NCBI GenBank assembly: GCA_015075075.1
Contig: JABTVA010000006.1
Span: forward strand, 62,001 to 126,000
Length of the DNA stretch: 64,000 nucleotides
Direction of reading: 5' to 3'
From: Deltaproteobacteria bacterium
GTDB lineage: Bacteria; Desulfobacterota; GWC2-55-46
This document shows, in pieces, positions 1 to 64,000 of the stretch. The notes below the pieces were generated by a model. That model was not told where the DNA came from. It searched no databases and saw only the letters and a program-made list of their open reading frames with translations. The translations under genes were made by a program, and so were the position numbers. Each line of letters opens with the position of its first letter. Position 1 is the stretch's first letter.

Positions 1-758
1 CCGCCTTTTTCCATGCTGTCGTAGAGATGACCTATCGCCTTTTTCTTGGACGCGTCGTCGAAGTATATGAGCACGTTCCTGCAGAAGACTATGTCCATGC
101 CTCTGACCATCCTCGTCTCGTTCGCGTCGACGAGGTTTATCTTCTTGTAGCGTACGAGCGAGCGGGCCCTGCTGTTTATGGTGTACGTTTCGCCGCTGCC
201 GGTGAAGTATTTCCTTATGTACTCCTCCGGCGTGTTCCGGAGCGAATACTTGTCGTATACCCCGGCGGCTGCGGCCCTGAGCACGCCGTCGCTTATGTCG
301 CTACCGAGTATGTCGACGTTCCAGCCCCTCGTCAGCACCCCCTCCTCGTGGAGCATCATGGAGATTGTGAGCGGCTCCTCGCCAGTCGAGCACGCGGCGC
401 TCCAGACCCTGATGCTCCTGTCGGAGGCCCTGGACTTTTCCTCGATCACCTTGGAAACCACGCCCTTCCTGAAGGCCTCCAGCTGGGGGCCGTCCCTGAA
501 AAAGCTCGTCTCGTTCGTGACGACCGAATTGCAGAGAGCCTGCAGCTCGCGCTCCCTCTCGGCGTCGTAGGCGAGGAAATAGTAGTAGTCCTCGAAGGTC
601 TTCAGGTCCTTCAGCTCAAGCCTTCTCGCGAGCCTCGTCTCCAGGAGATACTTCTTGTTCTCGGGGAAGAAGGTCCCCGACCGCTTGTAGACGATGTCCC
701 GGAGGAGATAAAAGGTCTCGTCTGAGAGCTTTGGCTTATTTATTCCCAGAGTCAGCAC
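1..758 (-). CDS. cheR: Chemotaxis protein methyltransferase CheR (3' end outside window)
   Basis: CheR transfers methyl groups from S-adenosylmethionine to glutamates of chemoreceptors, for sensory adaptation in the cytoplasm. Translating the minus strand from a GTG at 758 gives a continuous frame of about 252 codons running off the left edge. The N-terminal helical domain contains the run YYYFLAYDAEREREL. The SAM-binding domain carries the family signature WSAACSTGEEP near residue 125 and the later segment DIVFCRNVLIYF. These two motifs together are diagnostic for CheR. The GTG start overlaps the last bases of the upstream HEAT-repeat gene, so the two are probably translationally coupled. 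Only the last part of the methyltransferase domain is missing. The family assignment is sure; the exact start is likely but not certain. Confidence 0.93.
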   Translation of the reverse strand, partial: MLTLGINKPKLSDETFYLLRDIVYKRSGTFFPENKKYLLETRLARRLELKDLKTFEDYYYFLAYDAERERELQALCNSVVTNETSFFRDGPQLEAFRKGVVSKVIEEKSRASDRSIRVWSAACSTGEEPLTISMMLHEEGVLTRGWNVDILGSDISDGVLRAAAAGVYDKYSLRNTPEEYIRKYFTGSGETYTINSRARSLVRYKKINLVDANETRMVRGMDIVFCRNVLIYFDDASKKKAIGHLYDSMEKG

Positions 759-2677
759 CTAAGCGTTTCGATGGCGCTCTCGACCGCCCCCCTTACGCTG
801 GGGTCCGGATGGTTTACGAACTGCTCGAGCGCGCCGATAGCGCCTGTTGCGCCGAGCCTCTCGAGGGCCCTGGCCGCAGCCGCCTTCACCGGCGCCTCGT
901 CCTTTATGAGCTTTTCTATTATGAGGCCCTCGATATCGTGCTCGCCCAGTTCCCCGAGAAGCAGCACCGAGTGGTACCTCACCCATATGTTCCTGTCCTT
1001 CAGCGACCGGACCAGCGCGGATTTGATCTTCTCGCCGCTCCAGCCGTTCAGGCCCTTCAGGACCGACAGCTTCACCTCGTCGCTGTCGTCCGCGAGCCCC
1101 TCTATGAGGACGTCTATCGCGAACGGGAGCCCGAGCCTTGCCATCGACTTGTACGCGGCCTTCCTGACGCCGGGGCATCTGTCCCGGGCGGCGGCCTTGA
1201 GCGCGTCGAGGGCCTTCTCGTCGCCGATGAGCCCCAGGCCCCTTGCACCCATCTCCCTCATCTGCTCGTTCGGGTCCTCGAGAAGGGACGTGAAACCCTT
1301 CCTTACCGAATCCGCGGGGATGAGCGCGAGGCTGTCCGTTATCTCCTCCATTACGTCCCTGTACGACTCCTTCCGCACCGCGTCGAAAAGCCTTGTGACG
1401 GCCGCCGGCCCGGCAAGAGATGCGAGCGCCCTCGCCGCGACCTTCCGGGTATGCCCGTCCGGGCCTTCGAGGAAATCATAGAGCACCTCTATGGAGCTGG
1501 TCGAACCTATGGCCTCGAGGGCCGCGACCACCTCGCGGAGCTCGTTCTTCCCGACCTTGCTCACGAGCTCCTTAAGCACCGGGACCGCGGCCACGGCCTT
1601 CATCTCGCCGAGCGCCTTGACCGTCAGCTTGAGGCTTTTGCCTCCCTTGTCGACCTTCTCCTTCAGGGCCGGCAGGAACCTCCGGCCCGAAACGCTGACT
1701 ATCGAATCGACCAGAAGCGCTTCGGTCTCCTCGTCAATGTCGTTCTGCTCCTCTATGTAGCTGAATATGCAGTCCAGCGCCTCGGGCAGCTTGAGGAGCG
1801 AAAGGCCCCTTATGGCCTTCAGCTGCCCGGCCCTGTCGGTCTCCTCGCCGAAATTCCTTGTCAGGAAGGCGAAATAGGTCTTCCTGAACTCCGGGCCCGG
1901 CCTGAAGTCCGACCCTGCCGAGAAGACCTTTTCGAGGAGCTCGACTATCGCCCCGGTGCTGAAGTCCTTCCCCTTCCGCACCATCGGCTCGAGCTTCTGG
2001 AGGACCGCGGACGCGTCAACGGCGGAAGCCATCTTCGCTACGGCGTCGATGGCCGCCTCCTTTATAAGCCCGGAGTCCGTCTCGGTCATCCTCATGAGCG
2101 GCTGAAGGGCCCGCCTGTCCTGCATGAGGCCGAGTCCTTCGATTGCGGAAAACTTGACCCATTCCTCGGGGTCCTCGAGCGCGTTAAGTAGCTCTGGGAC
2201 CGACTCCTGGTCCCTCAGCTTCCCGAGGCATACCGCGGCCGAGGCCCTGACGTTCGGGTTTTCGTGCCTGATGAGCGGATAAAGGAGGCTCAGGAACCCG
2301 TCGTTCCTGGTATTGGAAATTATGTCGATGGCGAACTTGACCACGTCCTGGTCGCTGTCCTTCAGGAGGGTCGCGATCGCCGACGAGGCGTCCTGCCCCA
2401 GGAGCTCTAATATCTCTATGCCGATGTTCCTTATGGCCGCGCTCGAATCCCTAAGGAGCGGCACCATGGCATCGGCGACCTCCGGGCCCCCGATCGAGGA
2501 CAGGGCATTAAGGGCAGCCTCCCTCACGCCAGGGTCACCGTCCCTCAACGCCTCAGTAAGGGCGGGCACGAACTGGCCAAGCCTGCCCTCCTCGACCCTC
2601 TCGCAGGCGTCCCTTCTCAGGCAGGGGTCCTGGGAGGCGAGCATTTCCCTCAGGGAATCGATATCGACGTTTTCCAT
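752..2677 (-). CDS. HEAT-repeat scaffold protein
   Basis: A 641-residue protein built almost entirely of about 30-residue alpha-helical HEAT/PBS-lyase-type repeats. Recurring units look like DPxxxVRxAAxxALxxLG, for example near residues 40-60, 120-165 and 470-500. No signal peptide, membrane span or catalytic motif is visible, so it is probably a cytoplasmic protein-binding scaffold. The ATG at 2677 follows an AAGGGGTGG ribosome site at good spacing; a GTG two codons upstream is less likely. Its 3' end overlaps cheR, which suggests a role in chemotaxis signalling or in organising the chemotaxis proteins. That role is inference from position only. The repeat class is certain and the function is unknown. 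Confidence 0.85.
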   Translation of the reverse strand: MENVDIDSLREMLASQDPCLRRDACERVEEGRLGQFVPALTEALRDGDPGVREAALNALSSIGGPEVADAMVPLLRDSSAAIRNIGIEILELLGQDASSAIATLLKDSDQDVVKFAIDIISNTRNDGFLSLLYPLIRHENPNVRASAAVCLGKLRDQESVPELLNALEDPEEWVKFSAIEGLGLMQDRRALQPLMRMTETDSGLIKEAAIDAVAKMASAVDASAVLQKLEPMVRKGKDFSTGAIVELLEKVFSAGSDFRPGPEFRKTYFAFLTRNFGEETDRAGQLKAIRGLSLLKLPEALDCIFSYIEEQNDIDEETEALLVDSIVSVSGRRFLPALKEKVDKGGKSLKLTVKALGEMKAVAAVPVLKELVSKVGKNELREVVAALEAIGSTSSIEVLYDFLEGPDGHTRKVAARALASLAGPAAVTRLFDAVRKESYRDVMEEITDSLALIPADSVRKGFTSLLEDPNEQMREMGARGLGLIGDEKALDALKAAARDRCPGVRKAAYKSMARLGLPFAIDVLIEGLADDSDEVKLSVLKGLNGWSGEKIKSALVRSLKDRNIWVRYHSVLLLGELGEHDIEGLIIEKLIKDEAPVKAAAARALERLGATGAIGALEQFVNHPDPSVRGAVESAIETLRC

Positions 2678-2692
2678 AACCACCCCTTCATG

Positions 2693-2720
2693 TTATCGGG
2701 TAAAAGGCAGTTTTCCTTTA
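2693..2720 (-). promoter_or_regulatory. Possible sigma-28 (FliA) promoter before the HEAT-cheR pair
   Basis: On the minus strand TAAAGGAA is followed after 12 bases by CCCGATAA, close to the sigma-28 pattern TAAAGTTT-N11-GCCGATAA. It lies directly upstream of the HEAT gene. The spacer is one base long, and the predicted transcript start falls very close to the ribosome site, so this is tentative. Confidence 0.3.
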
Positions 2721-2754
2721 ATTTATTCGAAAAAGGCCGGCTTCAGAACCTGAT

Positions 2755-2866
2755 GTTTTTCCGCCTTCCATGAAAGCCGGAAATATTAAAGCGAAACATA
2801 TACGTGAATATGTGAGCTTTTTTATTCGTCCACGCAGAGTCAGGGGAAAAATAGCAATTTTTTGTG
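2755..2866 (-). repeat. 3'-end inverted-repeat element, copy A (after fliA)
   Basis: This is one of four related elements of about 100-130 bp. Shared blocks in plus-strand order are a GCCGG(G)AATA-like left stem, AAGCGGAACATATA-like and GAATATGTGAGC segments, TTTTTATTC, then CGCAGAGTC, (G)GGGAAAAA and CAATTTT. It ends 13 bases from the fliA stop codon. The left outer arm is poorly preserved here. It may form a long hairpin at the end of the fliL-fliA transcript. Confidence 0.75.
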
Positions 2867-2878
2867 TTGCCAGAAGTG

Positions 2879-3601
2879 TTAAAGGGTCCTTTTAAGCCTC
2901 CCCTTGAGCCTGTGCATGGTCTGGCTGTGGAGCTGGCAGACGCGGGACTCGGTTATGTCCAGGACCTTGCCGATTTCCTTCAAGGTAAGCTCGTCGTAAT
3001 AGTAAAGCGATATTATGAGCTTTTCCTTGTCCGGGAGCGTTTCCACGGCCTCGGCCACCTTCTTCTTTATCTGCTCGAGCTTGATGAGCTGCATGGGGTC
3101 GGTGCCGTCGGGGTCCTTTATGCATTCGAGTATGTTCATCCCCTCGTCGTGGCTCAAGCCGAGGTCCTCGAGGTTCAGAACGCTCACCGCGCTCACCTGG
3201 CTCAACATGCTGTTGAGCTCGTCGGTCGAGATCTCTAGGAACCTGGCCACCTCCTCGGTCTCGGCGGGCCGCCCGGTCTTCCTCTCGATCTGGTCGTACG
3301 CCTTTTCGAGCTGGTTCGACTTGTCCCTCATGGACCTCGTCATCCAGTCCATGCTCCGGAGCTCGTCCATTATCGCCCCCCGTATCCTGATGGAAGCGTA
3401 GGTATTGAACTGGACGCCCTTCGCGGAGTCGAACCTGTCGATGGACTCGAGGAGCCCGATGGTGCCGGCGCTTATGAGGTCGTTCACGTCGATGTGCGGC
3501 GGGAGGTTCACCGCGACCTGGTACGCTATTATCTTCACCAGGTGTATGTTCTCCTCAAGCAGCCTGTCTCTCTCAGTCTTCACGTTCTGCATGGTGGTCA
3601 T
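2879..3601 (-). CDS. fliA: Flagellar sigma factor FliA (sigma-28)
   Basis: An RNA polymerase sigma factor of the FliA/WhiG class that directs late flagellar and chemotaxis promoters. At 240 residues it matches the family. Region 2 carries the core-binding and -10 recognition segment (FDSAKGVQFNTYASIRIRGA, near residues 58-77). Region 4 has a helix-turn-helix, LTLKEIGKVLDITESRV, near the C-terminus. It is the last gene of the fliL-to-fliA unit, 17 bases after flhG, a common end position for this operon. Its activity is normally held back by the anti-sigma factor FlgM, which is not seen here. A sigma-28-like site sits ahead of the downstream HEAT-cheR pair. The assignment is very secure. Confidence 0.96.
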   Translation of the reverse strand: MTTMQNVKTERDRLLEENIHLVKIIAYQVAVNLPPHIDVNDLISAGTIGLLESIDRFDSAKGVQFNTYASIRIRGAIMDELRSMDWMTRSMRDKSNQLEKAYDQIERKTGRPAETEEVARFLEISTDELNSMLSQVSAVSVLNLEDLGLSHDEGMNILECIKDPDGTDPMQLIKLEQIKKKVAEAVETLPDKEKLIISLYYYDELTLKEIGKVLDITESRVCQLHSQTMHRLKGRLKRTL

Positions 3602-3618
3602 ATGCCTGCCCTTCTTTT

Positions 3619-4476
3619 TCAGATATTCCGGTCCAGGAACTGTCTCCAGAAAAACTGCATCCCGCCCTTAAGAGCGCCCTCTGCCGGCGCTTCGCTTATC
3701 TCCCTCGCTATCTCCTCGTAGCACTGGCAGGCCTTGGACCCCGGAAAGAGCTCCATGACCGCCTTCTGCCTGGCGACGGATTTCTGGACGTTCTCGTCCA
3801 GGAGAACGCAGCCGATATACTCAACCGAGATGCTCAGGAACCTTTCAGCCGCGAGGCTTATCTTCCTGTAGACCTCGATCCCCTCCTTCCGGTTCCTGGC
3901 CTCGTTCACGAGGAGCTTGAACCTCCTCTCTCCGTGCTTGTGGAGGAGGACCTTCATGAGCGCGTAGGCGTCGGTGATGGAGGTCGGCTCCGGGGTGACC
4001 ACCACCATTATCTCCTGTGCCGCCATGTTGAAGAAAAGTACGTTGTCGGAGATGCCGGCCCCGGTGTCGATTATCATGATGTCGAACTCGGACTCGAGCG
4101 TTTCCAGGTGCGAGGCGAGCGCGAGACGCTCCTCGGCGGACAGGCTCGTAAGCTCCTGCACGCCGGAGCTCGCCGGGAGTATCTTTATGCCGCCGGGGCC
4201 GTCGGCCAGGACCTCCTTTATGTTCCTTTCGCCGCGGAGGAGGTGCCCGATATTGTACCTGGGCGCGAGCCCAAGGAGCACGTCGAGGTTCCCGAGCCCG
4301 AGGTCCGCGTCAAGCAAAAGCACCCTCTTTCCCATCCGCGTAAACGCTATCGCAAGGTTCACCACCGAATTGGTCTTCCCGACGCCGCCCTTTCCGCTGC
4401 TGACCGAGATGACCCTCGTCTCCCTGGCCGCCGGGTTCGCCTGGGCGTACTTCATTAAAGTAACTGCCTGGTCCAT
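3619..4476 (-). CDS. flhG: Flagellar number regulator FlhG (MinD-like ATPase)
   Basis: A 285-residue ParA/MinD-type ATPase, also called FleN or YlxH, that limits flagellar number and stimulates the FlhF GTPase. The deviant Walker A motif SGKGGVGKT lies at residues 27-35 and a DADLGLGN switch near 57-64. The N-terminus has the DQAxxLMKYA helix that resembles the FlhF-activating motif of this family. A hydrophobic DIMIIDTGAGI strand supports the MinD fold. It lies directly after flhF, as in polar flagellates. The flhF-flhG pair is the best local clue that this organism has few, polar flagella. Confidence 0.95.
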   Translation of the reverse strand: MDQAVTLMKYAQANPAARETRVISVSSGKGGVGKTNSVVNLAIAFTRMGKRVLLLDADLGLGNLDVLLGLAPRYNIGHLLRGERNIKEVLADGPGGIKILPASSGVQELTSLSAEERLALASHLETLESEFDIMIIDTGAGISDNVLFFNMAAQEIMVVVTPEPTSITDAYALMKVLLHKHGERRFKLLVNEARNRKEGIEVYRKISLAAERFLSISVEYIGCVLLDENVQKSVARQKAVMELFPGSKACQCYEEIAREISEAPAEGALKGGMQFFWRQFLDRNI

Positions 4477-4489
4477 TCAATCCTTCTCC

Positions 4490-5602
4490 TTAATTCGGCA
4501 TGATGAACTTCACGAGATTTTCCCTGGAGGCGGGCTCCAGGTCTTCCGGCACCCGCGACCCGGTCGAAAGGTACGCGACCGGCTTCCTCGCGAGCATCAT
4601 GGCATTCAGTATCGGCCCGTGGGCCTCGCCCTCGTCGAGGCGCGTAAAAGAGAGCGAGTCTATGGGCAGGGCAGTGAAGCCCTTCACGGCGTCGTACATG
4701 GCCCCGTCTCTTGTCTGGGAATTGAGGACGAGGTTGAACCTTATCGAAGGCGAAGCCCCGGCAATGTCATGGAGCTCCTTCATGCGTGCCTGGTCCTTCT
4801 GGCTCCTCCCGGCGGTATCGACGAGGACCAGGTCCTTGTCCCTGTGCACGCTCAAAATGGCCTTCAGCTCGCCGGGGTCCCTCGCGACGTCCACGGGCAC
4901 GCCCATGAGCTTGCCGTAGATGCGGAGCTGCTCCGCAGCCGCTATCCTGTACGTGTCCATGGTCACGAGGGCCATGCTCTTTTTTTTCCTGAGGGCGTTA
5001 AGGGCCGCGAGCTTTGCTATAGTGGTGGTCTTCCCGACGCCGGACGGCCCGATGAAGGCTACGACTCCCTTTTCCGAGAGCGGGTCAGCAACCGCCAGCC
5101 TTTCGTACACCTTCTCCCTTATGCAGGACTTGAGGTATGCTATGTCGGACGCCTTGTCCCTGGCCACGCCGCCGAGGGTATTGAGGAGTATCTTTCTCGC
5201 GAGCCTCCTGTCTATGCCGTTTGCGGCAAGGTTCTCCTCGAGCCTCCTGAAGACGTCTGAGACAGGGCTACCGGTATTGGAGACCACCGCCATGCAGAGC
5301 CTTTTAAGCTCTTTAAGCTCCCCCAGCTCCTTCCTGAGCTCTTCTGCCAGCAGGTCCGGGCGACCATCAGGGACAGCTGCATTTCCGCCTGCCGGGGACT
5401 TACCCGGACCTGCGCTCACATCGTTCTTTTCAATGTCCAGCGAAACCGGGGCTGAAAGGTCGTAGTCGACCGCTGCCACGACCTCGTGCCGCCCTGCGCC
5501 GAGCCGCTTGGTGGAGAGTATCAGGGCGTTCTCCCCGAACTCCTCCTTTACGGCCTTGATCGCCTCCCTAACCGTTACGCCGGTGAACCTTTTTATCCTC
5601 AT
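4490..5602 (-). CDS. flhF: Flagellar biosynthesis GTPase FlhF
   Basis: A signal-recognition-particle-type GTPase that recruits early flagellar parts to the cell pole. Length is 370 residues. It opens with the family-specific MRIKRFTGVTVREAI segment. A variable linker follows, then the NG domain with Walker A GPSGVGKTTT at 185-194 and the G3 motif DTAGRS at 262-267. A LSFTRLDEG segment near residue 320 is the G4-like region. It sits two bases upstream of the flhA stop-to-start junction and ahead of flhG in the same operon. The assignment is secure. Confidence 0.95.
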   Translation of the reverse strand: MRIKRFTGVTVREAIKAVKEEFGENALILSTKRLGAGRHEVVAAVDYDLSAPVSLDIEKNDVSAGPGKSPAGGNAAVPDGRPDLLAEELRKELGELKELKRLCMAVVSNTGSPVSDVFRRLEENLAANGIDRRLARKILLNTLGGVARDKASDIAYLKSCIREKVYERLAVADPLSEKGVVAFIGPSGVGKTTTIAKLAALNALRKKKSMALVTMDTYRIAAAEQLRIYGKLMGVPVDVARDPGELKAILSVHRDKDLVLVDTAGRSQKDQARMKELHDIAGASPSIRFNLVLNSQTRDGAMYDAVKGFTALPIDSLSFTRLDEGEAHGPILNAMMLARKPVAYLSTGSRVPEDLEPASRENLVKFIMPN

Positions 5603-5603
5603 G

Positions 5604-7664
5604 CTACAACCTCACCACTTTTAATGTCTGGACCCTTGCGTTTCCGGCAATTTCGTTATGGGAAAGGATGGATACCGCCGGGAAGACCCTCTCGGTAAGC
5701 CTCCTTACGAACCTTCTCGTCTGGTGGGAGACGAGGAGCACCGGCTGGTGCCCCTTGGACATCGTCTCTTCGAGCCCCTCCTTGAGCCTCGAAAGTATCC
5801 GCTGCGCGAGCCCCGGCTCTATGGTGAGGAAAGAGCCCTGCGGAGTCTCGTGGACCGACTTCGTTATCGCCTCCTCTATCTCGTGGCTGAGGGATATGGC
5901 CTGTATCGTGGAGTCGCCGGATATGTGGCTTTTCGTAATCTGTCTCGCGAGCCCCATCCTCACGTATTCGGTGAGGAGGTCGGTGTCTTTTGTTATCGGG
6001 GCGTAGTCGGCCAGGGTCTCGAGTATGGTCTGCAGGTCCCTTACCGATATCCTCTCCTTCAGGAGGTTCTGTAGGACCTTCTGCACGGCGCCGAGGCTCA
6101 GCAGCCCCGGCACCAGCTCCTCGACGACCTTCGGGTGGGTCTTCGCCACCCTGTCTATGAGGGACTGCACCTCCTGGCGCCCGAGTATCTCGTTCGCGTA
6201 GCTCCTTATGACCTCGGTAACGTGCGTCGCGACTATGGCCGAATGGTTTACGACGGTATAGCCCATGAGCTGCGCCCTCTCGACCTGCGCGTCAGCAACC
6301 CATATGGAGGGGAGGCCGAATGCCGGGTCGGTCGTCGCAACCCCTTTAGAAACCCGGCTGGGCGTTGCGGTCTATTGAAGGTACCCGGCGAGAGCTCACT
6401 TTTGCGACCTCAACGCGCACGGGAACACGTACTCGGAGGGCTTAAGCTGCAGATTGTCCTTTATGTGCACCGGAGGAACCATTATGCCCATGTCCTCGGC
6501 GAACTGCCTTCTTATGGCCTTTATCCTCTCCAGGAGCTCGCCGCCCTCGCTCGAATCCACGAGCGGGATGAGCCTGTAGCCGACTTCGAGGCTCAGGGTG
6601 TCTATGAGCGGCACCTCGTCGGTCGCCTCTTTGGCCGCCGGCTTGGCCTCGGCCGCCATCTTCTCGGTCTCTTCCGCCAGCTTTTCCTCCGCCGACCTGT
6701 AGACCAGGTAGCCGATAGCGCCGGTTATCGCCGAGAGCGTAAGGAAGGCCAGGTGCGGAAGGCCCGGGACCAGGCCGAAGACGAAGAGTATGGCCGCCGC
6801 TATGAAGAGCGGCTTGGGGCTCATGAGGAACTGCCTGCCGATCGAGTCGCTCAGGCCCGACTCCGAGCTTACGTTCGTGACGACGATACCCGCGGCGGTG
6901 GATATGATGAGGGCCGGTATTTGGGTGACCAGGCCGTCGCCGACCGTGAGGAGCGTGTAGGTCATTGCAGCCTCGCCGACAGGAAGCCCCTGCTGGAGGA
7001 CCCCGATTACCAGGCCGCCCGCGATGTTTATTAGTGTCATGAGGATGCCGGCTACCGCGTCTCCCCTCACGAACTTGCTTGCGCCGTCCATGGCCCCGTA
7101 GAAGTCCGACTCCTGCGAGACCTCTCTCCTACGCCTTCTCGCCTCCTCGTCGCCGATGAGCCCGGCGTTCAGGTCCGCGTCGATCGCCATCTGCTTGCCG
7201 GGCATGGCGTCCAGGGTGAACCTGGCCGCGACCTCGGCTATGCGCCCGGCGCCCTTTGTGATGACCACGAAGTTTATGATGACGAGTATCGAGAACACTA
7301 TGAAGCCGACGGCGTAGTTTCCGCCGACGACGAAATTCCCGAAGGCCATTATCACCTGGCCTGCCGCTGACGGGCCCTCGGCCCCGTGGAGGAGGATGAG
7401 CCTCGTTGACGCCACGTTCAGGGCGAGCCTGAAAAGGGTCGTGACCAGAAGGAGTATCGGAAAGGTCGAGAAATCGAGCGGCTTCTTTACGTATACGGCG
7501 ACGAGCAGGATGATTATCGCCGTGGTCACGTTGAACGTGAGGAGGAGGTCGAGCGCGATCGGCGGCACCGGCAGTATCATTATGAAGATGACCGCCACGA
7601 TGCCCGCGGGCAGCATCAGGTCCGAGCCCTTTTTCCAGAAAACCATGTCCCTCAATCCGGCCAT
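5604..7664 (-). pseudogene. flhA: FlhA, flagellar export gate, split by two frameshifts
   Basis: FlhA is the inner-membrane gate of the flagellar type III secretion system, about 690 residues long. The N-terminal membrane half reads intact from 7664 to about 6420 (family motif RFTLDAMPGKQMAIDADLNAG, shortened here). The cytoplasmic C-terminal half reads from MGYTVVNHSAIVATH at 6266. The missing linker is still legible between 6270 and 6420 by changing frame twice. One shift lies just after the KPSEYVF segment. The other is in a short G run before the ATTDPAFGLP segment. All neighbours are intact, so a consensus error is as likely as a true mutation. If the shifts are real, the cell would not export flagellin. 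Confidence 0.9.
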
Positions 7665-7670
7665 GAAACG

Positions 7671-8741
7671 CTATCTCCCTCTTTTTCCCTTGAGCCTGTA
7701 GACGTAGGCCAGGACCTCGGCCACGGCCTTGTACATGTTGACCGGCACCTCGGCGCCTATCTTGACCGCCTTGTAGAGGCCCCTTGCGAGGGGCTTATTC
7801 TCAAGCACAGGAACGCCGTGCTCCCGCGCCAGTTCCTTTATCTTTTCCGCTATGAGACCCGCGCCCTTTGCGACGACTACCGGCGCGTTCGACTTCGACC
7901 TGTCGTACTTCAGGGCGACCGCGATGTGCGTGGGGTTCGTTACCACGACGTCGGCCTTGGGCACGTCCTGCATCATTCTCTTCCGGGCCATGTCCCTCTG
8001 CATGGACTTTATCCGGGCCTTCACGATGGGGTCGCCCTCGGACTCCTTGTGCTCCTCTTTTATCTGCTGCTTGGTCATCCGGAGGCCCTTCTCGAAATTC
8101 CACCTCTGGAAGGCGTAGTCGATCACGGCTATCGCCGCTATCACCCAGACCGTCCTAAGCATGATTTTGAACGTGACCTGCCCGACGTACAAAACCGAGG
8201 CCGCGGAGTCCACGTCTATGAGGAAAGGGAGGTTCTCCCACTCGGCCTTCACGCTTGCGTAGACGACATACGTGAGAACCGAGATCTTGAGGACAGATTT
8301 CACCAGCTCGGCAAGCGAGTTCATGGAAAAGAGCTTTCCGAGCCCCGCTATCGGGTTTATCTTCTTGAAATCCGGCTCAAGGGGCTTGGTCGAGAGGTTG
8401 AAGCCGTTCTGGAGCACGTACGAAATGGCGCCGAAAAGGGGTATCGCGAGCGCCGGGGCGATGATTGCAAGGTATCTCCAGGACAGGTCCTGGAAGATCG
8501 TATGCACGTCCTTTACGGTAAGCTCGCCCCTGAAAAGGCCGAAGTACTTCCTCATCACCTCGGACATGCCCGAATACATCCAGGCCGAGGAAAAATAAAG
8601 GACGACTATCCCGGCGGTTATCATGAAGAGCGTGCTGACCTCGCGGGAGGTCGCAAAGCTCCCCTCCTGCCGGGCCTGCTCGCGCCTTCTGGATGTAGGT
8701 TGTTCTGTCCGTTCCTGGTCCTTGTCGTCGTCAGCCATCAC
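7671..8741 (-). CDS. flhB: Flagellar export switch protein FlhB
   Basis: An inner-membrane protein that switches the export apparatus from rod/hook to filament substrates by cleaving itself. It is 356 residues long, with a charged N-terminus (ERTEQPTSRRREQARQEG), four membrane segments and a cytoplasmic tail. The autocleavage site NPTH is at residues 269-272. It lies between flhA and fliR, with a 4-base overlap with fliR. All expected elements are present. Confidence 0.96.
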   Translation of the reverse strand: MMADDDKDQERTEQPTSRRREQARQEGSFATSREVSTLFMITAGIVVLYFSSAWMYSGMSEVMRKYFGLFRGELTVKDVHTIFQDLSWRYLAIIAPALAIPLFGAISYVLQNGFNLSTKPLEPDFKKINPIAGLGKLFSMNSLAELVKSVLKISVLTYVVYASVKAEWENLPFLIDVDSAASVLYVGQVTFKIMLRTVWVIAAIAVIDYAFQRWNFEKGLRMTKQQIKEEHKESEGDPIVKARIKSMQRDMARKRMMQDVPKADVVVTNPTHIAVALKYDRSKSNAPVVVAKGAGLIAEKIKELAREHGVPVLENKPLARGLYKAVKIGAEVPVNMYKAVAEVLAYVYRLKGKRGR

Positions 8742-9508
8742 ATCGCTCTCATGAGGTTAAATACGCCTGTCCACATCCTGTCGAAGACCGCCTGGACGGC
8801 GGTCCCGAATACCGGGAGGGACATGCTTATCACCAGGAAACCGGATATTATCGTCAGGGCGAACCCTATGACGAACATGTTTATCTGCGGCACCGTCCTC
8901 GCCATTATGCCGAGCGAGACGTTCACGAATATCAGCATCGCCACCACCGGGGCCGAAAACTTGAAGGCCAGGACGAATATTTCCCTCGAGAAAGCGACGA
9001 AACTCTCCATGAGCCCCGCCGAAAGGGTGAAGCTGAAGGGCGGTATGGAATCGAAGCTTTTCTGGAGGACCATGAGTACCATCAGGTGTCCGTTGACCGA
9101 AAGGAAGATGAGGAGAGTCAGGATGCTGAGGAATTTCCCGAGCACCGTCACCTGTGAGCTGTTCAGCGGGTCGTAGGCGCTCGCCATGCCTATGCCCATC
9201 TGGAACCCCGCGACCTGCCCCGCGAACTCTATGCCGGCGAGCACGAACCTTATCGCAAGCCCTATGGCGGCGCCTATCAAGACCTCTCCCGCTATGGCGA
9301 TAGCGAGGCCGACGAGTGTGGCAGGCATCGGGACCTGGGGCGTAAGGGGCGTAAGGAGAAGCGCCACCATGAGCGTAAGCCCGAGCTTCACCTGCATGGG
9401 CACGTTCAACGCCCCGAATATGGGGGCCGCAAGGAGTATCGAGCCTGTCCTCACCATTACGAAGAGGAAGGTCGAATAATTTGCCGCTATGTAGGTCGCG
9501 AATTCCAT
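8738..9508 (-). CDS. fliR: Flagellar export protein FliR
   Basis: A polytopic inner-membrane component of the flagellar export gate, assembling with FliP and FliQ. It has 256 residues, about six hydrophobic segments and the GFQMGIGMASAYDPLNSSQ stretch typical of FliR. The start codon shares one base with the fliQ stop (TAATG), showing tight coupling. The downstream flhB overlaps its end. Confidence 0.95.
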   Translation of the reverse strand: MEFATYIAANYSTFLFVMVRTGSILLAAPIFGALNVPMQVKLGLTLMVALLLTPLTPQVPMPATLVGLAIAIAGEVLIGAAIGLAIRFVLAGIEFAGQVAGFQMGIGMASAYDPLNSSQVTVLGKFLSILTLLIFLSVNGHLMVLMVLQKSFDSIPPFSFTLSAGLMESFVAFSREIFVLAFKFSAPVVAMLIFVNVSLGIMARTVPQINMFVIGFALTIISGFLVISMSLPVFGTAVQAVFDRMWTGVFNLMRAM

Positions 9509-9777
9509 TATCTTATATAGTTGGGTATGTTCGTGAATATCTGGCTCGTGTACTTCACTATCACCTCCATCATCCAGGGCGCGAGCGCAAGGAGGACGAG
9601 GAGGACCGTTATTATCTTGGGCACGAACGACAGCGTCATCTCCTGGATCTGCGTCACCGCCTGGAAGATGCTTATGACGAGGCCCACCGCCATCCCGGCG
9701 AAGAGGACCGGGGCGGATATGAGGAGTATCATTGTTATAGTCTCCTTGCCGATGCCTGTCACGAATTCCGGCGTCAC
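9508..9777 (-). CDS. fliQ: Flagellar export protein FliQ
   Basis: A small inner-membrane export-gate subunit of 89 residues, the normal size. It has two hydrophobic hairpin segments around residues 15-38 and 52-75 joined by the QAVTQIQEMTLSFVPK loop that is characteristic of FliQ. It lies between fliP and fliR in the standard order. Confidence 0.95.
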   Translation of the reverse strand: MTPEFVTGIGKETITMILLISAPVLFAGMAVGLVISIFQAVTQIQEMTLSFVPKIITVLLVLLALAPWMMEVIVKYTSQIFTNIPNYIR

Positions 9778-9787
9778 TCTCTTCCCC

Positions 9788-10558
9788 CTATCCGAAGCTC
9801 TGGACGAGCGAGCCGACGAGCAGGTACCAGCCGTCGACCAGCACGAAGAGCATTAGTTTGAAAGGCATGGAAACCATTACCGGAGGCACCATCATCATGC
9901 CCATGGACATGAGGACGCTCGCCACTATCATGTCTATGGCGAGGAACGGCAGGTAGATGAGGAACCCGATCTGGAACGCGGTCTTCAATTCGCTCGTGAC
10001 GAACGCCGGTATGAGGGCGAGCGTCGGGATATCGTCCTTCGTGCGGGGGGCCTCGGATTTCGAGAGCCTCAAGAAAAGCTCCATGTCCTTTTCCCTGGTG
10101 TTCTTCAGCATGAACTCGCGGAGCGGCTCTATTGAGCCCGTGAAGGCGGCCTCCTGCGAAATGGCGCCCTGCATGTAAGGCCTGAGCGCGTTCTCGTTAA
10201 TCTTCATGAAAGCCGGGGACATTATGAAAAAAGTAAGAAAGAGCGCGAGCCCCACTACGACCTGGTTGGGCGGGGCCTGCTGGACCCCGAGGGCCTGCCT
10301 CAAAAGCGAAAACACGATCACAAGCCTCGTAAACGAGGTCATCATCAATAATATGGCCGGCGCGACCGTAAGGACCGTAAGGAGAAGGACTATCTGGATG
10401 GCGGTGCTCAGCCCCTGCGGCGAGCTTTCCCCGCCTATCGAAAGGTTGACGTTCGGAAGCCCGAGGGCGTCGGCGGCAAACGAAGCGCCGGGCGCAAGAA
10501 GGACGGGCGCGGCAAGCGCTGCGATATAGAATATTTTTTTAAGGGCCCCTGCGGTCAT
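9788..10558 (-). CDS. fliP: Flagellar export protein FliP
   Basis: A core export-gate membrane protein of 256 residues. It begins with a cleavable-type signal sequence (about residues 1-28), as FliP proteins do. It carries the family signatures MMTSFTRLVIVFSLLRQALG near 70-90 and LMSMGMMMVPPVMVSMPFKL near 215-235. It overlaps fliO at the upstream side and is 10 bases from fliQ. Confidence 0.96.
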   Translation of the reverse strand: MTAGALKKIFYIAALAAPVLLAPGASFAADALGLPNVNLSIGGESSPQGLSTAIQIVLLLTVLTVAPAILLMMTSFTRLVIVFSLLRQALGVQQAPPNQVVVGLALFLTFFIMSPAFMKINENALRPYMQGAISQEAAFTGSIEPLREFMLKNTREKDMELFLRLSKSEAPRTKDDIPTLALIPAFVTSELKTAFQIGFLIYLPFLAIDMIVASVLMSMGMMMVPPVMVSMPFKLMLFVLVDGWYLLVGSLVQSFG

Positions 10559-10905
10559 ATGCCCCCCTGCAGGAGCCCGAGGAGCGACCTCTGTTTCCCG
10601 TCCTTGAGCCTCCGGAGGTCCTCAAGCGCGTCCTTTCCCTCTATCTTTGAAAGGAACGTTATGGTTGTCGGCGTAAGCCCCAGGACCAGCATCTCCCCCG
10701 CGACCTCCACTATGGCTATGTTCCTCTTGGGGCCGAGAAAGGCGGATGCGACGACCTTCACGGGCTTCATGGCCGCCCTGGAAGAGGCGCCGCCCCCGGA
10801 GCGCGCGAAACGCTTGAGCGCGTACATGGCGACGCCGAACAGCCCCATGAGGAAAACGAGCGTGAGTATGGATTTTACGAGGAGATACATGTACGATTCC
10901 GTCAT
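10555..10905 (-). CDS. fliO: Flagellar export protein FliO
   Basis: A small bitopic membrane protein of 116 residues that stabilises FliP during export-gate assembly. It has one N-terminal membrane segment (about residues 8-28) and a basic cytoplasmic domain. FliO sequences diverge strongly. The assignment rests on size, topology, the segment GPKRNIAIVEVAGEMLVLGL typical of FliO domains, and position between fliN and fliP with overlaps at both ends. Confidence 0.88.
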   Translation of the reverse strand: MTESYMYLLVKSILTLVFLMGLFGVAMYALKRFARSGGGASSRAAMKPVKVVASAFLGPKRNIAIVEVAGEMLVLGLTPTTITFLSKIEGKDALEDLRRLKDGKQRSLLGLLQGGI

Positions 10906-11321
10906 TTCAGCCTGCTTATCCTCTCGCTCGGGCTTACAATGTCGGTGAGCTTCACGCCGAACTTCTCGTTCACCACGACCGCCTCGCCGCGGGCGATAAG
11001 CCTGCCGTTCACGAGTATTTCCATGGGCTCGCCGGCGAGCTTCTCGAGCTCTATGACCGCGCCCTGGCCGAGCTGAAGGAGGTCCTTCACAAGGAGCCTT
11101 GTCCTCCCTATCTCGACCGATACCGTAAGCGGTATGTCGAGGAGCATGTCCATGTTGGTCACTGCGCCGGAATTCTCGGGCTTAAGGTTCGAGAAGCTCG
11201 CCGGCCTTGCCTCGACCTCGTCCTTTTTCGCCGGTGCCTGGGCCTGCCTGGTCTCCTCGAAGGCCGCGCCCCACTCGTCATTCAGGGAACCGGACTGGAT
11301 ACCTTCTTCGTTCTCTTTCAT
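10902..11321 (-). CDS. fliN: Flagellar motor switch protein FliN
   Basis: A C-ring component that binds CheY-P and export chaperones at the base of the motor. It is 139 residues long with a disordered N-terminal 50 residues. The C-terminal SpoA/FliN domain contains LDIPLTVSVEIGRTRLLVKDL and the PMEILVNGRLIARGEAVVV segment. It follows fliM by 3 bases and overlaps fliO. The assignment is secure. Confidence 0.95.
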   Translation of the reverse strand: MKENEEGIQSGSLNDEWGAAFEETRQAQAPAKKDEVEARPASFSNLKPENSGAVTNMDMLLDIPLTVSVEIGRTRLLVKDLLQLGQGAVIELEKLAGEPMEILVNGRLIARGEAVVVNEKFGVKLTDIVSPSERISRLK

Positions 11322-11324
11322 CGC

Positions 11325-12317
11325 CTAACCCCTTTCTCCTTTTGCCGCGTCCGCGACCTTGAGGGCGTAATTGTTGTCCATGACCCCGGGCCTCGCCAGG
11401 AGCTTGGTCATGCCTTCCACCTCGACCTCCAAAAGGTCCTTTACCTTCCTGTTGAGCTGTATTACGTCCCCGGACCGGAGGCTAAGGAGGTCCGAGAGGC
11501 TTATCTCCGCCCGGCCCATCTCGCCGGAGACCGTGAGCGGCACGTACCCGAACTGCTCCTTCAGGTTGTCGAACCACCTGGCGTCCACTTCGGAGGTGTC
11601 TATCCGCTGCGTGCCGAGGAGCTTGTCCTTTATGGGCTCAATCGTGTTGTAGGGCAGGCAAAGCGTGAAATTGCCGGTATTGGACTCGATCTCCATCCTG
11701 AAGACCGAGAGTATAACGTGCTCGGAGGCGCCCACCACGTTCACGAACTGTGGGTTCATCTCCGTCCTCATGTACTTGAAATCCACGGGATGGACCGCCT
11801 TCCATACGGCCGTCATCTCGTGGAATATGATGTCCACGACCTTCTTTACGACCGCCTGCTCGACGTTCGTGAAGTCCCGCCCCTCTATCCGCGTTTGGAA
11901 CCTGCCGTCCCCGCCGAAGTAGCTGTCGACTATGAGGAAGACCAGGCTCGGGTCGATGGCGAGGACCCCCTGCCCCCTGAACGGGACGAACTGGAACACG
12001 TTGAGGCTCGAGGGGACCTGGAGGTTCCGTACGAAGTCCTCGTACTTGGCCGTCTTCATGCTTTCGGGGCTTATGTCGACCGACTTCCTCATGAGATTGA
12101 AGACCGATGTCCTGAGGGACCTGCTGAACTTCTCGTTAATCATCTCGAGGGTCGGGAGCTTGCCCCGGACCACCTTCTCCTGGTTGGCGAAATCGTACGG
12201 CTTGACGTCGCCTGTATCCGGCCCTTCGACACTTTCCTGCTCGGTCTGTATGTCGCCGTTCGAGAGCCCCCTCAGGAGGGCGTCTACCTCGACCTGTGTG
12301 AGTATCTGCTCTGCCAT
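11325..12317 (-). CDS. fliM: Flagellar motor switch protein FliM
   Basis: The C-ring protein that receives phosphorylated CheY and controls rotation direction. It has 330 residues. The N-terminal LTQVEVDALLRGLSNG segment is the CheY-binding peptide. A middle CheC-like domain follows (EMINEKFSRSLRTSVFNL). The C-terminal SpoA domain includes LSDLLSLRSGDVIQLNRKV. It lies between fliL and fliN. Confidence 0.96.
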   Translation of the reverse strand: MAEQILTQVEVDALLRGLSNGDIQTEQESVEGPDTGDVKPYDFANQEKVVRGKLPTLEMINEKFSRSLRTSVFNLMRKSVDISPESMKTAKYEDFVRNLQVPSSLNVFQFVPFRGQGVLAIDPSLVFLIVDSYFGGDGRFQTRIEGRDFTNVEQAVVKKVVDIIFHEMTAVWKAVHPVDFKYMRTEMNPQFVNVVGASEHVILSVFRMEIESNTGNFTLCLPYNTIEPIKDKLLGTQRIDTSEVDARWFDNLKEQFGYVPLTVSGEMGRAEISLSDLLSLRSGDVIQLNRKVKDLLEVEVEGMTKLLARPGVMDNNYALKVADAAKGERG

Positions 12318-12327
12318 CCGGCGCCCC

Positions 12328-12816
12328 TTACTGGATTACGAACTCGGTGAAATATGCCGTATTCACCTTGCTCTTGGTCAGGTACTGGTTCACCCTCGCG
12401 ACGATCTCGTCGCGCATCTTGTATTTGCCCTCGACGGTGCCTATGTCCGAGTAGCTCTTGCTGCTGAGGAGTATGATCAGGGAGTCCCGTATCTGGGTCG
12501 ACTGGTTGTTGAGCTCGGTAAGCATGGAGCCCGGCGGAAGCTCGAGATTTACGGTGAGCTTGAGGTATCTGGTCCCCGAGTTGTCCTGAAGGTTGACTAT
12601 GAAGGGTTCCAGGACGAATATGGTGCCCTTGGCCTGTTCCGCGGCCTGGCTCTCGGCAACTTGCTTTGCGCCATCCCCCCCTCCCTTTGAGCCTGAGAGG
12701 ACGAGATACGCCCCGGCCGCAGCGGCAAGGAGCACCACAGCGACTATGCCAATCAAGAGGCCTTTTCCCTTCTTCTTTGGGGCTGCCTCTTCCTTCTTAT
12801 CGACTTCCGCCGCCAT
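12328..12816 (-). CDS. fliL: Flagellar basal-body protein FliL
   Basis: FliL surrounds or supports the stator at the inner membrane. The ATG at 12816 (MAAEVDKKEEAAPKKKGKG) follows an AAGGAGG ribosome site by six bases, giving 162 residues. A longer frame upstream has no such site and contains the promoter, so it is not used. There is one membrane segment near residues 20-42 and a periplasmic FliL domain with the strand GTIFVLEPFIVNLQDN. It is the first gene of the fliLMNOPQR-flhBA-flhFG-fliA unit. Confidence 0.94.
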   Translation of the reverse strand: MAAEVDKKEEAAPKKKGKGLLIGIVAVVLLAAAAGAYLVLSGSKGGGDGAKQVAESQAAEQAKGTIFVLEPFIVNLQDNSGTRYLKLTVNLELPPGSMLTELNNQSTQIRDSLIILLSSKSYSDIGTVEGKYKMRDEIVARVNQYLTKSKVNTAYFTEFVIQ

Positions 12817-12883
12817 ACCTGCCTCCTTTAGTTCAAGCGGCCCGGACCGGGCCCTGCTATATAAGTGAATGCCAGGGTTGTTT

Positions 12884-12899
12884 TGCAATACCTGTGCCA
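12884..12899 (-). promoter_or_regulatory. Sigma-54 promoter of the fliL-fliA unit
   Basis: The minus strand reads TGGCAC-AGGTA-TTGCA, an exact -24/-12 sigma-54 match with the GG and GC 10 bases apart. It is about 70 bases upstream of the fliL ATG and downstream of the flgE terminator. It implies control by the NtrC-type regulators encoded further along this locus. Confidence 0.88.
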
Positions 12900-13060
12900 G
12901 CTGCCGGCCGAAGGCCTTGAAATGGGAAGTATCTGGAATATCAGAAGAAAAAGTCGGGTCCAGCTGAGCGGTGGAGAGATGGGAAATACGAAGGTCAACC
13001 GATTGTAGCGGCAAGCGTCATAAAAATGACTGGGGTGCGGCATGGACATGGACAAAAAAG

Positions 13061-13090
13061 AAAGGGCGGCGGACTGAGCCGCCGCCCTTT
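13061..13090 (-). terminator. Rho-independent terminator after flgE
   Basis: A perfect 12-base stem (AAAGGGCGGCGG with CCGCCGCCCTTT) and a 6-base loop are followed, in the minus direction, by a run of six T. It lies 14 bases beyond the flgE stop and ends the fliK-flgD-flgE unit. Confidence 0.9.
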
Positions 13091-13103
13091 TCAGGACCTG
13101 CCG

Positions 13104-14792
13104 TTAACGCTTGAGGTTCACGAGTTCCATAAGGAGCTCATCGGTCGTCGTTATTATCTTGGAGTTGGCCTGAAAGCCGCGCTGGGCGGTTATCATGTTC
13201 ACGAACTCCCTTGCGAGGTCGACGTTCGAGAGCTCGAGGGTCTCGGACTGGACAAGCCCCATCCCCGAGGTCCCGGGCGTGCCGATAAGGGGCTGGCCCG
13301 AGTCGAAGGTCTCGGAGTAGAGGTTCATGCCGGCGCTCGAAAGTGACGTGGGGCTCGGGAAATCGGCCAGGAGCACCTGCGCGAGGTTGAGGGCCCTCCC
13401 GTTCGTGAATATGCCCTGTATGACGCCGTCCTGGTTTATGGCTATCCTCTGAAGCGTTCCCGAAGAATAGCCGTCCTGTATCAGCCTGGACACGCCGGAG
13501 GCGGTAGCGTACTGTGTGGTGCCGTTGGTGCCGGTCCCGCCCTCGGTTATGCTGGTCCCGAAGTCGAAGGCTATGGTCTGCCCGCCGCCTGCCCCGCCGG
13601 TGAAATCAAACCCGGTTGCCGGCGTGCCCCCGGGGTTGCTGACCGAGTAATGGGTATAATCAATGGGGTCTTCGGAGTGGAGCGCGCCGCTCGAATTGAA
13701 GGTGACCCTGCCCTGGGCCTGTATCTCGGTTTCGCCGGTCAGAGACTCGCTCCCGTCAACAACCGCGAACCATTCCCAGGTGTTGCCGGTGCTCCCGAGC
13801 GACTCCTTCCTGAAAAACATGGTAACGGTATGGTCGTTCCCGAGGGAATCGTATACCGTGAGCGGGACGGAGAAGTTGGAGGTGTTCCCGGCGTTCGCGA
13901 GGTCGAAGGCGCCGCCCGCCACGTCTGAGGTATAGCTCGACCCGTCGGCTGCAAGCGGCGCGCCGGGGTTTGCGGTATATCCGAGGAGCGCACCGGCGCT
14001 CGAAGAGACCATGTCGAAATCGAGGGTTCCGGTATTGCCAGCGTCGTTGGCTATGGTGAACATGCCGGTCTGGTTGTCGTAGGAGACGGTATAGGTGTTG
14101 CCGCTTGCGGCGCCCTGGAGGACGGCCCTTATCGCGGCGTTTACCTGGTCCGCGGTCGCGGCGGCGCCGGATATCAGGCCGCCGTCGGTCACGAGGCTCC
14201 GCGTATAGGGGGTGCCGCCTATGTCGAAGGTGATCTCGTCGTTTACGCCGGTAGTGAAGACGAAGCCGGTTATCGGCGCGTTCGAGTCGAGGTTCGCGTT
14301 TAGGAGCGCGCTCGTGGTGGCGCTCGGGGTTATCACCCTGGTCGCAAGCTGTATGTCCGATATCGCGTTCTGGAACGTGCCGGCGGCGTCAGCCATGTAG
14401 CCCTGGAGGCGCATGCCCTCGGGGTTCACGATGAAGCCCTCCTTGTCGGTCGAGAACTGGCCCGCCCTGGTGTAGTACCTCGTGTCCAGCACGGGGTCGT
14501 TGACCATGTAGAAGCCGTTGCCGCTTATGGCGAGGTCGAGGGCGTTCCCCGTGCTCTCGAAGGCGCCCTGCGTGAAGACCTTCTGGATGCTGCTCATGAC
14601 GACTCCGAGGCCTATCTGGTTGGTGCCGCCGCCGCCGGAAAGGGTCTGGCTCAGGACGTCGCCGAATGTGACCCTGCTTCCCTTGAAGCCCACCGTGTTC
14701 ACGTTGGAGATGTTGTTGCCGATTACCGAGAGGTTGGACATGTTCGCGTTTAGGCCGCTTATTCCGGTATAGAGAGCTGACTGCATATTCAC
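13104..14792 (-). CDS. flgE: Flagellar hook protein FlgE
   Basis: The hook subunit joining the rod to the filament, exported through the flagellar apparatus. At 562 residues it is longer than the enteric protein because of a large variable middle region rich in Gly, Thr and Ala. The N-terminal flg_bb_rod motif (SALYTGISGLNANMSNLSVI) and the C-terminal helix (VDLAREFVNMITAQRGFQAN) are both intact. An AAGGAGGAAGT ribosome site precedes the ATG. A strong terminator follows. Confidence 0.95.
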   Translation of the reverse strand: MNMQSALYTGISGLNANMSNLSVIGNNISNVNTVGFKGSRVTFGDVLSQTLSGGGGTNQIGLGVVMSSIQKVFTQGAFESTGNALDLAISGNGFYMVNDPVLDTRYYTRAGQFSTDKEGFIVNPEGMRLQGYMADAAGTFQNAISDIQLATRVITPSATTSALLNANLDSNAPITGFVFTTGVNDEITFDIGGTPYTRSLVTDGGLISGAAATADQVNAAIRAVLQGAASGNTYTVSYDNQTGMFTIANDAGNTGTLDFDMVSSSAGALLGYTANPGAPLAADGSSYTSDVAGGAFDLANAGNTSNFSVPLTVYDSLGNDHTVTMFFRKESLGSTGNTWEWFAVVDGSESLTGETEIQAQGRVTFNSSGALHSEDPIDYTHYSVSNPGGTPATGFDFTGGAGGGQTIAFDFGTSITEGGTGTNGTTQYATASGVSRLIQDGYSSGTLQRIAINQDGVIQGIFTNGRALNLAQVLLADFPSPTSLSSAGMNLYSETFDSGQPLIGTPGTSGMGLVQSETLELSNVDLAREFVNMITAQRGFQANSKIITTTDELLMELVNLKR

Positions 14793-14846
14793 TTCCTCCT
14801 TTGGTTGCCTTAAGTTTTTTCGGCGCCCTTAAGCGCCCGTCCGTCC

Positions 14847-15503
14847 CTAATATATTTCCTTTATGCTGTCCTTTTTGACCGGGGTACCGTTCACGTAGAG
14901 GCTTGCGCCCCCGGCTTCGGAGAGGTTTACACCGGTAACGAAGCCGAGGAGATATCTCGCGGCCCCGATCGCCGAGCCGTTGGAGCCCCTGGCGTTGACC
15001 GAGAAGGCGTACTTCCCGGGAGGGAGCTGCGAGCCGCTGCCGTCGGTGCCGTCCCAGACTATCTCGTGCTCTCCTGCGGGCAGGGGCCCGAGGTCTATTG
15101 TCCTTACCGCCAGGCCGTATTCGTTCTTTATCGTAAGCTGAGTAGAGTTTGACGCGGAGACGAGCTCGAAGCCGATGCCGTGCTCCTGTCCGGCAACGTG
15201 CTCGAACCCGTCCGCCCCCGCCTTTACCATCCTGCCGATGAGCCCGGCGGAGCCCATGTCGCTCAGTGCCCCGAGGCTCCCGGCCATGCCGGTCATGGTT
15301 GAATTGAGGTTCTGTATGCCCTCGAGCGAGCTGAACTGCGCAAGCTGGGCCACGAACTCGGTATTCTCCATCGGGTTAAGCGGGTCCTGGTTCTGGAGCT
15401 GCGTGACAAGAAGCTGAAGGAAAGCGTCCTTGCCCATAGCCTCATCGGCCCCTGTCCTGCTGAGTCCTGTAGCCGAACTGTATACTCCGACATTGGAAAC
15501 CAT
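14847..15503 (-). CDS. flgD: Hook-capping protein FlgD
   Basis: The temporary cap that guides hook assembly and is later lost. It has 218 residues. The conserved N-terminal block GKDAFLQLLVTQLQNQDPLN lies near residues 24-43. The C-terminal half has FlgD Ig-like and Tudor-like segments (PLPAGEHEIVWDGTDGSG). It is in operon with fliK upstream and flgE downstream. Confidence 0.95.
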   Translation of the reverse strand: MVSNVGVYSSATGLSRTGADEAMGKDAFLQLLVTQLQNQDPLNPMENTEFVAQLAQFSSLEGIQNLNSTMTGMAGSLGALSDMGSAGLIGRMVKAGADGFEHVAGQEHGIGFELVSASNSTQLTIKNEYGLAVRTIDLGPLPAGEHEIVWDGTDGSGSQLPPGKYAFSVNARGSNGSAIGAARYLLGFVTGVNLSEAGGASLYVNGTPVKKDSIKEIY

Positions 15504-15516
15504 TCTCTCTCACCTC

Positions 15517-17391
15517 TCAGGCAAAAAGGTCTATTCCGCCGTATGCGGGCCGGCTATTCCTCTGGCTGCTCCCGTCGTAGCCGCTCTTCCGTCCGTTCTT
15601 CCCGTCGTTGCCGCTCCCGTGGGCTTCCTCCCGGCGCTCCTCAAAAAGGCCCTCCCTCCGCTCAGGCAGGACGCCATCGACCCTGGAGCTTACGTTTATC
15701 ACGCACTCGCGGAGCACAAGCCCCTGCTGCGCCAGCGAGTCCTTGAGCATTGAGGAGTTTGCCTCCAGGAGCGCCTTGGCCTCATGGCTCTCGGCAATTA
15801 TCTCGGCCGTTACGGCCCCATTGCTTATGTTGAGCCTTATCGAGAGCTCGCCGAGGCTTTCAGGGTTGAGTTTCATCCTGACCTCGCCCCCACCGTTCCG
15901 GACCGAGATACGGACGACCTCATCGAGCTGCTTCCCAATTTGAGCCGCATATGCCTGGGGCTCGGGCCTGTAAGTCGAGGCTGAATCGACAAGGTTTCTG
16001 AAGGCAGTCCCTGATACCGCCCCGAGAGCCGGCCTTTCTACGTGAGGTTCCGCCTCCGGCTGCTCGCCGCCTCCGTTTTGCGAAAACTCGAACTTCAATA
16101 CGGCCTCGCCGTCATCATCCAGGGAAAACTCATTTGCGCCTTCGGCCTGGAGCGCATGAGCGTCTTCTTCCTGAGGGATGGAATCATCTGAAGCGCGAGG
16201 CTCCGCTGGGGGCACTTTGTTCGCGATATCCTTCTGCGGTCCGTTTTCAACGGCAACCTCGCCGTGCCTGTGGGAGTTACCCTGTAGAGGAGCCATCCCC
16301 GTATTCAGGCTTCCGGTCTTGAGAGAGGGTCCGGGAGCGAGGTCGCCTTCGGCGTCCGGCTCTTTATCTGAAACTTGAATCCCGGGTCCGTCCGCGCTGC
16401 CCGACATATCCTCTTCAGGCACGGTCTTGAGTCCCGTCTTTTCAAGGTCGAGCCCGGCAATCAGGGTATCCGCTACAGGCGCCCTGGATTTTACTGCCTG
16501 CACCCTTTCACCTCTGCCTGAGCCTGCAACGGAATCTGAGCCTGCAGCCGTCCTGGGAGCGGCTGCATTCGCTTCCGCCTTGTTTTCGCCGCGGACTGCC
16601 GGTACCGGCCCTTTCTCGGCTGGATACGTAGCTTTTTCAAAAGGCCCGGCAATCCTTTCGCCTCCTTCTGAAACTACCTGCCTTTCGTCCTCCGAAGGAA
16701 CGGCCCTGTTGCGCCCGATGTTGGCATCGGAAGCAGGCACAGCCGGGCCGGGTACGTTGATATCTATTTTGTAATTGCCGCGACCATCCTGATGAACACT
16801 CGCCATTGCCTCTTCAATATGAGCATCGTTTGCGTCCAGGTCGTTGCCGGCCAAAGTCTCCTTGACTTCATTGACGGCAACCGGACGAGATGCCGGTAAA
16901 GCGGTATATTCCATGCCCCGGGCCTTGAATGCTTTCGGGGAGTCCGCGCCAAAACCCGCGCCTTTGTCTTCAAAATCGCGTGAGCCTTCGTACTGCGCGG
17001 GCTCAAGTAGCTGTATATTCTTTTCTGCCGCCTCGGGCGCAGGCTCGCTGCCCTCAAAAAATTTCGGGGCAATCAAACCGGCCTGTTGCCGGAGGTCCGC
17101 CGGGGCCGCCGTGCCTGCCGTGGCTGCCAGGGTTGCCGGGACTTCATTGAGCACGGACACCTCGTGAGTCTCTTTTCCTGCAACAAGAGCTCCGGCCATG
17201 TTGGTCTCCGGGATCTCCGGGGACTCGGCATGCCATTCTCCGGAGTTATCCGCGAACACCGTCCCGTTACGGTATGCTTCCAGGAGGAGCATGAATTCTC
17301 CTCCGGCGGAAGGAGCCTTTAAGGAGGCTGCTGTCTCCGTGCCCGGCTCGGGTACTGCCGGTCCGGATATCGAAAGAAACGGTATGTTCAC
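15517..17391 (-). CDS. fliK: Flagellar hook-length control protein FliK
   Basis: A secreted ruler that measures the hook and triggers the FlhB switch. I use a GTG at 17391 (VNIPFLSISG), giving 624 residues. The longer TTG start at 17424 is rejected because it lies upstream of the transcription start predicted from the sigma-54 site. The first 480 residues are Ala/Pro/Glu-rich and low in complexity, as in FliK proteins. The conserved C-terminal core is VRMKLNPESLGELSIRLNIS near residue 530, followed by ALLEANSSMLKDSLAQQGL. The glycine-rich end is usual for the family. The region differs in base composition style because it is disordered, not because of transfer. Confidence 0.88.
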   Translation of the reverse strand: MNIPFLSISGPAVPEPGTETAASLKAPSAGGEFMLLLEAYRNGTVFADNSGEWHAESPEIPETNMAGALVAGKETHEVSVLNEVPATLAATAGTAAPADLRQQAGLIAPKFFEGSEPAPEAAEKNIQLLEPAQYEGSRDFEDKGAGFGADSPKAFKARGMEYTALPASRPVAVNEVKETLAGNDLDANDAHIEEAMASVHQDGRGNYKIDINVPGPAVPASDANIGRNRAVPSEDERQVVSEGGERIAGPFEKATYPAEKGPVPAVRGENKAEANAAAPRTAAGSDSVAGSGRGERVQAVKSRAPVADTLIAGLDLEKTGLKTVPEEDMSGSADGPGIQVSDKEPDAEGDLAPGPSLKTGSLNTGMAPLQGNSHRHGEVAVENGPQKDIANKVPPAEPRASDDSIPQEEDAHALQAEGANEFSLDDDGEAVLKFEFSQNGGGEQPEAEPHVERPALGAVSGTAFRNLVDSASTYRPEPQAYAAQIGKQLDEVVRISVRNGGGEVRMKLNPESLGELSIRLNISNGAVTAEIIAESHEAKALLEANSSMLKDSLAQQGLVLRECVINVSSRVDGVLPERREGLFEERREEAHGSGNDGKNGRKSGYDGSSQRNSRPAYGGIDLFA

Positions 17392-17427
17392 TTGCCCTGC
17401 CTTTCGTGTCGGTCGCAAAAGCAATAT

Positions 17428-17443
17428 AGCAACCCGCGTGCCA
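17428..17443 (-). promoter_or_regulatory. Sigma-54 promoter of fliK-flgD-flgE
   Basis: The minus strand reads TGGCAC-GCGGG-TTGCT, a consensus -24/-12 element. Transcription should begin near 17416, about 25 bases before the GTG start of fliK. This rules out the TTG codon at 17424 as the start. Confidence 0.87.
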
Positions 17444-17610
17444 AACAGAATGGATATTCAAATGGCTTGTTTTTGCGTATAAAAAGGAGGAGCGAGACCG
17501 GAGGAGCGTGGAAGGGTTTATCCTGGATAGGAATCTTTTTCCCCACACAACGGGCAGCTTTTTCCGCTGGCCGGTTTTTCCGCAGGCCAGACGGGGCCAG
17601 CATAAAAAAA

Positions 17611-17629
17611 GGGGCGGCTTAGCCGCCCC
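17611..17629 (-). terminator. Rho-independent terminator of the flgB-to-motE unit
   Basis: An eight-base perfect stem (GGGGCGGC with GCCGCCCC) and a three-base loop are followed by seven T in the minus direction. It lies about 45 bases after the stop of the last gene of the unit. Confidence 0.9.
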
Positions 17630-17652
17630 GTTCAATGTAACACGTTTCTGTC

Positions 17653-17670
17653 AACCTCTAAAAAGAGGTT
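17653..17670 (-). repeat. Short palindrome resembling the joined ends of the 3'-end element
   Basis: AACCTCT-AAAA-AGAGGTT lies four bases beyond the stop codon of the motE-like gene. It resembles the two outer arms of the four larger 3'-end elements (CCTCTAAAATTG and its complement), without the middle. It could be a remnant, or simply a small independent hairpin. Confidence 0.4.
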
Positions 17671-17673
17671 GCC

Positions 17674-18213
17674 TCATTTATTGGCCCTGAACATCCTGCT
17701 CAACTCCACGGCCTTGTCAACGCTTACGAACTCCAGGAGCTTCGCAGCCTTCTTCTCGTTCATCGAGGAAAGTATCATCACCGCCATGTCCTTGTCGAGC
17801 CCCTCGAGCCTCGGCGCTGCCTCCTCGGGGTTCATCGTCTCGTATATCTTTACGATCCGCCTTACCTTTTCCTTGCGGGCCTCTTCTATCTTCCTGACCA
17901 TCGCCTCGATATCCTGGTGGACCTTCCTGAGCTCTGTAGAGCGGGCCTCCATGTCGGCCTTTATCGCCTCGAGCCTGGCCTCCTTTGCCCTTAGGGCCTC
18001 CTCCCGCGCTTCGAGCTCCTTTTCCTTCCTGTTTATCGCCGCTATTAGCGACCTTTCGGGCGCGGTCACGAAGGGCTCCGGCTGCCCGGGCGGCCTGGCA
18101 TCCAGAGGCTGGCTCGCGAGCACCGGCGAGGCGATGGCCCCGTACCAGCCGAATATGAGGGCAAAGGCCGCGAACACACCGGCGAGCATTGGCACAAGCA
18201 CCCTATTTTTCAT
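17674..18213 (-). CDS. MotE-like flagellar protein (coiled coil plus MgtE-N-like domain)
   Basis: A 179-residue membrane-anchored protein. Residues 1-25 form one hydrophobic segment. Residues 60-125 form a long charged coiled coil (KEKELEAREEALRAKEARLE). The C-terminal part (YETMNPEEAAPRLEGLDKDMAVMILSSM) matches the MgtE-N-like helical module seen in MotE. MotE-type proteins help stator assembly or act as chaperones in flagellar operons. It overlaps fliJ by 11 bases and is the last gene before the terminator. The domain layout is clear; its exact role is inferred. Confidence 0.8.
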   Translation of the reverse strand: MKNRVLVPMLAGVFAAFALIFGWYGAIASPVLASQPLDARPPGQPEPFVTAPERSLIAAINRKEKELEAREEALRAKEARLEAIKADMEARSTELRKVHQDIEAMVRKIEEARKEKVRRIVKIYETMNPEEAAPRLEGLDKDMAVMILSSMNEKKAAKLLEFVSVDKAVELSRMFRANK

Positions 18214-18655
18214 CGCCGTTCCTCCCGTACCTCAATGTCACGAGCTCGTCAGACTCCCTCTGTTCCCTGCGCCTGGCCTCCTTGTTGTACGATTCCAGGG
18301 ACTTGTCCTTGAATGCCTCTATGACTTTCCTGTTTTTGGATGCCTCGACCAGCTCGCCCCTTTTCCTCTCGGCGAGCAGATTCACTTCTCTCAGTATCCT
18401 CTCCTGGTCGGCTATATGCTTTTTAAGCCCCTCGACATACGCGTAGTGAATGTCGAGCTCCACCGGGGCCTCGCCCTTCTCCTTAAGCGAGTCTATCTCA
18501 GCGCTCGACTGCCTGTAGAGCTCCCTGAGGCGCTCTATCTTCTTTTCCTCTTCCTTTAGGAGTCCGAGCGCCTCCTCGAATCCCTTCCTGCAGAAGTCCT
18601 CCAACCTCTGTCTGTAGTTGAACAGCGGCTCGAGCGTGAAAGTGAACTTTTTCAT
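18203..18655 (-). CDS. fliJ: Flagellar export chaperone FliJ
   Basis: A 150-residue, almost wholly coiled-coil protein that links the FliI ATPase ring to FlhA during export. It opens with FTFTLEPLFNYRQRLED, the FliJ start pattern. Charged heptads run through to the C-terminus. It lies 6 bases after fliI, the standard position. Confidence 0.9.
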   Translation of the reverse strand: MKKFTFTLEPLFNYRQRLEDFCRKGFEEALGLLKEEEKKIERLRELYRQSSAEIDSLKEKGEAPVELDIHYAYVEGLKKHIADQERILREVNLLAERKRGELVEASKNRKVIEAFKDKSLESYNKEARRREQRESDELVTLRYGRNGDEK

Positions 18656-18661
18656 GCGCCC

Positions 18662-19987
18662 CTACGCCGGGAGGGCGAATAGCGCCTGCAGGCTGTTGTC
18701 ATAGCCCACCCCCTCCGATATGTCCTGCCTGAGAAAAGCGTTCACCTTGTCGATGACCTCTATGGCATGGTCCACGGCAGGGTCGCTCCCCTTTTTGTAA
18801 GCGCCAATGCTTATGAGGTCGTACGCCTTTTTGTAGGTCGAGAGCACTGAGCGCAGCCGCATGGCCGCCTTCCTGTGCTCGGGGTTCACGATGTCGTTCA
18901 TGACCCTGCTTATGCTCGAAAGCACGTCTATCGCCGGGTAATGCGCCTGATGGGCGAGTTCCCTCGAAAGGACTATATGCCCGTCGAGCACCGCCCTTGC
19001 GGCGTCGGCGACAGGGTCGTTCACGTCGTCGCCTTCGGCGAGTATCGTGTAGAACCCGGTTATGCTCCCCTTCCCCTCGGAGGTGCCGGCCCGCTCAAGG
19101 AGCCTCGGCAGGTGCGCGAAGACCGAGGGCGGGTAGCCCTTTGTGGCGGGCGGCTCGCCGATAGCAAGGCCTATTTCCCTCTGGGCCATGCAGAACCGCG
19201 ATATGGAGTCCATCATAAGGAGGACGTTCTTGCCCCGGTCCCTGAAATACTCGGCTATGGCCGTTGCCACCATCGGCGCCCTCATCCGGAGGAGCGGCGG
19301 CTGGTCAGAGGTCGCGACCACCAGCACGGACCTTTTGAGACCCTCCTCGCCGAGGTCCTTTTCTATGAACTCCTTTACCTCCCTGCCCCTCTCGCCTATG
19401 AGGCCTATGACGTTCACGTCAGCCTCGGTATTCCTGGCCATCATGCCCATGAGGACGCTCTTACCGACGCCGCTTCCGGCGAAAATGCCTATCCTCTGCC
19501 CCTTGCCGACGGTAAGGACGCTGTTTATGGCCCTGATGCCGACGTTAAGGGGCTCCTCGATCCGCCTCCTCGAAAGCGGGTTCGGAGGGGTCGAATAAAG
19601 GGGGTATTCGGTTTCGGCTTCGAAGGAGCCGAAACCGTCAAGGGGGAAGCCGAGCCCGTCAAGGGTCCTCCCCAGAAGCCCCGGCCCGACCTTGACCGAC
19701 GCGCTCACCCTCTTCGATACTATCTTGCTTCCCGGACCGATGCCCCTGACCTCCCCGAGCGGCATGAGGAGTATCTTGTCATCCGAAAACCCGACGACCT
19801 CGCACTGGATGGGCTCGTGCCCGTCCTTCGGGTACACGTGGCAGAACTCGCCGACCGAAGACCCCGGGCCGAGCCCTTCCATAACGAGGCCGACTACCCG
19901 AGTGACCCTGCCGTGCACCCTAACAGGGTTTATCTCCCCGACAGTCTTTTTCTGCCTCCGGAGATATTCAATCGCGCGCGTATGCAT
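18662..19987 (-). CDS. fliI: Flagellar export ATPase FliI
   Basis: The F1-beta-like ATPase of the flagellar type III export apparatus. It has 441 residues, with Walker A AGSGVGKS at 170-177, the VIGLIGERGREVKEFIEKDL segment and the LLMMDSISRFCMAQREIGLA Walker B region. The family hallmark GEPPATKGYPPSVFAHLPRL is also present. It overlaps fliH at its start, and fliJ follows directly. The assignment is very secure. Confidence 0.96.
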   Translation of the reverse strand: MHTRAIEYLRRQKKTVGEINPVRVHGRVTRVVGLVMEGLGPGSSVGEFCHVYPKDGHEPIQCEVVGFSDDKILLMPLGEVRGIGPGSKIVSKRVSASVKVGPGLLGRTLDGLGFPLDGFGSFEAETEYPLYSTPPNPLSRRRIEEPLNVGIRAINSVLTVGKGQRIGIFAGSGVGKSVLMGMMARNTEADVNVIGLIGERGREVKEFIEKDLGEEGLKRSVLVVATSDQPPLLRMRAPMVATAIAEYFRDRGKNVLLMMDSISRFCMAQREIGLAIGEPPATKGYPPSVFAHLPRLLERAGTSEGKGSITGFYTILAEGDDVNDPVADAARAVLDGHIVLSRELAHQAHYPAIDVLSSISRVMNDIVNPEHRKAAMRLRSVLSTYKKAYDLISIGAYKKGSDPAVDHAIEVIDKVNAFLRQDISEGVGYDNSLQALFALPA

Positions 19988-20597
19988 CCTTGAGCTTCGC
20001 CTCTATTTCCTCTGTGATGGACGCGATCGTCGCGTCTATCTCGCCGCAGCTCGTGGACACGAGGCAGCCTCCCCTCTGGACCAGCTCGTCTGGCTCGACG
20101 ATTAAGCCCCTCAGGCCGCCGCAGAACTTCATGAGCTCGGGCCTGAAGTTATTGACGACCTCGAACTCCTTCGGGTTTACCCTTATCGCCACCTCGCCGC
20201 TTGCCGCGACCGCCCTGAGCGCGGACTTGACGCATTCGAGGACCCCGTCCGGATTGATTTCGACCTCTCTCTGGACGACCTTCCCGGCTATGGCCAGCGC
20301 GAGGGCGGTCATCTCCTTTTCGCACTCGGCGTAGAGCGATTCCCTGAACGAGACGAGCTCCCTTACGAGCCCCTCGAGGCCGCTGAAATGAACCTCGGCC
20401 TTTTTAAGGCCGAATTCGAACCCGGCCTTTTCGCCGGCGCTGAAGCCGTTTTCGTAAGCCTCTTTCTCCAGGGCCTCCAGGCGGCTGCCGACGTCCTCGT
20501 TTTTCTCCTCCGGCTCCGTTTCCTGGCCGGAGACGAGCGTGAAGGGCTCGGACATTATCCTCACAACCCTGTTCCTTATGATGTTAGATGAGGACAT
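19968..20597 (-). CDS. fliH: Flagellar export regulator FliH
   Basis: The peripheral stalk-like partner that regulates FliI. It has 209 residues from the ATG at 20597; a GTG one codon upstream is possible. It has an acidic N-terminus, a coiled-coil middle (EALEKEAYENGFSAGEKAGF, with FliH glycine spacing) and a C-terminal V-type-ATPase-E-like domain (VEINPDGVLECVKSAL and the end IDATIASITEEIEAKL). It overlaps fliG and fliI. Confidence 0.93.
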   Translation of the reverse strand: MSSSNIIRNRVVRIMSEPFTLVSGQETEPEEKNEDVGSRLEALEKEAYENGFSAGEKAGFEFGLKKAEVHFSGLEGLVRELVSFRESLYAECEKEMTALALAIAGKVVQREVEINPDGVLECVKSALRAVAASGEVAIRVNPKEFEVVNNFRPELMKFCGGLRGLIVEPDELVQRGGCLVSTSCGEIDATIASITEEIEAKLKDAYARD

Positions 20598-21591
20598 CAC
20601 CGCTCCTTCCGGACCTTACGAGCTTCCCTTCCTGCTCGAGCCTCCTCGCTATCTTTATTATCTCCTGCTGGGACTTCTCCACCTCCGAAAGCTTCACGGG
20701 GCCCTTGGCCTCCATGTCCTCGAGTAGCATCTCGGAGGCGCGCTCGGACATATTGCTTAGGAACTTGCCCCTTATGGCCTCGTCCGACGCCTTTAGGGCA
20801 AGGCAGAGGACGTCGCCGCTGAGTTCATTTATTATTAGCTGCAGGCCCATGTCGTCGACATCCATGAGGTCGGCGAAGACGAACATCTTCTCCTGTATGC
20901 GCATCGCCAGGTCCGGGCTCGCCTTCTCTATCGCGTCAATTATATCGCCCTCCGCCTTGGAATCCACCTGGTTCAGTATCTCGGCGGCGAGCTTCACGCC
21001 CTCGACCGACGCGCCCTGGCTGGACTCTGCAGAGAGCATCTGTTCGCTTATGAGCGCCTCGAGGTCCCTCACCGCTGCCTGGGGTATCCTCTTAAGGTTC
21101 CCCACCCTCAGCATGACCTCGCCCCGGAGCCTCTCGTTCTGGATGTTAAGGAGCACCATGGCGGCCCTGTCCGCGTCCAGGTGCGCGAGTATCAGGGCTA
21201 TTATCTGCGGGTGCTCGTCCTTTATTATGTTGGCGACTATCGCGGGGTCCATCCATTTGAGGGACTCTATCCCGCCGCCGCCCATCTCCCTCGTTATCTG
21301 GTCGAGTATGTACTGGGCCCTCTCCGGGCCGAGCGTCTTTACGAGCACGTTCCGCGTGAACTCGATGCCCTCGACGAAGAGTTCCCCCTTGTCGAGTATC
21401 TCTATGAACTCGCCCACGACGTGACGGCCCATCTGGAGCGAAACTGACTCCTTCCTGACCATCATGCCGCCAAGGAGCTGCATCTCGGATGGGGTCATGA
21501 ACTTGAAGACCTCGCTCGCGAGCTCCTCGCCGATGTTCATAAGGAGGACGGCGGCCTTCTCAGGCCCCGTAAGCCTCGGTTCCTTGGCCAT
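20584..21591 (-). CDS. fliG: Flagellar motor switch protein FliG
   Basis: The C-ring protein that contacts the stator and generates torque. It has 335 residues. The central EHPQIIALILAHLDADRAA motif is the FliG signature. The C-terminal torque domain contains MFVFADLMDVDDMGLQLIIN. It overlaps fliF by one base upstream and fliH downstream. Confidence 0.96.
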   Translation of the reverse strand: MAKEPRLTGPEKAAVLLMNIGEELASEVFKFMTPSEMQLLGGMMVRKESVSLQMGRHVVGEFIEILDKGELFVEGIEFTRNVLVKTLGPERAQYILDQITREMGGGGIESLKWMDPAIVANIIKDEHPQIIALILAHLDADRAAMVLLNIQNERLRGEVMLRVGNLKRIPQAAVRDLEALISEQMLSAESSQGASVEGVKLAAEILNQVDSKAEGDIIDAIEKASPDLAMRIQEKMFVFADLMDVDDMGLQLIINELSGDVLCLALKASDEAIRGKFLSNMSERASEMLLEDMEAKGPVKLSEVEKSQQEIIKIARRLEQEGKLVRSGRSGDVLI

Positions 21592-23170
21592 TACTTCTCC
21601 TTTATCCAGTTCTTGAGGACCATAGCCACCTGCTGCGGGTTCTCCCTGACGGTCTTTTTAAGCCTGTCGATTGAGTCCTTGTCGGCGCTGGCGGCGGATT
21701 CGCTCAGCTCGGCGCCGCCTGCCGTAAGGACCTGCGGCAGCCTCCTCTGGATCTCCTCAATGGCCATGGTCTCCCTCGTGACCCTCTTTAAGAGCGGACG
21801 CACGACGAAGAGCAGGATGAAAAGGGTTATCAATACCACCGTAGCGTACTTGATGAGCACGGGCACGAGGTAAGGCGGTATATACTCCCTGGCTTCCCCG
21901 GCGGCATCGGGCGCGGCTGCCGCCCCGGCCCCGGTCTGCTCGAAAGGCGTGCTGACGACGACGACGGTATCGCCTCTCGATTCCTCGTAGCCGACCGCGG
22001 CCTTGACCATCTCGGTGAACTTCGAGAGCTCCTCGTCGGTCCTCGGCGAGTAGGCCTCGTCTCGTTCCCTTCGGCGTCCTTTACCGCCTGGTATGTGCCG
22101 TCCACCAGCACCGATACGGCGAGCCTCTTGAGCGACCCTACGGGCTCGACCACGCGGCTCGTGACCTTGCTTATCTCGTAGTTTATCAGTTCGTCCTGCC
22201 TCTGGGTCTGGGCGGGCGTCGCGGGCGCCTGGGGTATCTCGACGGCTGTCTCCGGGAGGTTCGAGAGGACGCCCGGGATGCCGACCGGCGCGGTAGCGCC
22301 GATGCTCTTTTCCTTGTTCCTGTGCTCGCTTCTGACGACCTGGCCGTCGGGGTCGAACCTTTCCTCCGTCGTCTCCACGTGCCTCGTGTCCACCTCGACC
22401 GCGACCCTGGCCACGACCTTGTTTGCGCCCACGGTCTTCTCGAGCATGCTCTGGAGCCTCTGCTCGAAATGGTTCTCGATGGACCTCTTGTACTCGAGCT
22501 GCGTGCCCGAAAGCATCAATGCGTCGTCGCCGGCCTCCCTCGTCCACATCCTCCCGGAAGTGTCGACGACCGCGACGTCCTCGGGCTTGAGGTTGTCGGT
22601 GCTGTTCGCGACGAGGTGCACTATGGAGCTCACCTGGCCCCTGCTCAGTTCCTTCCCGGCCCTGAGCTTCACGATAACCGAGGCGCGCGCCTTCTTCTGG
22701 TCGTCGAGGAAGACGCCCTTTTCGGGGATCGCGAGGTGGACACGTGCGTTCTCTATTTCCTTTATCTGCGCTATGGTCCTCGCGAGCTCTCCCTGGAGCG
22801 CCCGCTTGTAGTTGACCTTCTGCACGAAATCCGTTATGCCGAACGAGGTCTGGTCGAATATCTCGAAGCCCACGCCGCCGCCCTGGGGAAGCCCCTCTCC
22901 GGCGAGCCCCATCCTGGTCTCGTGCACCTTGTCCGCCGGGACGCTTATCGTACCGCCGTCCACCCTGTACGGGACCCGCTTCTCCTTCAGCCGCTCGATG
23001 ACCGAGCCTGCGTCCTCGTCCGAGAGCTGGCTGTAGAGGGTCTGGTACTCCGGCCCCTGGTTCCATAGTATGAGGACCACCACCGCGGCTATGACCGCCG
23101 CGGCAGAGGCGAACACTATGGCCGGCCTCTGCCCGATGAACTTCTTTATGTCCTGGAGGAGCTTTTCCAT
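21591..23170 (-). pseudogene. fliF: Flagellar MS-ring protein FliF with one frameshift
   Basis: FliF forms the membrane MS ring on which the motor is built. The first frame runs from MEKLLQDIKKFIGQRP at 23170, with a membrane segment near residues 17-36 and YscJ/FliF ring-building motifs, to about 22060 (KDAEGNE). The second frame then continues from the segment AYSPRTDEELSKFTEMVKAA to the C-terminal FliG-binding tail (PQQVAMVLKNWIKEK) at 21591. A single-base indel in the stretch around 22055-22068 joins them into a normal protein of about 525 residues. The rest of the gene and all its neighbours are intact, so a consensus error is likely. Confidence 0.9.
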
Positions 23171-23173
23171 CCG

Positions 23174-23470
23174 TTACACCTGCGTCCGCATTACTTCCTC
23201 ATACGCATGGACGAGCTTGTTCCTGACCTGGAGCATGAGGTTGAAGGACAGATTGGCCTTCTCTATGGCTATCATCGTATCGTGTATGTTGTTGACCTGC
23301 CCGGAGGCGAGCCCCTGTATGGCCTGGTCGGCGTCGCTCTGGAGCTTGTTTACGCTCTCGATCGACTGCTTGAGGACGTCTGAAAAACCGGTGCCTGAGG
23401 CGGCTTCAGTTGTCGCCTTGCCGAGGGAGTTCAACTCCGCGCTGAGCGCGCCTTTTATCGAATCGACCAT
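23174..23470 (-). CDS. fliE: Flagellar rod-MS-ring adaptor FliE
   Basis: A 98-residue basal-body protein that connects the MS ring to the rod. The C-terminal ANLSFNLMLQVRNKLVHAYEE segment is the FliE signature. It lies three bases upstream of fliF and follows flgC, the standard flgB-flgC-fliE order. Confidence 0.94.
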   Translation of the reverse strand: MVDSIKGALSAELNSLGKATTEAASGTGFSDVLKQSIESVNKLQSDADQAIQGLASGQVNNIHDTMIAIEKANLSFNLMLQVRNKLVHAYEEVMRTQV

Positions 23471-23495
23471 TTCCGCTCTCCTTTTTTAACTTCCG

Positions 23496-23917
23496 TTACT
23501 GGCCTATCTCAAGCGCCTTCAAGGCCATGTCCCTTGTCGCCTTGAAGGCTGTCACGTTCGCCTCGTAGCTCCGAGACGCCGCTATCATGTTTACCATCTC
23601 CTCGGCCACGTTGATGTTCGGGAAGGCGACGTATCCGTCCCTGCCGGCGTCCGGATGGGCCTGGTCGTATACGTATTTAAGTGGCCTGGCGTCCTCGATA
23701 ATCCAGCCACTTTCGCGCGGTATTGTATGCGGAGGCCTCCATAAGCAGGCTCCGAATCATTCCTGTTCTCGGCGGCAAAGACTATGTCCTTCCTCCTGTA
23801 GGCGCCGCCGTTCGCGGTCCGAGTGGTCTCGACGTTGGCGAGGTTGCTCGCAATGAGGTTCATCCTGAGCCTCTGGGCCTCCATGCCCGAGGCCGCCACG
23901 GAGAAGAGATCGGACAT
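23496..23917 (-). pseudogene. flgC: Proximal rod protein FlgC with one frameshift
   Basis: A rod subunit of about 140 residues. The N-terminal frame begins [20 protein letters not shown] and contains [18 protein letters not shown], typical of FlgC. Near 23715 the frame breaks. The C-terminal half continues in another frame with [20 protein letters not shown] and the end motif ASRSYEANVTAFKATRDM, stopping at 23496. One single-base indel in a CGCGCG-rich tract accounts for the break. It is probably functional in the organism if the indel is a consensus error. Confidence 0.88.
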
Positions 23918-23918
23918 A

Positions 23919-24329
23919 TTATATGCCTCCTTCCTTTATAGCGTTCATCAGACCGTTGAATTTGCCCTTGAGGAGCTTTGAAGAGACGGTGTACATGAGG
24001 GTGTTCTCGGAAAGCCTCGCCATCTCGGCCTCGATGCCGACCGAGTTCCTGTCAAAGCCGGGGAGGTCGGTCGCCCTGTCGAGGGCCCTCGGCGCGGATG
24101 CGCCGTAGTAGCCGGTCATGTGCCCCCGGCTGGTCCTCGCGAGCTCGACGAAAGGCGCGCCCCCCTCCCGCCTTCTCAGTTCGTCCTCGAAGTTTATGTC
24201 CACGGCCCTGTAGCCGGGGGTTTCCTGGTTTGCGATGTTGGACGTGAGGAGCTTGTGCCTTGCGGCCCTCAGGTCCATGGAGTTGGTGAGGACCGTTATT
24301 GCCTTGTTATCGAAGAGACCCATTGGCAT
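23919..24329 (-). CDS. flgB: Proximal rod protein FlgB
   Basis: A rod subunit of 136 residues. The segment [21 protein letters not shown] is the classic rod-protein motif. An AGGGG ribosome site precedes the start. It is the first gene of the flgBC-fliEFGHIJ-motE-like unit and lies 68 bases downstream of a sigma-54 promoter. Confidence 0.94.
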
Positions 24330-24396
24330 GGCTTTACCCCTGTTTTAGAAAAAAGGCTGATTCCGGTCAGCGGATTGAAACTTAATGCCAAATATT

Positions 24397-24412
24397 AGCA
24401 AATACCATACCA
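24397..24412 (-). promoter_or_regulatory. Sigma-54 promoter of the flgB unit
   Basis: The minus strand reads TGGTAT-GGTAT-TTGCT. GG and GC are correctly spaced and the -12 element is consensus; the -24 element differs at two positions. It lies between the flrC-like gene stop and flgB. Confidence 0.72.
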
Positions 24413-24482
24413 AACACATCCAGCTATCAATCCCCATACTCTCCCTGGGCCGGGGAAAATGTAGGCTTCGGGAACTTTTTTC

Positions 24483-25835
24483 CTACCCCGGCAAAAGCTG
24501 CCCATATTCCTTGAGTTTATTCCTGAGGGTCCTCACCGATATTCCGAGGATCCTGGCCGCCTGGGTCCTGTTCCCTTCGACTTCGTCGAGCGTGCGGGTT
24601 ATTAGCCCCTTCTCCATCTCCCAAAGCGTCATTAAATTGGCGCCGCCGTCATCAGGCTTCCTGTCAAGAGGGCAGTCATCCGGGACATCCTTGCGCCGGG
24701 ACTCGGGAGACACCAGTATATGCTCGACCTCAAGGGTCCTGCCCTCCGCAAGGAGGACGGCCCGCTCCAGTGTATTCTCCATCTCCCTTATGTTGCCCCT
24801 CCATTCGCACCTTTTTATAAGCTCCATCGCCTCCGGGGAGACGCCCTCAAGGCGCCTGCCGTACTTGGCGCTGAACTTTTTTATGAAATGCTCCGCAAGG
24901 AACCCTATCTCCTCGCCGCGCTCGCGTAGCGGCGGGAGCGTAAGAGGAAATATATTGAGGCGGTAGTAGAGATCCTCCCTGAAGCGGCCCTCCCTTACCT
25001 CCTGTTTCATGTCCCTGTTGGTCGTGGCTATTATCCTGATGTCCAGGGGCACGGGCGAGCTCCCGCCCACCCTCTCGACTTCCTTTTCCTGGATGACGCG
25101 CAGCAGCTTGGCCTGCAGCTTTATGTCCATCTCGCTTATCTCGTCAAGGAGTATCGTGCCCTTGTCCGCAAGCTCGAACCTTCCTTGCCGGAGGGCATGT
25201 GCCCCTGTAAAGGCCCCCTTCTCATGGCCGAAAAGCTCGCTTTCAAGGAGCCCCTCGGGTATGGACGCGCAGTTTACGGCAATGAACGGCATCTTCCGCC
25301 TCGGGCTGTTCTCGTGTATGAAGCGGGCGAGGAGCTCTTTCCCGGTGCCGCTCTCGCCCGAGACGAGGACGGTCGCGTCGCTCGCCGCGGCGACCATCGC
25401 CATTGAGACCACCTTCTGCATGACCGGGGCCCTTGCGAGCATATTCTTGCCCCTGGTCTCGAAACCGGATATGCCCTCTCTCATCCTGAAGGCCTTCTCG
25501 ACCGTCTCTTCGAGCGATTGCAGGCTGAAGGGCTTCAGGATAAAGTCCACCGCGCCTTCCTTCACCGCCTCGACCGCCTTCTGGACCGTCCCGAACGCGG
25601 TTATGAGGAGGACTGGCACATGGGGGGATACCTTCTTCACCTCCCGTAGGAGCTCCATGCCGCCGAGTCCCGGCATGTTCACGTCGCTTATGACCATGCC
25701 GTAGCCCCGGGGGAGTTTTTTAATCGCCTCCCTGCCGTCCTCCGCAAGCTCCACCTCGTAGCCCTTCCTGCAGAGCGCCTCGTTTATGGCGACCCTCATG
25801 CCCGCTTCGTCGTCGACCACAAGCACCCTCTTCAT
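24483..25835 (-). CDS. FlrC/FleR-like sigma-54 response regulator
   Basis: A 450-residue NtrC-family activator. The receiver domain (1-115) has the phosphoacceptor aspartate in MVISDVNMPGLGG. The central AAA+ domain has Walker A GESGTGKE and the sigma-54 contact loop GAFTGA. The C-terminal Fis-type helix-turn-helix is GNRTQAARILGISVRTLRNK. It overlaps the start region of its partner kinase gene by four bases and lies immediately upstream of the flgB unit. It is very likely the regulator that activates the nearby sigma-54 flagellar promoters. The family is certain; the FlrC/FleR role is inferred from context. Confidence 0.9.
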   Translation of the reverse strand: MKRVLVVDDEAGMRVAINEALCRKGYEVELAEDGREAIKKLPRGYGMVISDVNMPGLGGMELLREVKKVSPHVPVLLITAFGTVQKAVEAVKEGAVDFILKPFSLQSLEETVEKAFRMREGISGFETRGKNMLARAPVMQKVVSMAMVAAASDATVLVSGESGTGKELLARFIHENSPRRKMPFIAVNCASIPEGLLESELFGHEKGAFTGAHALRQGRFELADKGTILLDEISEMDIKLQAKLLRVIQEKEVERVGGSSPVPLDIRIIATTNRDMKQEVREGRFREDLYYRLNIFPLTLPPLRERGEEIGFLAEHFIKKFSAKYGRRLEGVSPEAMELIKRCEWRGNIREMENTLERAVLLAEGRTLEVEHILVSPESRRKDVPDDCPLDRKPDDGGANLMTLWEMEKGLITRTLDEVEGNRTQAARILGISVRTLRNKLKEYGQLLPG

Positions 25836-26659
25836 GACAGATACTCCCTTCCCGCCGGGATCCCGAGCGTGAACGTCGTCCCCTTGCCCGGCTCCGATTG
25901 CACGTCCAGGCGGCCCATGTGCGCGTCAACGACGGCGGACACTATCGCGAGGCCGAGGCCCGTGCCCCTCTCCTTGGTGGAGAAGAACGGGTCGAAGATC
26001 CTGTCTATCTCTTCGCGCGGGATGCCCCTGCCGTTGTCGCTCACCTTTATTACAACTCCGCCTTCTTCCGTCTCGGTATCTACGCTTATCCCGATGCGGC
26101 CGTCTTCCTCTACCGCGTCGAGCGCGTTTATGATGAGGTTAAGGAAAAGCTGCCTCAAGAGGTTCGGGTCGGCCATGACGCGCTTCCGGCCCCTGTAGGA
26201 GGCCCGTATCTCCACCCCGGCCTTTCCCCTGTCCCCCGCAAGGAGTATGGCGTCGTCCACTATGTCGTTAAGCTCGACCGGCTTGAGCTTCGCCTCGGGC
26301 GAGCCGGCAAAGAGGAGCATGTTCGAAAGGAGGTTGTCGAGGGTCTTTATGCCCTTGTTGATATGCTCCGCGAGCTTCGCCTTGTCCGGCTCGTCCGCGA
26401 GCTCCCTTTCAAGGAGGGTCGCGAATATGGCCATCGAGCCGAGCGGGTTCCGTATCTCGTGGGCTATCCTGGCGGCCATCTCGCCCATTGCCGCAAGCCT
26501 CCTTGTCCGCTCTATGGCCCTGTTCTTCTCCGCGAGCTCCGCGTTCAGCTCCTCTATCCGGTTCTCCAGGAGCGAGTACTGCTGCTCGAGTTTCCTGGAA
26601 GCGTCCCTGAAGACGTTGAACGCGTCGTTCAAAAGCTCAATCGGTATTTGCGTTGTCAT
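25832..26659 (-). CDS. FlrB/FleS-like sensor histidine kinase
   Basis: A soluble 275-residue histidine kinase without membrane spans. Residues 15-60 form a coiled coil. The HisKA dimerisation box AMGEMAARIAHEIRNPLGSM contains the phosphorylated histidine near residue 67. The ATP-binding domain has NALDAVEE (N box), VSDNGRGIP (G1) and GTGLGLAI (G2). It pairs with the overlapping response regulator. Soluble kinases of this form in flagellar loci sense assembly state rather than external ligands. The start follows a TAAGGAGG ribosome site. Confidence 0.9.
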   Translation of the reverse strand: MTTQIPIELLNDAFNVFRDASRKLEQQYSLLENRIEELNAELAEKNRAIERTRRLAAMGEMAARIAHEIRNPLGSMAIFATLLERELADEPDKAKLAEHINKGIKTLDNLLSNMLLFAGSPEAKLKPVELNDIVDDAILLAGDRGKAGVEIRASYRGRKRVMADPNLLRQLFLNLIINALDAVEEDGRIGISVDTETEEGGVVIKVSDNGRGIPREEIDRIFDPFFSTKERGTGLGLAIVSAVVDAHMGRLDVQSEPGKGTTFTLGIPAGREYLS

Positions 26660-26676
26660 CGTACCTCCTTAAGGGT

Positions 26677-26793
26677 GCCTCTAAAATTGAAAGGTACCGA
26701 GGTCGAGGCGAGGCGGAAATAAAGCGGAACATATATGTGAATAGAGGCATTTTATTCCGCCTCAACGGATCAGGAAAAGAGCAATTTTAGAGG
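26677..26793 (-). repeat. 3'-end inverted-repeat element, copy B (overlaps TPR gene stop)
   Basis: The best-preserved ends of the family: CCTCTAAAATTG at the left and its exact complement CAATTTTAGAGG at the right form 12-base terminal inverted repeats about 117 bp apart. Inside is a second stem (GGCGGAAATAAAG against CTTTATTCCGCC, imperfect). The right arm overlaps the last codons of the TPR gene and supplies its TAA stop. Confidence 0.82.
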
Positions 26794-29120
26794 TAGCCGT
26801 AAATGCCTGCCGGGTCTTTCATTATTGCGTCGGACCACGGGGCCAGCTCGCCGCCGAGCGCCTCAAGCTCCTTGAGCGCCGCCGCCTTGTCATCCGCGCG
26901 GCCGAGCCTTCCGTAGCACTGGGCCATCCTGTAGAGCGCCCAGGACCTGTCCGCGTTTTCCTCTTCATCCATGTGCCCTATGGCCCGCCTGTACCCCTCG
27001 GCAGCCTTCGCGAACTTCCCGGCCTCGAAGAGTGCGTCGGCGGACTTGAGAAGGGACCTTGAGGCCTCGCTTACGTTCCCGTCCGCCTTGAACCCATTTG
27101 CCGCGCTCTCGAAAAGCGGTATTGACTGGTCCGTCTTTCCGGCCCGGTAGCTCGATTCGGCTTTCATGAGGACGGCCTCTGGCCCGTTCGCGGGCTTTTC
27201 GCGCGAGACCCTCTCGTACTCACCCTTTTCAAAGGCGATGAGCGTTTCAAGCTCCCGTATCTCGGCGGCCCTGCCGTTGACAGGGTGCTTCGTCCTGAAG
27301 GCCTTGAGCATCCTTTCAGCAGAGCCCGTGTCCTTCTGCTCGATATAGACCCGGATGAGCGCCACCATCGCCTCCTCGACTACCTGTCCGCTCCCGAGCT
27401 TGACGGCGTTGTCGAGCAAGTTGACGGCTTCGTTCCTCAGTCCCTCTGCCATGCACGACCTTCCGACCTTCAGGTAGGTCTCGGCCTTTTTGCCGAAAGG
27501 CGCGCTGAGCGGGACGTCGAGGAAGAGCTTCACAACAGCCAGGTGGTCGCCTTTTTTGTAAAGGGAGTCCATCCATTCATAGAAGAGGACCGAGGAAAGA
27601 AGGCCCATGTCCTGCCTGTATATGCTGAGCGGGTATCTGCCGTTAAACGTCTTGAATGAGGCATACCCGTCCTCAAATTTTCCGAGCCGTATCCTGGCCG
27701 ATAGGAGCTTGAGGGCAGTTATCTCGGAGGCCGCGAAGCCGCCCGCGGCAACTGCCCCGTAGAGTCTCTCTGCCTCCTCAAGCTGCCCGGCCTCCCCTGA
27801 CAGGTAATAAGCGTCAGCAAGCGAGAGCGTGGCCATTGCCCACTCTTCGCCCGTAAACCTCCCCTTTGCGCCGATATACAAATGGAGCGCCTCCTTTTCC
27901 CTGCCTTCCGCGAGGAGCGTGTCTCCTTCCTTGAGCGAGAGGAATACGCCCATGAACCCGTCCGCCGGATACCCCGCGCTTATCTCGCGATAGATCCTCC
28001 GGGCCTCGGCGTAGTCGCCCCTGGTGAGGTGCATGTCGGCAAGGCTGAGCCTCGATACCGAATCAAGCCCGGCTCCGGAGGAGGCGTTTTCCCTGTATAG
28101 CGTCCACGCGCTCTCAATCTCCCCTTTTATGAGGGCAGTGTTCGCAAGCCATATCCCTGAGCCCTCATAGCCCGCTTGCAGCGAGGCCCTGAAGAGTTCC
28201 TTGGCCTCCGCGTATTTTCTTTCGAAAAAGTGTATGCGCGCCTTCCTGAAGAGGGCCTCGCCCTTGATGGGATTGTCCTCTCCCTCGGATGCGCGCGTGA
28301 ACTTGCCGGCTGCTTCGGGATAAAAGCCCTTCCGCTCGAAATGGTCGCCCAGCACGAAATAGCCGAGCCGCGAATAGAGCGGGTCGGGGTTGGACCGGAG
28401 CGCCGTATCGAGCTCGGGTGGGGCCGTCTTTCCGCCGGTGAAATCAATTATGGCGCTCAAGGCGCCGGCCTTCCCGTGCTCACCCTTCTTCCCGTGCTCA
28501 GAGGCGGCCTTCGCGGCCTCTTCGAGGAACTTGTCATCCCCGGGCTTAAGCCCAAGTACGGCCCTGAACGCCCCGGAGACCGGGTCGCCGTAAAGCTCTG
28601 CCTTAAGGATTTCCACGGCCTTGTTCCTGTAGACCCATCTCCATGAATCATTGAAGGCAATGAGCTTCGATGGATGCGGCTTGAGGAACTGGTCATCGAC
28701 CGTCGTCCTCCGTTTATCTTCGTAATCCTTTTCCTCGGGGGCGGACGGCGGGTATACGTCCACCATCAGCCTGAAAGGCCCGGACTGCACCGAATGCCGT
28801 ACTACCGACCCCTGCGTGACCTGCAGCTCGAGCGTTGCGAAAACGCCAGAAGGGTCGGAGCCGCGGCTTAAGCCGTTTACCTTGAAAAACCCGGTCGAAG
28901 GGAAGTTGTTCATTACGCCGGCCCTTATGTCCCTCATGCGGACGAAGAGCTTGTCCCCCTTCCTCGACACGTCGGTATCCACCTTTTCGGAGAAAACGAG
29001 GGTAAGCCTGTGGAAGTCGTCCTGCTCGGAGGCGCGGATGGCTATTATCTCAGCCGCCTGGACGTCCGACCACAGCGGGACTGAAATGATGGATATCAAT
29101 ATTGCGAGGAATATTCTCAT
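26787..29120 (-). CDS. Exported TPR-repeat protein with AMIN-like N-terminus
   Basis: A 777-residue protein. The start MRIFLAILISIISVPLW at 29120 is a signal peptide ending near VQAAE. I reject the longer TTG start at 29156 because that codon is part of the -12 promoter box. Residues 25-115 look like an AMIN-type beta domain (HRLTLVFSEKVDTDVSRKGD). The rest is a long array of TPR-like helical hairpins (for example KGEALFRKARIHFFERKYAEAKELF). It sits between two flagellar regulators and has its own sigma-54 promoter, so it is probably a periplasmic or outer-membrane-side flagellar or surface-structure factor. Its function is not known. Confidence 0.8.
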   Translation of the reverse strand: MRIFLAILISIISVPLWSDVQAAEIIAIRASEQDDFHRLTLVFSEKVDTDVSRKGDKLFVRMRDIRAGVMNNFPSTGFFKVNGLSRGSDPSGVFATLELQVTQGSVVRHSVQSGPFRLMVDVYPPSAPEEKDYEDKRRTTVDDQFLKPHPSKLIAFNDSWRWVYRNKAVEILKAELYGDPVSGAFRAVLGLKPGDDKFLEEAAKAASEHGKKGEHGKAGALSAIIDFTGGKTAPPELDTALRSNPDPLYSRLGYFVLGDHFERKGFYPEAAGKFTRASEGEDNPIKGEALFRKARIHFFERKYAEAKELFRASLQAGYEGSGIWLANTALIKGEIESAWTLYRENASSGAGLDSVSRLSLADMHLTRGDYAEARRIYREISAGYPADGFMGVFLSLKEGDTLLAEGREKEALHLYIGAKGRFTGEEWAMATLSLADAYYLSGEAGQLEEAERLYGAVAAGGFAASEITALKLLSARIRLGKFEDGYASFKTFNGRYPLSIYRQDMGLLSSVLFYEWMDSLYKKGDHLAVVKLFLDVPLSAPFGKKAETYLKVGRSCMAEGLRNEAVNLLDNAVKLGSGQVVEEAMVALIRVYIEQKDTGSAERMLKAFRTKHPVNGRAAEIRELETLIAFEKGEYERVSREKPANGPEAVLMKAESSYRAGKTDQSIPLFESAANGFKADGNVSEASRSLLKSADALFEAGKFAKAAEGYRRAIGHMDEEENADRSWALYRMAQCYGRLGRADDKAAALKELEALGGELAPWSDAIMKDPAGIYGYL

Positions 29121-29151
29121 GGCATGGGTGTGGTTACCGGGTAAGGCTTTT

Positions 29152-29167
29152 TGCAACTACCATGCCA
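29152..29167 (-). promoter_or_regulatory. Sigma-54 promoter of the TPR-protein gene
   Basis: The minus strand reads TGGCAT-GGTAG-TTGCA, nearly perfect. Transcription should start near 29140, about 20 bases before the ATG at 29120. The intergenic region of about 165 bases upstream could hold activator sites. Confidence 0.85.
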
Positions 29168-29331
29168 GTCAGAGGGAGAGATTGGATGAGGCGATAGGGC
29201 TGCGAGCTATTTATGTAGTTATTTCAGGAGGTTTGAGATTAAAGATTAGGCCGTTTATCAGGCGATTCGGGGTTGGCTTTTACGGTTCTAAGCGGGTTTT
29301 TTCAGGTGGCAGGGCCGCATGAATGTCAAAT

Positions 29332-30792
29332 TCATGACCCGGCGAACTCGTTCTCGGCGGCCTCAGCTGAATCGAATTGCTCAAGAAGCCCCTTCCTCTT
29401 CATTTTTTCTATAAGGGTGGTCCTGTTGAGGTTCAGGTACTCGGCCGCCTTCTTCTTTATGCCGTTCACCCTCTGGAGGGCCGAGATTATGAGCTCCTTC
29501 TCGAAGTTGTCGACGGCAGCGTTGAAGTCTATGCCCTTGTCGGAGAGGTTGACGGGCCCTGCGTTCAGGGTGAAGCCTTCGAGCTTCGCCTGCCGTATCT
29601 TGTCAGGCAGGTCGCGGAGGGTGATGGAGCTGCCGTCCTCCTTGAGGACCACGAGCCTCTCTATCAGGTTTTCGAGCTCCCGGATGTTCCCCGGCCAGTC
29701 GTAGGCCTCAAGGAGCCTCATGGCGTCCGGGGCGGTCCCCTTTATCCTCTTCCTCTTACGGGTGGATATCTTTTCAATGAAATGGTCGACGAGGACCGGT
29801 ATGTCCTCATTCCTTTCCCTCAAGGGCGGGAGGTTGACCGGGATGACGTTCAGCCTGTAATAGAGGTCGTTCCTGAACTTCTTCTCAGCGACCGCCTTTT
29901 CAAGGTCCTGGTTGGTCGCCGCAACGACCCTCACGTCTACCTTTATGGTATTTCTGCCGCCGACCCTCTCGAACTCCTTCTCCTGGAGGACCCGGAGTAT
30001 CTTTACCTGGAGCCCGGGGCTCATGTCCCCTATCTCGTCGAGGAAAACGGTACCATCGTTCGCGGCCTCGAACCTGCCTATCTTAGTTGCTATCGCGCCG
30101 GTGAACGCGCCCTTTTCATAGCCGAAGAGCTCGCTTTCAAGGAGGTCTTCGGGGATGGCGCCGCAGTTTATGGGCACAAAGGGCTTATTCTTCCTCGAGC
30201 TGCCGTAATGCAGGGCCCTGGCAACGAGCTCCTTCCCGGTCCCGCTCTCGCCGAGTATGAGGACCGTCGAGTCGGTGTCGGCTATCCTGTCTATGATGTC
30301 CCGTATCCTCTGTATCTCCTGGCTCGTGCCGAGGATCGCGGTCGTGCAGGTTTTCTTGAGCTCGTCCCTGAGCTTGGAGTTCTCTTCCTTCAGAAAAGGG
30401 ACCTCCCTGGCCTGCCTCGCGTTATTTCGGACCTCCGCCGCCTTCTCAAGCGTCACAAGGAGCTTGTCCTTGCCGATGACCGGCTTTTCAAGATAGGTGA
30501 AGGCGCCGAGCCTCATGGCCTCGACCGTACTCTCAATTGAAGGGTTGCCGGTGATGATTATGCAGGCGGTATCAGGGGATGCGGACTTTACGGAGCGGAT
30601 CACGTCGATGCCGCTCATGCCGGGGAGCGTGAGGTCTGAAAGGACTATGTCGAATTCGATTTTGCGGGCAAGCTCAATGCCTTCCTCGCCTGTGGGCGAG
30701 GCAATGACGCTGTACCCGTTCATCTCGAGGATTTCCTTAAGGGATTCGCGGACTGATTCCTCGTCCTCAACAAGTAGGATATTACAGCTCAT
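29332..30792 (-). CDS. NtrC-family sigma-54 response regulator (candidate flagellar master regulator)
   Basis: A 486-residue activator starting at MSCNILLVEDEESVRESL (30792). Receiver domain 1-120 has Asp in FDIVLSDLTLPGMSG. The AAA+ domain has GESGTGKE and GAFTGA. The C-terminal helix-turn-helix is GIKKKAAEYLNLNRTTLIEK. A longer upstream frame is not used because it runs back through the leader towards the promoter. It is transcribed from a consensus sigma-70 site, unlike its neighbours, so it could sit at the top of the flagellar cascade like FleQ/FlrA. A general AtoC/ZraR-like role cannot be excluded. No kinase gene is adjacent. Confidence 0.85.
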   Translation of the reverse strand: MSCNILLVEDEESVRESLKEILEMNGYSVIASPTGEEGIELARKIEFDIVLSDLTLPGMSGIDVIRSVKSASPDTACIIITGNPSIESTVEAMRLGAFTYLEKPVIGKDKLLVTLEKAAEVRNNARQAREVPFLKEENSKLRDELKKTCTTAILGTSQEIQRIRDIIDRIADTDSTVLILGESGTGKELVARALHYGSSRKNKPFVPINCGAIPEDLLESELFGYEKGAFTGAIATKIGRFEAANDGTVFLDEIGDMSPGLQVKILRVLQEKEFERVGGRNTIKVDVRVVAATNQDLEKAVAEKKFRNDLYYRLNVIPVNLPPLRERNEDIPVLVDHFIEKISTRKRKRIKGTAPDAMRLLEAYDWPGNIRELENLIERLVVLKEDGSSITLRDLPDKIRQAKLEGFTLNAGPVNLSDKGIDFNAAVDNFEKELIISALQRVNGIKKKAAEYLNLNRTTLIEKMKRKGLLEQFDSAEAAENEFAGS

Positions 30793-30844
30793 GAACGGTT
30801 CGCTCCAGGTGCTGGTGCATGGACGGGCTCGTATTTTGGCACGC

Positions 30845-30873
30845 ATTATAGAACAACTCACAACCCATGTCAA
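30845..30873 (-). promoter_or_regulatory. Consensus sigma-70 promoter of the NtrC regulator
   Basis: The minus strand has TTGACA, a 17-base spacer and TATAAT, an exact housekeeping promoter. The predicted start near 30838 gives a leader of about 45 bases to the ATG at 30792. Confidence 0.88.
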
Positions 30874-30910
30874 TATTTTGAACAAGGGGGGCGTTTATGC
30901 CCAAAGGCTA

Positions 30911-30957
30911 CCTATGAATCCTCCCCGGCCTGAAGGCAGGGGCCGGGGTATCGGGAA
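30911..30957. repeat. GC-rich hairpin repeat (CCTATGAA...CCCCGGCC type), copy 1
   Basis: CCTATGAA, a CCCCGGCCTGAAGGC hairpin core and GGTATCGGGAA are shared with 59334-59373. It lies between two divergent promoters. The form resembles subterminal hairpins of IS200/IS605-type elements, but no transposase gene is beside it. Confidence 0.6.
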
Positions 30958-30969
30958 GGTAGCCCGAAA

Positions 30970-30997
30970 TTGACAAAAAGCCTGCCGATGATATATT
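30970..30997 (+). promoter_or_regulatory. Sigma-70 promoter of the aminopeptidase gene
   Basis: TTGACA, a 16-base spacer and TATATT lie on the plus strand, about 50 bases before the chosen ATG at 31050. Confidence 0.75.
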
Positions 30998-31049
30998 GAT
31001 GGTACTGATTGCCACGGAGCCAACGGCAATGAAGACGGGGAGGACGGAA

Positions 31050-32186
31050 ATGCCCGACGAATCAATAAAAAAGATCTTTACGATAAATCTGGGGGTGCAA
31101 AAGGACGAGGAAGTGCTGGTCTTTACCGACCTCCTCGAAGACCCTGATGCGGTGCCGCTTGAAGAGCGGAAGAAACGGGAAGCGCTCGTGCCTCTTGCAA
31201 AGGAAGCAGCTGAAATAGGCAGCGCCCTCTGCAGGACCGCCTATTTCGAGTTCACGGCTGTCGGAAGCCACGGCAAGGAGCCCCCAACGCCCCTCTGGGA
31301 GGCGGCCTTCGGGGGCGCGGTAGTCAAGAAGCTTGAAAAAAGAGGTACTCTCGAAAAGAAATTGAGAAAAGAGGCCAAGCCGCAGGACCTCGCCGAGGCC
31401 GAAGGCGTAATAAGGGAGCTTGCCGCGTCCCCTGACGCGGTCATAGCGCTCTCGAACTATTCGACCTCGCACACAAGGTTCAGGGACCTCCTTACGAGGG
31501 TAATGGGGACGCGCTACGCGAGCATGCCTCTTTTCGAGCGGGAGATGCTCGACGGCGCGATGACCGCCGATTGGAAAGGGGTCGAGAGGCGGACAATCAG
31601 GCTTGCCCGGATGATGGCTGACGCCGATACTGCTGTAATCACCTCTCATAACGGGACCTCCATAAGTTTTTCGATAAAAGGGAGGGACGCCCAGCCTGAT
31701 ACCGGGATACTCGTTGAGCGCGGCTCGTTCGGCAATCTCCCGGCTGGCGAGGCCTTCCTCGCGCCTGTGGAAGGAACAGCCGAGGGGGTCCTCATACTCG
31801 AATGGGCGCCGACAGGGCGCCTGCATACACCTGTCGAGCTGGTGGTAAAAAAGGGGCTCGTTGTCGAGGTGGTCGGGAATGACGACTTTTCAAGGAAGCT
31901 AAGGGAGAGGATAGATGCGAACCCGCTCTGCGGCAATATCGCGGAGCTCGGCATAGGCACGAACGAGAAGGCTTCAAGGCCGGACAATATCCTCGAAACC
32001 GAAAAGATACTCGGCACCGTGCACATCGCGCTCGGCGACAACTCGTCGTTCGGGGGAAAGGTGAGCGTGCCCTTCCACCAGGACTTCATCTTCTTCAGGC
32101 CCAACCTTGAGGTAATAAAGGGCGAGGAGAAGATAGAGCTTTTAATCGACGGAGAGCCGAGGTTTGAGGCGGAGGGGGTAAGGTAG
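31050..32186 (+). CDS. M29-type aminopeptidase (AmpS/PepS-like)
   Basis: A cytoplasmic metallo-aminopeptidase family protein of 378 residues. The ATG at 31050 follows GGGGAGGACGG; upstream in-frame ATGs lie inside the leader. The C-terminal block GTVHIALGDNSSFGGKV followed by VPFHQDFIFFRPNLEV carries the conserved His and Asp pattern of M29 metal ligands. NIAELGIGTNEKA is also typical of the family. The substrate range cannot be read from sequence. The gene stands alone, divergent from the flagellar regulator. Confidence 0.8.
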   Translation: MPDESIKKIFTINLGVQKDEEVLVFTDLLEDPDAVPLEERKKREALVPLAKEAAEIGSALCRTAYFEFTAVGSHGKEPPTPLWEAAFGGAVVKKLEKRGTLEKKLRKEAKPQDLAEAEGVIRELAASPDAVIALSNYSTSHTRFRDLLTRVMGTRYASMPLFEREMLDGAMTADWKGVERRTIRLARMMADADTAVITSHNGTSISFSIKGRDAQPDTGILVERGSFGNLPAGEAFLAPVEGTAEGVLILEWAPTGRLHTPVELVVKKGLVVEVVGNDDFSRKLRERIDANPLCGNIAELGIGTNEKASRPDNILETEKILGTVHIALGDNSSFGGKVSVPFHQDFIFFRPNLEVIKGEEKIELLIDGEPRFEAEGVR

Positions 32187-32266
32187 GCTGGGCGCGGAGC
32201 GCGCCTTTTCGCCTGGTTCAGTTTTGAGTTGGGTTACTACCCGGCTTGGGGAGGAATTAGCCGCCT

Positions 32267-32359
32267 GTCATTCGAGGAGCTTTTAGCTCCGTGGCAATCT
32301 CAGCAACTCCATACGAGAGCCTTGGATTGCTTCGGGACTTTCGTCCCTCGCAATGACGG
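32267..32359. repeat. GTCATTC-type inverted repeat
   Basis: GTCATTCGAGGAGC at the left and CCTCGCAATGACGG at the right are near-inverted ends of a common dispersed bacterial repeat. Related copies are at 33543-33622, 36520-36545 and 41246-41420. It lies between the aminopeptidase and the transposase remnant. Confidence 0.55.
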
Positions 32360-32412
32360 CATCAAAGGATTCAAAATCCCCCCGCTTTCTGTGTGAGCAA
32401 TCAGGCTCGGTG

Positions 32413-33298
32413 TCACAGTTTGATAAAATTTTCTTTCAGGGCATTTTGATGTTTCCAACATTGCACGAGAATTGTAAGGAGCCGCATGGCGCGGCGGCGC
32501 GACCTGCCTGGTTTGGGTCACACCCGGAGTGCTCGAAGCCCCGTATGACTGCTGGCGACAAGGTAAGGCGAGGCGCCCGCGGGCGTCTGCCTTACGTTGG
32601 CATTTGTCCACCCCAGATAGTGCGTTTACCGCGCAGAGTCCCGCTGTCCCGGCTGGAGCGGTGCCACACCAACCATGGCAATCTGTTTGCGCGTCAGCTT
32701 CCAAGCCCGCAGGCCAGCAAGGCATCGGGTGAGCACTGGTCCCACGCCCGGAGCGCTTTTAAGGTTGTCCTTTTCGCGCCAGAGGGGCTTTTACGGATAG
32801 TATCGGCGAGGTTTCCATCGACCTCGCCACGTTTTTCGCCAGTCGATATTTCGTTTGATGGATTTGTTACGCGAGAAGAACAGGCGGTTCTTTCGGCGGA
32901 CGAGCATCCTGATGATCTGTCGCCTCTATGGAGCAAGGCAGCCAGTCTCCTCGCGCATCAGCGTCCGGCAGAGGTCGAACATCGGGACGCGGCTTCTTAA
33001 TCTGCGAGGATGACGGTGGCATCCAGGGCGTCCTCGTTTTTGCAAGCCCTCCTGTGGCTTTGGCGAAGTCCCCTACCCGGCGTAGATTATTAACCGCCAG
33101 AGGCAGGCAAGCAGGCCGCTGCCATTGCGCTGGCAACCGGTGCTTGAACCTGCCCGTAGCTTCGAGCACCATAAGAGCGGGCTGGAGTCCCAACAGCCGA
33201 TTTATGAGCCAGATGCTATTCCGTTCGTCGCTAGCTTCCGCGCCTGGTGGGCACAGCCATATCCAGATACGCTCGAGACGTCTATGCCGATGAAACAT
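32413..33298 (-). pseudogene. IS110-family transposase remnant
   Basis: Parts of an IS110-type DEDD transposase can be read only by changing frames. FIGIDVS follows the likely start near 33298. Then comes LEATGRFKHRL with the hallmark VGDFAKATGGLAKT. RPLPDADARG is next, and the C-terminal LLTIL segment precedes a stop at 32413. The span of about 295 codons is near the family's normal 300-400. No terminal inverted repeats are expected for IS110. The element is dead as it stands. It sits between two GTCATTC-type repeats, which could mark its target. Confidence 0.8.
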
Positions 33299-33542
33299 TC
33301 CGCTTCAACACAGTTCCTCCTTTCTGCCCTGGCCTTGCTGATGTGGGGCTTTGGGTCTCGACAACTGTTCGGGCTCATTAAATGGATGCGACGCTGGCTA
33401 ATGCCTTTAACGGCCCTGCGACCGCGGGTACGGCTGTCAGAATCCTGTTGCGCGGATATCATCTATTAACGTAAGGTTACTCGCTACTATACAAGGGCAG
33501 GAGATATCTTTACTTTTTAGTAGCTCTGATTACCTCTGCTTC

Positions 33543-33622
33543 GTCATTCGAGGGAGCGAAGTGACCGAAGAATCTGCAACTTGCTGATTCTTCATCCACG
33601 ATTCTTCGCCGCTCAGAATGAC
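33543..33622. repeat. GTCATTC-type inverted repeat pair
   Basis: GTCATTCGAGGGAGCGAAG at the left and GATTCTTCGCCGCTCAGAATGAC at the right (given here in parts: GATTCTTCGCC, then GCTCAGAATGAC) are inverted copies about 80 bp apart. The flank ATCAGACCTTC is also shared with 41430-41450. Confidence 0.6.
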
Positions 33623-33704
33623 ACCGCGAATCAATCAGACCTTCCGTTCTTGACAGCCTCAGCGCAGGGCCTCCCTGAGCAATTACGCTGCAGGTCTGGC
33701 GTCG

Positions 33705-33986
33705 TCATTCTTCAACGCCATTGCCCTTGGCCAGGCCCGCTGCTACGGCTGACGATAGTATGCACCCGGTGCCGTGGAAACGGGCCCTCCCGCCCTTAAG
33801 CCGCCTTCCCCTGTAGTATCTGAACGACTGCCCGTCGAACAACACGTCAACCGGCTCTCCCTCAAGGTGGCCGCCCTTCACGAGAGCATGGCTCGCGCCC
33901 ATCTCGAACAGCCTCCTTGCCGCGAGTTCCATCTCCTTTACGGAGCTTATCCACTTTACGCCAGTCTCGTAGGGTGCGCTGCGCAC
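33705..33986 (-). pseudogene. ThiD-like kinase fragment (C-terminal part only)
   Basis: About 93 residues match the C-terminal third of hydroxymethylpyrimidine (phosphate) kinase of thiamine synthesis. They include HALVKGGHLEGEPVDVLFDG and the anion-hole motif HGTGCILSSAVAAGLAKG. The N-terminal substrate-binding domain is absent. The apparent ATG is formed by the palindromic repeat at 33969-33987, so the fragment begins at a repeat junction, and another GTCATTC-like sequence abuts its 3' end. It is a non-functional remnant cut by repeat or transposon activity. Confidence 0.8.
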
Positions 33987-33987
33987 T
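33969..33987. repeat. REP-like palindrome downstream of the RAYT gene
   Basis: GTAGGGTGCGCTGCGCAC contains inverted GTGCGC/GCGCAC arms. It is the reverse-oriented partner of the two palindromes at 34594-34656, so RAYT-gene flanks carry repeats facing each other. Confidence 0.7.
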
Positions 33988-34020
33988 ATTAAACTATGCG
34001 TCAGCCCGCCCCCACCTCAT

Positions 34021-34560
34021 TTACTCCGCCCCTATGCATGCGAACTCTATATCGCCCGCGCCCCAATCCGGGGTATAAATTCCCTTTTCGACATATTCGA
34101 CGAAAGACGAATACTCCCATTCCATCGGGGCGGAAGCCAGACCATGCTTTACCGGGTTGTAATGAATATATTCAATATGCGCCCTGAGGTCGGATTCATC
34201 CCTTATTTTGTGCTCCCAGAAACGCCTTTGCCAGACCGTCCCCTCTCTCCTTTTAATCCTCGACGTATCCGGGGACGGGGTCTTCAGACGGCCTTTCATC
34301 CTCTTTGTGAATCCTTTTTTGATCAAGGCCCATCTGGTCGAAAAATCCGAATCGATGTCCGGAAGCTCCCATATCGCATGAATATGGTCCGGCAAAACGA
34401 CCCATGCCTTTACCTCGAAAGGCCTGTCCCGCCGGACCTCGCGAGTCGTCTCCTCGAAAGCCTTCAAAGAATCATCAAGGCACAGGATAGGCTGGCGCAT
34501 GTAGGTAACGACCGTGAAAAAATATGTGTTACCGGCTCGCGCCCTTCTGTAATTCGGCAT
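34021..34560 (-). CDS. REP-associated tyrosine transposase (RAYT)
   Basis: A 179-residue Y1 transposase of the TnpA-REP/RAYT type, which cuts single-stranded palindromic repeats. The HUH motif is in VLPDHIHAIWELPD near residue 57. The C-terminal RAYT motif YIHYNPVKHGLA near residue 131 holds the helix associated with the catalytic tyrosine, and FWEHKIRDESDLRAHIEYIH fits the family. The gene is full length with no indels. It is flanked by three short palindromes of one sequence type, as expected for a RAYT and its substrate repeats. It probably mobilises or once mobilised these repeats. Confidence 0.9.
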   Translation of the reverse strand: MPNYRRARAGNTYFFTVVTYMRQPILCLDDSLKAFEETTREVRRDRPFEVKAWVVLPDHIHAIWELPDIDSDFSTRWALIKKGFTKRMKGRLKTPSPDTSRIKRREGTVWQRRFWEHKIRDESDLRAHIEYIHYNPVKHGLASAPMEWEYSSFVEYVEKGIYTPDWGAGDIEFACIGAE

Positions 34561-34593
34561 ATCGACCTTGAAATATCAAACGATTTAATGAAT

Positions 34594-34656
34594 GGTGCGC
34601 ACAGCGCACCCTACTGAATGCAAATCGAGCAAATCGAATGGTGCGCACAGCGCACC
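34594..34656. repeat. Tandem pair of REP palindromes upstream of RAYT
   Basis: GGTGCGC-ACA-GCGCACC occurs twice (34594-34610 and 34640-34656), each followed by CTAC, in the same orientation and 46 bases apart. Each is a perfect 7-base hairpin. A reverse-oriented relative lies beyond the other end of the RAYT gene. Confidence 0.85.
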
Positions 34657-34707
34657 CTACATTTCTAAAATTAATCGATTTGAGAAATGTACAGCATCCA
34701 ATCAATA

Positions 34708-35907
34708 CTACAGCAGCATCCCCGCTATCGTTGCGGTCGTGAAGCTCGCGAGCACTCCGGCGGCGAGCGCCTTGAGGCTCAGCCGGGCTATCTCCTTTTT
34801 CCTCTCGGGCGCTATCGACCCTATGCCGCCGATGAGGATGGCAATCGACCCGAAGTTCGCGAAACTGCATAGCGCGTAGGTGGCAATCGCCACGGAGCGC
34901 GGCTGAAGCGCCCCCGCCTCTATCATCCCCTGCATCCGCTGGTAGGATATGAACTCGTTGAATACTATCTTTATGCCGAGCAACTCCCCCACCTTGAAGC
35001 AGTCTTCCCAGGGCACGCCCATGAGAAAGGCGAAGGGCGTAAAGACATAGCCCGATATCTCCTCGAAGGATGTCCCAACAAGGCCGAGGAAGTGGTTTGC
35101 CATGCCGATGAGCGCGACGAACGCAAGAAGCATCGCGCCGATCGTGGCGGCAAGCTTCACGCCCTCGGATGCGCCGTTCGCTGCGGCTTCTATTATATTC
35201 GAGTCCCCGCTCCGGAAAAGAACGGCATTCCCTTCGGCCTCTGCCCCTGCCCTTTCAGTTTCCGGCATCATCAATTTCGCGATGACCAGGGCAGCGGGCG
35301 CGCTCATGACCGAGGCGGCAAGGAGGTGCCCGGCGCTCGCGCCGAAGCTCGCGTAGACCGCCATGACGCTCCCGGCAATAGTTGACATGAAGGCAGTCAT
35401 GACCGCGAACACTTCCGAAGCGGTCATGCGCCGGAAGTATTCCTTCGCCCCTGAGACAGCCTCGATGCCCATGAAGACGAAGACCGCGGCCATGAACGCC
35501 TCAATGCCCGAGGCCTTCATTGTCCGCTCCATGACCCAGGCCATGCCAGCTACTATGAGCTGGATTACCCTCAGGTAATAGAGTATGCCCATGAGGGAGG
35601 ATACGAAGATTATGACCGGAAGCACCTTGAAGGCGAGGACCGCTCCGATATTAAGGTCGGATGTGAGGCTCCCGAAGAGGAAGCGCGAGCCGATGTCCGT
35701 AAAATCGAGGAGGCCCGTCATTACGACACGGGCGAAGTCAAAGACCAAAAGGCCCGGCCCTGTCTTGAGTATCACGACCGCGAAAAGGGCCTGAAGCCCC
35801 ACGCCCCAGACGACGAGCCTCCAGCTTATGGATTTGCGGGAACTGCTGAGGCTCCATGCTATAAGAAGGAATACAAAAAGCCCTGCAAGGCCAAGAAGCT
35901 TCTCCAA
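34708..35907 (-). CDS. CNT-family nucleoside transporter (NupC-like)
   Basis: A cation-coupled concentrative nucleoside transporter in the inner membrane. It has 399 residues and many hydrophobic segments. The family-specific NEFISYQRMQ segment near residue 318 and the GIEAVSGAKEYFRRMTASEV stretch near 148-167 (nucleoside-binding region) are present. The N-terminal half begins MEKLLGLAGLFVFLLIAW. It is 6 bases downstream of the yjbQ-like gene, so probably co-transcribed. The substrate (pyrimidine or purine) cannot be told from sequence alone. Confidence 0.92.
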   Translation of the reverse strand: MEKLLGLAGLFVFLLIAWSLSSSRKSISWRLVVWGVGLQALFAVVILKTGPGLLVFDFARVVMTGLLDFTDIGSRFLFGSLTSDLNIGAVLAFKVLPVIIFVSSLMGILYYLRVIQLIVAGMAWVMERTMKASGIEAFMAAVFVFMGIEAVSGAKEYFRRMTASEVFAVMTAFMSTIAGSVMAVYASFGASAGHLLAASVMSAPAALVIAKLMMPETERAGAEAEGNAVLFRSGDSNIIEAAANGASEGVKLAATIGAMLLAFVALIGMANHFLGLVGTSFEEISGYVFTPFAFLMGVPWEDCFKVGELLGIKIVFNEFISYQRMQGMIEAGALQPRSVAIATYALCSFANFGSIAILIGGIGSIAPERKKEIARLSLKALAAGVLASFTTATIAGMLL

Positions 35908-35913
35908 ACGCGG

Positions 35914-36333
35914 CTACTCCCCGATTATCTTTACAAGCACCCTTTTTCTCCGCCTGCCGTCGAACTCGCCGTAGAATATCTGTTCCCAGGTGCCGAAGTC
36001 AAGCCTTCCGCCGGTTACGGCGACAACGACCTCGCGCCCCATTACCGTCCTCTTAAGATGCGCGTCAGCGTTGTCCTCGCCCGTGTCGTTGTGCCTGTAG
36101 CCGGAGACGGGCTCGTGCGGGGCGAGCTTCTCAAGCCACTTCCTGAAATCACCATGCAGCCCGCTCTCGTCGTCGTTTATGAATACGGACGAGGTGATGT
36201 GCATGGAATTAACGAGGACGATGCCCTCTTTGATGCCGCTTTCTCTCAGGCATTCATTGACGCTCGGGGTTATGTTCACGAAGCCGACCCTCTCAGGGAT
36301 GTTGAAGTAAAGCTCCTTCCTGAATGATTTCAT
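35914..36333 (-). CDS. YjbQ-family protein (secondary thiamine-phosphate synthase-like)
   Basis: A 139-residue UPF0047/YjbQ protein from [20 protein letters not shown] at 36333, with an AGGGGGCGCGG ribosome site. Conserved family segments are [19 protein letters not shown], then [19 protein letters not shown] and [13 protein letters not shown]. Some members show weak thiamine-phosphate synthase activity, but the physiological role is unsettled. It precedes the nucleoside transporter gene. A longer start has no better ribosome site. Confidence 0.9.
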
Positions 36334-36648
36334 CCGCGCCCCCTTATATTGAACCCGAACCTCTGCAAGCGGCAGGTTCAAGTTTCTCCGGCTAAAAGCC
36401 AAAATCGAGCTCGGCTCATTGCCCCCTCACCCTGCCTCTCCCACAAGGGGAGAGGGGACTATTACAAATATTCCCTCCCTCGATGAGAGGGGATAAGAGA
36501 TGAGGATAATTAAATACGAGATTCTTCGCTCCGCTCAGAATGACATCAAAATTCACACTACAACCTGCCCCAAGCGCAATCTACAAAAAACTTTAAAAAA
36601 ACCCATATGATCCCTGCCTTGAAAGGCCGGGAGTTTCTGCCCGTTTCT
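36334..36648. other. Intergenic stretch with degraded common repeats
   Basis: No gene is visible. It contains CCCCTCACCCTGCCTCTCCC with GGGGAGAGGG (a common dispersed repeat), a GATTCTTCGCTCCGCTCAGA repeat near 36520, and the hairpin described next. Confidence 0.7.
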
Positions 36649-36655
36649 CTAAAAC
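36594..36655 (-). terminator. Hairpin after the flavodiiron gene, related to the 59.4 kb hairpin
   Basis: On the minus strand, after the TAG stop, AGAAACGGGCAGAAACTCCC leads into a CCCGGCCTTTCAAGGCAGGG hairpin (one mismatch) and then a run of seven T about 12 bases on. The first 40 bases match 59443-59486, so a mobile hairpin may have been adopted as a terminator. Confidence 0.5.
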
Positions 36656-37827
36656 AGCCCGGCCTCCTTGTGCTTCGCGGCTATGGCCCGGGCGAGCCTT
36701 TCAATCTCCGCAAAATCCGCTTCCCTCGGCTTGCCTTTCACGAGCACAGGAGCAAGCATCTCGGCCTTGAGGTTTCCCATGTTCGACGTCAGTTGCTCAG
36801 GCATCCTGCCGGCCCAGCCGAGCGAGCCGATGATGGAGGCGAACCTGAGCTTTGGCCTTAGCGCGTTCACGAGGAAGGCGGCTGAGACAGCGAGCGGGTG
36901 CGCTCCGCCGAGTACGGTCGGTGAGCCGATGACGATCGTCGCCGCGTCAACGAGCGACATGGCGAGCTTCCCGAGGTCCGCGTGCGCGAGATTAAATACC
37001 TCGACCTCCACGCCCTTTCTCCAGAGCGCTTCGGAGAGCGCCTCGGAAAGCGCCTCTGTCGAGCCGTGCATGGTCGCAAAGGCGATTACAGCGCTGTTCC
37101 TTACCTTGTCCGAGACCCATTCCGCGTGCGAATCCATTATGCACCTGGGGTCTTTGTAGACCGGGCCGTGGCTCGGGGCTATGGTCTTTATGTCGTATTT
37201 CGCGAAGCGCTCCAGGTGCTTCCTTATGGTCGGCCTGAAAGGCATCATGACCTCGGAGAAGTACCTCTTGGAGGCCTCGCAGACCTTCTGTTCGTCTTCG
37301 ATATATATGCCTGAAAATGAAAGGTGCGAGCCGAAAAGGTCGCAGCTGAAAAGTATGCCGTCCTCTTCGAGGAAGGTGCATATCGTCTCCGGCCAGTGCA
37401 CCCAGGGCGTGTGTATGAATTCGAGCGTCTTCCCGCCGAGGGGGAGTTTCTCGCCGTCAGCGACGGTCTTTACGCGGCCCTCGGCTATATGTAAGTGGTC
37501 GATAAGGAGTTCCTTGCCCTTGGGGCTCGCGACGACTATCGCCTCCTTATATTTTTCGAGAACAGCAGGCAGCGCGCCCGAGTGGTCCTGCTCGGCATGG
37601 TGCGCGACCACGTAGTCTATTTTCGCGGTCTTTTCGAGCCTGGCCATGAGCTCGTGTATTTTTGACGGGTCTACAGTATCGAGGAGCGCCGTCTTTTCCG
37701 TCCCGGTAACGATATAGGCGTTGTAGCTCGTCCCGTCCGGTAACGGTATGAGGGAGTCGAAGAGCCGCCGGTCCCTGTCTACAGCCCCGGCCCAGAAAAC
37801 GCCTTCGGTTATCTTCCGTGGTTCCAT
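36649..37827 (-). CDS. Flavodiiron protein (FprA-type oxygen/nitric oxide reductase)
   Basis: A cytoplasmic detoxification enzyme that reduces oxygen to water or nitric oxide to nitrous oxide. It has 392 residues. The metallo-beta-lactamase-like domain carries the diiron ligands His77, Glu79, Asp81 (HAEQDH), His144 (PWVHWPET) and Asp163 (FSCDLFGSH), plus a later His in APSHGPV. From about residue 250 the flavodoxin domain has the FMN loop TMHGSTEAL. Electron donors such as rubredoxin are not adjacent. It fits an anaerobe exposed to occasional oxygen. Confidence 0.94.
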   Translation of the reverse strand: MEPRKITEGVFWAGAVDRDRRLFDSLIPLPDGTSYNAYIVTGTEKTALLDTVDPSKIHELMARLEKTAKIDYVVAHHAEQDHSGALPAVLEKYKEAIVVASPKGKELLIDHLHIAEGRVKTVADGEKLPLGGKTLEFIHTPWVHWPETICTFLEEDGILFSCDLFGSHLSFSGIYIEDEQKVCEASKRYFSEVMMPFRPTIRKHLERFAKYDIKTIAPSHGPVYKDPRCIMDSHAEWVSDKVRNSAVIAFATMHGSTEALSEALSEALWRKGVEVEVFNLAHADLGKLAMSLVDAATIVIGSPTVLGGAHPLAVSAAFLVNALRPKLRFASIIGSLGWAGRMPEQLTSNMGNLKAEMLAPVLVKGKPREADFAEIERLARAIAAKHKEAGLF

Positions 37828-37903
37828 CGGTCCTCCTTCCTTGCGTTACGGTTCAGATATTCGATACATATCACAGGGGCCTGTTTTTTTCAACGAAGCG
37901 GGC

Positions 37904-39025
37904 TCAAAGGGCCCGCTTGAATATCAGGAGGCCGGACGAGATGGATATGACGGCGAATACCGCAAGGAAGATTATATCGTACTGCACGGCCGCGAGCCCC
38001 GCGCCCTTGAAAAGGAGGGCCCGTATCGCGTGGACGGAATATGTCTCGGGGTTCGCCATCGCGAAGGCCCGGAGCCATCCCGGAAAGCTCTCCACCGGAT
38101 ATATGGCGCCGCTCGGAAAAAAAAGGATGACGTTCAGAAAGCCCCCGAGCACGCCGACTATCCTCGGGTGGTTTATCCGGCCCATTATCATGAACATGAG
38201 CCCCTGCAGGCCGAGCGTCGATAGGACGATTACCAGCATGAGGAGGAAGAGCGAGCCCGGCGTCAGCATGCTCCAGAGATAGATGCCCGATATAAGGGAC
38301 CCTATTAACAGGACCAGCACGGCGAGGACGGTCGTTATAAGGAGCCCGCTCGCGATAAGCCCCATGACTATGTCGCCCTTGGTAAGGGGCGTAAGAAAAT
38401 AGCTCTCCTCTATGCCGAGGAATTTGTCCATGACCATGTTGAACGCGCCAGTCGTCATCGCGCCCAGGAATATGGCCATTATTACGACGCCCGGGAGGAG
38501 CGACTGGTCGTAGTCGACCTTCCTGTAAAGCTCCATGTCCCTGAGCACGGCGCGCGACCTCTCCTCCCGTATGGGAATGAACTCTTCTCCAAGCGAAGGG
38601 AGGGCCGAGGACACGGCCACGCGTATTGCATTGGCGGATATGGCCTCCGTATTATCGAGGTAAAGGCCGAGCTCGGGCCCGGCCCCCCGTATGGACCTTC
38701 TCGTAAAGTCCGGCGGTATCACCATCACGCCCTTATAGTCCCCTTCCCGGAGGCCCCGCATGGCCTCGCCCTGGTCAGCGACCATTCTCACCTCGATGGT
38801 CGCCGGCCCGGCCTCTATCGCGCGAAGGAGTTCCATGACGCTCCCGGCCCCGGGCCCGTTGTCCTGGTCTACGACCGCAAGGGGCAGGCGCTTGAGCTCG
38901 CCCTGGAAGGAATGGCCGAGCACAAGGAGATAGATTATGGGCATAAGGAGGCTCATGGCCACCACGAGCGGGTTCCTTATGAACTTCCTCAGGTCCCTTT
39001 CGAATATGGCGATGAAGCGGTTCAA
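37904..39025 (-). CDS. ABC-2 type transporter permease
   Basis: A 373-residue inner-membrane permease of the YhhJ/YbhR type. One N-terminal membrane segment (residues 20-37) is followed by a large external domain. Five more membrane segments run from about residue 175, ending in LAVFAVISISSGLLIFKRAL. The motif MGRINHPRIVGVLGGFLNV is typical of ABC-2 drug or lipid exporters. It is the last gene of an HlyD-ATPase-permease operon, four bases after the ATPase gene. It is intact although both upstream genes contain indels. Confidence 0.88.
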   Translation of the reverse strand: MNRFIAIFERDLRKFIRNPLVVAMSLLMPIIYLLVLGHSFQGELKRLPLAVVDQDNGPGAGSVMELLRAIEAGPATIEVRMVADQGEAMRGLREGDYKGVMVIPPDFTRRSIRGAGPELGLYLDNTEAISANAIRVAVSSALPSLGEEFIPIREERSRAVLRDMELYRKVDYDQSLLPGVVIMAIFLGAMTTGAFNMVMDKFLGIEESYFLTPLTKGDIVMGLIASGLLITTVLAVLVLLIGSLISGIYLWSMLTPGSLFLLMLVIVLSTLGLQGLMFMIMGRINHPRIVGVLGGFLNVILFFPSGAIYPVESFPGWLRAFAMANPETYSVHAIRALLFKGAGLAAVQYDIIFLAVFAVISISSGLLIFKRAL

Positions 39026-39029
39026 TCCC

Positions 39030-40021
39030 CTATCTCCCCCACTTCGTCGGTATGCCCGCGCCGAGGAGGAAACTCACCTTCTTTGCCTCTTCTTCGCGTA
39101 TGGGCCTTCCGGTATAGTGGATAAAGACGTCCTCAAGGGTCTGTTCCTTGAGAGTGACCCTTGAAACCCTGCCCCCCAGGGCCCTGAGCGCTTCCACGGC
39201 CTCGGGGATTATCTCCGCGCCCTTGTCGGATGACAGGATGATGCTTTCGCCGCTATGGTCCGCGGATGCCGCGCCCGGGACCGCCTTTAAGCGCTCTGCC
39301 GCCTTTTCCATGTCCACCCCGGCAACGACAAGCTCTACCCTGTCCTTCCGCGGTATGGCCTGCTTGAGTCCAGGCACGGTATCGAGCGCGACGATCTTCC
39401 CGTAGTCGATTATGGCCACGTGGTCGCAGAGCGTCTCGGCCTCTTCCATGTAGTGCGTCGTGAGTAGGATCGTGAGCCTGTCCGCCTTCCTGAAGTTATC
39501 GAGGAGATCCAGACTACGTGCCTTGACTGCGGGTCGAGGCCTGCGGTCGGCCCACGAGTATCAGGAGCGAGGGCTCGTGCACAAGCCCCTCGATCCCGGT
39601 TTTCCGCTCCATGCTGCTCGAGTACGTGGCGACGAGGTCGCCAGCCCTCTCCTTCAAGCCTACCATCGAAAGGAGCTCATCAGCCCTTTCCTTCCGCTCG
39701 GCCCTGGGTATCCCGTAGAACCGGGCGTATATGTCCATTGTCTCGTAGCCGGTAAGGCCCAGGTCACCGTCGCGACTTCCGCGGCACGACCCCTATTTCA
39801 GCCCGACAGCTGATGGCTCGTGGACCACGTCCCTGCTCGATACTCCTGGCCGAGCCCTGAGGTCGGCCTGGCGGAGGTGTGAGTATCTCTGGCGAGGGTC
39901 GTCTTCCCCGCGCCGTTCGGGCCGAGGATACTGGAAACGCCCCTGGGTACGTGCGCCCACGCTGTCGAGGGCCTTGACCTCCCGTAGCCTTTGAAAGGTC
40001 TTGTCTCTACTGGCGTTTCAT
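39030..40021 (-). pseudogene. ABC transporter ATP-binding protein with several indels
   Basis: The C-terminal 139 residues (from MEEAETLCDHVAIIDYGKIV) are intact. Upstream, MDIYARFYGIPRAERKERAD and the signature region can be read only by switching frames. These include VHEPSLLIL, AGLDPQSR and, near 39920, the Walker A GPNGAGKTT. The span of about 330 codons fits a full CcmA/YbhF-type subunit. The amino-acid blocks are well conserved between indels, so consensus error is likely. Confidence 0.82.
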
Positions 40022-40028
40022 CTCGTCT

Positions 40029-41023
40029 CTAAGCCGAAATATATCCTGCCACTACGGTCATGCCGGGCTTGAGCAATGCCGCCGGTATCGCCTAGCGCTA
40101 TCCTGACCCTGAAGGTCTTTATATCCAGACGTACTCTGGTCACGTCCCTCTGTCGCGAAGCTGCCGAGCTGGCCTATCCGGCTACCCTGCCGGTGCTGGT
40201 CCTTTCGCCGCCTATGGCGTTACTGGCCCTGCCGCCGACCATTATTCCCTGCATGCCGGTCTCGGGTGTCCACGCGCGCCCGTACCGTCATCAGGGTCGT
40301 AAATCGATATCACCCGCCGGGGTTCACGTATTCTGCCTCGAAGGATTTGCAGGACGATTATCCTGCTATGGGGAGATTAAACTGGCGTCCTGAGGCGCGC
40401 CTCGCTGGAGCGCGCGCACTCCTCTGCTCCTCGGCCTGGCCGAGTTTTGCTCTGAAGGGAAATCCTGGTCTGGCAGCCCTTATGGCACTGCCGTTCCGAA
40501 GGTTCGCCTCCGAGCCTTCCGTCTTGACCTTGCGCTCTCTCGGGCGAGGGCCTGGCTTGAATCGCACGCGGCCTTGCGCTGTCCAGTTCCTCCTGGAGAC
40601 GTAGCCCTGTTGAAAGCCCCTCTGTCCTTTCGAAGCATCCCGAGCCTCATCGAATCGCGCGTTGTGGCCTCGGCCCGGCCCGGAGCGCCCGACCTCGTGC
40701 GTGCAGCCGCCTTCCTGGCATTGATGGTCCTGGCCTTCTATCGCCCTTCCGCGGCAGCCGCGGCCCTCCCTTTTGCTCGACCGCCAGAAGCTCCTCTCAT
40801 CAAGCCTCACGGCTATGGCGCCCTTTCTCTATCCGCCTCCTCCGTAGCAGAGCCGGGTCGATACGCCTGGGCATTTTAGACGCGAGCTCTACTTCGGTCG
40901 TTTCCGCCACCCCTGCCGTCTCGACGAAATCCGGAGGGCTTCAGCTTAAATAAAGGAAATAGCTGCAAACGCAATTGCCAGCAAAATACGAATATCGCCA
41001 GGCTTGAGTCTCTACAGACACAT
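40029..41023 (-). pseudogene. HlyD-family membrane fusion protein with many indels
   Basis: Recognisable pieces in shifting frames, from N to C: a membrane segment (ILLAIAFAAISFI), then VETAGVAETTEVELASKMP (start of the barrel-sandwich domain). YVSRQELDSA of the coiled-coil hairpin follows, and near the end VDIKTFRVRIALGDTGGI. This matches YhiI/EmrA-type adaptors that partner ABC-2 exporters. It is first in an operon with the ATPase and permease. Indel density is the highest in the window. Confidence 0.75.
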
Positions 41024-41611
41024 GAAGTTCACCTTTTCTGTGCTTAGTCAGTTGATATTACCATGCACCAGCATGATTCTAAGTCGGAGTCCACCAATCT
41101 AATGGGGCCTGCAGGAAATAAGGAGCACTCTTACAGTTTTGCGAAGATGGTAAAGGAAGGAACCCGCTGGCAAGTAAAACTATGGCGGAAGCTGCCCGCA
41201 TTTGAATATGGATGGCCGATTAGGTAGGTCTGATTAATACGTTTTCGTCATTCTGACGGAGCGCAAGCGACGACAATTTTGCAGAACAGCAAAATTGACG
41301 CCGATATTTTGGCGAGCAGCCCTGGGCGTGTCGAGCCCCAGGACGGGCGAGATAAGTATCTTAACTTGCCGATTTTTCAATTCATGAGAGGATTCTTCGC
41401 CGCGCTTCAGAATGACAACATTTGCGAATAAATCAGACCTTCAGACGGTTGTTGACAACCACCAGGCTCCCCGCCTGGTGACGAAGCGCTGTTCGCAGGA
41501 CACAAACAGAAGGCCGTACTAGCGTTCGACTTCAATGGCGGAGATTCACCTTCCGGGAAGGAGGCCTGCCCTCTCTCAGTTTTTTAGCACCCTGTAATGA
41601 GATATGTTTCG
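41024..41611. repeat. Gene-free stretch with dispersed repeats
   Basis: No coding frame looks real. From 41246 it holds GTCATTCTGACGGAGC, a perfect CAATTTTGC/GCAAAATTG hairpin (41274-41297), and at 41394-41420 the inverted partner GATTCTTCGCCGCGCTTCAG. The flank AATCAGACCTTC repeats that at 33640. The rest shows nothing recognisable. Confidence 0.55.
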
Positions 41612-41710
41612 CTTTTCCCGGAAGGCCGAACAAAAGGAGCACAGGCGACAATATGAAAGAGCTTTATTCCTGACCGACAGAGTCCGGGAAAAAGATCAAT
41701 TTTTAGAGAT
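41612..41710 (-). repeat. 3'-end inverted-repeat element, copy C (after the 41.7 kb gene)
   Basis: GAAGGCCG, GAGCACAGGCGACAATATGA, CTTTATTCC, GACAGAGTCCGGGAAAAAG and ATCAATTTTTAGAGA follow the order of copies B and D. The element ends six bases from the stop of the neighbouring minus-strand gene. The middle is diverged, and a left arm with TTTTTTAGC is only partly preserved. Confidence 0.75.
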
Positions 41711-41715
41711 TGCTT

Positions 41716-42138
41716 TTATTCTTTTACCTTCTCGGCGTTTGCCACTATCATCCCGCCTATCTCAATGCCGCCCTCCTGCGCGGCCTTGACCGAGGCCTGG
41801 TCCCAGTCCCTGCCGTCCTGCCTCCAGACGGCGTTGAAGACCATCCGCTCGCCGTCCGCGAGCATCTCAAGAGGCGGGCTTTTGGTCTTGTATCTCGGGA
41901 CGAATAGTAGGCTCGTGAACACGGAATCGCCGTATTTTATGGGACGGCACGCGGCCACGAACCAGTGCTCGGTAAGGACCTCCACGGTCTTTGCGCCAGC
42001 TATCATGTCAGCGGCCCTGGGCATGGCCTCGACCTCCCTTGAGCCGCTTAAGCCCTCAACGGCCTCCGCGGTAAACCTGTTTGTCCCGTCGCCCGAGTCG
42101 AAACCCCGCGGCTCGCCGACCTGGATAGCCAATTTCAT
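41716..42138 (-). CDS. Unknown 140-residue protein
   Basis: I do not recognise this protein. It is soluble, has no signal peptide or membrane span, and opens MKLAIQVGEPRGFDSGDG. Features are the stretch LTEHWFVAACRPIKYGDSV with one Cys, and RMVFNAVWRQDGRDWDQASV. Codon usage and GC match the neighbours, and the start has a GAGGAGTGGCTA ribosome site, so it looks like a real gene. It is monocistronic, with a 3'-end repeat element after it. Confidence 0.7.
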   Translation of the reverse strand: MKLAIQVGEPRGFDSGDGTNRFTAEAVEGLSGSREVEAMPRAADMIAGAKTVEVLTEHWFVAACRPIKYGDSVFTSLLFVPRYKTKSPPLEMLADGERMVFNAVWRQDGRDWDQASVKAAQEGGIEIGGMIVANAEKVKE

Positions 42139-42208
42139 TAGCCACTCCTCTACCCTTTTTTCTTTAATAATATAACACGGGCATTATTGTGGCAACATGA
42201 AAAAACGC

Positions 42209-42811
42209 TCAGCTATAGCGGCCCAGCGCGGCCTTGACCTTTACGATGTAGTTCTCGCCGCTAACCGGGAGGTTGCCCCTGTAATACCTGGCTATGCCCT
42301 CGTCGAAGCCCCAGCGCCGTATGTTCTCGGCAAGTATCCGGCACCCGGCGTCTATGTTGTTATCTATGTCGAATAGCGTGCCGTGGACCCCGAGCTCCTT
42401 TTTCCAGAACGGCATCACCTGCATGAGCCCCTGCGCCCCCTTGCTGCTCACCGCGAAGGGGTTCCCGCTGGACTCGACCTTGATTATCGCGGCTACAAGG
42501 CCGGGCTCAAGCCCGTACCTGCTGCTGTAGCGCAGCAGCGCCCCCACGATCTCGCCGGCGTCCCTTTCGGTAAGCGCCGGGTTCATCGCGGCGATGAGCC
42601 CCTGCCAGTACGCGCGGTCCGCATCGGATCGCCCTTCGCGGCCGTAAAGCCCTTTTGAAAACGCCTCTTCAAACGGCGCGCTTCCTGTGTTCCGTACAAA
42701 GGCCGCGTTAGTCGCGAGCCAGAACGGCAGAAAAACCGCCAGGCAGAAAAAGAAAGAGGAATAGCCGCCTGAGCGCCTCCTCCTGATGACACAATCTATC
42801 CTTTGCTCCAT
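42209..42811 (-). CDS. SLT-type lytic transglycosylase
   Basis: An exported murein-cleaving enzyme of 200 residues from the ATG at 42811 (GGAGGATGGCCG ribosome site). Residues 18-38 form a signal anchor (FFFCLAVFLPFWLATNAAF). The SLT domain has the catalytic glutamate in IIKVESSGNPFAVSSKGAQG, followed by LMQVMPFWKKELG and the NIDAGCRILAENIRRW helix. It resembles small MltE/YjbJ-type enzymes. A role in flagellar or secretion assembly is possible but is not shown by its position. Confidence 0.9.
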   Translation of the reverse strand: MEQRIDCVIRRRRSGGYSSFFFCLAVFLPFWLATNAAFVRNTGSAPFEEAFSKGLYGREGRSDADRAYWQGLIAAMNPALTERDAGEIVGALLRYSSRYGLEPGLVAAIIKVESSGNPFAVSSKGAQGLMQVMPFWKKELGVHGTLFDIDNNIDAGCRILAENIRRWGFDEGIARYYRGNLPVSGENYIVKVKAALGRYS

Positions 42812-43011
42812 CGGCCATCCTCCTTTTTGGGAGCAGAGTTGAAAAACTCCATCGCAGCGCATTGGCCCGGCGCGCGCCATGCCTCAAAAGCGAGATTCAT
42901 CGGCCCATAGAGTATACCCGGCGTTTCCCATTTCTGCAGAAGTACGGACGGAATTGACTTGCGCAGCCGTGTCTTCCTGCTATCCTTTTAGTGACCGGAG
43001 GAGGACTTCAG

Positions 43012-43629
43012 ATGCGCAAACAGACCAGGGCAGCCGTTTTCGCGGCCATTCTCGCGGTTTTGGTGACCCTTGCGGGCTTGAATTACGCCGGGGCGGCGGA
43101 GCCCCGGTATTCCTTCAGCCTCAAGACCGCGATGGACACCGTCTCCCGCTGGCCCGACGCTTCCAGGGAAGCTGCGACGGAGATGATAGGGAAGTACGGC
43201 GCCCCTGACGGATTAACAGTGGACATTATTTACTGGAGGAACAGGGGCGAATGGCTTGAGATTACCGTCAGAAGAGAGGGGGCGCCCCATAATTTCCCGG
43301 TGCCCCACGTTGACGTGCTCGAGCAGGTCGTGGCCTATGAGGTCCCGCCGGGGAGATTTAACGACCTCGCCGTATTCGACGGAAGCGTCGTCGCCGAGCG
43401 CACGAGAGGGACCCTTTCTGCCCGGTGCCGGAGCGAGGCCATGAACTATACGGCCCTCAACCTCGCGCACGAAATCATAACCGAGGGCATGAGCATCGAG
43501 GCTGCACGGGAGAGCTTCGCCTCGATAATGCGAGACCATATGGAGGGGAAGAGGCACCGGTATACGCGCGGCCTGGAGTTCAGGCTGGAAACGCTTGACG
43601 ATACAAGGGACCCGGACTTCGCCTTTTGA
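43012..43629 (+). CDS. Secreted protein of unknown function
   Basis: A 205-residue protein starting MRKQTRAAVFAAILAVLV, with a GGAGGAGG ribosome site. A signal peptide ends near AGAAEPRYS. The mature part begins YSFSLKTAMDTVSRWPDAS and has NYTALNLAHEIITEGMSIEA near residue 150. No known catalytic motif is seen. It is transcribed divergently from the lytic transglycosylase and convergently with the sensor kinase. It is likely periplasmic. Confidence 0.78.
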   Translation: MRKQTRAAVFAAILAVLVTLAGLNYAGAAEPRYSFSLKTAMDTVSRWPDASREAATEMIGKYGAPDGLTVDIIYWRNRGEWLEITVRREGAPHNFPVPHVDVLEQVVAYEVPPGRFNDLAVFDGSVVAERTRGTLSARCRSEAMNYTALNLAHEIITEGMSIEAARESFASIMRDHMEGKRHRYTRGLEFRLETLDDTRDPDFAF

Positions 43630-43659
43630 GGCCGGGACCGGGTCCGTCTTCCATTCCGA

Positions 43660-45909
43660 TCAAACTCCGCCGTTCAGGAACCTTCCTACCAACGCCATCA
43701 TCTCCCTTGCCTTGTACGGCTTTGAGATGACGCCTGAAAAGCCGAATTTACCGTAGTCGGACATGACCGGGTCGTCGGAATAGCCGCTTGAGACTATCAC
43801 CTTGGCGGCCGGGTCTATCTCGAGGACGCGGCGGACAGCCTCCTTCCCGCCCATGCCTGCAGGGATGGTAAGGTCCATTATCACGAGGTCAAAGCCCCTG
43901 CCCTCTGACCTCGCCTCCTTAAAGAGCGCGACCGCCTCGGCCCCGTCCCTTGCCGATTCCACCTCGCATTCCATGCCCTTCAGCATCTCCCCCAGTGCTT
44001 CCCTTATGGTCTCATCGTCGTCCATTACGAGCACCCTGCCCTTATGCGAAGGCGCCTGGAAGGGCTTCATCTCCATGTACGCACACGCGTCGGGGGACGC
44101 CGGGATATAAACGGAGAAGGTAGAGCCCTTTCCCTGCGCGGACTCCACCTCTATGAAGCCCCCGTGGTTCCTTATGACCGAATACGCGGCGGCGAGTCCG
44201 AGCCCGCTCCCGCCTTCCTTGGTCGTGTAATAAGGGTCGAAGACCTTTTCCACGTCCGCCTCCGGTATTCCCGCGCCACTGTCTTCCACGCGGATGCACA
44301 CGTGCGGCGAGCCGAGCGGACGGTCCTTGGCTGATGAGGCGTTGGACGCGCTCACTTTTATCAATCCGCCGGAGGGCATGGCCTCGTCTGCGTTGACGAT
44401 CATGTTCTGGATGGCCTGCGAGAGCATACCCTCGTCCGCCTCTATGGGCAGGAGGCCGGGAGCTATCGAGAACTCGCATTTCGATTTGGAGCCTGCGGTA
44501 ACGAACGAGCACCAGTCGGCTATTACGTTTTCAAGGAAGAGCGTGCTCTTTACCGGCGCCCCTCCCTTTGAGAACGTAAGGAACTGGCGCACCAGCCGCT
44601 TGGCCTCGTTGCAGGCCTTTTCCGCCTCCTTCAGCCGCCCGGACACCTTCTCGTCAGGCCCGTAAAAGAGCGCGAGCGAGACGTTTCCGATTATCCCGGT
44701 GAGGAGGTTATTGAAGTCGTGGGCTATGCCGCCCGCGAGCCTGCCGAGTGATTCGAGCTTCTGCGACTTGATGAACTCGGCCTCAAGCCCCTTCCTCAAG
44801 GTGATGTCCTTGACCGTTGCGCAGTAGTTGAGGATATTGCCGTCCGGGCCGGTTATGGCGAAAGGGCTTATGATGACAGGGAAGAGGCTTCCGTCCTTTC
44901 TCCTGAAGACTAACTCATAATCGCCCTCTTTCCCGGCCTCAAGGTCTGAAAAGGCCGCCTCTATCCTGGGCAGCTCCTCCTCGGGCCAGTACGGCATCGG
45001 GGCCTTTCTCCCGGCAAGCTCGTCTTTTTCGAATCCAACCATATTGAAAAAGGCCGGGTTCCCGTCCACGAACCTGCGTTCGCCGTCGAACATGCTGAAG
45101 CCGTCGTGCATGGACCTTATGAGGCTCTCGGTGCGGTTCTTGCTGTCGATAAGGGCCTTTTCGTATTCAATCCTGTCGCTTATGTCCCTGAAGATGCCGA
45201 GTATGCGCCCGCCCTCGCCGAACGAGAGCGGGGCCGCGCTTATACGGACGTTTACTATCGTGCCGTCTTTCCTTATTGCCTCCCCGTCATAGTCGGCGGC
45301 CCTGCCCTTTACCGAGTGGGCGGCGAACTTGCCCCTGTATTCCTCGGCCTTTCCGGGCGGGTGGAGCTTTGATTGGTGCATCCCGATAAGCTCTTCCCTC
45401 GTCCTACCGATGAGCACCTCGGCCTGCTTATTGGCGTCTACAATGAAGCCGGTCTCGATATCGGCGAGTAAGGCGGCGTCATTGAGGTTTTCGAAGAGGT
45501 GCCTGTACTTCTCCTCCGAGACCCGGAGACGCTCCTCGGCCATCCTGTAATCGGTTATGTCCCTGGCCATGACCACGGCCCCGGCTATGGCCCCGTCGTA
45601 GTCGAGATAGGGGTAGTACGTGACGTTCATGAACCTCCGGCCAGCCTCCCGGAAGGTGAACCATGCCCTGTAATTTATGACCTCTCCGGCAAAGCAGCGG
45701 TCCAGGTAGTCTTTTACGAAATTCTTGAATACGGCATCGCCGAGGAGCTCCGGGACCTTATGCCCTACGATCTCCTCCCTGCTCTTTCCGTGGGCCTTCA
45801 AATACGCGTAGCTTACTACAAGGTATTCGTAATTCCTGCCGACTATCGAGATATGGTCCGGGGAAGGGGAGATGAACCGCTCGTAAAACCTGAGGAATTC
45901 CTGTGGCAT
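43660..45909 (-). CDS. Hybrid PAS sensor histidine kinase with receiver domain
   Basis: A soluble 749-residue signalling protein. Three PAS domains (about residues 10-125, 130-250 and 255-375) come first. The HisKA box RLAGGIAHDFNNLLTGIIGN follows with His near residue 398, then the ATPase domain (VEDSGAGIP, GSGLGLAAAYSVI). A C-terminal receiver (residues 625-745) has Asp in DLVIMDLTIPAGMG. An AGGAGAAGC site precedes the ATG. No output regulator is adjacent, so the signal and targets are unknown. PAS modules suggest redox, oxygen or small-ligand sensing. Confidence 0.92.
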   Translation of the reverse strand: MPQEFLRFYERFISPSPDHISIVGRNYEYLVVSYAYLKAHGKSREEIVGHKVPELLGDAVFKNFVKDYLDRCFAGEVINYRAWFTFREAGRRFMNVTYYPYLDYDGAIAGAVVMARDITDYRMAEERLRVSEEKYRHLFENLNDAALLADIETGFIVDANKQAEVLIGRTREELIGMHQSKLHPPGKAEEYRGKFAAHSVKGRAADYDGEAIRKDGTIVNVRISAAPLSFGEGGRILGIFRDISDRIEYEKALIDSKNRTESLIRSMHDGFSMFDGERRFVDGNPAFFNMVGFEKDELAGRKAPMPYWPEEELPRIEAAFSDLEAGKEGDYELVFRRKDGSLFPVIISPFAITGPDGNILNYCATVKDITLRKGLEAEFIKSQKLESLGRLAGGIAHDFNNLLTGIIGNVSLALFYGPDEKVSGRLKEAEKACNEAKRLVRQFLTFSKGGAPVKSTLFLENVIADWCSFVTAGSKSKCEFSIAPGLLPIEADEGMLSQAIQNMIVNADEAMPSGGLIKVSASNASSAKDRPLGSPHVCIRVEDSGAGIPEADVEKVFDPYYTTKEGGSGLGLAAAYSVIRNHGGFIEVESAQGKGSTFSVYIPASPDACAYMEMKPFQAPSHKGRVLVMDDDETIREALGEMLKGMECEVESARDGAEAVALFKEARSEGRGFDLVIMDLTIPAGMGGKEAVRRVLEIDPAAKVIVSSGYSDDPVMSDYGKFGFSGVISKPYKAREMMALVGRFLNGGV

Positions 45910-46296
45910 ACGGCTTCTCCTGATGGCTTTTGGAGAGGATTGGGACCACGGGTTTTAAATCACTTGGCATACCCTGTTGGCACCATCCCCGGACAGGCGG
46001 CAACTCCCATCCAGCACTGGAATTATATCACAACCGTAACAACCCTGTCATCCGCTAAAGGCCCTGGCAGGGCGCAGCGCTCCGGGACTTCGGCTATAAT
46101 CGCAAATAGCTGATTTCTCAAAAAAGCAAAATCTCAGGGTGCTCAAAAAGCTCCAGCTGCGAGGCCCCAGTTGGAACAGGGGAACTGGGAATGAGGCGTA
46201 CTTTTCGTGTACGCCGGAGTGTCAAGCGACGTAGCCTTCGACGCAGATGGACTTTTTCAGCAGCCTGCTAAGCCGTTCGGAAAAAGAGAGGGTATC
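45910..46296. other. Intergenic stretch with a repeat tail
   Basis: No gene is supported. The right end (46210-46270) includes TGTACGCCGGAGTGTCAAG and GATGGACTTTTTCAGCAGCC, a dispersed bacterial repeat; part of it recurs weakly at 47358-47375 (CAGCTTGCTGAAACTCCG). Confidence 0.5.
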
Positions 46297-46533
46297 ATGG
46301 AAGAGTTTGCTCCTGACAAGACCCTTGACGCAAGGGGCTTAAGCTGTCCCATGCCGTCCGTAAAGACGGCCCTGGCGCTCGAAGGGATGGTCCCGGGGCA
46401 GGTGCTCCTGGTGCTTACGGACGACCCTGTCTCCCAGAAAGAGCTGCCTCTCTGGGCCGAAGCGACCGGCAACAAGCTCCTGGCCCTGGACCGGGAGGAG
46501 AAGACCATCAGGATATTCCTCAGGAAGGGATGA
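46297..46533 (+). CDS. tusA: TusA-family sulfur carrier
   Basis: A 78-residue sulfurtransferase-like protein that carries a persulfide on its active cysteine, used in tRNA thiolation, molybdenum cofactor or sulfur metabolism. The CPxP motif is in LDARGLSCPMPSVKTALAL near residue 18. The second strand VLLVLTDDPVSQKELPLWAE is typical. The ATG at 46297 has an AGAGAGGG site; a longer frame crosses a repeat and is not used. It overlaps the next gene by four bases (ATGA). Confidence 0.9.
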   Translation: MEEFAPDKTLDARGLSCPMPSVKTALALEGMVPGQVLLVLTDDPVSQKELPLWAEATGNKLLALDREEKTIRIFLRKG

Positions 46534-47324
46534 CCGGGATGGCGAAGGTCTACCACCTCGATCTTGACAGGAAGGCGATAAAGGGCGCCGCCATCGCGCT
46601 CCTCCCGGGCGACCCCGGGAGAACAAGGCCCATAGCCGAGGCCGTTTCCCGGGCCTACGGCACCGATTTCTCCCTCATCGCATCCAGGCGCGAGTTCACG
46701 ACCTGCCTTACGGAGGCCCTCGGCAGGAAGGTGCTCGTAACCTCCACGGGCATAGGCGGCCCGTCCACATCCATAGCAATCGACGAGCTCGCCCAATTGG
46801 GCGTCACCCATTTCATACGCGTCGGCACGACCGGGGCCATACAGGACGATATAAAGAACGGGGACTGCGTAATAACCACGGGCTCGGTCCGCCTCGACGG
46901 CGCGTCCACGCACTACGCCCCCATCGAATACCCGGCTGTCGCGGATTTTTCCATAGTGGCGGCCCTCGTCCTCGGCGCGAAAGAGGCCGGCGTCCGGTTC
47001 CATGTGGGCGTGACAGCCTCGTCCGACACCTTCTACCCCGGCGAGGAGAGGTCAGACTCCTTCATGAAGTACAAGCTCCGGAGGTTCAGGGGCGCTACGA
47101 GGGAATGGAAGGCGCTCCATGTGCTCAACTACGAGATGGAGTCCTCGACCCTTCTTACGGTTACCTCTGCCCTGGGGTTAAGGGGCGGCTGCGTGACCGG
47201 GGTCGTGAACAGGGGCAGCACCGGGAAGATAACCGCGAACGCGCTCCGGACCGGCACGGAGAACGCGGTCAGGACAGCGGTTGCCGCAATAGGGTTCTTT
47301 CTCGAAGACGGATACGGCGTCTGA
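46530..47324 (+). CDS. Nucleoside phosphorylase, uridine-phosphorylase-like
   Basis: A 264-residue enzyme that probably splits uridine (or another nucleoside) with phosphate. Family motifs are ALLPGDPGRTRPIAEAV (phosphate loop) and RVGTTGAIQDDIKNGD. NYEMESSTLLTVTSALGLRG, the substrate loop with catalytic Glu-Met-Glu geometry, is also present. It is translationally coupled to tusA. A second ATG nine bases on is possible. Uridine is preferred over purine because of the NYEMESS block, but activity should be tested. Confidence 0.88.
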   Translation: MTGMAKVYHLDLDRKAIKGAAIALLPGDPGRTRPIAEAVSRAYGTDFSLIASRREFTTCLTEALGRKVLVTSTGIGGPSTSIAIDELAQLGVTHFIRVGTTGAIQDDIKNGDCVITTGSVRLDGASTHYAPIEYPAVADFSIVAALVLGAKEAGVRFHVGVTASSDTFYPGEERSDSFMKYKLRRFRGATREWKALHVLNYEMESSTLLTVTSALGLRGGCVTGVVNRGSTGKITANALRTGTENAVRTAVAAIGFFLEDGYGV

Positions 47325-47444
47325 AAAGCTCACGGGCCTTAAGAGTCCTGCTTTAGCAGCTTGCTGAAACTCCGTGATGTCAGGGAGTGGGCCCAGGACG
47401 AGATAGTCCTCGCCCCTCCCGGAAGGGCTGAAGACAGCTCAGGA

Positions 47445-48130
47445 TGAGGTCATAGAGAATAATAGCGGGCAAAACGGAAAACCCGCGCGGGGATACGGGG
47501 CCTTAACAAGTCTTACGCGCAGGGCAGCCATTCCGGTCCCTCAGGTAGAACCTCGATATCGAAAATGCCGGGTTTATGGCGCTCATGGGCCCCTCGGGCT
47601 CGGGGAAGAGCACGCTACTTAACCTCATAGCCGGAATAGACCGGCCTGACAGCGGCACGATCGAGATGGGCGGCACGAGGACCATCTCTCGCCGAGTCCG
47701 AGCTCGCCTCCTGGCGCTCGGACCACGTAGGCTTCATATTCCAGTTCTACAATCTCATGCCGGTCTTACCGCGCTTGAGAACGTCGAGCTTCCGCTCCTC
47801 CTTAAGGACATGCCCCGGAAAGAGAGGCGCGAGAGGGCCGGGATGCTCCTCGGGCTCGTGGGCCTCGCCGAGCGCCTGGACCATTACCCCGGCGAGCTCT
47901 CGGGCGGGGAGCAGCAGAGGGTCGCCATATCGAGGGCCATGGTCACGGACCCGACCATACTCGTGGCGGACGAGCCGACCGGCGACCTTGACATGGAATC
48001 CGCGGAAGAGGTGCTGCGCCTCATGGAGAGGCTCAACATGGAATTCGGGAAGACCATAATACTGGTCACGCACGACCCCAAGGCCGCCGGGAGGGCGCGC
48101 ACCGTAAGGCGCCTCGAAAAGATTACCTCA
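47445..48130 (+). pseudogene. LolD/MacB-type ABC ATPase with indels
   Basis: From about 47510 the protein reads LNKSYAQG, then MALMGPSGSGKSTLLNLIAG (Walker A). After a frame change near 47690 it reads SWRSDHVGFIFQFYNLMPVL. A further frame holds [17 protein letters not shown] (signature) and [18 protein letters not shown] (Walker B). A stop-free H-loop, IILVTHDP, completes it. Two or three single-base indels would restore a normal subunit of about 230 residues. The start is unclear. Confidence 0.82.
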
Positions 48131-49271
48131 ATGCCTGCTCGTCTTGCTCCCTCTTTAGAAACGCCTTCCGCCACAGGCTCCGCACCATGCTCACAGTCCT
48201 CAACGCCGCAAATCCGCTATACTATCCTTCGGGCTCCTCCGGACGGTAGTGGACGCCTGGTACGCGGGGGTAGAGGCCTCGGCGGCCAACCGGCTCATAA
48301 CCCGGAACGCCATCTCACTCTCCTTTTCGCTCCCTCTCTCATATTACGAGAAGATACGCCAGGTCGACGGGGTCGAGAAGCTCTCTTACGGCAACTGGTT
48401 CGGCGGCGTATACGGGGACGAGCGGAAGTTCTTCGCGAACTTCGCGATGCAGGCGGAAAGCCACCTCAACATAGTGACCGAGCTCGTCCTCTCCCCCGGG
48501 GACAAGGCCGCGTACCTGAAAGACAGGAAAGGCGCGATAGCCGGGCAAAAGCTCGCCGAAAGGTTCGGCTGGGATATCGGAGATACCATAACGCTCAAAG
48601 GCACGGTCTTCTCAGGCGACTGGGACTTTACGCTCAAAGGCATATACAGGGGGCGGGACGACACCGTTGACGAGAGCCTTTTTTTCTTCCACTGGGAATA
48701 CCTGAACGAGACCCTTGAGGCGCAGAGCCGATGAGGGCCGGAAGGGTGGGCTTCTACCTCGCGGAGATCGAAAGGCCAGAGCTCGCGGCCGTTGTCTCGG
48801 GCCGCATAGACTCGCTCTTCGAGAACTCCCTTGCGGAGACGCTCACCGGGGACCGAGCGCTCAACGGATGAGTTTCGTAAGCATGACGGAGGCGATAATG
48901 ACCGCGATCCGGCTCGTCTCGGTGGTGGTCATATTCATAATCATGGCGGTCGTGGCGAACGATGCGTATTGCTGTCGAGCGCGCGGGCAGGTTCGCGGTC
49001 ATGAAGGCTGGGTTCGGCGCCGGGCATATAACCCTCCTCGTATTGGAGAATCGCTCGCCATCGCCGCCCTGGCGGCGCCGTACGTAGGCCGCCCTCACCC
49101 TTCCCCGCCGCCTCTTTTTCATGGGCCGAACTCGGGCGGTGCTCCGGTATTCATCATAAAGCCCGCGACCTTCTGGCTGGACGCGGCAGCCGCCTGATAG
49201 TCGCCGCCGCAGCGCGGTCGTCCCCATACAGGGCCCTCGACCGTCCCGCAACCGCCGCCCTGGAAGGGTAG
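48131..49271 (+). pseudogene. FtsX-like ABC permease 1, indel-damaged
   Basis: The start [14 protein letters not shown] (48145-48200) leads, after a frame change, into an intact stretch of about 160 residues (VVDAWYAGVEASAANRLITR to YLNETLEAQS). The C-terminal membrane part reads MTEAIMTAIRLVSVVVIFII and VMKAVGFGAGHITLLVLG across frames. The end near 49271 matches FtsX tails. It is the first of two tandem permeases after the ATPase. The stretch at 48960-49270 is the most damaged. Confidence 0.75.
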
Positions 49272-49278
49272 TATAGCG

Positions 49279-50434
49279 ATGCCTGTACCGCTCATACACA
49301 GCCCCTCAGTCGCTCCGCACAGAAAGCTCACGACGGCCCTCACCGCCGGCAGCCCCCTCGTCGTCTCGTCTCGCCGCGATAACGATGCTGTGCAGATCGA
49401 GGCTAAGCTCATCGAGACCGGCTCGAAAGATAATATGATAGTCGTAAGGAAGGGTGCGCCCTCAGAGGTCCAGAGCACGATAACCCGCGACCAGCCGCCG
49501 CAAATCGGTCCTCCCCGGGGTCCTGACAGGCCCCGGCGGGATGAGGCTTGCCGCAAAAGAGATAGTCGTCCTCATCTCGCTACAGAAGCGCGGCACCGAA
49601 AGCCCCTCCAACGTGGTCATACGGGGGATATCGCCCGTTTCTTTCGGACTCAGGCCGCAGGCAAGGCTCGTCCAAGGCAGGATGCCGAGGCCCGGCACCT
49701 ACGAGATAATATCCGGGAAGGCGGTCTCAGCCAGGTTCAAGGGGGCGGGCATGGGGGAAAAGCTCTCATTCGCGATGAGGGAGTGGACGATCGTCGGCAT
49801 ATTCGACGCAGGCGCCACCGGGTTCTCCTCCGAGATATGGGGCGACGCCGACTCCCTCATGCAGGCCTTCAGACGCCCACTCTACTCATCAGTTGTCTTC
49901 AGGATGGAAGACCCGGAAAGGCTCGGTTCCATAAAGGCCGCGATAGAGGACGACCCCAGGCTCAGCCTCGACGCCAAGCTGGAGACGGACTTCTACTCGG
50001 AACAGTCCAGGGCCCTCTCCCTATTCCTCAAGGTGCTCGGCACAACTCTCACGGCCATATTCTCAATAGGGGCCATAATCGGGGCCGTGATAACGATGTA
50101 CTCGGCTGTGGCCGGGAGGGTCGGAGAGATCGGGACGCTCCGCGCCCTCGGCTTCGGCAGGACGAGCATACTCGCGGCCTTCCTCGCCGAGTCGCTCCTT
50201 ACAGGCCTCGCGGGAGGGGCAATCGGCCTCCTTGCAGCATCGTTCCTCCGCTTCCTCTCGTTCTCCACCCTCAACTTCCAGACCTTCTCGGAGCTGGCAT
50301 TCTCGTTCACCCTCACCCTGAGGACAGCCGTACTCTCCCTGACCGTAGCGCTCGTCATGGGCCTCGCAGGAGGGCTCCTGCCGGCCATCAAAGCCTCAAG
50401 GATGAAGATAACGGACGCGCTCCGGACCGGATAG
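49279..50434 (+). pseudogene. FtsX-like ABC permease 2, broken near its start
   Basis: Residues from MPVPLIHS, RRKLTTALTA-like and VETGSKDNMIVVRKGAPSEV to TITRDQ can be read between 49279 and 49520 with frame changes. From 49541 to 50434 the frame is intact. It holds the periplasmic domain and three C-terminal membrane segments with the FtsX motif VGEIGTLRALGFGRTSILAA, ending KASRMKITDALRTG. Together with permease 1 and the ATPase it forms a DevCA/MacB-like export system. An HlyD partner is not adjacent. Confidence 0.8.
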
Positions 50435-50448
50435 GCCGGCAAGACTTC

Positions 50449-50485
50449 TTGAGAGGACCTTTTTTGTAAAACGGGTCCTTCTCAA
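50449..50485. terminator. Possible bidirectional hairpin between convergent genes
   Basis: TTGAGAGGACC and GGTCCTTCTCAA pair with one bulge around a loop containing six T. It lies between the converging permease 2 and hyfI-like genes. No clear T tract follows the stem, so this is weak. Confidence 0.3.
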
Positions 50486-50501
50486 ACCCGGGCCGGACCC
50501 G

Positions 50502-51011
50502 CTATCCTTCGATCACACGGAGCAGGCCGTTCAGTATGTCCGAGGGGGTCGGGGGGCAGCCGTGTATGTACGCATCCACGGAAAGGACGCTCCCCACCCC
50601 GCCGAGCGAGGCGTAGGAGCTGCCGAAGACGCCGCCGTTATAGCCGCAGTCCCCCACGGCCACAACCAGCTTTGGCGACGGCATTGCGTCGTAGGTCCTC
50701 CGAAGCGGAACCTCCATGTTCCTTGAGACCGGCCCTGTGACGAGGAGGATGTCCGCGAACCTCGGGGAGGCGGTGAAGCTTATGCCGAAGCGTTCCGCGT
50801 CGTACACCGGGTTGCATGTCGCGCTTATCTCGAGCTCGCACCCGTTGCAGGAGCCAGCGTCGACCAGCCTGATTGCGGCGCTCCGCCTGAAACGCTTCCT
50901 TACGGCCTTTTCAAGACCGGCCCCGGCGAGAGTGACTTTCGCCTCCTCTGCCGGGTCCAGCGGCTCGGTGACAATCCCGGTCCTGAATATCTGGTGCAGT
51001 ATCTTCAGCAT
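50502..51011 (-). CDS. Small Fe-S subunit, HyfI/HycG/NuoB-like
   Basis: A 169-residue subunit that carries the [4Fe-4S] cluster (N2-like) at the membrane-arm interface. Cluster cysteines are complete: Cys55 and Cys58 (GSCNGCELE), Cys122 (GDCGYNGG) and Cys152 (HGCPPTP). It is the last gene of the six-gene hyf-like operon, 11 bases after the large subunit. A full set of Fe-S ligands beside a large subunit without Ni-Fe ligands implies that electron transfer is kept while hydrogen chemistry is lost. Confidence 0.92.
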   Translation of the reverse strand: MLKILHQIFRTGIVTEPLDPAEEAKVTLAGAGLEKAVRKRFRRSAAIRLVDAGSCNGCELEISATCNPVYDAERFGISFTASPRFADILLVTGPVSRNMEVPLRRTYDAMPSPKLVVAVGDCGYNGGVFGSSYASLGGVGSVLSVDAYIHGCPPTPSDILNGLLRVIEG

Positions 51012-51021
51012 GGCTTAAGCC

Positions 51022-52593
51022 TCAAAGGTCGTGACCCGAATATGACTGGTTGAAGCTCTTGTTGCAGAGCGGGAAATCCGGGACTATGTTTCCCTTTACG
51101 GCCTGCTCAAGCGCAACCCAGTTCATGGTCGATGGGTCGCGGACCATGCAGCGGTTAATGCCCCCTCCGGGCGCGCACTGCACCCAGTAGATGATCTCGC
51201 CCCGCCAGCCTTCGACCACGGAGAACCCGGACAGGCCCGAGAGCGGCCCGGACCACCCGGCCCGGACGCTCCCCTCCGGCATCTCCCTTATAAGCTCGCG
51301 TATGAGCCTCGACGATTCCCTGACCTCCTCTACCCTGACCCATGCCCTGGCGTGGACGTCGCCCGAAGAGAGCGCCGGGACAGTCGGCGGGAACTTGTCA
51401 TAAGGGGGGAAGGGGTTCTCTATCCTGGCGTCCAGCCTCTGCCCGCTCGCCCGCGCCGTGAAGCCCACGACGCCGAGGGCCTTTGCCGCATCCGGCTCCA
51501 GCACGCCGGCGCCGTATATCCTGTCCTCGACAGAGGGGTTGTCCTCGTATATCCTGACCAGCCTCTCGAACTCGATTGAAAGGACGTGCAGGTCGTCGAT
51601 GATTGCGACGAACGCGTCGTCGGACAGGTCCGCCGCTACGCCCCCGAGCGCGATGCCGTCCATCATGAGCCTGTGGCCGAAGACCTTCCGGTTGGTCCTC
51701 AGGACCCGCTCGCGGAGAGTCGCGAACTGGCAGTGCAGGAACGTGAACGCGATGTCGTTGCAGATGGCCCCTATGTCGCCCAGGTGGTTCGTTATCCTCT
51801 CCCTTTCGAGCATGATCGCCCTCAGGTGCCCGGCCCTGGGCGGCGGCACGCAGCCTGAGGCCGCTTCAACGGCCATGCAGAAGGCAATCGCGTGCGCGAC
51901 CGTCGAGTCCCCCGACACCCTGGCGGCCAGCCTTGCCGCCTCCTCCCAGCCCAGGGCCTCGAAACGCTTTTCTATGCCCTTGTGGACATAGCCGAGCTTC
52001 TCCTCGAGGTTTATTATGTCCTCGCCAACGGCCTGGAACCTGAAATGTCCCGGCTCTATGATGCCTGCGTGCACCGGGCCGACCGGTATCTCGAAAACCC
52101 CCTCGCCCTCGGCCGACACCCACCTGTAGGTCCCCTCCACGCGCCCGAGGGGCTTCGTCCCGTCAAACGACTTCCTCAGGGGGAAAACGCCCTCGGGCCA
52201 GTCCTCGTGCCTTATCCACGGCCTCGGGTCAGGGTGGCCGTCAGGCTTGAGCCCCATGAGGCTTGCGATCTGCCGTTCCATGCGGTACGCCGCCGGGAAG
52301 TGCCTGGTGAGCGTCGGGAATGCCGGGTCGTCCGGGGGGAGGAGGGACTTGATTACGATATGGTCGCGCCCCTCGATATACGCGGCATATACCCCGAAGC
52401 CCCGGCCGAACAAGGTCTCGTCAGAGGCCCATTCGGCTGCGAGCCTGAAGCCCGCGGCCTTGAGTATCTTCCCCGCGTCGGAGAAAAAGCCGGACGGCAC
52501 CTCGCAGGCCGCGGCCCCGCAGACCGAGGCGTCCATCGAGACGGCGCACCTTTCAAGCAGCTGCTTGAGTATGTCGTTGAGCTTCCCGTTCAT
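51022..52593 (-). CDS. HyfG/HycE-like large subunit lacking Ni-Fe ligands (Ehr-type)
   Basis: A 523-residue fusion of a NuoC-like N-terminal domain (to about residue 140) and a NuoD/hydrogenase-large-subunit domain. The start MNGKLNDILKQ overlaps the preceding gene in ATGA. Where [NiFe]-hydrogenases have RxCGxC, this protein has RVSGDST (225-231). Where they have DPCxxC near the C-terminus, it ends NKSFNQSYSGHDL with no such motif. It therefore cannot bind the Ni-Fe centre in the usual way. It matches the Ehr group (energy-converting hydrogenase-related complexes), whose substrate is unknown. Confidence 0.9.
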   Translation of the reverse strand: MNGKLNDILKQLLERCAVSMDASVCGAAACEVPSGFFSDAGKILKAAGFRLAAEWASDETLFGRGFGVYAAYIEGRDHIVIKSLLPPDDPAFPTLTRHFPAAYRMERQIASLMGLKPDGHPDPRPWIRHEDWPEGVFPLRKSFDGTKPLGRVEGTYRWVSAEGEGVFEIPVGPVHAGIIEPGHFRFQAVGEDIINLEEKLGYVHKGIEKRFEALGWEEAARLAARVSGDSTVAHAIAFCMAVEAASGCVPPPRAGHLRAIMLERERITNHLGDIGAICNDIAFTFLHCQFATLRERVLRTNRKVFGHRLMMDGIALGGVAADLSDDAFVAIIDDLHVLSIEFERLVRIYEDNPSVEDRIYGAGVLEPDAAKALGVVGFTARASGQRLDARIENPFPPYDKFPPTVPALSSGDVHARAWVRVEEVRESSRLIRELIREMPEGSVRAGWSGPLSGLSGFSVVEGWRGEIIYWVQCAPGGGINRCMVRDPSTMNWVALEQAVKGNIVPDFPLCNKSFNQSYSGHDL

Positions 52594-54041
52594 TTGACCA
52601 GCATCTCCACGGCCATATGGAACCATTCGCTCAGGAACCCGGGGAGGTAAAGCCCCAGGCCCAGCGCGAGGCCCATGTGCACAAGGACGGGCATATGCGA
52701 CGCCTTTATCGGCTTCTGCCAGGATGGCGCGTCCCCGAAGACCATGGGTATGACCCTCCTGAAGAGCGCCGCGAATGCCACGGCTATGCCGAGTAGGAAC
52801 AGCGGCACGAAATAAGGCGCGTCCTTTATGAGCGCCGTCAATATCAGGAACTCGCTCGTAAAGACGCCGAAAGGCGGCATGCCCGCGATGGCCGCCACCC
52901 CGAACATCAGCCCCCAGCCGACGAGCGGGTTGCCCTTGACGAGCCCGCCGATCCTGGATATGTCCTGGGTGGAATGCATCTGGGCGGCGTGCCCCACTGT
53001 GAAAAATATGGACGACTTCGTGAGGGAGTGCACCAGCATGTGGAGGAGCGCGCCGAACGTGGCCACCGGCCCTCCCAGCCCGAACGCGAAAGTAGCGATG
53101 CCCATGTGCTCGATAGAGGAGTACGCGAACATCCTCTTGACGTCCTTCTGCCTGAGGAGCGAGAAGGCCGCCACGAGCACCGATAGGAGGCCGAAGACCA
53201 TCATTATATACCCGGCCTTGTGGCTGTGCGTGGCGCCATCGACAAGCACCTTGCAGCGCACCAGCGCGTACAGGGCAACGTTCAGGAGAAGCCCGGAGAG
53301 GACGGCCGAGATGGGCGTGGGACCCTCGCTGTGGGCGTCGGGAAGCCAGTTATGGAGCGGCACCAGGCCCACCTTGGTCCCGTACCCGACCATGAGGAAT
53401 ATGAAGGCTATCGAGAGTACGGTGGGTTCGAGGCTCCCGGCGGCCGCGCTCAGGTTGGTCCACAGCAGCCCGTTCGAGCCCTCCCCGAATATCTTTTCCG
53501 CGGCGAAGTAGAGAAGGACCGTGCCGAAGAGCGCCTGTGCTATGCCCACGCCGCAGAGGATGAAATATTTCCAGGCCGCCTCTACCGCCGGGGGGGTCCT
53601 GTAGAGCGACACGAGGAGCACCGTTGAAAGAGTGGCGAGCTCCATCGCTATCCACAGCACGCCGATGTTGTTCGTAAGCAGCGCGAGCAGCATCGCGAAT
53701 ATGAAGAGCTGGAACATGGCGTGATAGAACCGCATACCCTTGTGGCCGATCTTCCCGTGGCGGCGCTCGTGGGCCATGTACCGCCTGCTGAATACCGCCG
53801 TCGTCATGGAGACGAAGGCGGTAAGGACGGCCAGGTAGACGTTGAAGGCGTCGACGAAGAAGAACCCGCCGCCTGCGACGAAGGGCCCTTCGTCATGGAC
53901 CCTGACAGCGAGGGCCAGGCTCGCGGCGAAGGTGGCGGCAGACCCGGCGATATTAAGCTCGGGCGCGAGCTTCCGGTCTCCCATGAAGGCCAGGACCGCC
54001 GCTGCCGCGAGGTTTATGACAAGAAGCGCTGTTATGATCAT
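52590..54041 (-). CDS. HyfF-like antiporter subunit
   Basis: A 483-residue membrane subunit of the NuoL/M/N-Mrp antiporter family with about 13 hydrophobic segments. The proton-channel region GLVPLHNWLPDAHSEGPTPI near residues 220-240 carries the Lys/His residues of this family. It is more like HyfF than HyfB in length. It probably pumps H+ or Na+ as part of the complex. It overlaps the large-subunit gene by four bases. Confidence 0.9.
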   Translation of the reverse strand: MIITALLVINLAAAAVLAFMGDRKLAPELNIAGSAATFAASLALAVRVHDEGPFVAGGGFFFVDAFNVYLAVLTAFVSMTTAVFSRRYMAHERRHGKIGHKGMRFYHAMFQLFIFAMLLALLTNNIGVLWIAMELATLSTVLLVSLYRTPPAVEAAWKYFILCGVGIAQALFGTVLLYFAAEKIFGEGSNGLLWTNLSAAAGSLEPTVLSIAFIFLMVGYGTKVGLVPLHNWLPDAHSEGPTPISAVLSGLLLNVALYALVRCKVLVDGATHSHKAGYIMMVFGLLSVLVAAFSLLRQKDVKRMFAYSSIEHMGIATFAFGLGGPVATFGALLHMLVHSLTKSSIFFTVGHAAQMHSTQDISRIGGLVKGNPLVGWGLMFGVAAIAGMPPFGVFTSEFLILTALIKDAPYFVPLFLLGIAVAFAALFRRVIPMVFGDAPSWQKPIKASHMPVLVHMGLALGLGLYLPGFLSEWFHMAVEMLVK

Positions 54042-54048
54042 GCGGCCG

Positions 54049-54714
54049 CTACTCCTCCTCCTTCAGCCTTTCCATGGCCTTGAGGTCGAGCGTGTCGAAG
54101 GTGGTGCGTATCTGGAAGAAGAATATGCCGAATATGAAGGCCGCGATAAGTATGTCGAGCGCGACTCCCAGCTCGACCACGAGCGGCATCCCGTAGGTTG
54201 CGCTGGTCGCGGCGAAAAAGAGCCCGTTCTCCATTGCAAGGAAGCCTATTATCTGGGTGACCGCCTTTTTGCGCGTGATCATCATGAGGAGCCCCAGCAT
54301 GATGGTCGCGAGCGCAACCGCGAGCGTTGAGCGGGTCACGAGGTCGGAAAGCTCCGTAATAGGCGCCGTCAGGTGGTACGAGAAGACGACGAGGGCTATC
54401 CCTATGAGCATCGTGGTCGGTATCCTGACCACCTCCTCGACCTCCCTGTGTATCTTAAGCCGGTGGATGAGCACGTAGAGTATGTACGGGAGCGCGATGA
54501 CCTTGAGGGAAAGTGTCAGGGCGGCGGATATATACAAATGGTGCAGCCCCGCGGAATATCCCACGACGGCCGCGCTTATGGAAAGGAGCAGCCCCTGCCA
54601 GGCGAATATGTGCAGGAGCCCGTATATCCTCCTCTGCACAAGGAGCCCGAACGAGGCAAGGAGTATGAGCGCCGCGAGGACGCTGTTTATCTGTGCTGCG
54701 AAACTTACCGTCAT
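54049..54714 (-). CDS. HyfE-like membrane subunit
   Basis: A 221-residue hydrophobic subunit from MTVSFAAQINSVLAAL at 54714 (GGAGTAGGCTT site). It has about seven membrane segments. The C-terminal part resembles NuoK (ENGLFFAATSATYGMPLVVE, with the membrane Glu). HyfE is a NuoK-like piece of hydrogenase-4-type complexes. It lies between the hyfC-like and hyfF-like genes. Confidence 0.88.
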   Translation of the reverse strand: MTVSFAAQINSVLAALILLASFGLLVQRRIYGLLHIFAWQGLLLSISAAVVGYSAGLHHLYISAALTLSLKVIALPYILYVLIHRLKIHREVEEVVRIPTTMLIGIALVVFSYHLTAPITELSDLVTRSTLAVALATIMLGLLMMITRKKAVTQIIGFLAMENGLFFAATSATYGMPLVVELGVALDILIAAFIFGIFFFQIRTTFDTLDLKAMERLKEEE

Positions 54715-54718
54715 AAGC

Positions 54719-55669
54719 CTACTCCAATATGAAAAAAGAGAGCATCCCGAGCGTGGCAAGCAGGAACGCGCTCCCGAGGAACTCCGGCACCCTGAAGAGC
54801 CGCATCTTGGCCAACCCGGTCTCCACGAGGACTATGAAAATGCCAATAAGAGCCAGCTTGGCCGCAAGGATGACGAAGGCCGGGGGGAGCATAAGCGGGT
54901 CGCCGTGCCCGGAGATGCCCCACGGGAAAAAGCACGCGATTCCGATGGACGAAAAAAGGAGGAGCTTCATCATTCCGGCCCACTCTATTAGCGCGAGGTG
55001 CCGCCCGGAGTACTCGAGTATCATGGCCTCGTGTATCATCGTGAGCTCGAGGTGGGTGGCAGGGTTGTCCACCGGCACGCGCCCGGTCTCGGCGACGGCT
55101 ATCAGTATGAAGGCCAGGAGCGCGAACGCGAGAGAGGGCCTCAAGACCAGCGGCGTCGAGGTGATAACGTGCGCCATCTGCGAAAGCGAGGTAGACTGGC
55201 TCGCCAGCGAAACCGTGAATATGGACATGAGCATCGCGGGCTCGGCAAGCGACGCCACCGTCATCTCCCTGCTGGAGCCCATGCCGCCGAAGGCGGTGCC
55301 GGTATCCATGGCCGCAAGCGCCAGGAAGAAGCGCGCGGTCGCGAAGAGGGCCACGAGCGCGATTATGTCGGCGGTTGCGCCAAGCGGGAGGTCGAACGAT
55401 ATGAGCGGTATCACGGCCCCCGCCATGAGAGTAGCCCCGAACACCACGTAGGGCGCGAACCTGAATATCCACGACGCGTTTTCGGCAAGGACGATGTCCT
55501 TTGAGAAGAGCCTCGCAAGGTCCCTGTATGGCTGCAGGAGGCCGGCTGTTCTCCTTCCCTGCATCCAGCACTTGAGGGTCCTCACCCAGCCGGTAAGGAG
55601 CGGCGCCCCAGCGACCACTATCGTCAGCTGTAGCGCCTGCATGAGCGCGGAATATACGTTTTCCATCAC
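54719..55669 (-). CDS. HyfC/HycD/NuoH-like membrane subunit
   Basis: A 316-residue NuoH-type subunit that anchors the Fe-S arm to the membrane arm. The motif AETGRVPVDNPATHLELTMI is the HycD/HyfC signature and EYSGRHLALIEW follows. It has eight or so membrane segments. The start overlaps the hyfB-like stop by four bases. Confidence 0.92.
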   Translation of the reverse strand: MMENVYSALMQALQLTIVVAGAPLLTGWVRTLKCWMQGRRTAGLLQPYRDLARLFSKDIVLAENASWIFRFAPYVVFGATLMAGAVIPLISFDLPLGATADIIALVALFATARFFLALAAMDTGTAFGGMGSSREMTVASLAEPAMLMSIFTVSLASQSTSLSQMAHVITSTPLVLRPSLAFALLAFILIAVAETGRVPVDNPATHLELTMIHEAMILEYSGRHLALIEWAGMMKLLLFSSIGIACFFPWGISGHGDPLMLPPAFVILAAKLALIGIFIVLVETGLAKMRLFRVPEFLGSAFLLATLGMLSFFILE

Positions 55670-57708
55670 GCGAACACCAGCAATGCGATAAGCGTTACGA
55701 ACGAATAAAGAAGGTATATCTGTATCCTGCCGTGCTGCAGCTTGCCGGCCTTCCTTGCAAGCCAGAACGAGACGTCCGCGGCAGGCTTATAGAAAAAATA
55801 CCATAGCCGGTCCCTGACCCTCAGCGTATAGGTGTATTTTCCCGGGAAGAACGCGGACGGGTGCTTTCCCGATGCGCGCGCTCCCTCCTTGATGCTGAAG
55901 AGGAAGCCGAATATCCGCCTTATGGGCATCGAAAAGGACGTGGCGTTGTACTGCATCCTGCTTGTCATCTTCTCGAAGCCGCAGTCCCAGGCGGGGGCTC
56001 TCCGTACGGCGGTCTTGCGCGCGTGGGCTACAATGTAAGCCGCGGCGATTGCTGCGCATATCCCCAAGAGCGCTATAGGGGCCGAGTACGAGGCCCTCTC
56101 GGCCGAAACCGGCGCGAGCCATATCCAGCTGAGGCCCCTGTGGACGTCCAGCTTCACACCGAGCATGGCCCCTGGGATCGAGTTCATCATGTCAATCATG
56201 AGGGTGGGAAACACCCCTAACGCGATGCACGCAAATGCCGTAAGACCCATCCCAGCCCTCATCGACCAGCCGACCTCGTGCACCTCGGTCTTATGGCGTC
56301 CCCGCCAGCGGCCGAGGAACACGACCCCGAAGACCTTGACGAAACAGGCGGCGGCAAGGACGCCTGTGAGCGCAAGCATCGCGGCCCCGAGCGGGATGAG
56401 GATGTTGAGGAGACGGCTCGGCAGCACAGGCGACAGCAGAAACGACTGGAAGGTCAGCCACTCGGAGACGAAGCCGTTCAGGGGCGGGAGGGCCGATATG
56501 GACAGGCAGCCCACGAGGAAAAGCGGCGCGGTCCACGGCATCCTGTGGATAAGGCCCCCCATGCCTTCCATGTTCCTTTGGCCGGTCGCATGGAGCACGG
56601 CGCCAGAGCCCATGAAAAGGAGCCCCTTGAACATCGCGTGGTTAAGCGTGTGATAAAGGCCCGCCGTAAGGGCGAGGGCGGCCATCAGGGGCATGTTGAA
56701 CGAGGTGAATATCATCGCGAGGCCTAGCCCGATGAGTATGATGCCTATGTTCTCGACCGAGTGGTACGCTAACAGCCTCTTAAGGTCGTGCTGCATGAGG
56801 GCGTACAGCACGCCCATCAGTGCCGATATCAGGCCGAGCGTCAACACGAGCCCTCCCCACCACCAGGCCGAAACAGGGAGGAGGTCGAAGGAAAGACGCG
56901 CCATGCCGTAGACGGCGGTCTTGAGCATGGCCCCGCTCATAAGAGCGGACACGTTGCTCGGGGCCGCGGGGTGCGCCTCGGGGAGCCACGCATGGAGAGG
57001 CACCACTCCGGCTTTTGCCGCAAACCCGAAAAACCCGAGCAGGAACGCCGCGGAGGCCCAGCCGCCCGATATGCCCGACTCCCTCATGGCCTGGAAGGTA
57101 TACCCCGAAAAATCCGTGAACCCGGCGGCGTTCCCGGCCAGGAGCCCGAATGACAAAAGTATCAGTATGGCCCCGATGTGGGCGATGAGCAGGTATATGA
57201 AGGCGGCCTTCCTGTTCTGCGGCCGCTCGTCCTCGAAGCACACGAGCAAAAACGAAGAGAGCGCCATGAGCTCCCAGGATACCATGAAGGAATATGCGTC
57301 GTCAGAAAGGAGGACCAGTAACATCCCGGCCATGAAGAGGCAGTAGAAGACCGCCAGGGGTGTGACCGAACGGCGGCCGATAAAGGACCGCACGTATCCG
57401 ATGGAGTATATGGAAACGCAAAAACCCAGGGCGGCGACCACCATGATAAAAAACCCGGAAAGCGGGTCCAGGCGCAGATAAAAGGGGAGGTCGGGGAGCC
57501 CTATGAGCAACTTCACCGATTCGGCGGCGCCGCCATAGAGCGCCGAGAGGCCCCCGGCAAAGGCCAGGAGAGAGGCAAAGGCCGAGGCGGCGAATGTGAA
57601 GGTGACGAGGTGCTTCTGTTTCGATGAGAGCAGCGGGGCCGCAGCCGATGCGCAGAGGAGGACAATGACCGAGGCGATCGAGAGGTCGAGGGGGGACTGC
57701 ATGTTCAC
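55666..57708 (-). CDS. HyfB-like antiporter subunit
   Basis: A 680-residue NuoL-like subunit and first gene of the operon. The antiporter core includes AKAGVVPLHAWLPEAHPAAP and the LKRLLAYHSVENIGIILIGL segment. The C-terminal extension (AWDCGFEKMTSRMQYNATSF) matches HyfB. An AGGGGAG site lies upstream of the start. Downstream genes overlap or are spaced within 11 bases, so all six are one transcript. Confidence 0.9.
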   Translation of the reverse strand: MNMQSPLDLSIASVIVLLCASAAAPLLSSKQKHLVTFTFAASAFASLLAFAGGLSALYGGAAESVKLLIGLPDLPFYLRLDPLSGFFIMVVAALGFCVSIYSIGYVRSFIGRRSVTPLAVFYCLFMAGMLLVLLSDDAYSFMVSWELMALSSFLLVCFEDERPQNRKAAFIYLLIAHIGAILILLSFGLLAGNAAGFTDFSGYTFQAMRESGISGGWASAAFLLGFFGFAAKAGVVPLHAWLPEAHPAAPSNVSALMSGAMLKTAVYGMARLSFDLLPVSAWWWGGLVLTLGLISALMGVLYALMQHDLKRLLAYHSVENIGIILIGLGLAMIFTSFNMPLMAALALTAGLYHTLNHAMFKGLLFMGSGAVLHATGQRNMEGMGGLIHRMPWTAPLFLVGCLSISALPPLNGFVSEWLTFQSFLLSPVLPSRLLNILIPLGAAMLALTGVLAAACFVKVFGVVFLGRWRGRHKTEVHEVGWSMRAGMGLTAFACIALGVFPTLMIDMMNSIPGAMLGVKLDVHRGLSWIWLAPVSAERASYSAPIALLGICAAIAAAYIVAHARKTAVRRAPAWDCGFEKMTSRMQYNATSFSMPIRRIFGFLFSIKEGARASGKHPSAFFPGKYTYTLRVRDRLWYFFYKPAADVSFWLARKAGKLQHGRIQIYLLYSFVTLIALLVFA

Positions 57709-58069
57709 AGTCTTCTCCCCTGGCGGACGCGGCGGGAAGAAACGCCCGGCGCCGAGACACCAGAAAGGTATCTGAAAGAATAATGCTCTACTGCAGGGTC
57801 GTCGTCCATACTGCCTTAAACTGCTTTAATAATAATTTTGATGTCCGGTACGGGCCTGGCTGACGGGGAAGTTCAATTATGGCATTGCGTCTTTACCAGC
57901 TCGATTCAAAAAAAATATCGGCCCCTCGATGCAAGGCCGACGTCTCATTCAAACCAAGTTTTTGTATGCTCAAGTGAACGCCTTACAACGCATTTTATAG
58001 ATAACCGAGCTTCCAGCAGGATTATTGCAGCTCAGGCAATCATGTTGCTGGGTAAAATGCAAGGCCCTA
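57709..58069. other. Promoter-side region of the hyf-like operon, no gene seen
   Basis: No supported coding frame. It contains AT-rich patches near 57810-57835 that could hold the operon promoter, but no consensus element stands out. ATTCAAACCAAGTTTTTG near 57950 is similar to a stretch at 59272-59287. Confidence 0.5.
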
Positions 58070-58549
58070 CGGTCTAAAGCGCCAGTGGTTATGGAACCCG
58101 TACTGTTCAACCGGGAGGCTATCGTCCGGTGCTCCGATCTGTTTCGCCCCGTGTGGAGGTCGAGAGGCTTCGGCGAGTTCGATTGCGACCTGGGGACCGG
58201 AGGAGACCATTTGCGCGACCTTGTCCCCGGGCCTGAAGGAAGGCATGGCCGTCCGGGCGGAGCTGCTGCTTATCGCGACTACGCCTATCTCGCCCTGTAG
58301 GAGCTGTCGACGACGCCTGCCGTGACGATGAGCCTTTGCGCCGAGGCCGCTCCTGGATTTTATCTGTCCGGCCCAGCCGTGCGGTATCTGCATCGCTATG
58401 CCTGTTTTATGATGCTTGCGCTGCCGGGGGGATGATCGCCTCGGATGCGAAGAGGTCCCAGCCCGCGTCGCCGTCGTGCGATTTGCAGGGCGCCTTAAGC
58501 AGACGCGGACAGGAGCCTTATCCGATCTGGCGAGTCGGGCTTTTTCCAT
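58070..58549 (-). pseudogene. dut: dUTPase (Dut) gene broken by several indels
   Basis: dUTPase removes dUTP and supplies dUMP, and is usually essential. Family motifs are legible in alternating frames: motif 1 GDAGWDLFASEAIIPP, the region KTGIAMQIPHGWAGQIKSRS (motif 2 SRSGLGAKG), motif 3 VVDSSYRGEIGVV and motif 4 FRPGDKVAQMV. Motif 5 (GGFGSTG) is not found at the end. At least three indels are needed. Either the assembly is wrong here or another dut exists elsewhere. Confidence 0.78.
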
Positions 58550-58641
58550 TTTTCACCTCTGGGCCAAATTGATATCTATCTGCGCGACAGTGCGCAAAAG
58601 CATTTGTAATCGGACCCGCGCTATACTAAAATATCCGGACT

Positions 58642-59297
58642 ATGGAAAACAAGAAGACAACGCGGCAAGAGCTCGAGGCTTATCTTAAATCACTTGCAGT
58701 TCATGCTCAAATCCGGACAGGCGTATGACATGGGGTTCGAGGGCGAAGTCAGAGGTTTGCGGTGGCGTTGAAGGCCATACTGACGAACCGGACGGCCTAG
58801 GGTCGCCTATCGAGAAGATCGGGCTAGACCTCTACTTTTACGACAACTGCACTACGACGAGAAGCTCGCGCTCCTGATGAGCGGCTCGCGCCTTTGCGCC
58901 GTCGAGCGCGAAAAGAACAGGTATGTCCCCAGGCCTTTCGCAGAACCTGGGATAGCCATGAACAAGGCCAAGTTCAATGAATGGTGGAGCAAGCCGGTCA
59001 TCGTTATGATGCCAAAGGTCCGCCTCAAGGAAGGACATCGTAAACGCCGTCTCAAATACTGAGGCAAAGGCGCGAGGCTGGTTAACGAGGACTTAACAAG
59101 TTTCAGGAGAACCCCATCGGGGCAGGTGGACGATAAGGCTGACTCAAAGAGCTCTTCTGGGCATGGAGTTCGCGAGCGCCCGCCATATCGCCTTTGAGGT
59201 GCTTGTCTCATTCGAGGAGCAGCTCCCTCATTACTTTGAAGGTTTTTACCGAACTGACAAAACTGACGGATTCAAACCAGGTTTTGGTGGAGCTTGA
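58642..59297 (+). pseudogene. Broken gene of a conserved family of unknown function
   Basis: Starting at the ATG at 58642 (MENKKTTRQELEAYLK), fragments in changing frames give MLKSGQAYDMGFEGEVRGLA and LYFYDN. Next come KLALLMSGSRLCAVEREKNR, KFNEWWSKPVIV and FSRKDIVNAVSNTE-like segments. LLGMEFASARHIAFEVLVSF completes the series. The order resembles a widespread family of about 200-residue proteins that I can describe but not name. It lies divergent from the broken dut gene. Indel density is high. Confidence 0.6.
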
Positions 59298-59333
59298 GGA
59301 AGCTCCCCTTTACTATTTTTATGCTTGATGCAA

Positions 59334-59478
59334 CCTATGAACCTCTCCCCGGCCTGAAGGCCGGGGTATCGGGAATCCGTAAAGGCGATATTGCCTCCGC
59401 TACACCAGCTAAAGCTGGTTTCGCTCCGGGCGGCCATTCATCCCCGGCCTTGAAAGGCCGGGGGTTTCTGGCCGTTTA
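59334..59478. repeat. Paired GC-rich hairpins resembling IS200/IS605 ends
   Basis: Hairpin 1 (59334-59373, CCTATGAA plus CCCCGGCCTGAAGGCCGGGG) matches 30911-30957. Hairpin 2 (59442-59463, CCCCGGCCTTGAAAGGCCGGGG) with its GTTTCTGGCCGTTT flank matches 36611-36645. Between them is CAGCTAAAGCTGGTTTCGCT. The layout resembles ends of IS200/IS605 elements or a derived non-coding element. Confidence 0.6.
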
Positions 59479-59608
59479 TCTAAAAATTAGAGATTTTTCC
59501 CGAAATCAAGGAAGGCCGGGAATAAAAAGCGGAGCATATATGGCAATATGTGAGCATTTTTATTCCCGTAACTACGCAGAGTCCGGGAAAAAGATCAATT
59601 TTGAGAGG
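59479..59608 (-). repeat. 3'-end inverted-repeat element, copy D (after DEAD helicase)
   Basis: The most complete copy. Outer arms TCTAAAAATTAGAGATTTTT and AAAAAGATCAATTTTGAGA pair imperfectly. The inner stem is GGGAATAAAAA against TTTTTATTCCC. CATATATGGCAATATGTG lies at the tip. It ends 11 bases before the helicase stop codon position on the minus strand. Confidence 0.82.
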
Positions 59609-59618
59609 CTGCCTTGCC

Positions 59619-61394
59619 TCAGGATTTTTTCAGGAACTTAAGGAAACGCTTGAGAAGCCCCTTCTTTTCTTCCTTTTGGGCGGGCTGCACCTTCGAAGGC
59701 TCAAACGCCTTGGACTCCTTCTCCTGCCTCGCTATCGCCATTGCGGCCTGCTCTACCTGCCTTGTGTTGTACTGCCTGCCGCCGCCGGGCCTCTTCGTAT
59801 CACGGTCTCCTGGCTTGAAGCCCTGGCCCCTTTTCCTGGGCGGCCTCTGCCCCTTCTCCTGGGCCTGCCGGCTGCCTGGCTCGGGTCTTGCGTCCAGGGC
59901 GCGGGGCTCTCCCGGAGTAATTTCTTTCGGATTCGTTCCAGCCGGACGGTTCCCTTTCCGGCGGTTTCTTGGGCGGTTCCTTTTCGGACGGTCCCCCGGC
60001 TGACGGCTGCCGGGCTCCTTTGGCTGGCCGTCTGGCTGACGGGCCTTTTCCGGTTCCAACGGCTTAGCCGGGGCAGCTACAGCTACCGCCTTATCATCGG
60101 CGCGCGGAGGGCCCTTTCTCTCATGGCGCCTCTCCGGCCGCTTTCCGTCTTTCTGGAAGGACCTCTCGCGACCGCCGGGGCCCGGCCTTTTTCCGCCGCC
60201 TGCCCTCTCGGGCGGCCTCTCCCGTCTCGGCCTTTCCTTGATGACGAAGTCCCTGACCATTTCCTCTTCTTCTATCCATTCGGTCTCGAGTTTGCGCTCG
60301 ATGTACTTTTCTATCTCAGGGAGGTTAAGGACATGGTCTTCGCAGGCCAGGCTGTAGGCCTTGCCGCTTTTACCGGCCCTCGCGGTCCTGCCGATGCGGT
60401 GGACGTAATTCGCGGCGTCGTCCGGGAGGTCGTAGTTTATGACGTGGGTCACTCCCTCTATGTGCAGGCCGCGCGCCGCGACGTCCGTGGCGACGAGCAC
60501 GTTGATCTTCCCGGCCTTGATGCCCTCGATTATCTTCTCGCGCCGTGCCTGGGTCACGTCGCCCGTGAGGACCTTTGCAGGGATGCCGTTCGCAACGAGG
60601 TTTATGCCGACCTTCTCGGCGGTCGATTTCATGTTCGTGAATATGATGGCGCGCTCGACGTCGGGGCGCTTGAGGAGCGCGAAAAGTGACGGGAGCTTCT
60701 CCTCGTTCGAGACGTAGATTATCTTCTGGTCTATCGCGCTTACGGTCACCTGCTCGGGCTCTATCTCGACCATGACCGGGTCGGGTTTCATGTAGCGCGA
60801 CGCGAGCCTACGGACGTTCGAGTCGATGGTCGCGGAAAAGAGCATCGTCTGGCGTGGCTTGCCTTTCGGGAGCTTGCTTGCGATGTACATGATGTCAGGG
60901 GCGAAGCCCATGTCGAACATGCGGTCCGCCTCGTCTATGACGAATATCTCTATGGAATCGAGAGAGAGGGTCCTGGACTTGTAGAGGTCTATCATGCGGC
61001 CCGGGGTGGCGACCACCAGCTCGACCCCTTCCTTCAATGCGTTCACCTGCTTTCCGTACTCGACACCGCCGTAGACGGCGACCGACCTGAACGGCAGGTG
61101 CTTTCCGAGCTTCTCGGCGTCGTCGATTATCTGGGTGGCAAGCTCGCGGGTGGGGGCCATGACGAGGGCCCTTGGCTGCCCGGTCGTATTGGGGCCGGCT
61201 GCCAGGACCCTGCTGAATATCGTCAGGAGGAAGACCGCGGTCTTTCCCGTGCCGGTCTGGGACTGGGCAATGACGTCCTGCCCTGTAAGGCACTTTGGAA
61301 GGGATTGCTCCTGAATGGGAGTGCAGTGCTCGAATCCGGCATCGCTAATCCCTCTAAGGATGTCCGGGTGCAGAGCTAAACTTTCAAATTTCAT
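59619..61394 (-). CDS. DEAD-box RNA helicase (RhlE-like)
   Basis: An ATP-dependent RNA helicase for ribosome assembly or RNA turnover. The core (1-370) has the Q motif TPIQEQ, AQSQTGTGKT (43-52), PTRELA, TPGRMID, DEAD (154-157), SAT, VATDVAARGLH and HRIGRTARAG. Residues from about 385 to 590 form a Lys/Arg/Pro/Gly-rich basic tail, likely for RNA binding, as in cold-adapted RhlE proteins. It is 591 residues long. It stands alone, with repeat copy D directly downstream. Confidence 0.94.
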   Translation of the reverse strand: MKFESLALHPDILRGISDAGFEHCTPIQEQSLPKCLTGQDVIAQSQTGTGKTAVFLLTIFSRVLAAGPNTTGQPRALVMAPTRELATQIIDDAEKLGKHLPFRSVAVYGGVEYGKQVNALKEGVELVVATPGRMIDLYKSRTLSLDSIEIFVIDEADRMFDMGFAPDIMYIASKLPKGKPRQTMLFSATIDSNVRRLASRYMKPDPVMVEIEPEQVTVSAIDQKIIYVSNEEKLPSLFALLKRPDVERAIIFTNMKSTAEKVGINLVANGIPAKVLTGDVTQARREKIIEGIKAGKINVLVATDVAARGLHIEGVTHVINYDLPDDAANYVHRIGRTARAGKSGKAYSLACEDHVLNLPEIEKYIERKLETEWIEEEEMVRDFVIKERPRRERPPERAGGGKRPGPGGRERSFQKDGKRPERRHERKGPPRADDKAVAVAAPAKPLEPEKARQPDGQPKEPGSRQPGDRPKRNRPRNRRKGNRPAGTNPKEITPGEPRALDARPEPGSRQAQEKGQRPPRKRGQGFKPGDRDTKRPGGGRQYNTRQVEQAAMAIARQEKESKAFEPSKVQPAQKEEKKGLLKRFLKFLKKS

Positions 61395-61547
61395 CCGTTC
61401 TTTTCAAATCTCCTTTTTGTTCGGCGCGTATTGTCCGCCGGTCTGATTGCATAAAACAATATAATATTACACCATTTTAAGCACGATGTAGTCAAGGATT
61501 AGTTTCAGGGTACGATTTTTGATGGTGAAATAGCTTAGGGGCTTTTG

Positions 61548-64000
61548 TCAATCTGGCGGCGCCACGTCTATTACCATTGGCTTCAGGCAGTGTGTTTTGT
61601 CAGCAGGAATCAAAGTTTGAAGAGCTATCTCAAGCTCCTCCGCTGATGATGGCATGACAATCCCCTCAGGTGGTGAAGGTATGCGCCTCGTTCGTTTTTC
61701 ACCGAACCAAAAAACAACATAGATGCCATATCCTTGAGCTTCTGGATCACGCGTATATCTACCAAGCTGTCCTTTGCAGGCAGTCCAAGGTCCGGATGAT
61801 AATCGCGTTTGAGCTCAAGTGGCAACTTCAATCCAGAGGAAAGGAGTATAATATCAGCACTCTTATCAGCCGCCATATGCCCTTCAGGTTCAACTCGTAT
61901 TTCAAAAGGCAGGAAATATGGTTTCAGTAATTTATCAACCGGTCTCGACAAAATTCTTCAACTTGAGGCTTTTCGACACGACCAGACGTGCCACAATTCC
62001 AAAAGTTCTTGTATTTGTCAGTATTTGAATGCTGAATTTCCCTTTTTATCAATTCAAGCTGGTCAAGAGCAAGAGCATACAAATCCGCAATATTGGCAGG
62101 TTTGCCCCCGCGCAGTGTCTCGATTGTCTGATTCCATGATGGCTGTTTAAACTCAGCCTCCCTAAGAAGAGCCGCCTGATTAGCAATGGCGTGTTTCAGA
62201 TTGTCATGGTATGAAGACAATCTTTCATTATCCAAAAGACTGTTCAGCGCCTCCCAAGCCTCTCGCATAGCAATGCTTGAAAGTGCATCGATCTTCCCCC
62301 TTACAAACTCAGCAGCCTGCTTTTCAGCACTCAACTCTCCAAGAGGGGATACATTTGCATAGTTCTCTCCAAACCTCCTTATTAAAAATTCATACTGTCT
62401 AATGGTTAAAGGATACGGCCTTGAATCATCGATACTAGCATCCTCAATTATATTTTTTAATTCCCATAAGCACTGGTTATTTTTTCCTGAATATTTTTCG
62501 AGGATTGGTTGAAAATAATCGCAATCTAAAAGAAAACCTATTGCAAGCCAAATAGACCTTTGTTCTTTTTTAGTCTTACCACGAGTCCTGATAGTTCTCT
62601 GACACAACTCTAGTAAACCAGCATGACAATTCGAATCTGAAATCGCCGCAAAAACCAAATACCGAAGGTTTACTGGAGTTGCGCAAGGAAATTCTGCTAA
62701 AATTTTTAAAGCGAAATCACCTCGCCAGAGTTCATTTTCCTTACGTGAGAGCTTATAAAGGACTGAAGAATTTTTTATTTTATACTTAAGTTCCACCCTG
62801 ACAATATCTTCAAAAACACTTTGCGCCAAATCCGGTTTTTCTATATATATTTTTTGCCTCCAACCATTCGCCTGATCATTTTCATCAAAATCACATAAAT
62901 ACAATAGCGATATCGTTAAACCAGACCTAAGAAGTTCATCTGAAAAACAGGCAATCTCATTCTTTTCAATCCATTTTTCAGTTACTCCCGCAACAATAGC
63001 ACACCACCATCTACGTATTCTTTTTTTAACATATAACAAGGCCACTTCATTTTGAGTTGGAATATCATCCCTGCAAATGACTGCCCCGAATCCCTCAATA
63101 CCTGCTGATGTCAGTTCCTCCCCTATTTGGTCACGTATCCGCTCAATTGGAGTCAATTCTTTTTGAGATTCAATAAACAAACCAAAATAATGATACGCAA
63201 GCCAGCCAAGAGCACTAAGATGATGGCCCGACCTGATGGATTCTTTGTGTTCCGACAAATCTCTTGTTATTTGTCTTTTTCTAGCTTCTGTTTCACGTTG
63301 ATTTTTAGATTTTTCCTGGATGTTTTCAAGGTGCCATTCCTCTAAGACATTAAAACAATTCCTCGAACGAATTTGCTCTAATTTTTCATCGCCATTAGCA
63401 AAATTATAATATTCTTCGAATATATCATTACATTCAAAGATTATATTCCCAAAGACTTCATAGAGAAAATAATCCACTTTTTCAAATATCATCTTCTTAC
63501 GAAGTTTAGCCAAAATGTATGTGGCTAAAATATTATTCGGAAGTGAATGTCTTATAATGTTTTTGAATTTATATAAAAAATAACCACTCGGTTCGTCCAT
63601 ATTTGCTTTATTTAAAGCAAGCTCAAAGAAAGTTAACAATAATTGGGGGGCGTCTGATAGGCACTTCCCAATGGCTTTTCCATCAAATCCGTATGAATGA
63701 TGACAAAAATCGTATAATGCAGTGAGCCAATGCCATATGCGCTCTGGTTTTTCACTCAGTCCTGATTCGACAAAAAATTTAAGAAGCAAACGCGAAAACA
63801 CAGCCTCAACTTCATATCTATTACGTCTTAGAATTTTTTTATTTTTGGGGAGATTACAAAGAGAATCGAGAATACTTGGAATAGATTTGCACGGGAGGGC
63901 GTCGGCAAGCCAATAAAAACTACCGACTTCTAATTCACCTTGATTCCTGAGCACATCATTTAACAACAAAAACACATCTGCAGGCTTAAAATAATCGCCA
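61548..64000 (-). pseudogene. Large AT-rich protein with C-terminal PD-(D/E)XK-like motif (5' end outside window, two frameshifts)
   Basis: The frame is open at the right edge (DYFKPADVFLLLNDVLRNQG) and runs about 690 residues to a stop at 61924. It continues in another frame (LKPYFLPFEIRVEPEGHM) and, after a second shift near 61795, to the true end PMVIDVAPPD at 61548. Most of it is helical without recognised motifs. The C-terminal 120 residues hold ADIILL and LPLELKRDYHPDLW, a D...ExK arrangement as in PD-(D/E)XK nucleases. Base composition is strikingly AT-rich against the rest of the window, suggesting horizontal transfer. It resembles C-terminal parts of large defence-type proteins, but this is inference. 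The N-terminal domain that would decide is not in the window. Confidence 0.7.

Follow-up and report, generated by a model that had tools for sequence, protein, structure and literature searches.

Membrane complexes that resemble hydrogenases but have lost the nickel-iron site have been described under two names. Ehr complexes combine subunits similar to those of group 4 hydrogenases with antiporter-like subunits, lack the [NiFe] ligands and are listed as being of unknown function (PMC10284858, PMC4378227, PMC7894505, PMC12342949, PMC7735108). They have been described in Geobacter sulfurreducens (GSU0739-0745), in comammox and other Nitrospira, in Sulfobacillus and in Acidithiobacillus (hyfBCEFGI). 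In Azorhizobium caulinodans the corresponding genes, hyqRBCEFGI, have been claimed on genetic grounds to encode an H2:quinone oxidoreductase, termed an 'endo-hydrogenase'. The better understood relatives are formate hydrogenlyase and hydrogenase-4 (hyf and hyc of E. coli, and the Azospirillum B510 plasmid locus) and the core of respiratory complex I (NuoB, CD, H, L and M).

We analysed a 64,000-nucleotide stretch of a Deltaproteobacteria bacterium genome (contig JABTVA010000006.1), hereafter the window, which carries an operon of this kind. Six genes in the order B-C-E-F-G-I lie on the minus strand (57708-50502), overlapping or adjacent and with no Ns in the stretch, in agreement with an earlier note on this DNA that had read six intact and tightly coupled subunits. 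The first gene, B (55666..57708; 680 aa; NCBIfam NF005086, 820.7 bits against a cut-off of 667), encodes a HyfB/EhrA/HyqB-like, antiporter-like proton-channel subunit, and C (54719..55669; 316 aa; PF00146, 7.6e-39) the HyfC/NuoH-like membrane anchor that adjoins the former active site. E (54049..54759; 236 aa as listed) is HyfE-like with a score under the family cut-off (NF008556, 91.7 bits against 136), and F (52590..54041; 483 aa; NF005045, 757.4 bits, cut-off 543) is a second antiporter-like subunit, similar to HyfF. G, the large subunit (51022..52626; 534 aa as listed), fuses NuoC with a NuoD/HycE-like part, and I (50502..51011; 169 aa; PF01058, 1.1e-29) is the NuoB/HyfI-like small subunit. 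Downstream of I, on the same strand, we noted by eye a possible intrinsic terminator (50468..50501; CGGGTCC...GGACCCG with a 16-base loop, then TTTT).

Two start codons probably need revision. For G the ATG at 52593 is more likely, as it gives 523 aa and a 4-base overlap with the stop codon of F; all G residue numbers used here nevertheless follow the 534-aa form. For E, the reading of the junction and the usual ortholog length point to the ATG at 54714 as the probable start (221 aa). The operon contains no HyfA, HyfD or HyfH gene, and no hyqR-like gene was recognised adjoining it. Separate NuoB/NuoD loci are found elsewhere in the same genome.

The large subunit has lost the ligand cysteines of both RxCGxC and DPCxxC, four in all. 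In place of the first motif it has RVSGDST (51901..51921, minus strand; residues 236-242), and the DPCxxC region is replaced by NKSFNQSYSGHDL (51025..51063, minus strand; residues 522-534), directly followed by the stop codon, so that the protein ends in NQSYSGHDL (residues 526-534). The earlier note had reported RVSGDST and the missing DPCxxC, and proposed an alignment with [NiFe] families. Aligned with HycE/HyfG, the ligands are absent from all 105 non-identical orthologs, where R[VI]SGD[ST]T stands in place of RxCGxC, and NxSY[SA]G[HN]DL, ending at the stop codon, in place of DPCxxC and the cleaved tail. In the first motif G239 and D240 are present in 105/105, S238 in 103, T242 in 102 and S/T241 in 101; in the second, N522, K523, S524, Y529, G531 and D533 are each found in 105/105, N526 in 104 and S528 in 103. 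All orthologs terminate at the position where HycI cleaves, beyond which HycE/HyfG carry 32 further residues (the cleaved tail in HycE).

Few parts of G are as conserved as these two motifs, which have mean entropies of 0.51 and 0.34 bits compared to 1.45 for the whole protein, and no cysteine of the large subunit is invariant across the 105 orthologs. Conservation so far above the protein background indicates that the pocket is in use. Going beyond the earlier note, we thus read the alignment as a site that has not decayed: it is rebuilt into a polar, cysteine-free pocket of invariant motif (SGD[ST]T plus NKSxNxSYSGxDL), in a protein that stops at the HycI cleavage point. The predicted fold of G superimposes on HycE (7z0s_E; Z 42.2, rmsd 2.1 A over 481 residues) and also resembles NuoCD/Nqo4. 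Its structure-database matches include HycE with 317.6 bits and MbsL of the archaeal sulfane sulfur reductase MBS (6u8y_L) with 125.8 bits, and its sequence is 32% identical to HyfG and 25% to NuoCD. Around the pocket, in residues 166-215 and 528-534, the AlphaFold model is weak. The pocket occupies the position of the quinone-reduction site in complex I, a correspondence established for complex I and group 4 hydrogenases. Gly239 and Ile190 of G fall in the alignment columns where NuoD has its quinone-binding Tyr and His.

The four cysteines that the earlier note had assigned to a cluster in the small subunit, C55 and C58 (CNGC), C122 and C152, are each present in at least 95% of 100 orthologs, and I is predicted to carry one [4Fe-4S] cluster. 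In the pump channels, acidic residues and lysines are kept at positions common to Nuo and Hyf: E146, K232, K310 and E416 of B in at least 95% of 56 orthologs each, and E134, K223, K302 and E397 of F across 101 orthologs. This bears out the part of the note's ion-pumping reading that we tested. In C, the acidic residues E143, D201, E208, E214 and E219 are conserved.

It is nearly certain that the complex is an ordinary member of the known Ehr family, named Hyq in Azorhizobium, as the Ehr-type label of the earlier note implied. In a tree built with the ligand columns removed (from a small reference set, with long branches flagged), G groups with ligand-less large subunits, those of rhizobial hyq type among them, and is separated from HyfG/HycE and from NuoD (support 92/97). 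Orthologs from Geobacteraceae, Nitrospirota, Rhizobium and Bradyrhizobium stood in here for the named Geobacter, Nitrospira and Azorhizobium proteins. Subunit set and ligand loss are those of Ehr, the same motif occurs in Geobacteraceae and Nitrospirota MAG orthologs, and we found nothing that distinguishes the window complex from Ehr, although the Geobacter locus spans seven locus tags (GSU0739-0745) compared to six genes here. The Azorhizobium cluster matches the operon in its six genes and their order, likewise without hyfA and hyfD, its HyqG lacks both CxxC motifs, and rhizobial orthologs and window G have the pocket motif in common. It differs in being controlled by NifA and tied to N2 fixation, whereas nifH is not over the cut-off in the window genome.

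Formate hydrogenlyase and hydrogenase-4 resemble the complex in fold, in the fused large subunit and in having B, C, E, F and I homologs. They retain RVCGIC, DPCYSC and a cleaved C-terminal tail, whereas window G has neither motifs nor tail, and they add the iron-sulphur subunits HyfA/HycB and HyfH/HycF (with HyfD in hyf) and HycI/HycH/Hyp maturation genes. The ligand motifs, the HycI-type tail and those iron-sulphur subunits, all expected of a group 4a [NiFe] hydrogenase, are missing here. Complex I has the core folds, the pump residues and the same C-terminal end point in common with it. Unlike complex I, however, the operon has no NADH module (NuoE/F/G), no NuoI and no separate A, J, K and N subunits, G lacks the quinone Tyr/His, and the small subunit has CxxC where complex I has CC.

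The family is large. Ehr complexes occur in hundreds of genomes, including Nitrospirota, Methylococcales, Zetaproteobacteria, rhizobia and Burkholderiales. Around some 85 related loci (±10 kb) the recurrent neighbours are mainly regulators, SulP, DUF2490 and two-component systems. No ferredoxin, formate dehydrogenase or other dehydrogenase gene recurs, nor does HyfA, HyfD or HyfH, which extends to the family the note's observation that the operon lacks a ferredoxin-type subunit and HyfD. Gene neighbourhood therefore offered no electron donor. Several Methylococcales loci, and one of Nitrospirota, have a SulP gene directly upstream of B (in locus L098 with a 4-base overlap); the best PDB match of the L098 protein is the SLC26/SulP transporter 6ki1, which we take to be the bicarbonate transporter BicA. 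Motifs of beta-carbonic anhydrase or RuBisCO were found in no flank. In divergent relatives from Variovorax (L139), Burkholderia (L141) and Caballeronia (L140), a 2x[4Fe-4S] ferredoxin-type domain is fused to the small subunit; the large subunit is also ligand-less in the first two.

Among relatives of the window genome, HypD is found in 21/27 genomes with Ehr and 24/32 without, hence without association, and elsewhere in 37/45 Ehr-bearing genomes, common yet not universal. Only six Ehr-bearing MAGs (G017, G024, G078, G085, G088 and G102) yielded neither HypD nor any [NiFe] large subunit. Others without HypD (G008 and G018) still carry a hydrogenase large subunit of group 3 size, so in these the missing HypD may be a gap. 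N2 fixation was discarded as a general role, with nifH over the cut-off in only two of 59 relatives (G006 and G054).

We tentatively propose, with a probability of about 40%, that the complex is a redox-driven ion pump that passes electrons from a soluble carrier to quinone through one [4Fe-4S] cluster. It is built like a minimal complex I, with antiporter-like channels B and F, E, the NuoH-like anchor C, G and I. A low-potential carrier of ferredoxin or flavodoxin type would dock directly, HyfA/HyfH being missing, and electrons would run between it and the rebuilt G pocket via the single cluster of I. Membrane quinone would most likely bind in that pocket, and the reaction would drive ions outward through B and F; at high membrane potential it may run in reverse and yield low-potential reductant. 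The HycE/NuoCD fold, the cluster cysteines, the pump residues, the conservation and position of the pocket and the six MAGs without HypD and [NiFe] subunit argue for such a pump. The lack of a recurrent dehydrogenase or ferredoxin gene fits a diffusible donor, and the fused domains of the Variovorax, Burkholderia and Caballeronia proteins fit ferredoxin-type electron entry. Several points count against it: the quinone-headgroup Tyr/His of NuoD are missing from G, the model is weak exactly around the pocket, we found no biochemistry for any Ehr or Hyq member in the literature, the Azorhizobium phenotypes are not readily explained by a ferredoxin:quinone pump, and Riflemargulisbacteria with Ehr have no recognised quinone pathways (PMC6349859).

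Other readings differ in what they make of the redox part. That this is a usual [NiFe] hydrogenase, obscured by sequencing error or binding nickel through other ligands, would suit the overall homology of G to HycE/HyfG. But identical replacements in 105 orthologs exclude sequencing error, and with it a pseudogene; with no invariant cysteine, no maturation tail and the six MAGs just mentioned, this reading is scarcely credible. A non-redox antiporter with a merely structural or regulatory catalytic part would account for the kept antiporter-like subunits and the missing donor and acceptor genes, and yet, if the redox part were idle, cluster cysteines and a former active site would not stay among the most conserved positions, which makes this reading highly improbable. 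Formate as the electron source, via a dehydrogenase encoded elsewhere, has been proposed for Riflemargulisbacteria and Saganbacteria (FDH-Ehr; PMC6349859), and Ehr proteins are more abundant in Geobacter sulfurreducens grown on formate (PMC7894505). It is nonetheless a long shot here: no formate dehydrogenase gene recurs beside the operons, FdhA (TIGR01591) is over the cut-off in 1/59 relatives, so that co-occurrence fails, and the window genome (93% complete) gave weak matches only, the best being NuoG-like. A role in inorganic-carbon or anion uptake, in which a redox- or potential-driven ion module would power bicarbonate transport or itself be coupled to CO2/HCO3- conversion, draws on the upstream SulP genes and on one Acidithiobacillus caldus hyf cluster that adjoins a carbonic anhydrase gene (PMC3826726). 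We consider it very unlikely, as most operons, including this one, have no adjacent SulP, the flanks lack carbonic anhydrase motifs and there is no DabA/Cup-like subunit.

That the complex is an H2:quinone oxidoreductase which splits or makes H2 at a non-canonical site, without nickel-iron or Hyp proteins, we hold to be unlikely; the support comes from Azorhizobium Hyq. Diazotrophic cultures lost about 15 times as much H2 once hyq was deleted. Nodules of a hup hyq double mutant gave off 27 umol H2 per g per h compared to about 0.3, H2 evolution at <1 uM O2 came to about 56,600 pmol per 1e9 cells per min in a nifK hupSL strain that carries hyq, and H2 recycling stayed intact with the whole hup/hyp operon deleted (PMC2930871, PMC3357923). 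L120, an ortholog of R. leguminosarum type (504 aa), has the same pocket and falls in the same clade as window G, and its cysteines at 259, 491 and 497 correspond to 258, 491 and 497 reported for HyqG. These were rejected as metal ligands, since they are not conserved family-wide (90, 96 and 7 of 105). Moreover, the Hyq data are all in vivo, with no purified enzyme, hyqR, a regulator, was lost in the same deletion, which might have acted on a third hydrogenase, no H2 chemistry is known at such a cysteine-free site, and Ehr of Nitrospira moscoviensis was not induced by H2 (PMC12342949). Measurable hydrogenase activity, which the earlier note would have counted against its reading, has in effect been reported in vivo for the ligand-less Hyq (PMC3357923); that the window complex is not a hydrogenase is thus likely, though not closed.

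Finally, the shared, nearly invariant pocket indicates that the Ehr literature, which treats these complexes as non-hydrogenases, and the Hyq literature, which reports that H2 is strongly taken up and evolved in vivo, describe one family. Although HyqG has the same cysteine-free site, hyq mutants of Azorhizobium no longer take up or evolve H2. There is a slim chance that Ehr/Hyq, the window complex included, represents a fourth class of hydrogen-converting enzyme. It would oxidise or form H2 in the cysteine-free pocket, at the [4Fe-4S] cluster of the small subunit or beside it, without nickel-iron or Hyp maturation, and would be coupled directly to ion pumping and to the quinones of the membrane. 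With no reaction assigned to Ehr complexes, a respiratory ion pump of major bacterial groups is missing from metabolic models.

The six genes of the complex run in the order B-C-E-F-G-I on the minus strand (57708-50502), with junctions that are either 4-base overlaps or short gaps. Based on Pfam and NCBIfam, they encode HyfB, a NuoH-type protein, HyfE, HyfF, a NuoC+NuoD-type protein and a NuoB-type protein; the E and G genes are better started inside the listed ORFs, at 54714 and 52593, respectively. In the large subunit (G) every one of the four [NiFe] ligand cysteines is missing; the small subunit (I) retains its four cluster cysteines. The earlier note had described six tightly coupled subunits with these two properties; its observation is true, its Ehr-type interpretation is correct, and the complex is an ordinary member of an already known family.

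Elsewhere in the window, a MacB/LolD-like ABC ATPase gene (within 47576-50434) precedes permease fragments that do not share a reading frame (48249-48734 and 49541-50434); the first permease looks broken. At 62001-64000 the GC content falls from about 0.56-0.63 to 0.37 around a 683-aa ORF (61924-63975), and this stretch looks recently acquired.

Alignment with the [NiFe] family, a check proposed in the earlier note, revealed that the ligand motifs are exchanged across 105 non-identical orthologs. The first site reads R-[VI]-S-G-D-[ST]-T-V-[AG]-H (S238 in 103 orthologs, G239 and D240 in all 105, T242 in 102). The second reads N-K-S-x-N-x-S-Y-[SA]-G-[HN]-D-L, directly followed by the stop codon, with N522, K523, S524, Y529, G531 and D533 each found in 105/105. 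Because both motifs are near-invariant, with mean column entropies (0.51 and 0.34 bits) far below that of the whole protein (1.45 bits), and because the ortholog alignment contains no invariant cysteine, the [NiFe] site has evidently given way to another site under strong selection. All 105 orthologs end where HycE and HyfG carry on with a 32-residue tail; this end coincides with that of NuoCD and with the known HycI cleavage position.

The AlphaFold model of the large subunit (mean pLDDT 83, pTM 0.87, weak at 166-215 and 528-534) best matches HycE of formate hydrogenlyase (Z 42.2, rmsd 2.1 Å, 481 residues), followed by NuoD/NuoCD. Sequence profiles also place HycE nearest (317.6 bits; MbhL 195.5, Nqo4 175.9), and no solved Ehr-family structure is among these matches. 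A tree was computed from a small reference set after removal of the C-terminal motif and of the ligand columns near the N-terminus; two long branches in it are flagged. In this tree the BCEFGI proteins form one clade (support 92/97) that includes rhizobial hyq-type members and adjoins [NiFe] HyfG/HycE, away from Nuo.

Of 59 related genomes, 27 contain a large-subunit ortholog (60-71% identity). A single scan across public genomes found at least 588 relatives. Among the 80 retained are Nitrospirota, so-called Deltaproteobacteria, Methylococcales, Zetaproteobacteria and Burkholderiales, and the gene is present on rhizobial and Azospirillum plasmids as well. Most loci with enough flank keep the BCEFGI order. 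In two Nitrospirota MAGs (L070:6180-11997 and L080:6264-11512), B and C are missing just upstream and an extra gene, in L070 encoding an F5/8 type C domain protein, lies between F and G.

Six papers describe Ehr as ligand-less, group 4-like and of unknown function: in comammox Nitrospira (PMC10284858), Sulfobacillus (PMC4378227), Nitrospirales, where that of N. moscoviensis is not induced by H2 (PMC12342949), Riflemargulisbacteria, with a proposed coupling to formate dehydrogenase (FDH-Ehr; PMC6349859), Geobacter sulfurreducens, where it is more abundant on formate (PMC7894505), and Acidithiobacillus ferrooxidans, whose hyfBCEFGI is termed 'non-hydrogenase' (PMC7735108). Azorhizobium hyqRBCEFGI is termed an endo-hydrogenase from genetics (PMC2650096, PMC2930871, PMC3357923). 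According to its authors, both CxxC motifs are missing from HyqG, whose catalytic site is undetermined (PMC3357923). Ortholog L120 (R. leguminosarum type, 504 aa) has cysteines at 259, 491 and 497, compared to 258, 491 and 497 reported for HyqG, and the same pocket motif as the window protein. We found no paper connecting the two lines of work in the literature searched.

No recurrent electron-transfer gene was seen in the flanks of related loci; the recurrent neighbours are regulators (HTH+PTS_EIIA, XRE-cupin). In several Nitrospirota, a regulator with HTH_17 and PTS EIIA-2 domains lies directly upstream of the operon (L073:3756-4640; similarly L037, L045, L060, L072, L078, L084, L089). A SulP-type anion transporter gene directly precedes B in several Methylococcales and one Nitrospirota locus (L098:2740-4647, with a 4-base overlap; L092, L094, L095, L096, L107, L111, L055) and lies near the operon in a Thiomargarita (L112), a possible link to bicarbonate or sulfate. 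Divergent relatives encode their small subunit as a fusion with a ferredoxin-type 2x[4Fe-4S] domain (Variovorax L139:13074-20358; Burkholderia multivorans L141:4333-11761; Caballeronia L140:9001-9660), and the L139 and L141 large subunits also lack the [NiFe] ligands (VGDSS...SYCGNDL and VSGVDS...TIAGCAR). FdhA and nifH are both rare among relatives, so neither formate coupling nor N2 fixation accounts for the family here.

For the window complex, sequence and structure prediction show the subunit set with one small subunit that binds a cluster, the pocket in its rebuilt form, the residues for pumping and the fold. Acidic residues and lysines are conserved at channel positions shared with Nuo/Hyf in B (E146, K232, K310, E416), F (E134, K223, K302, E397) and C (E143, D201, E208, E214, E219), which makes the ion pumping proposed in the earlier note likely. 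We propose, with a probability of roughly 0.4, that the complex is a carrier:quinone ion pump. Electrons would enter at the cluster, delivered directly by a soluble carrier of low potential, quinone would bind at the rebuilt pocket, ions would be pumped through the complex, and the reaction may be reversible. The quinone Tyr and His columns of NuoD are Gly239 and Ile190 in the window protein, thus the pocket is not simply a NuoD site.

The main alternative is H2 chemistry without nickel-iron. Hyq genetics suggest it but do not prove it, because the deletion included hyqR and the enzyme was never purified, and we consider it unlikely. HypD and Ehr show no association in relatives, and for six MAGs with Ehr (G017, G024, G078, G085, G088, G102) a search found neither HypD nor another [NiFe] large subunit, a count limited by MAG gaps (G024 is 82% complete; four of the six lack a completeness value). 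A hyp cluster (L130:8484-14665) with a probable HyaD/HycI-type peptidase is present in the genome of the window. Members of its genus have, along with this cluster, a hydrogenase large subunit similar in size to group 3 (about 430-460 aa); no [NiFe] large subunit was found in the 93% complete MAG, which, given these relatives, reflects a gap or loss. The strong form of the H2 alternative, a new hydrogenase class without nickel-iron that includes the window complex, is very improbable. The remaining probability is shared by other substrates, formate coupling, a non-redox function or the unknown. The question of what the Ehr/Hyq family does is now sharply testable.
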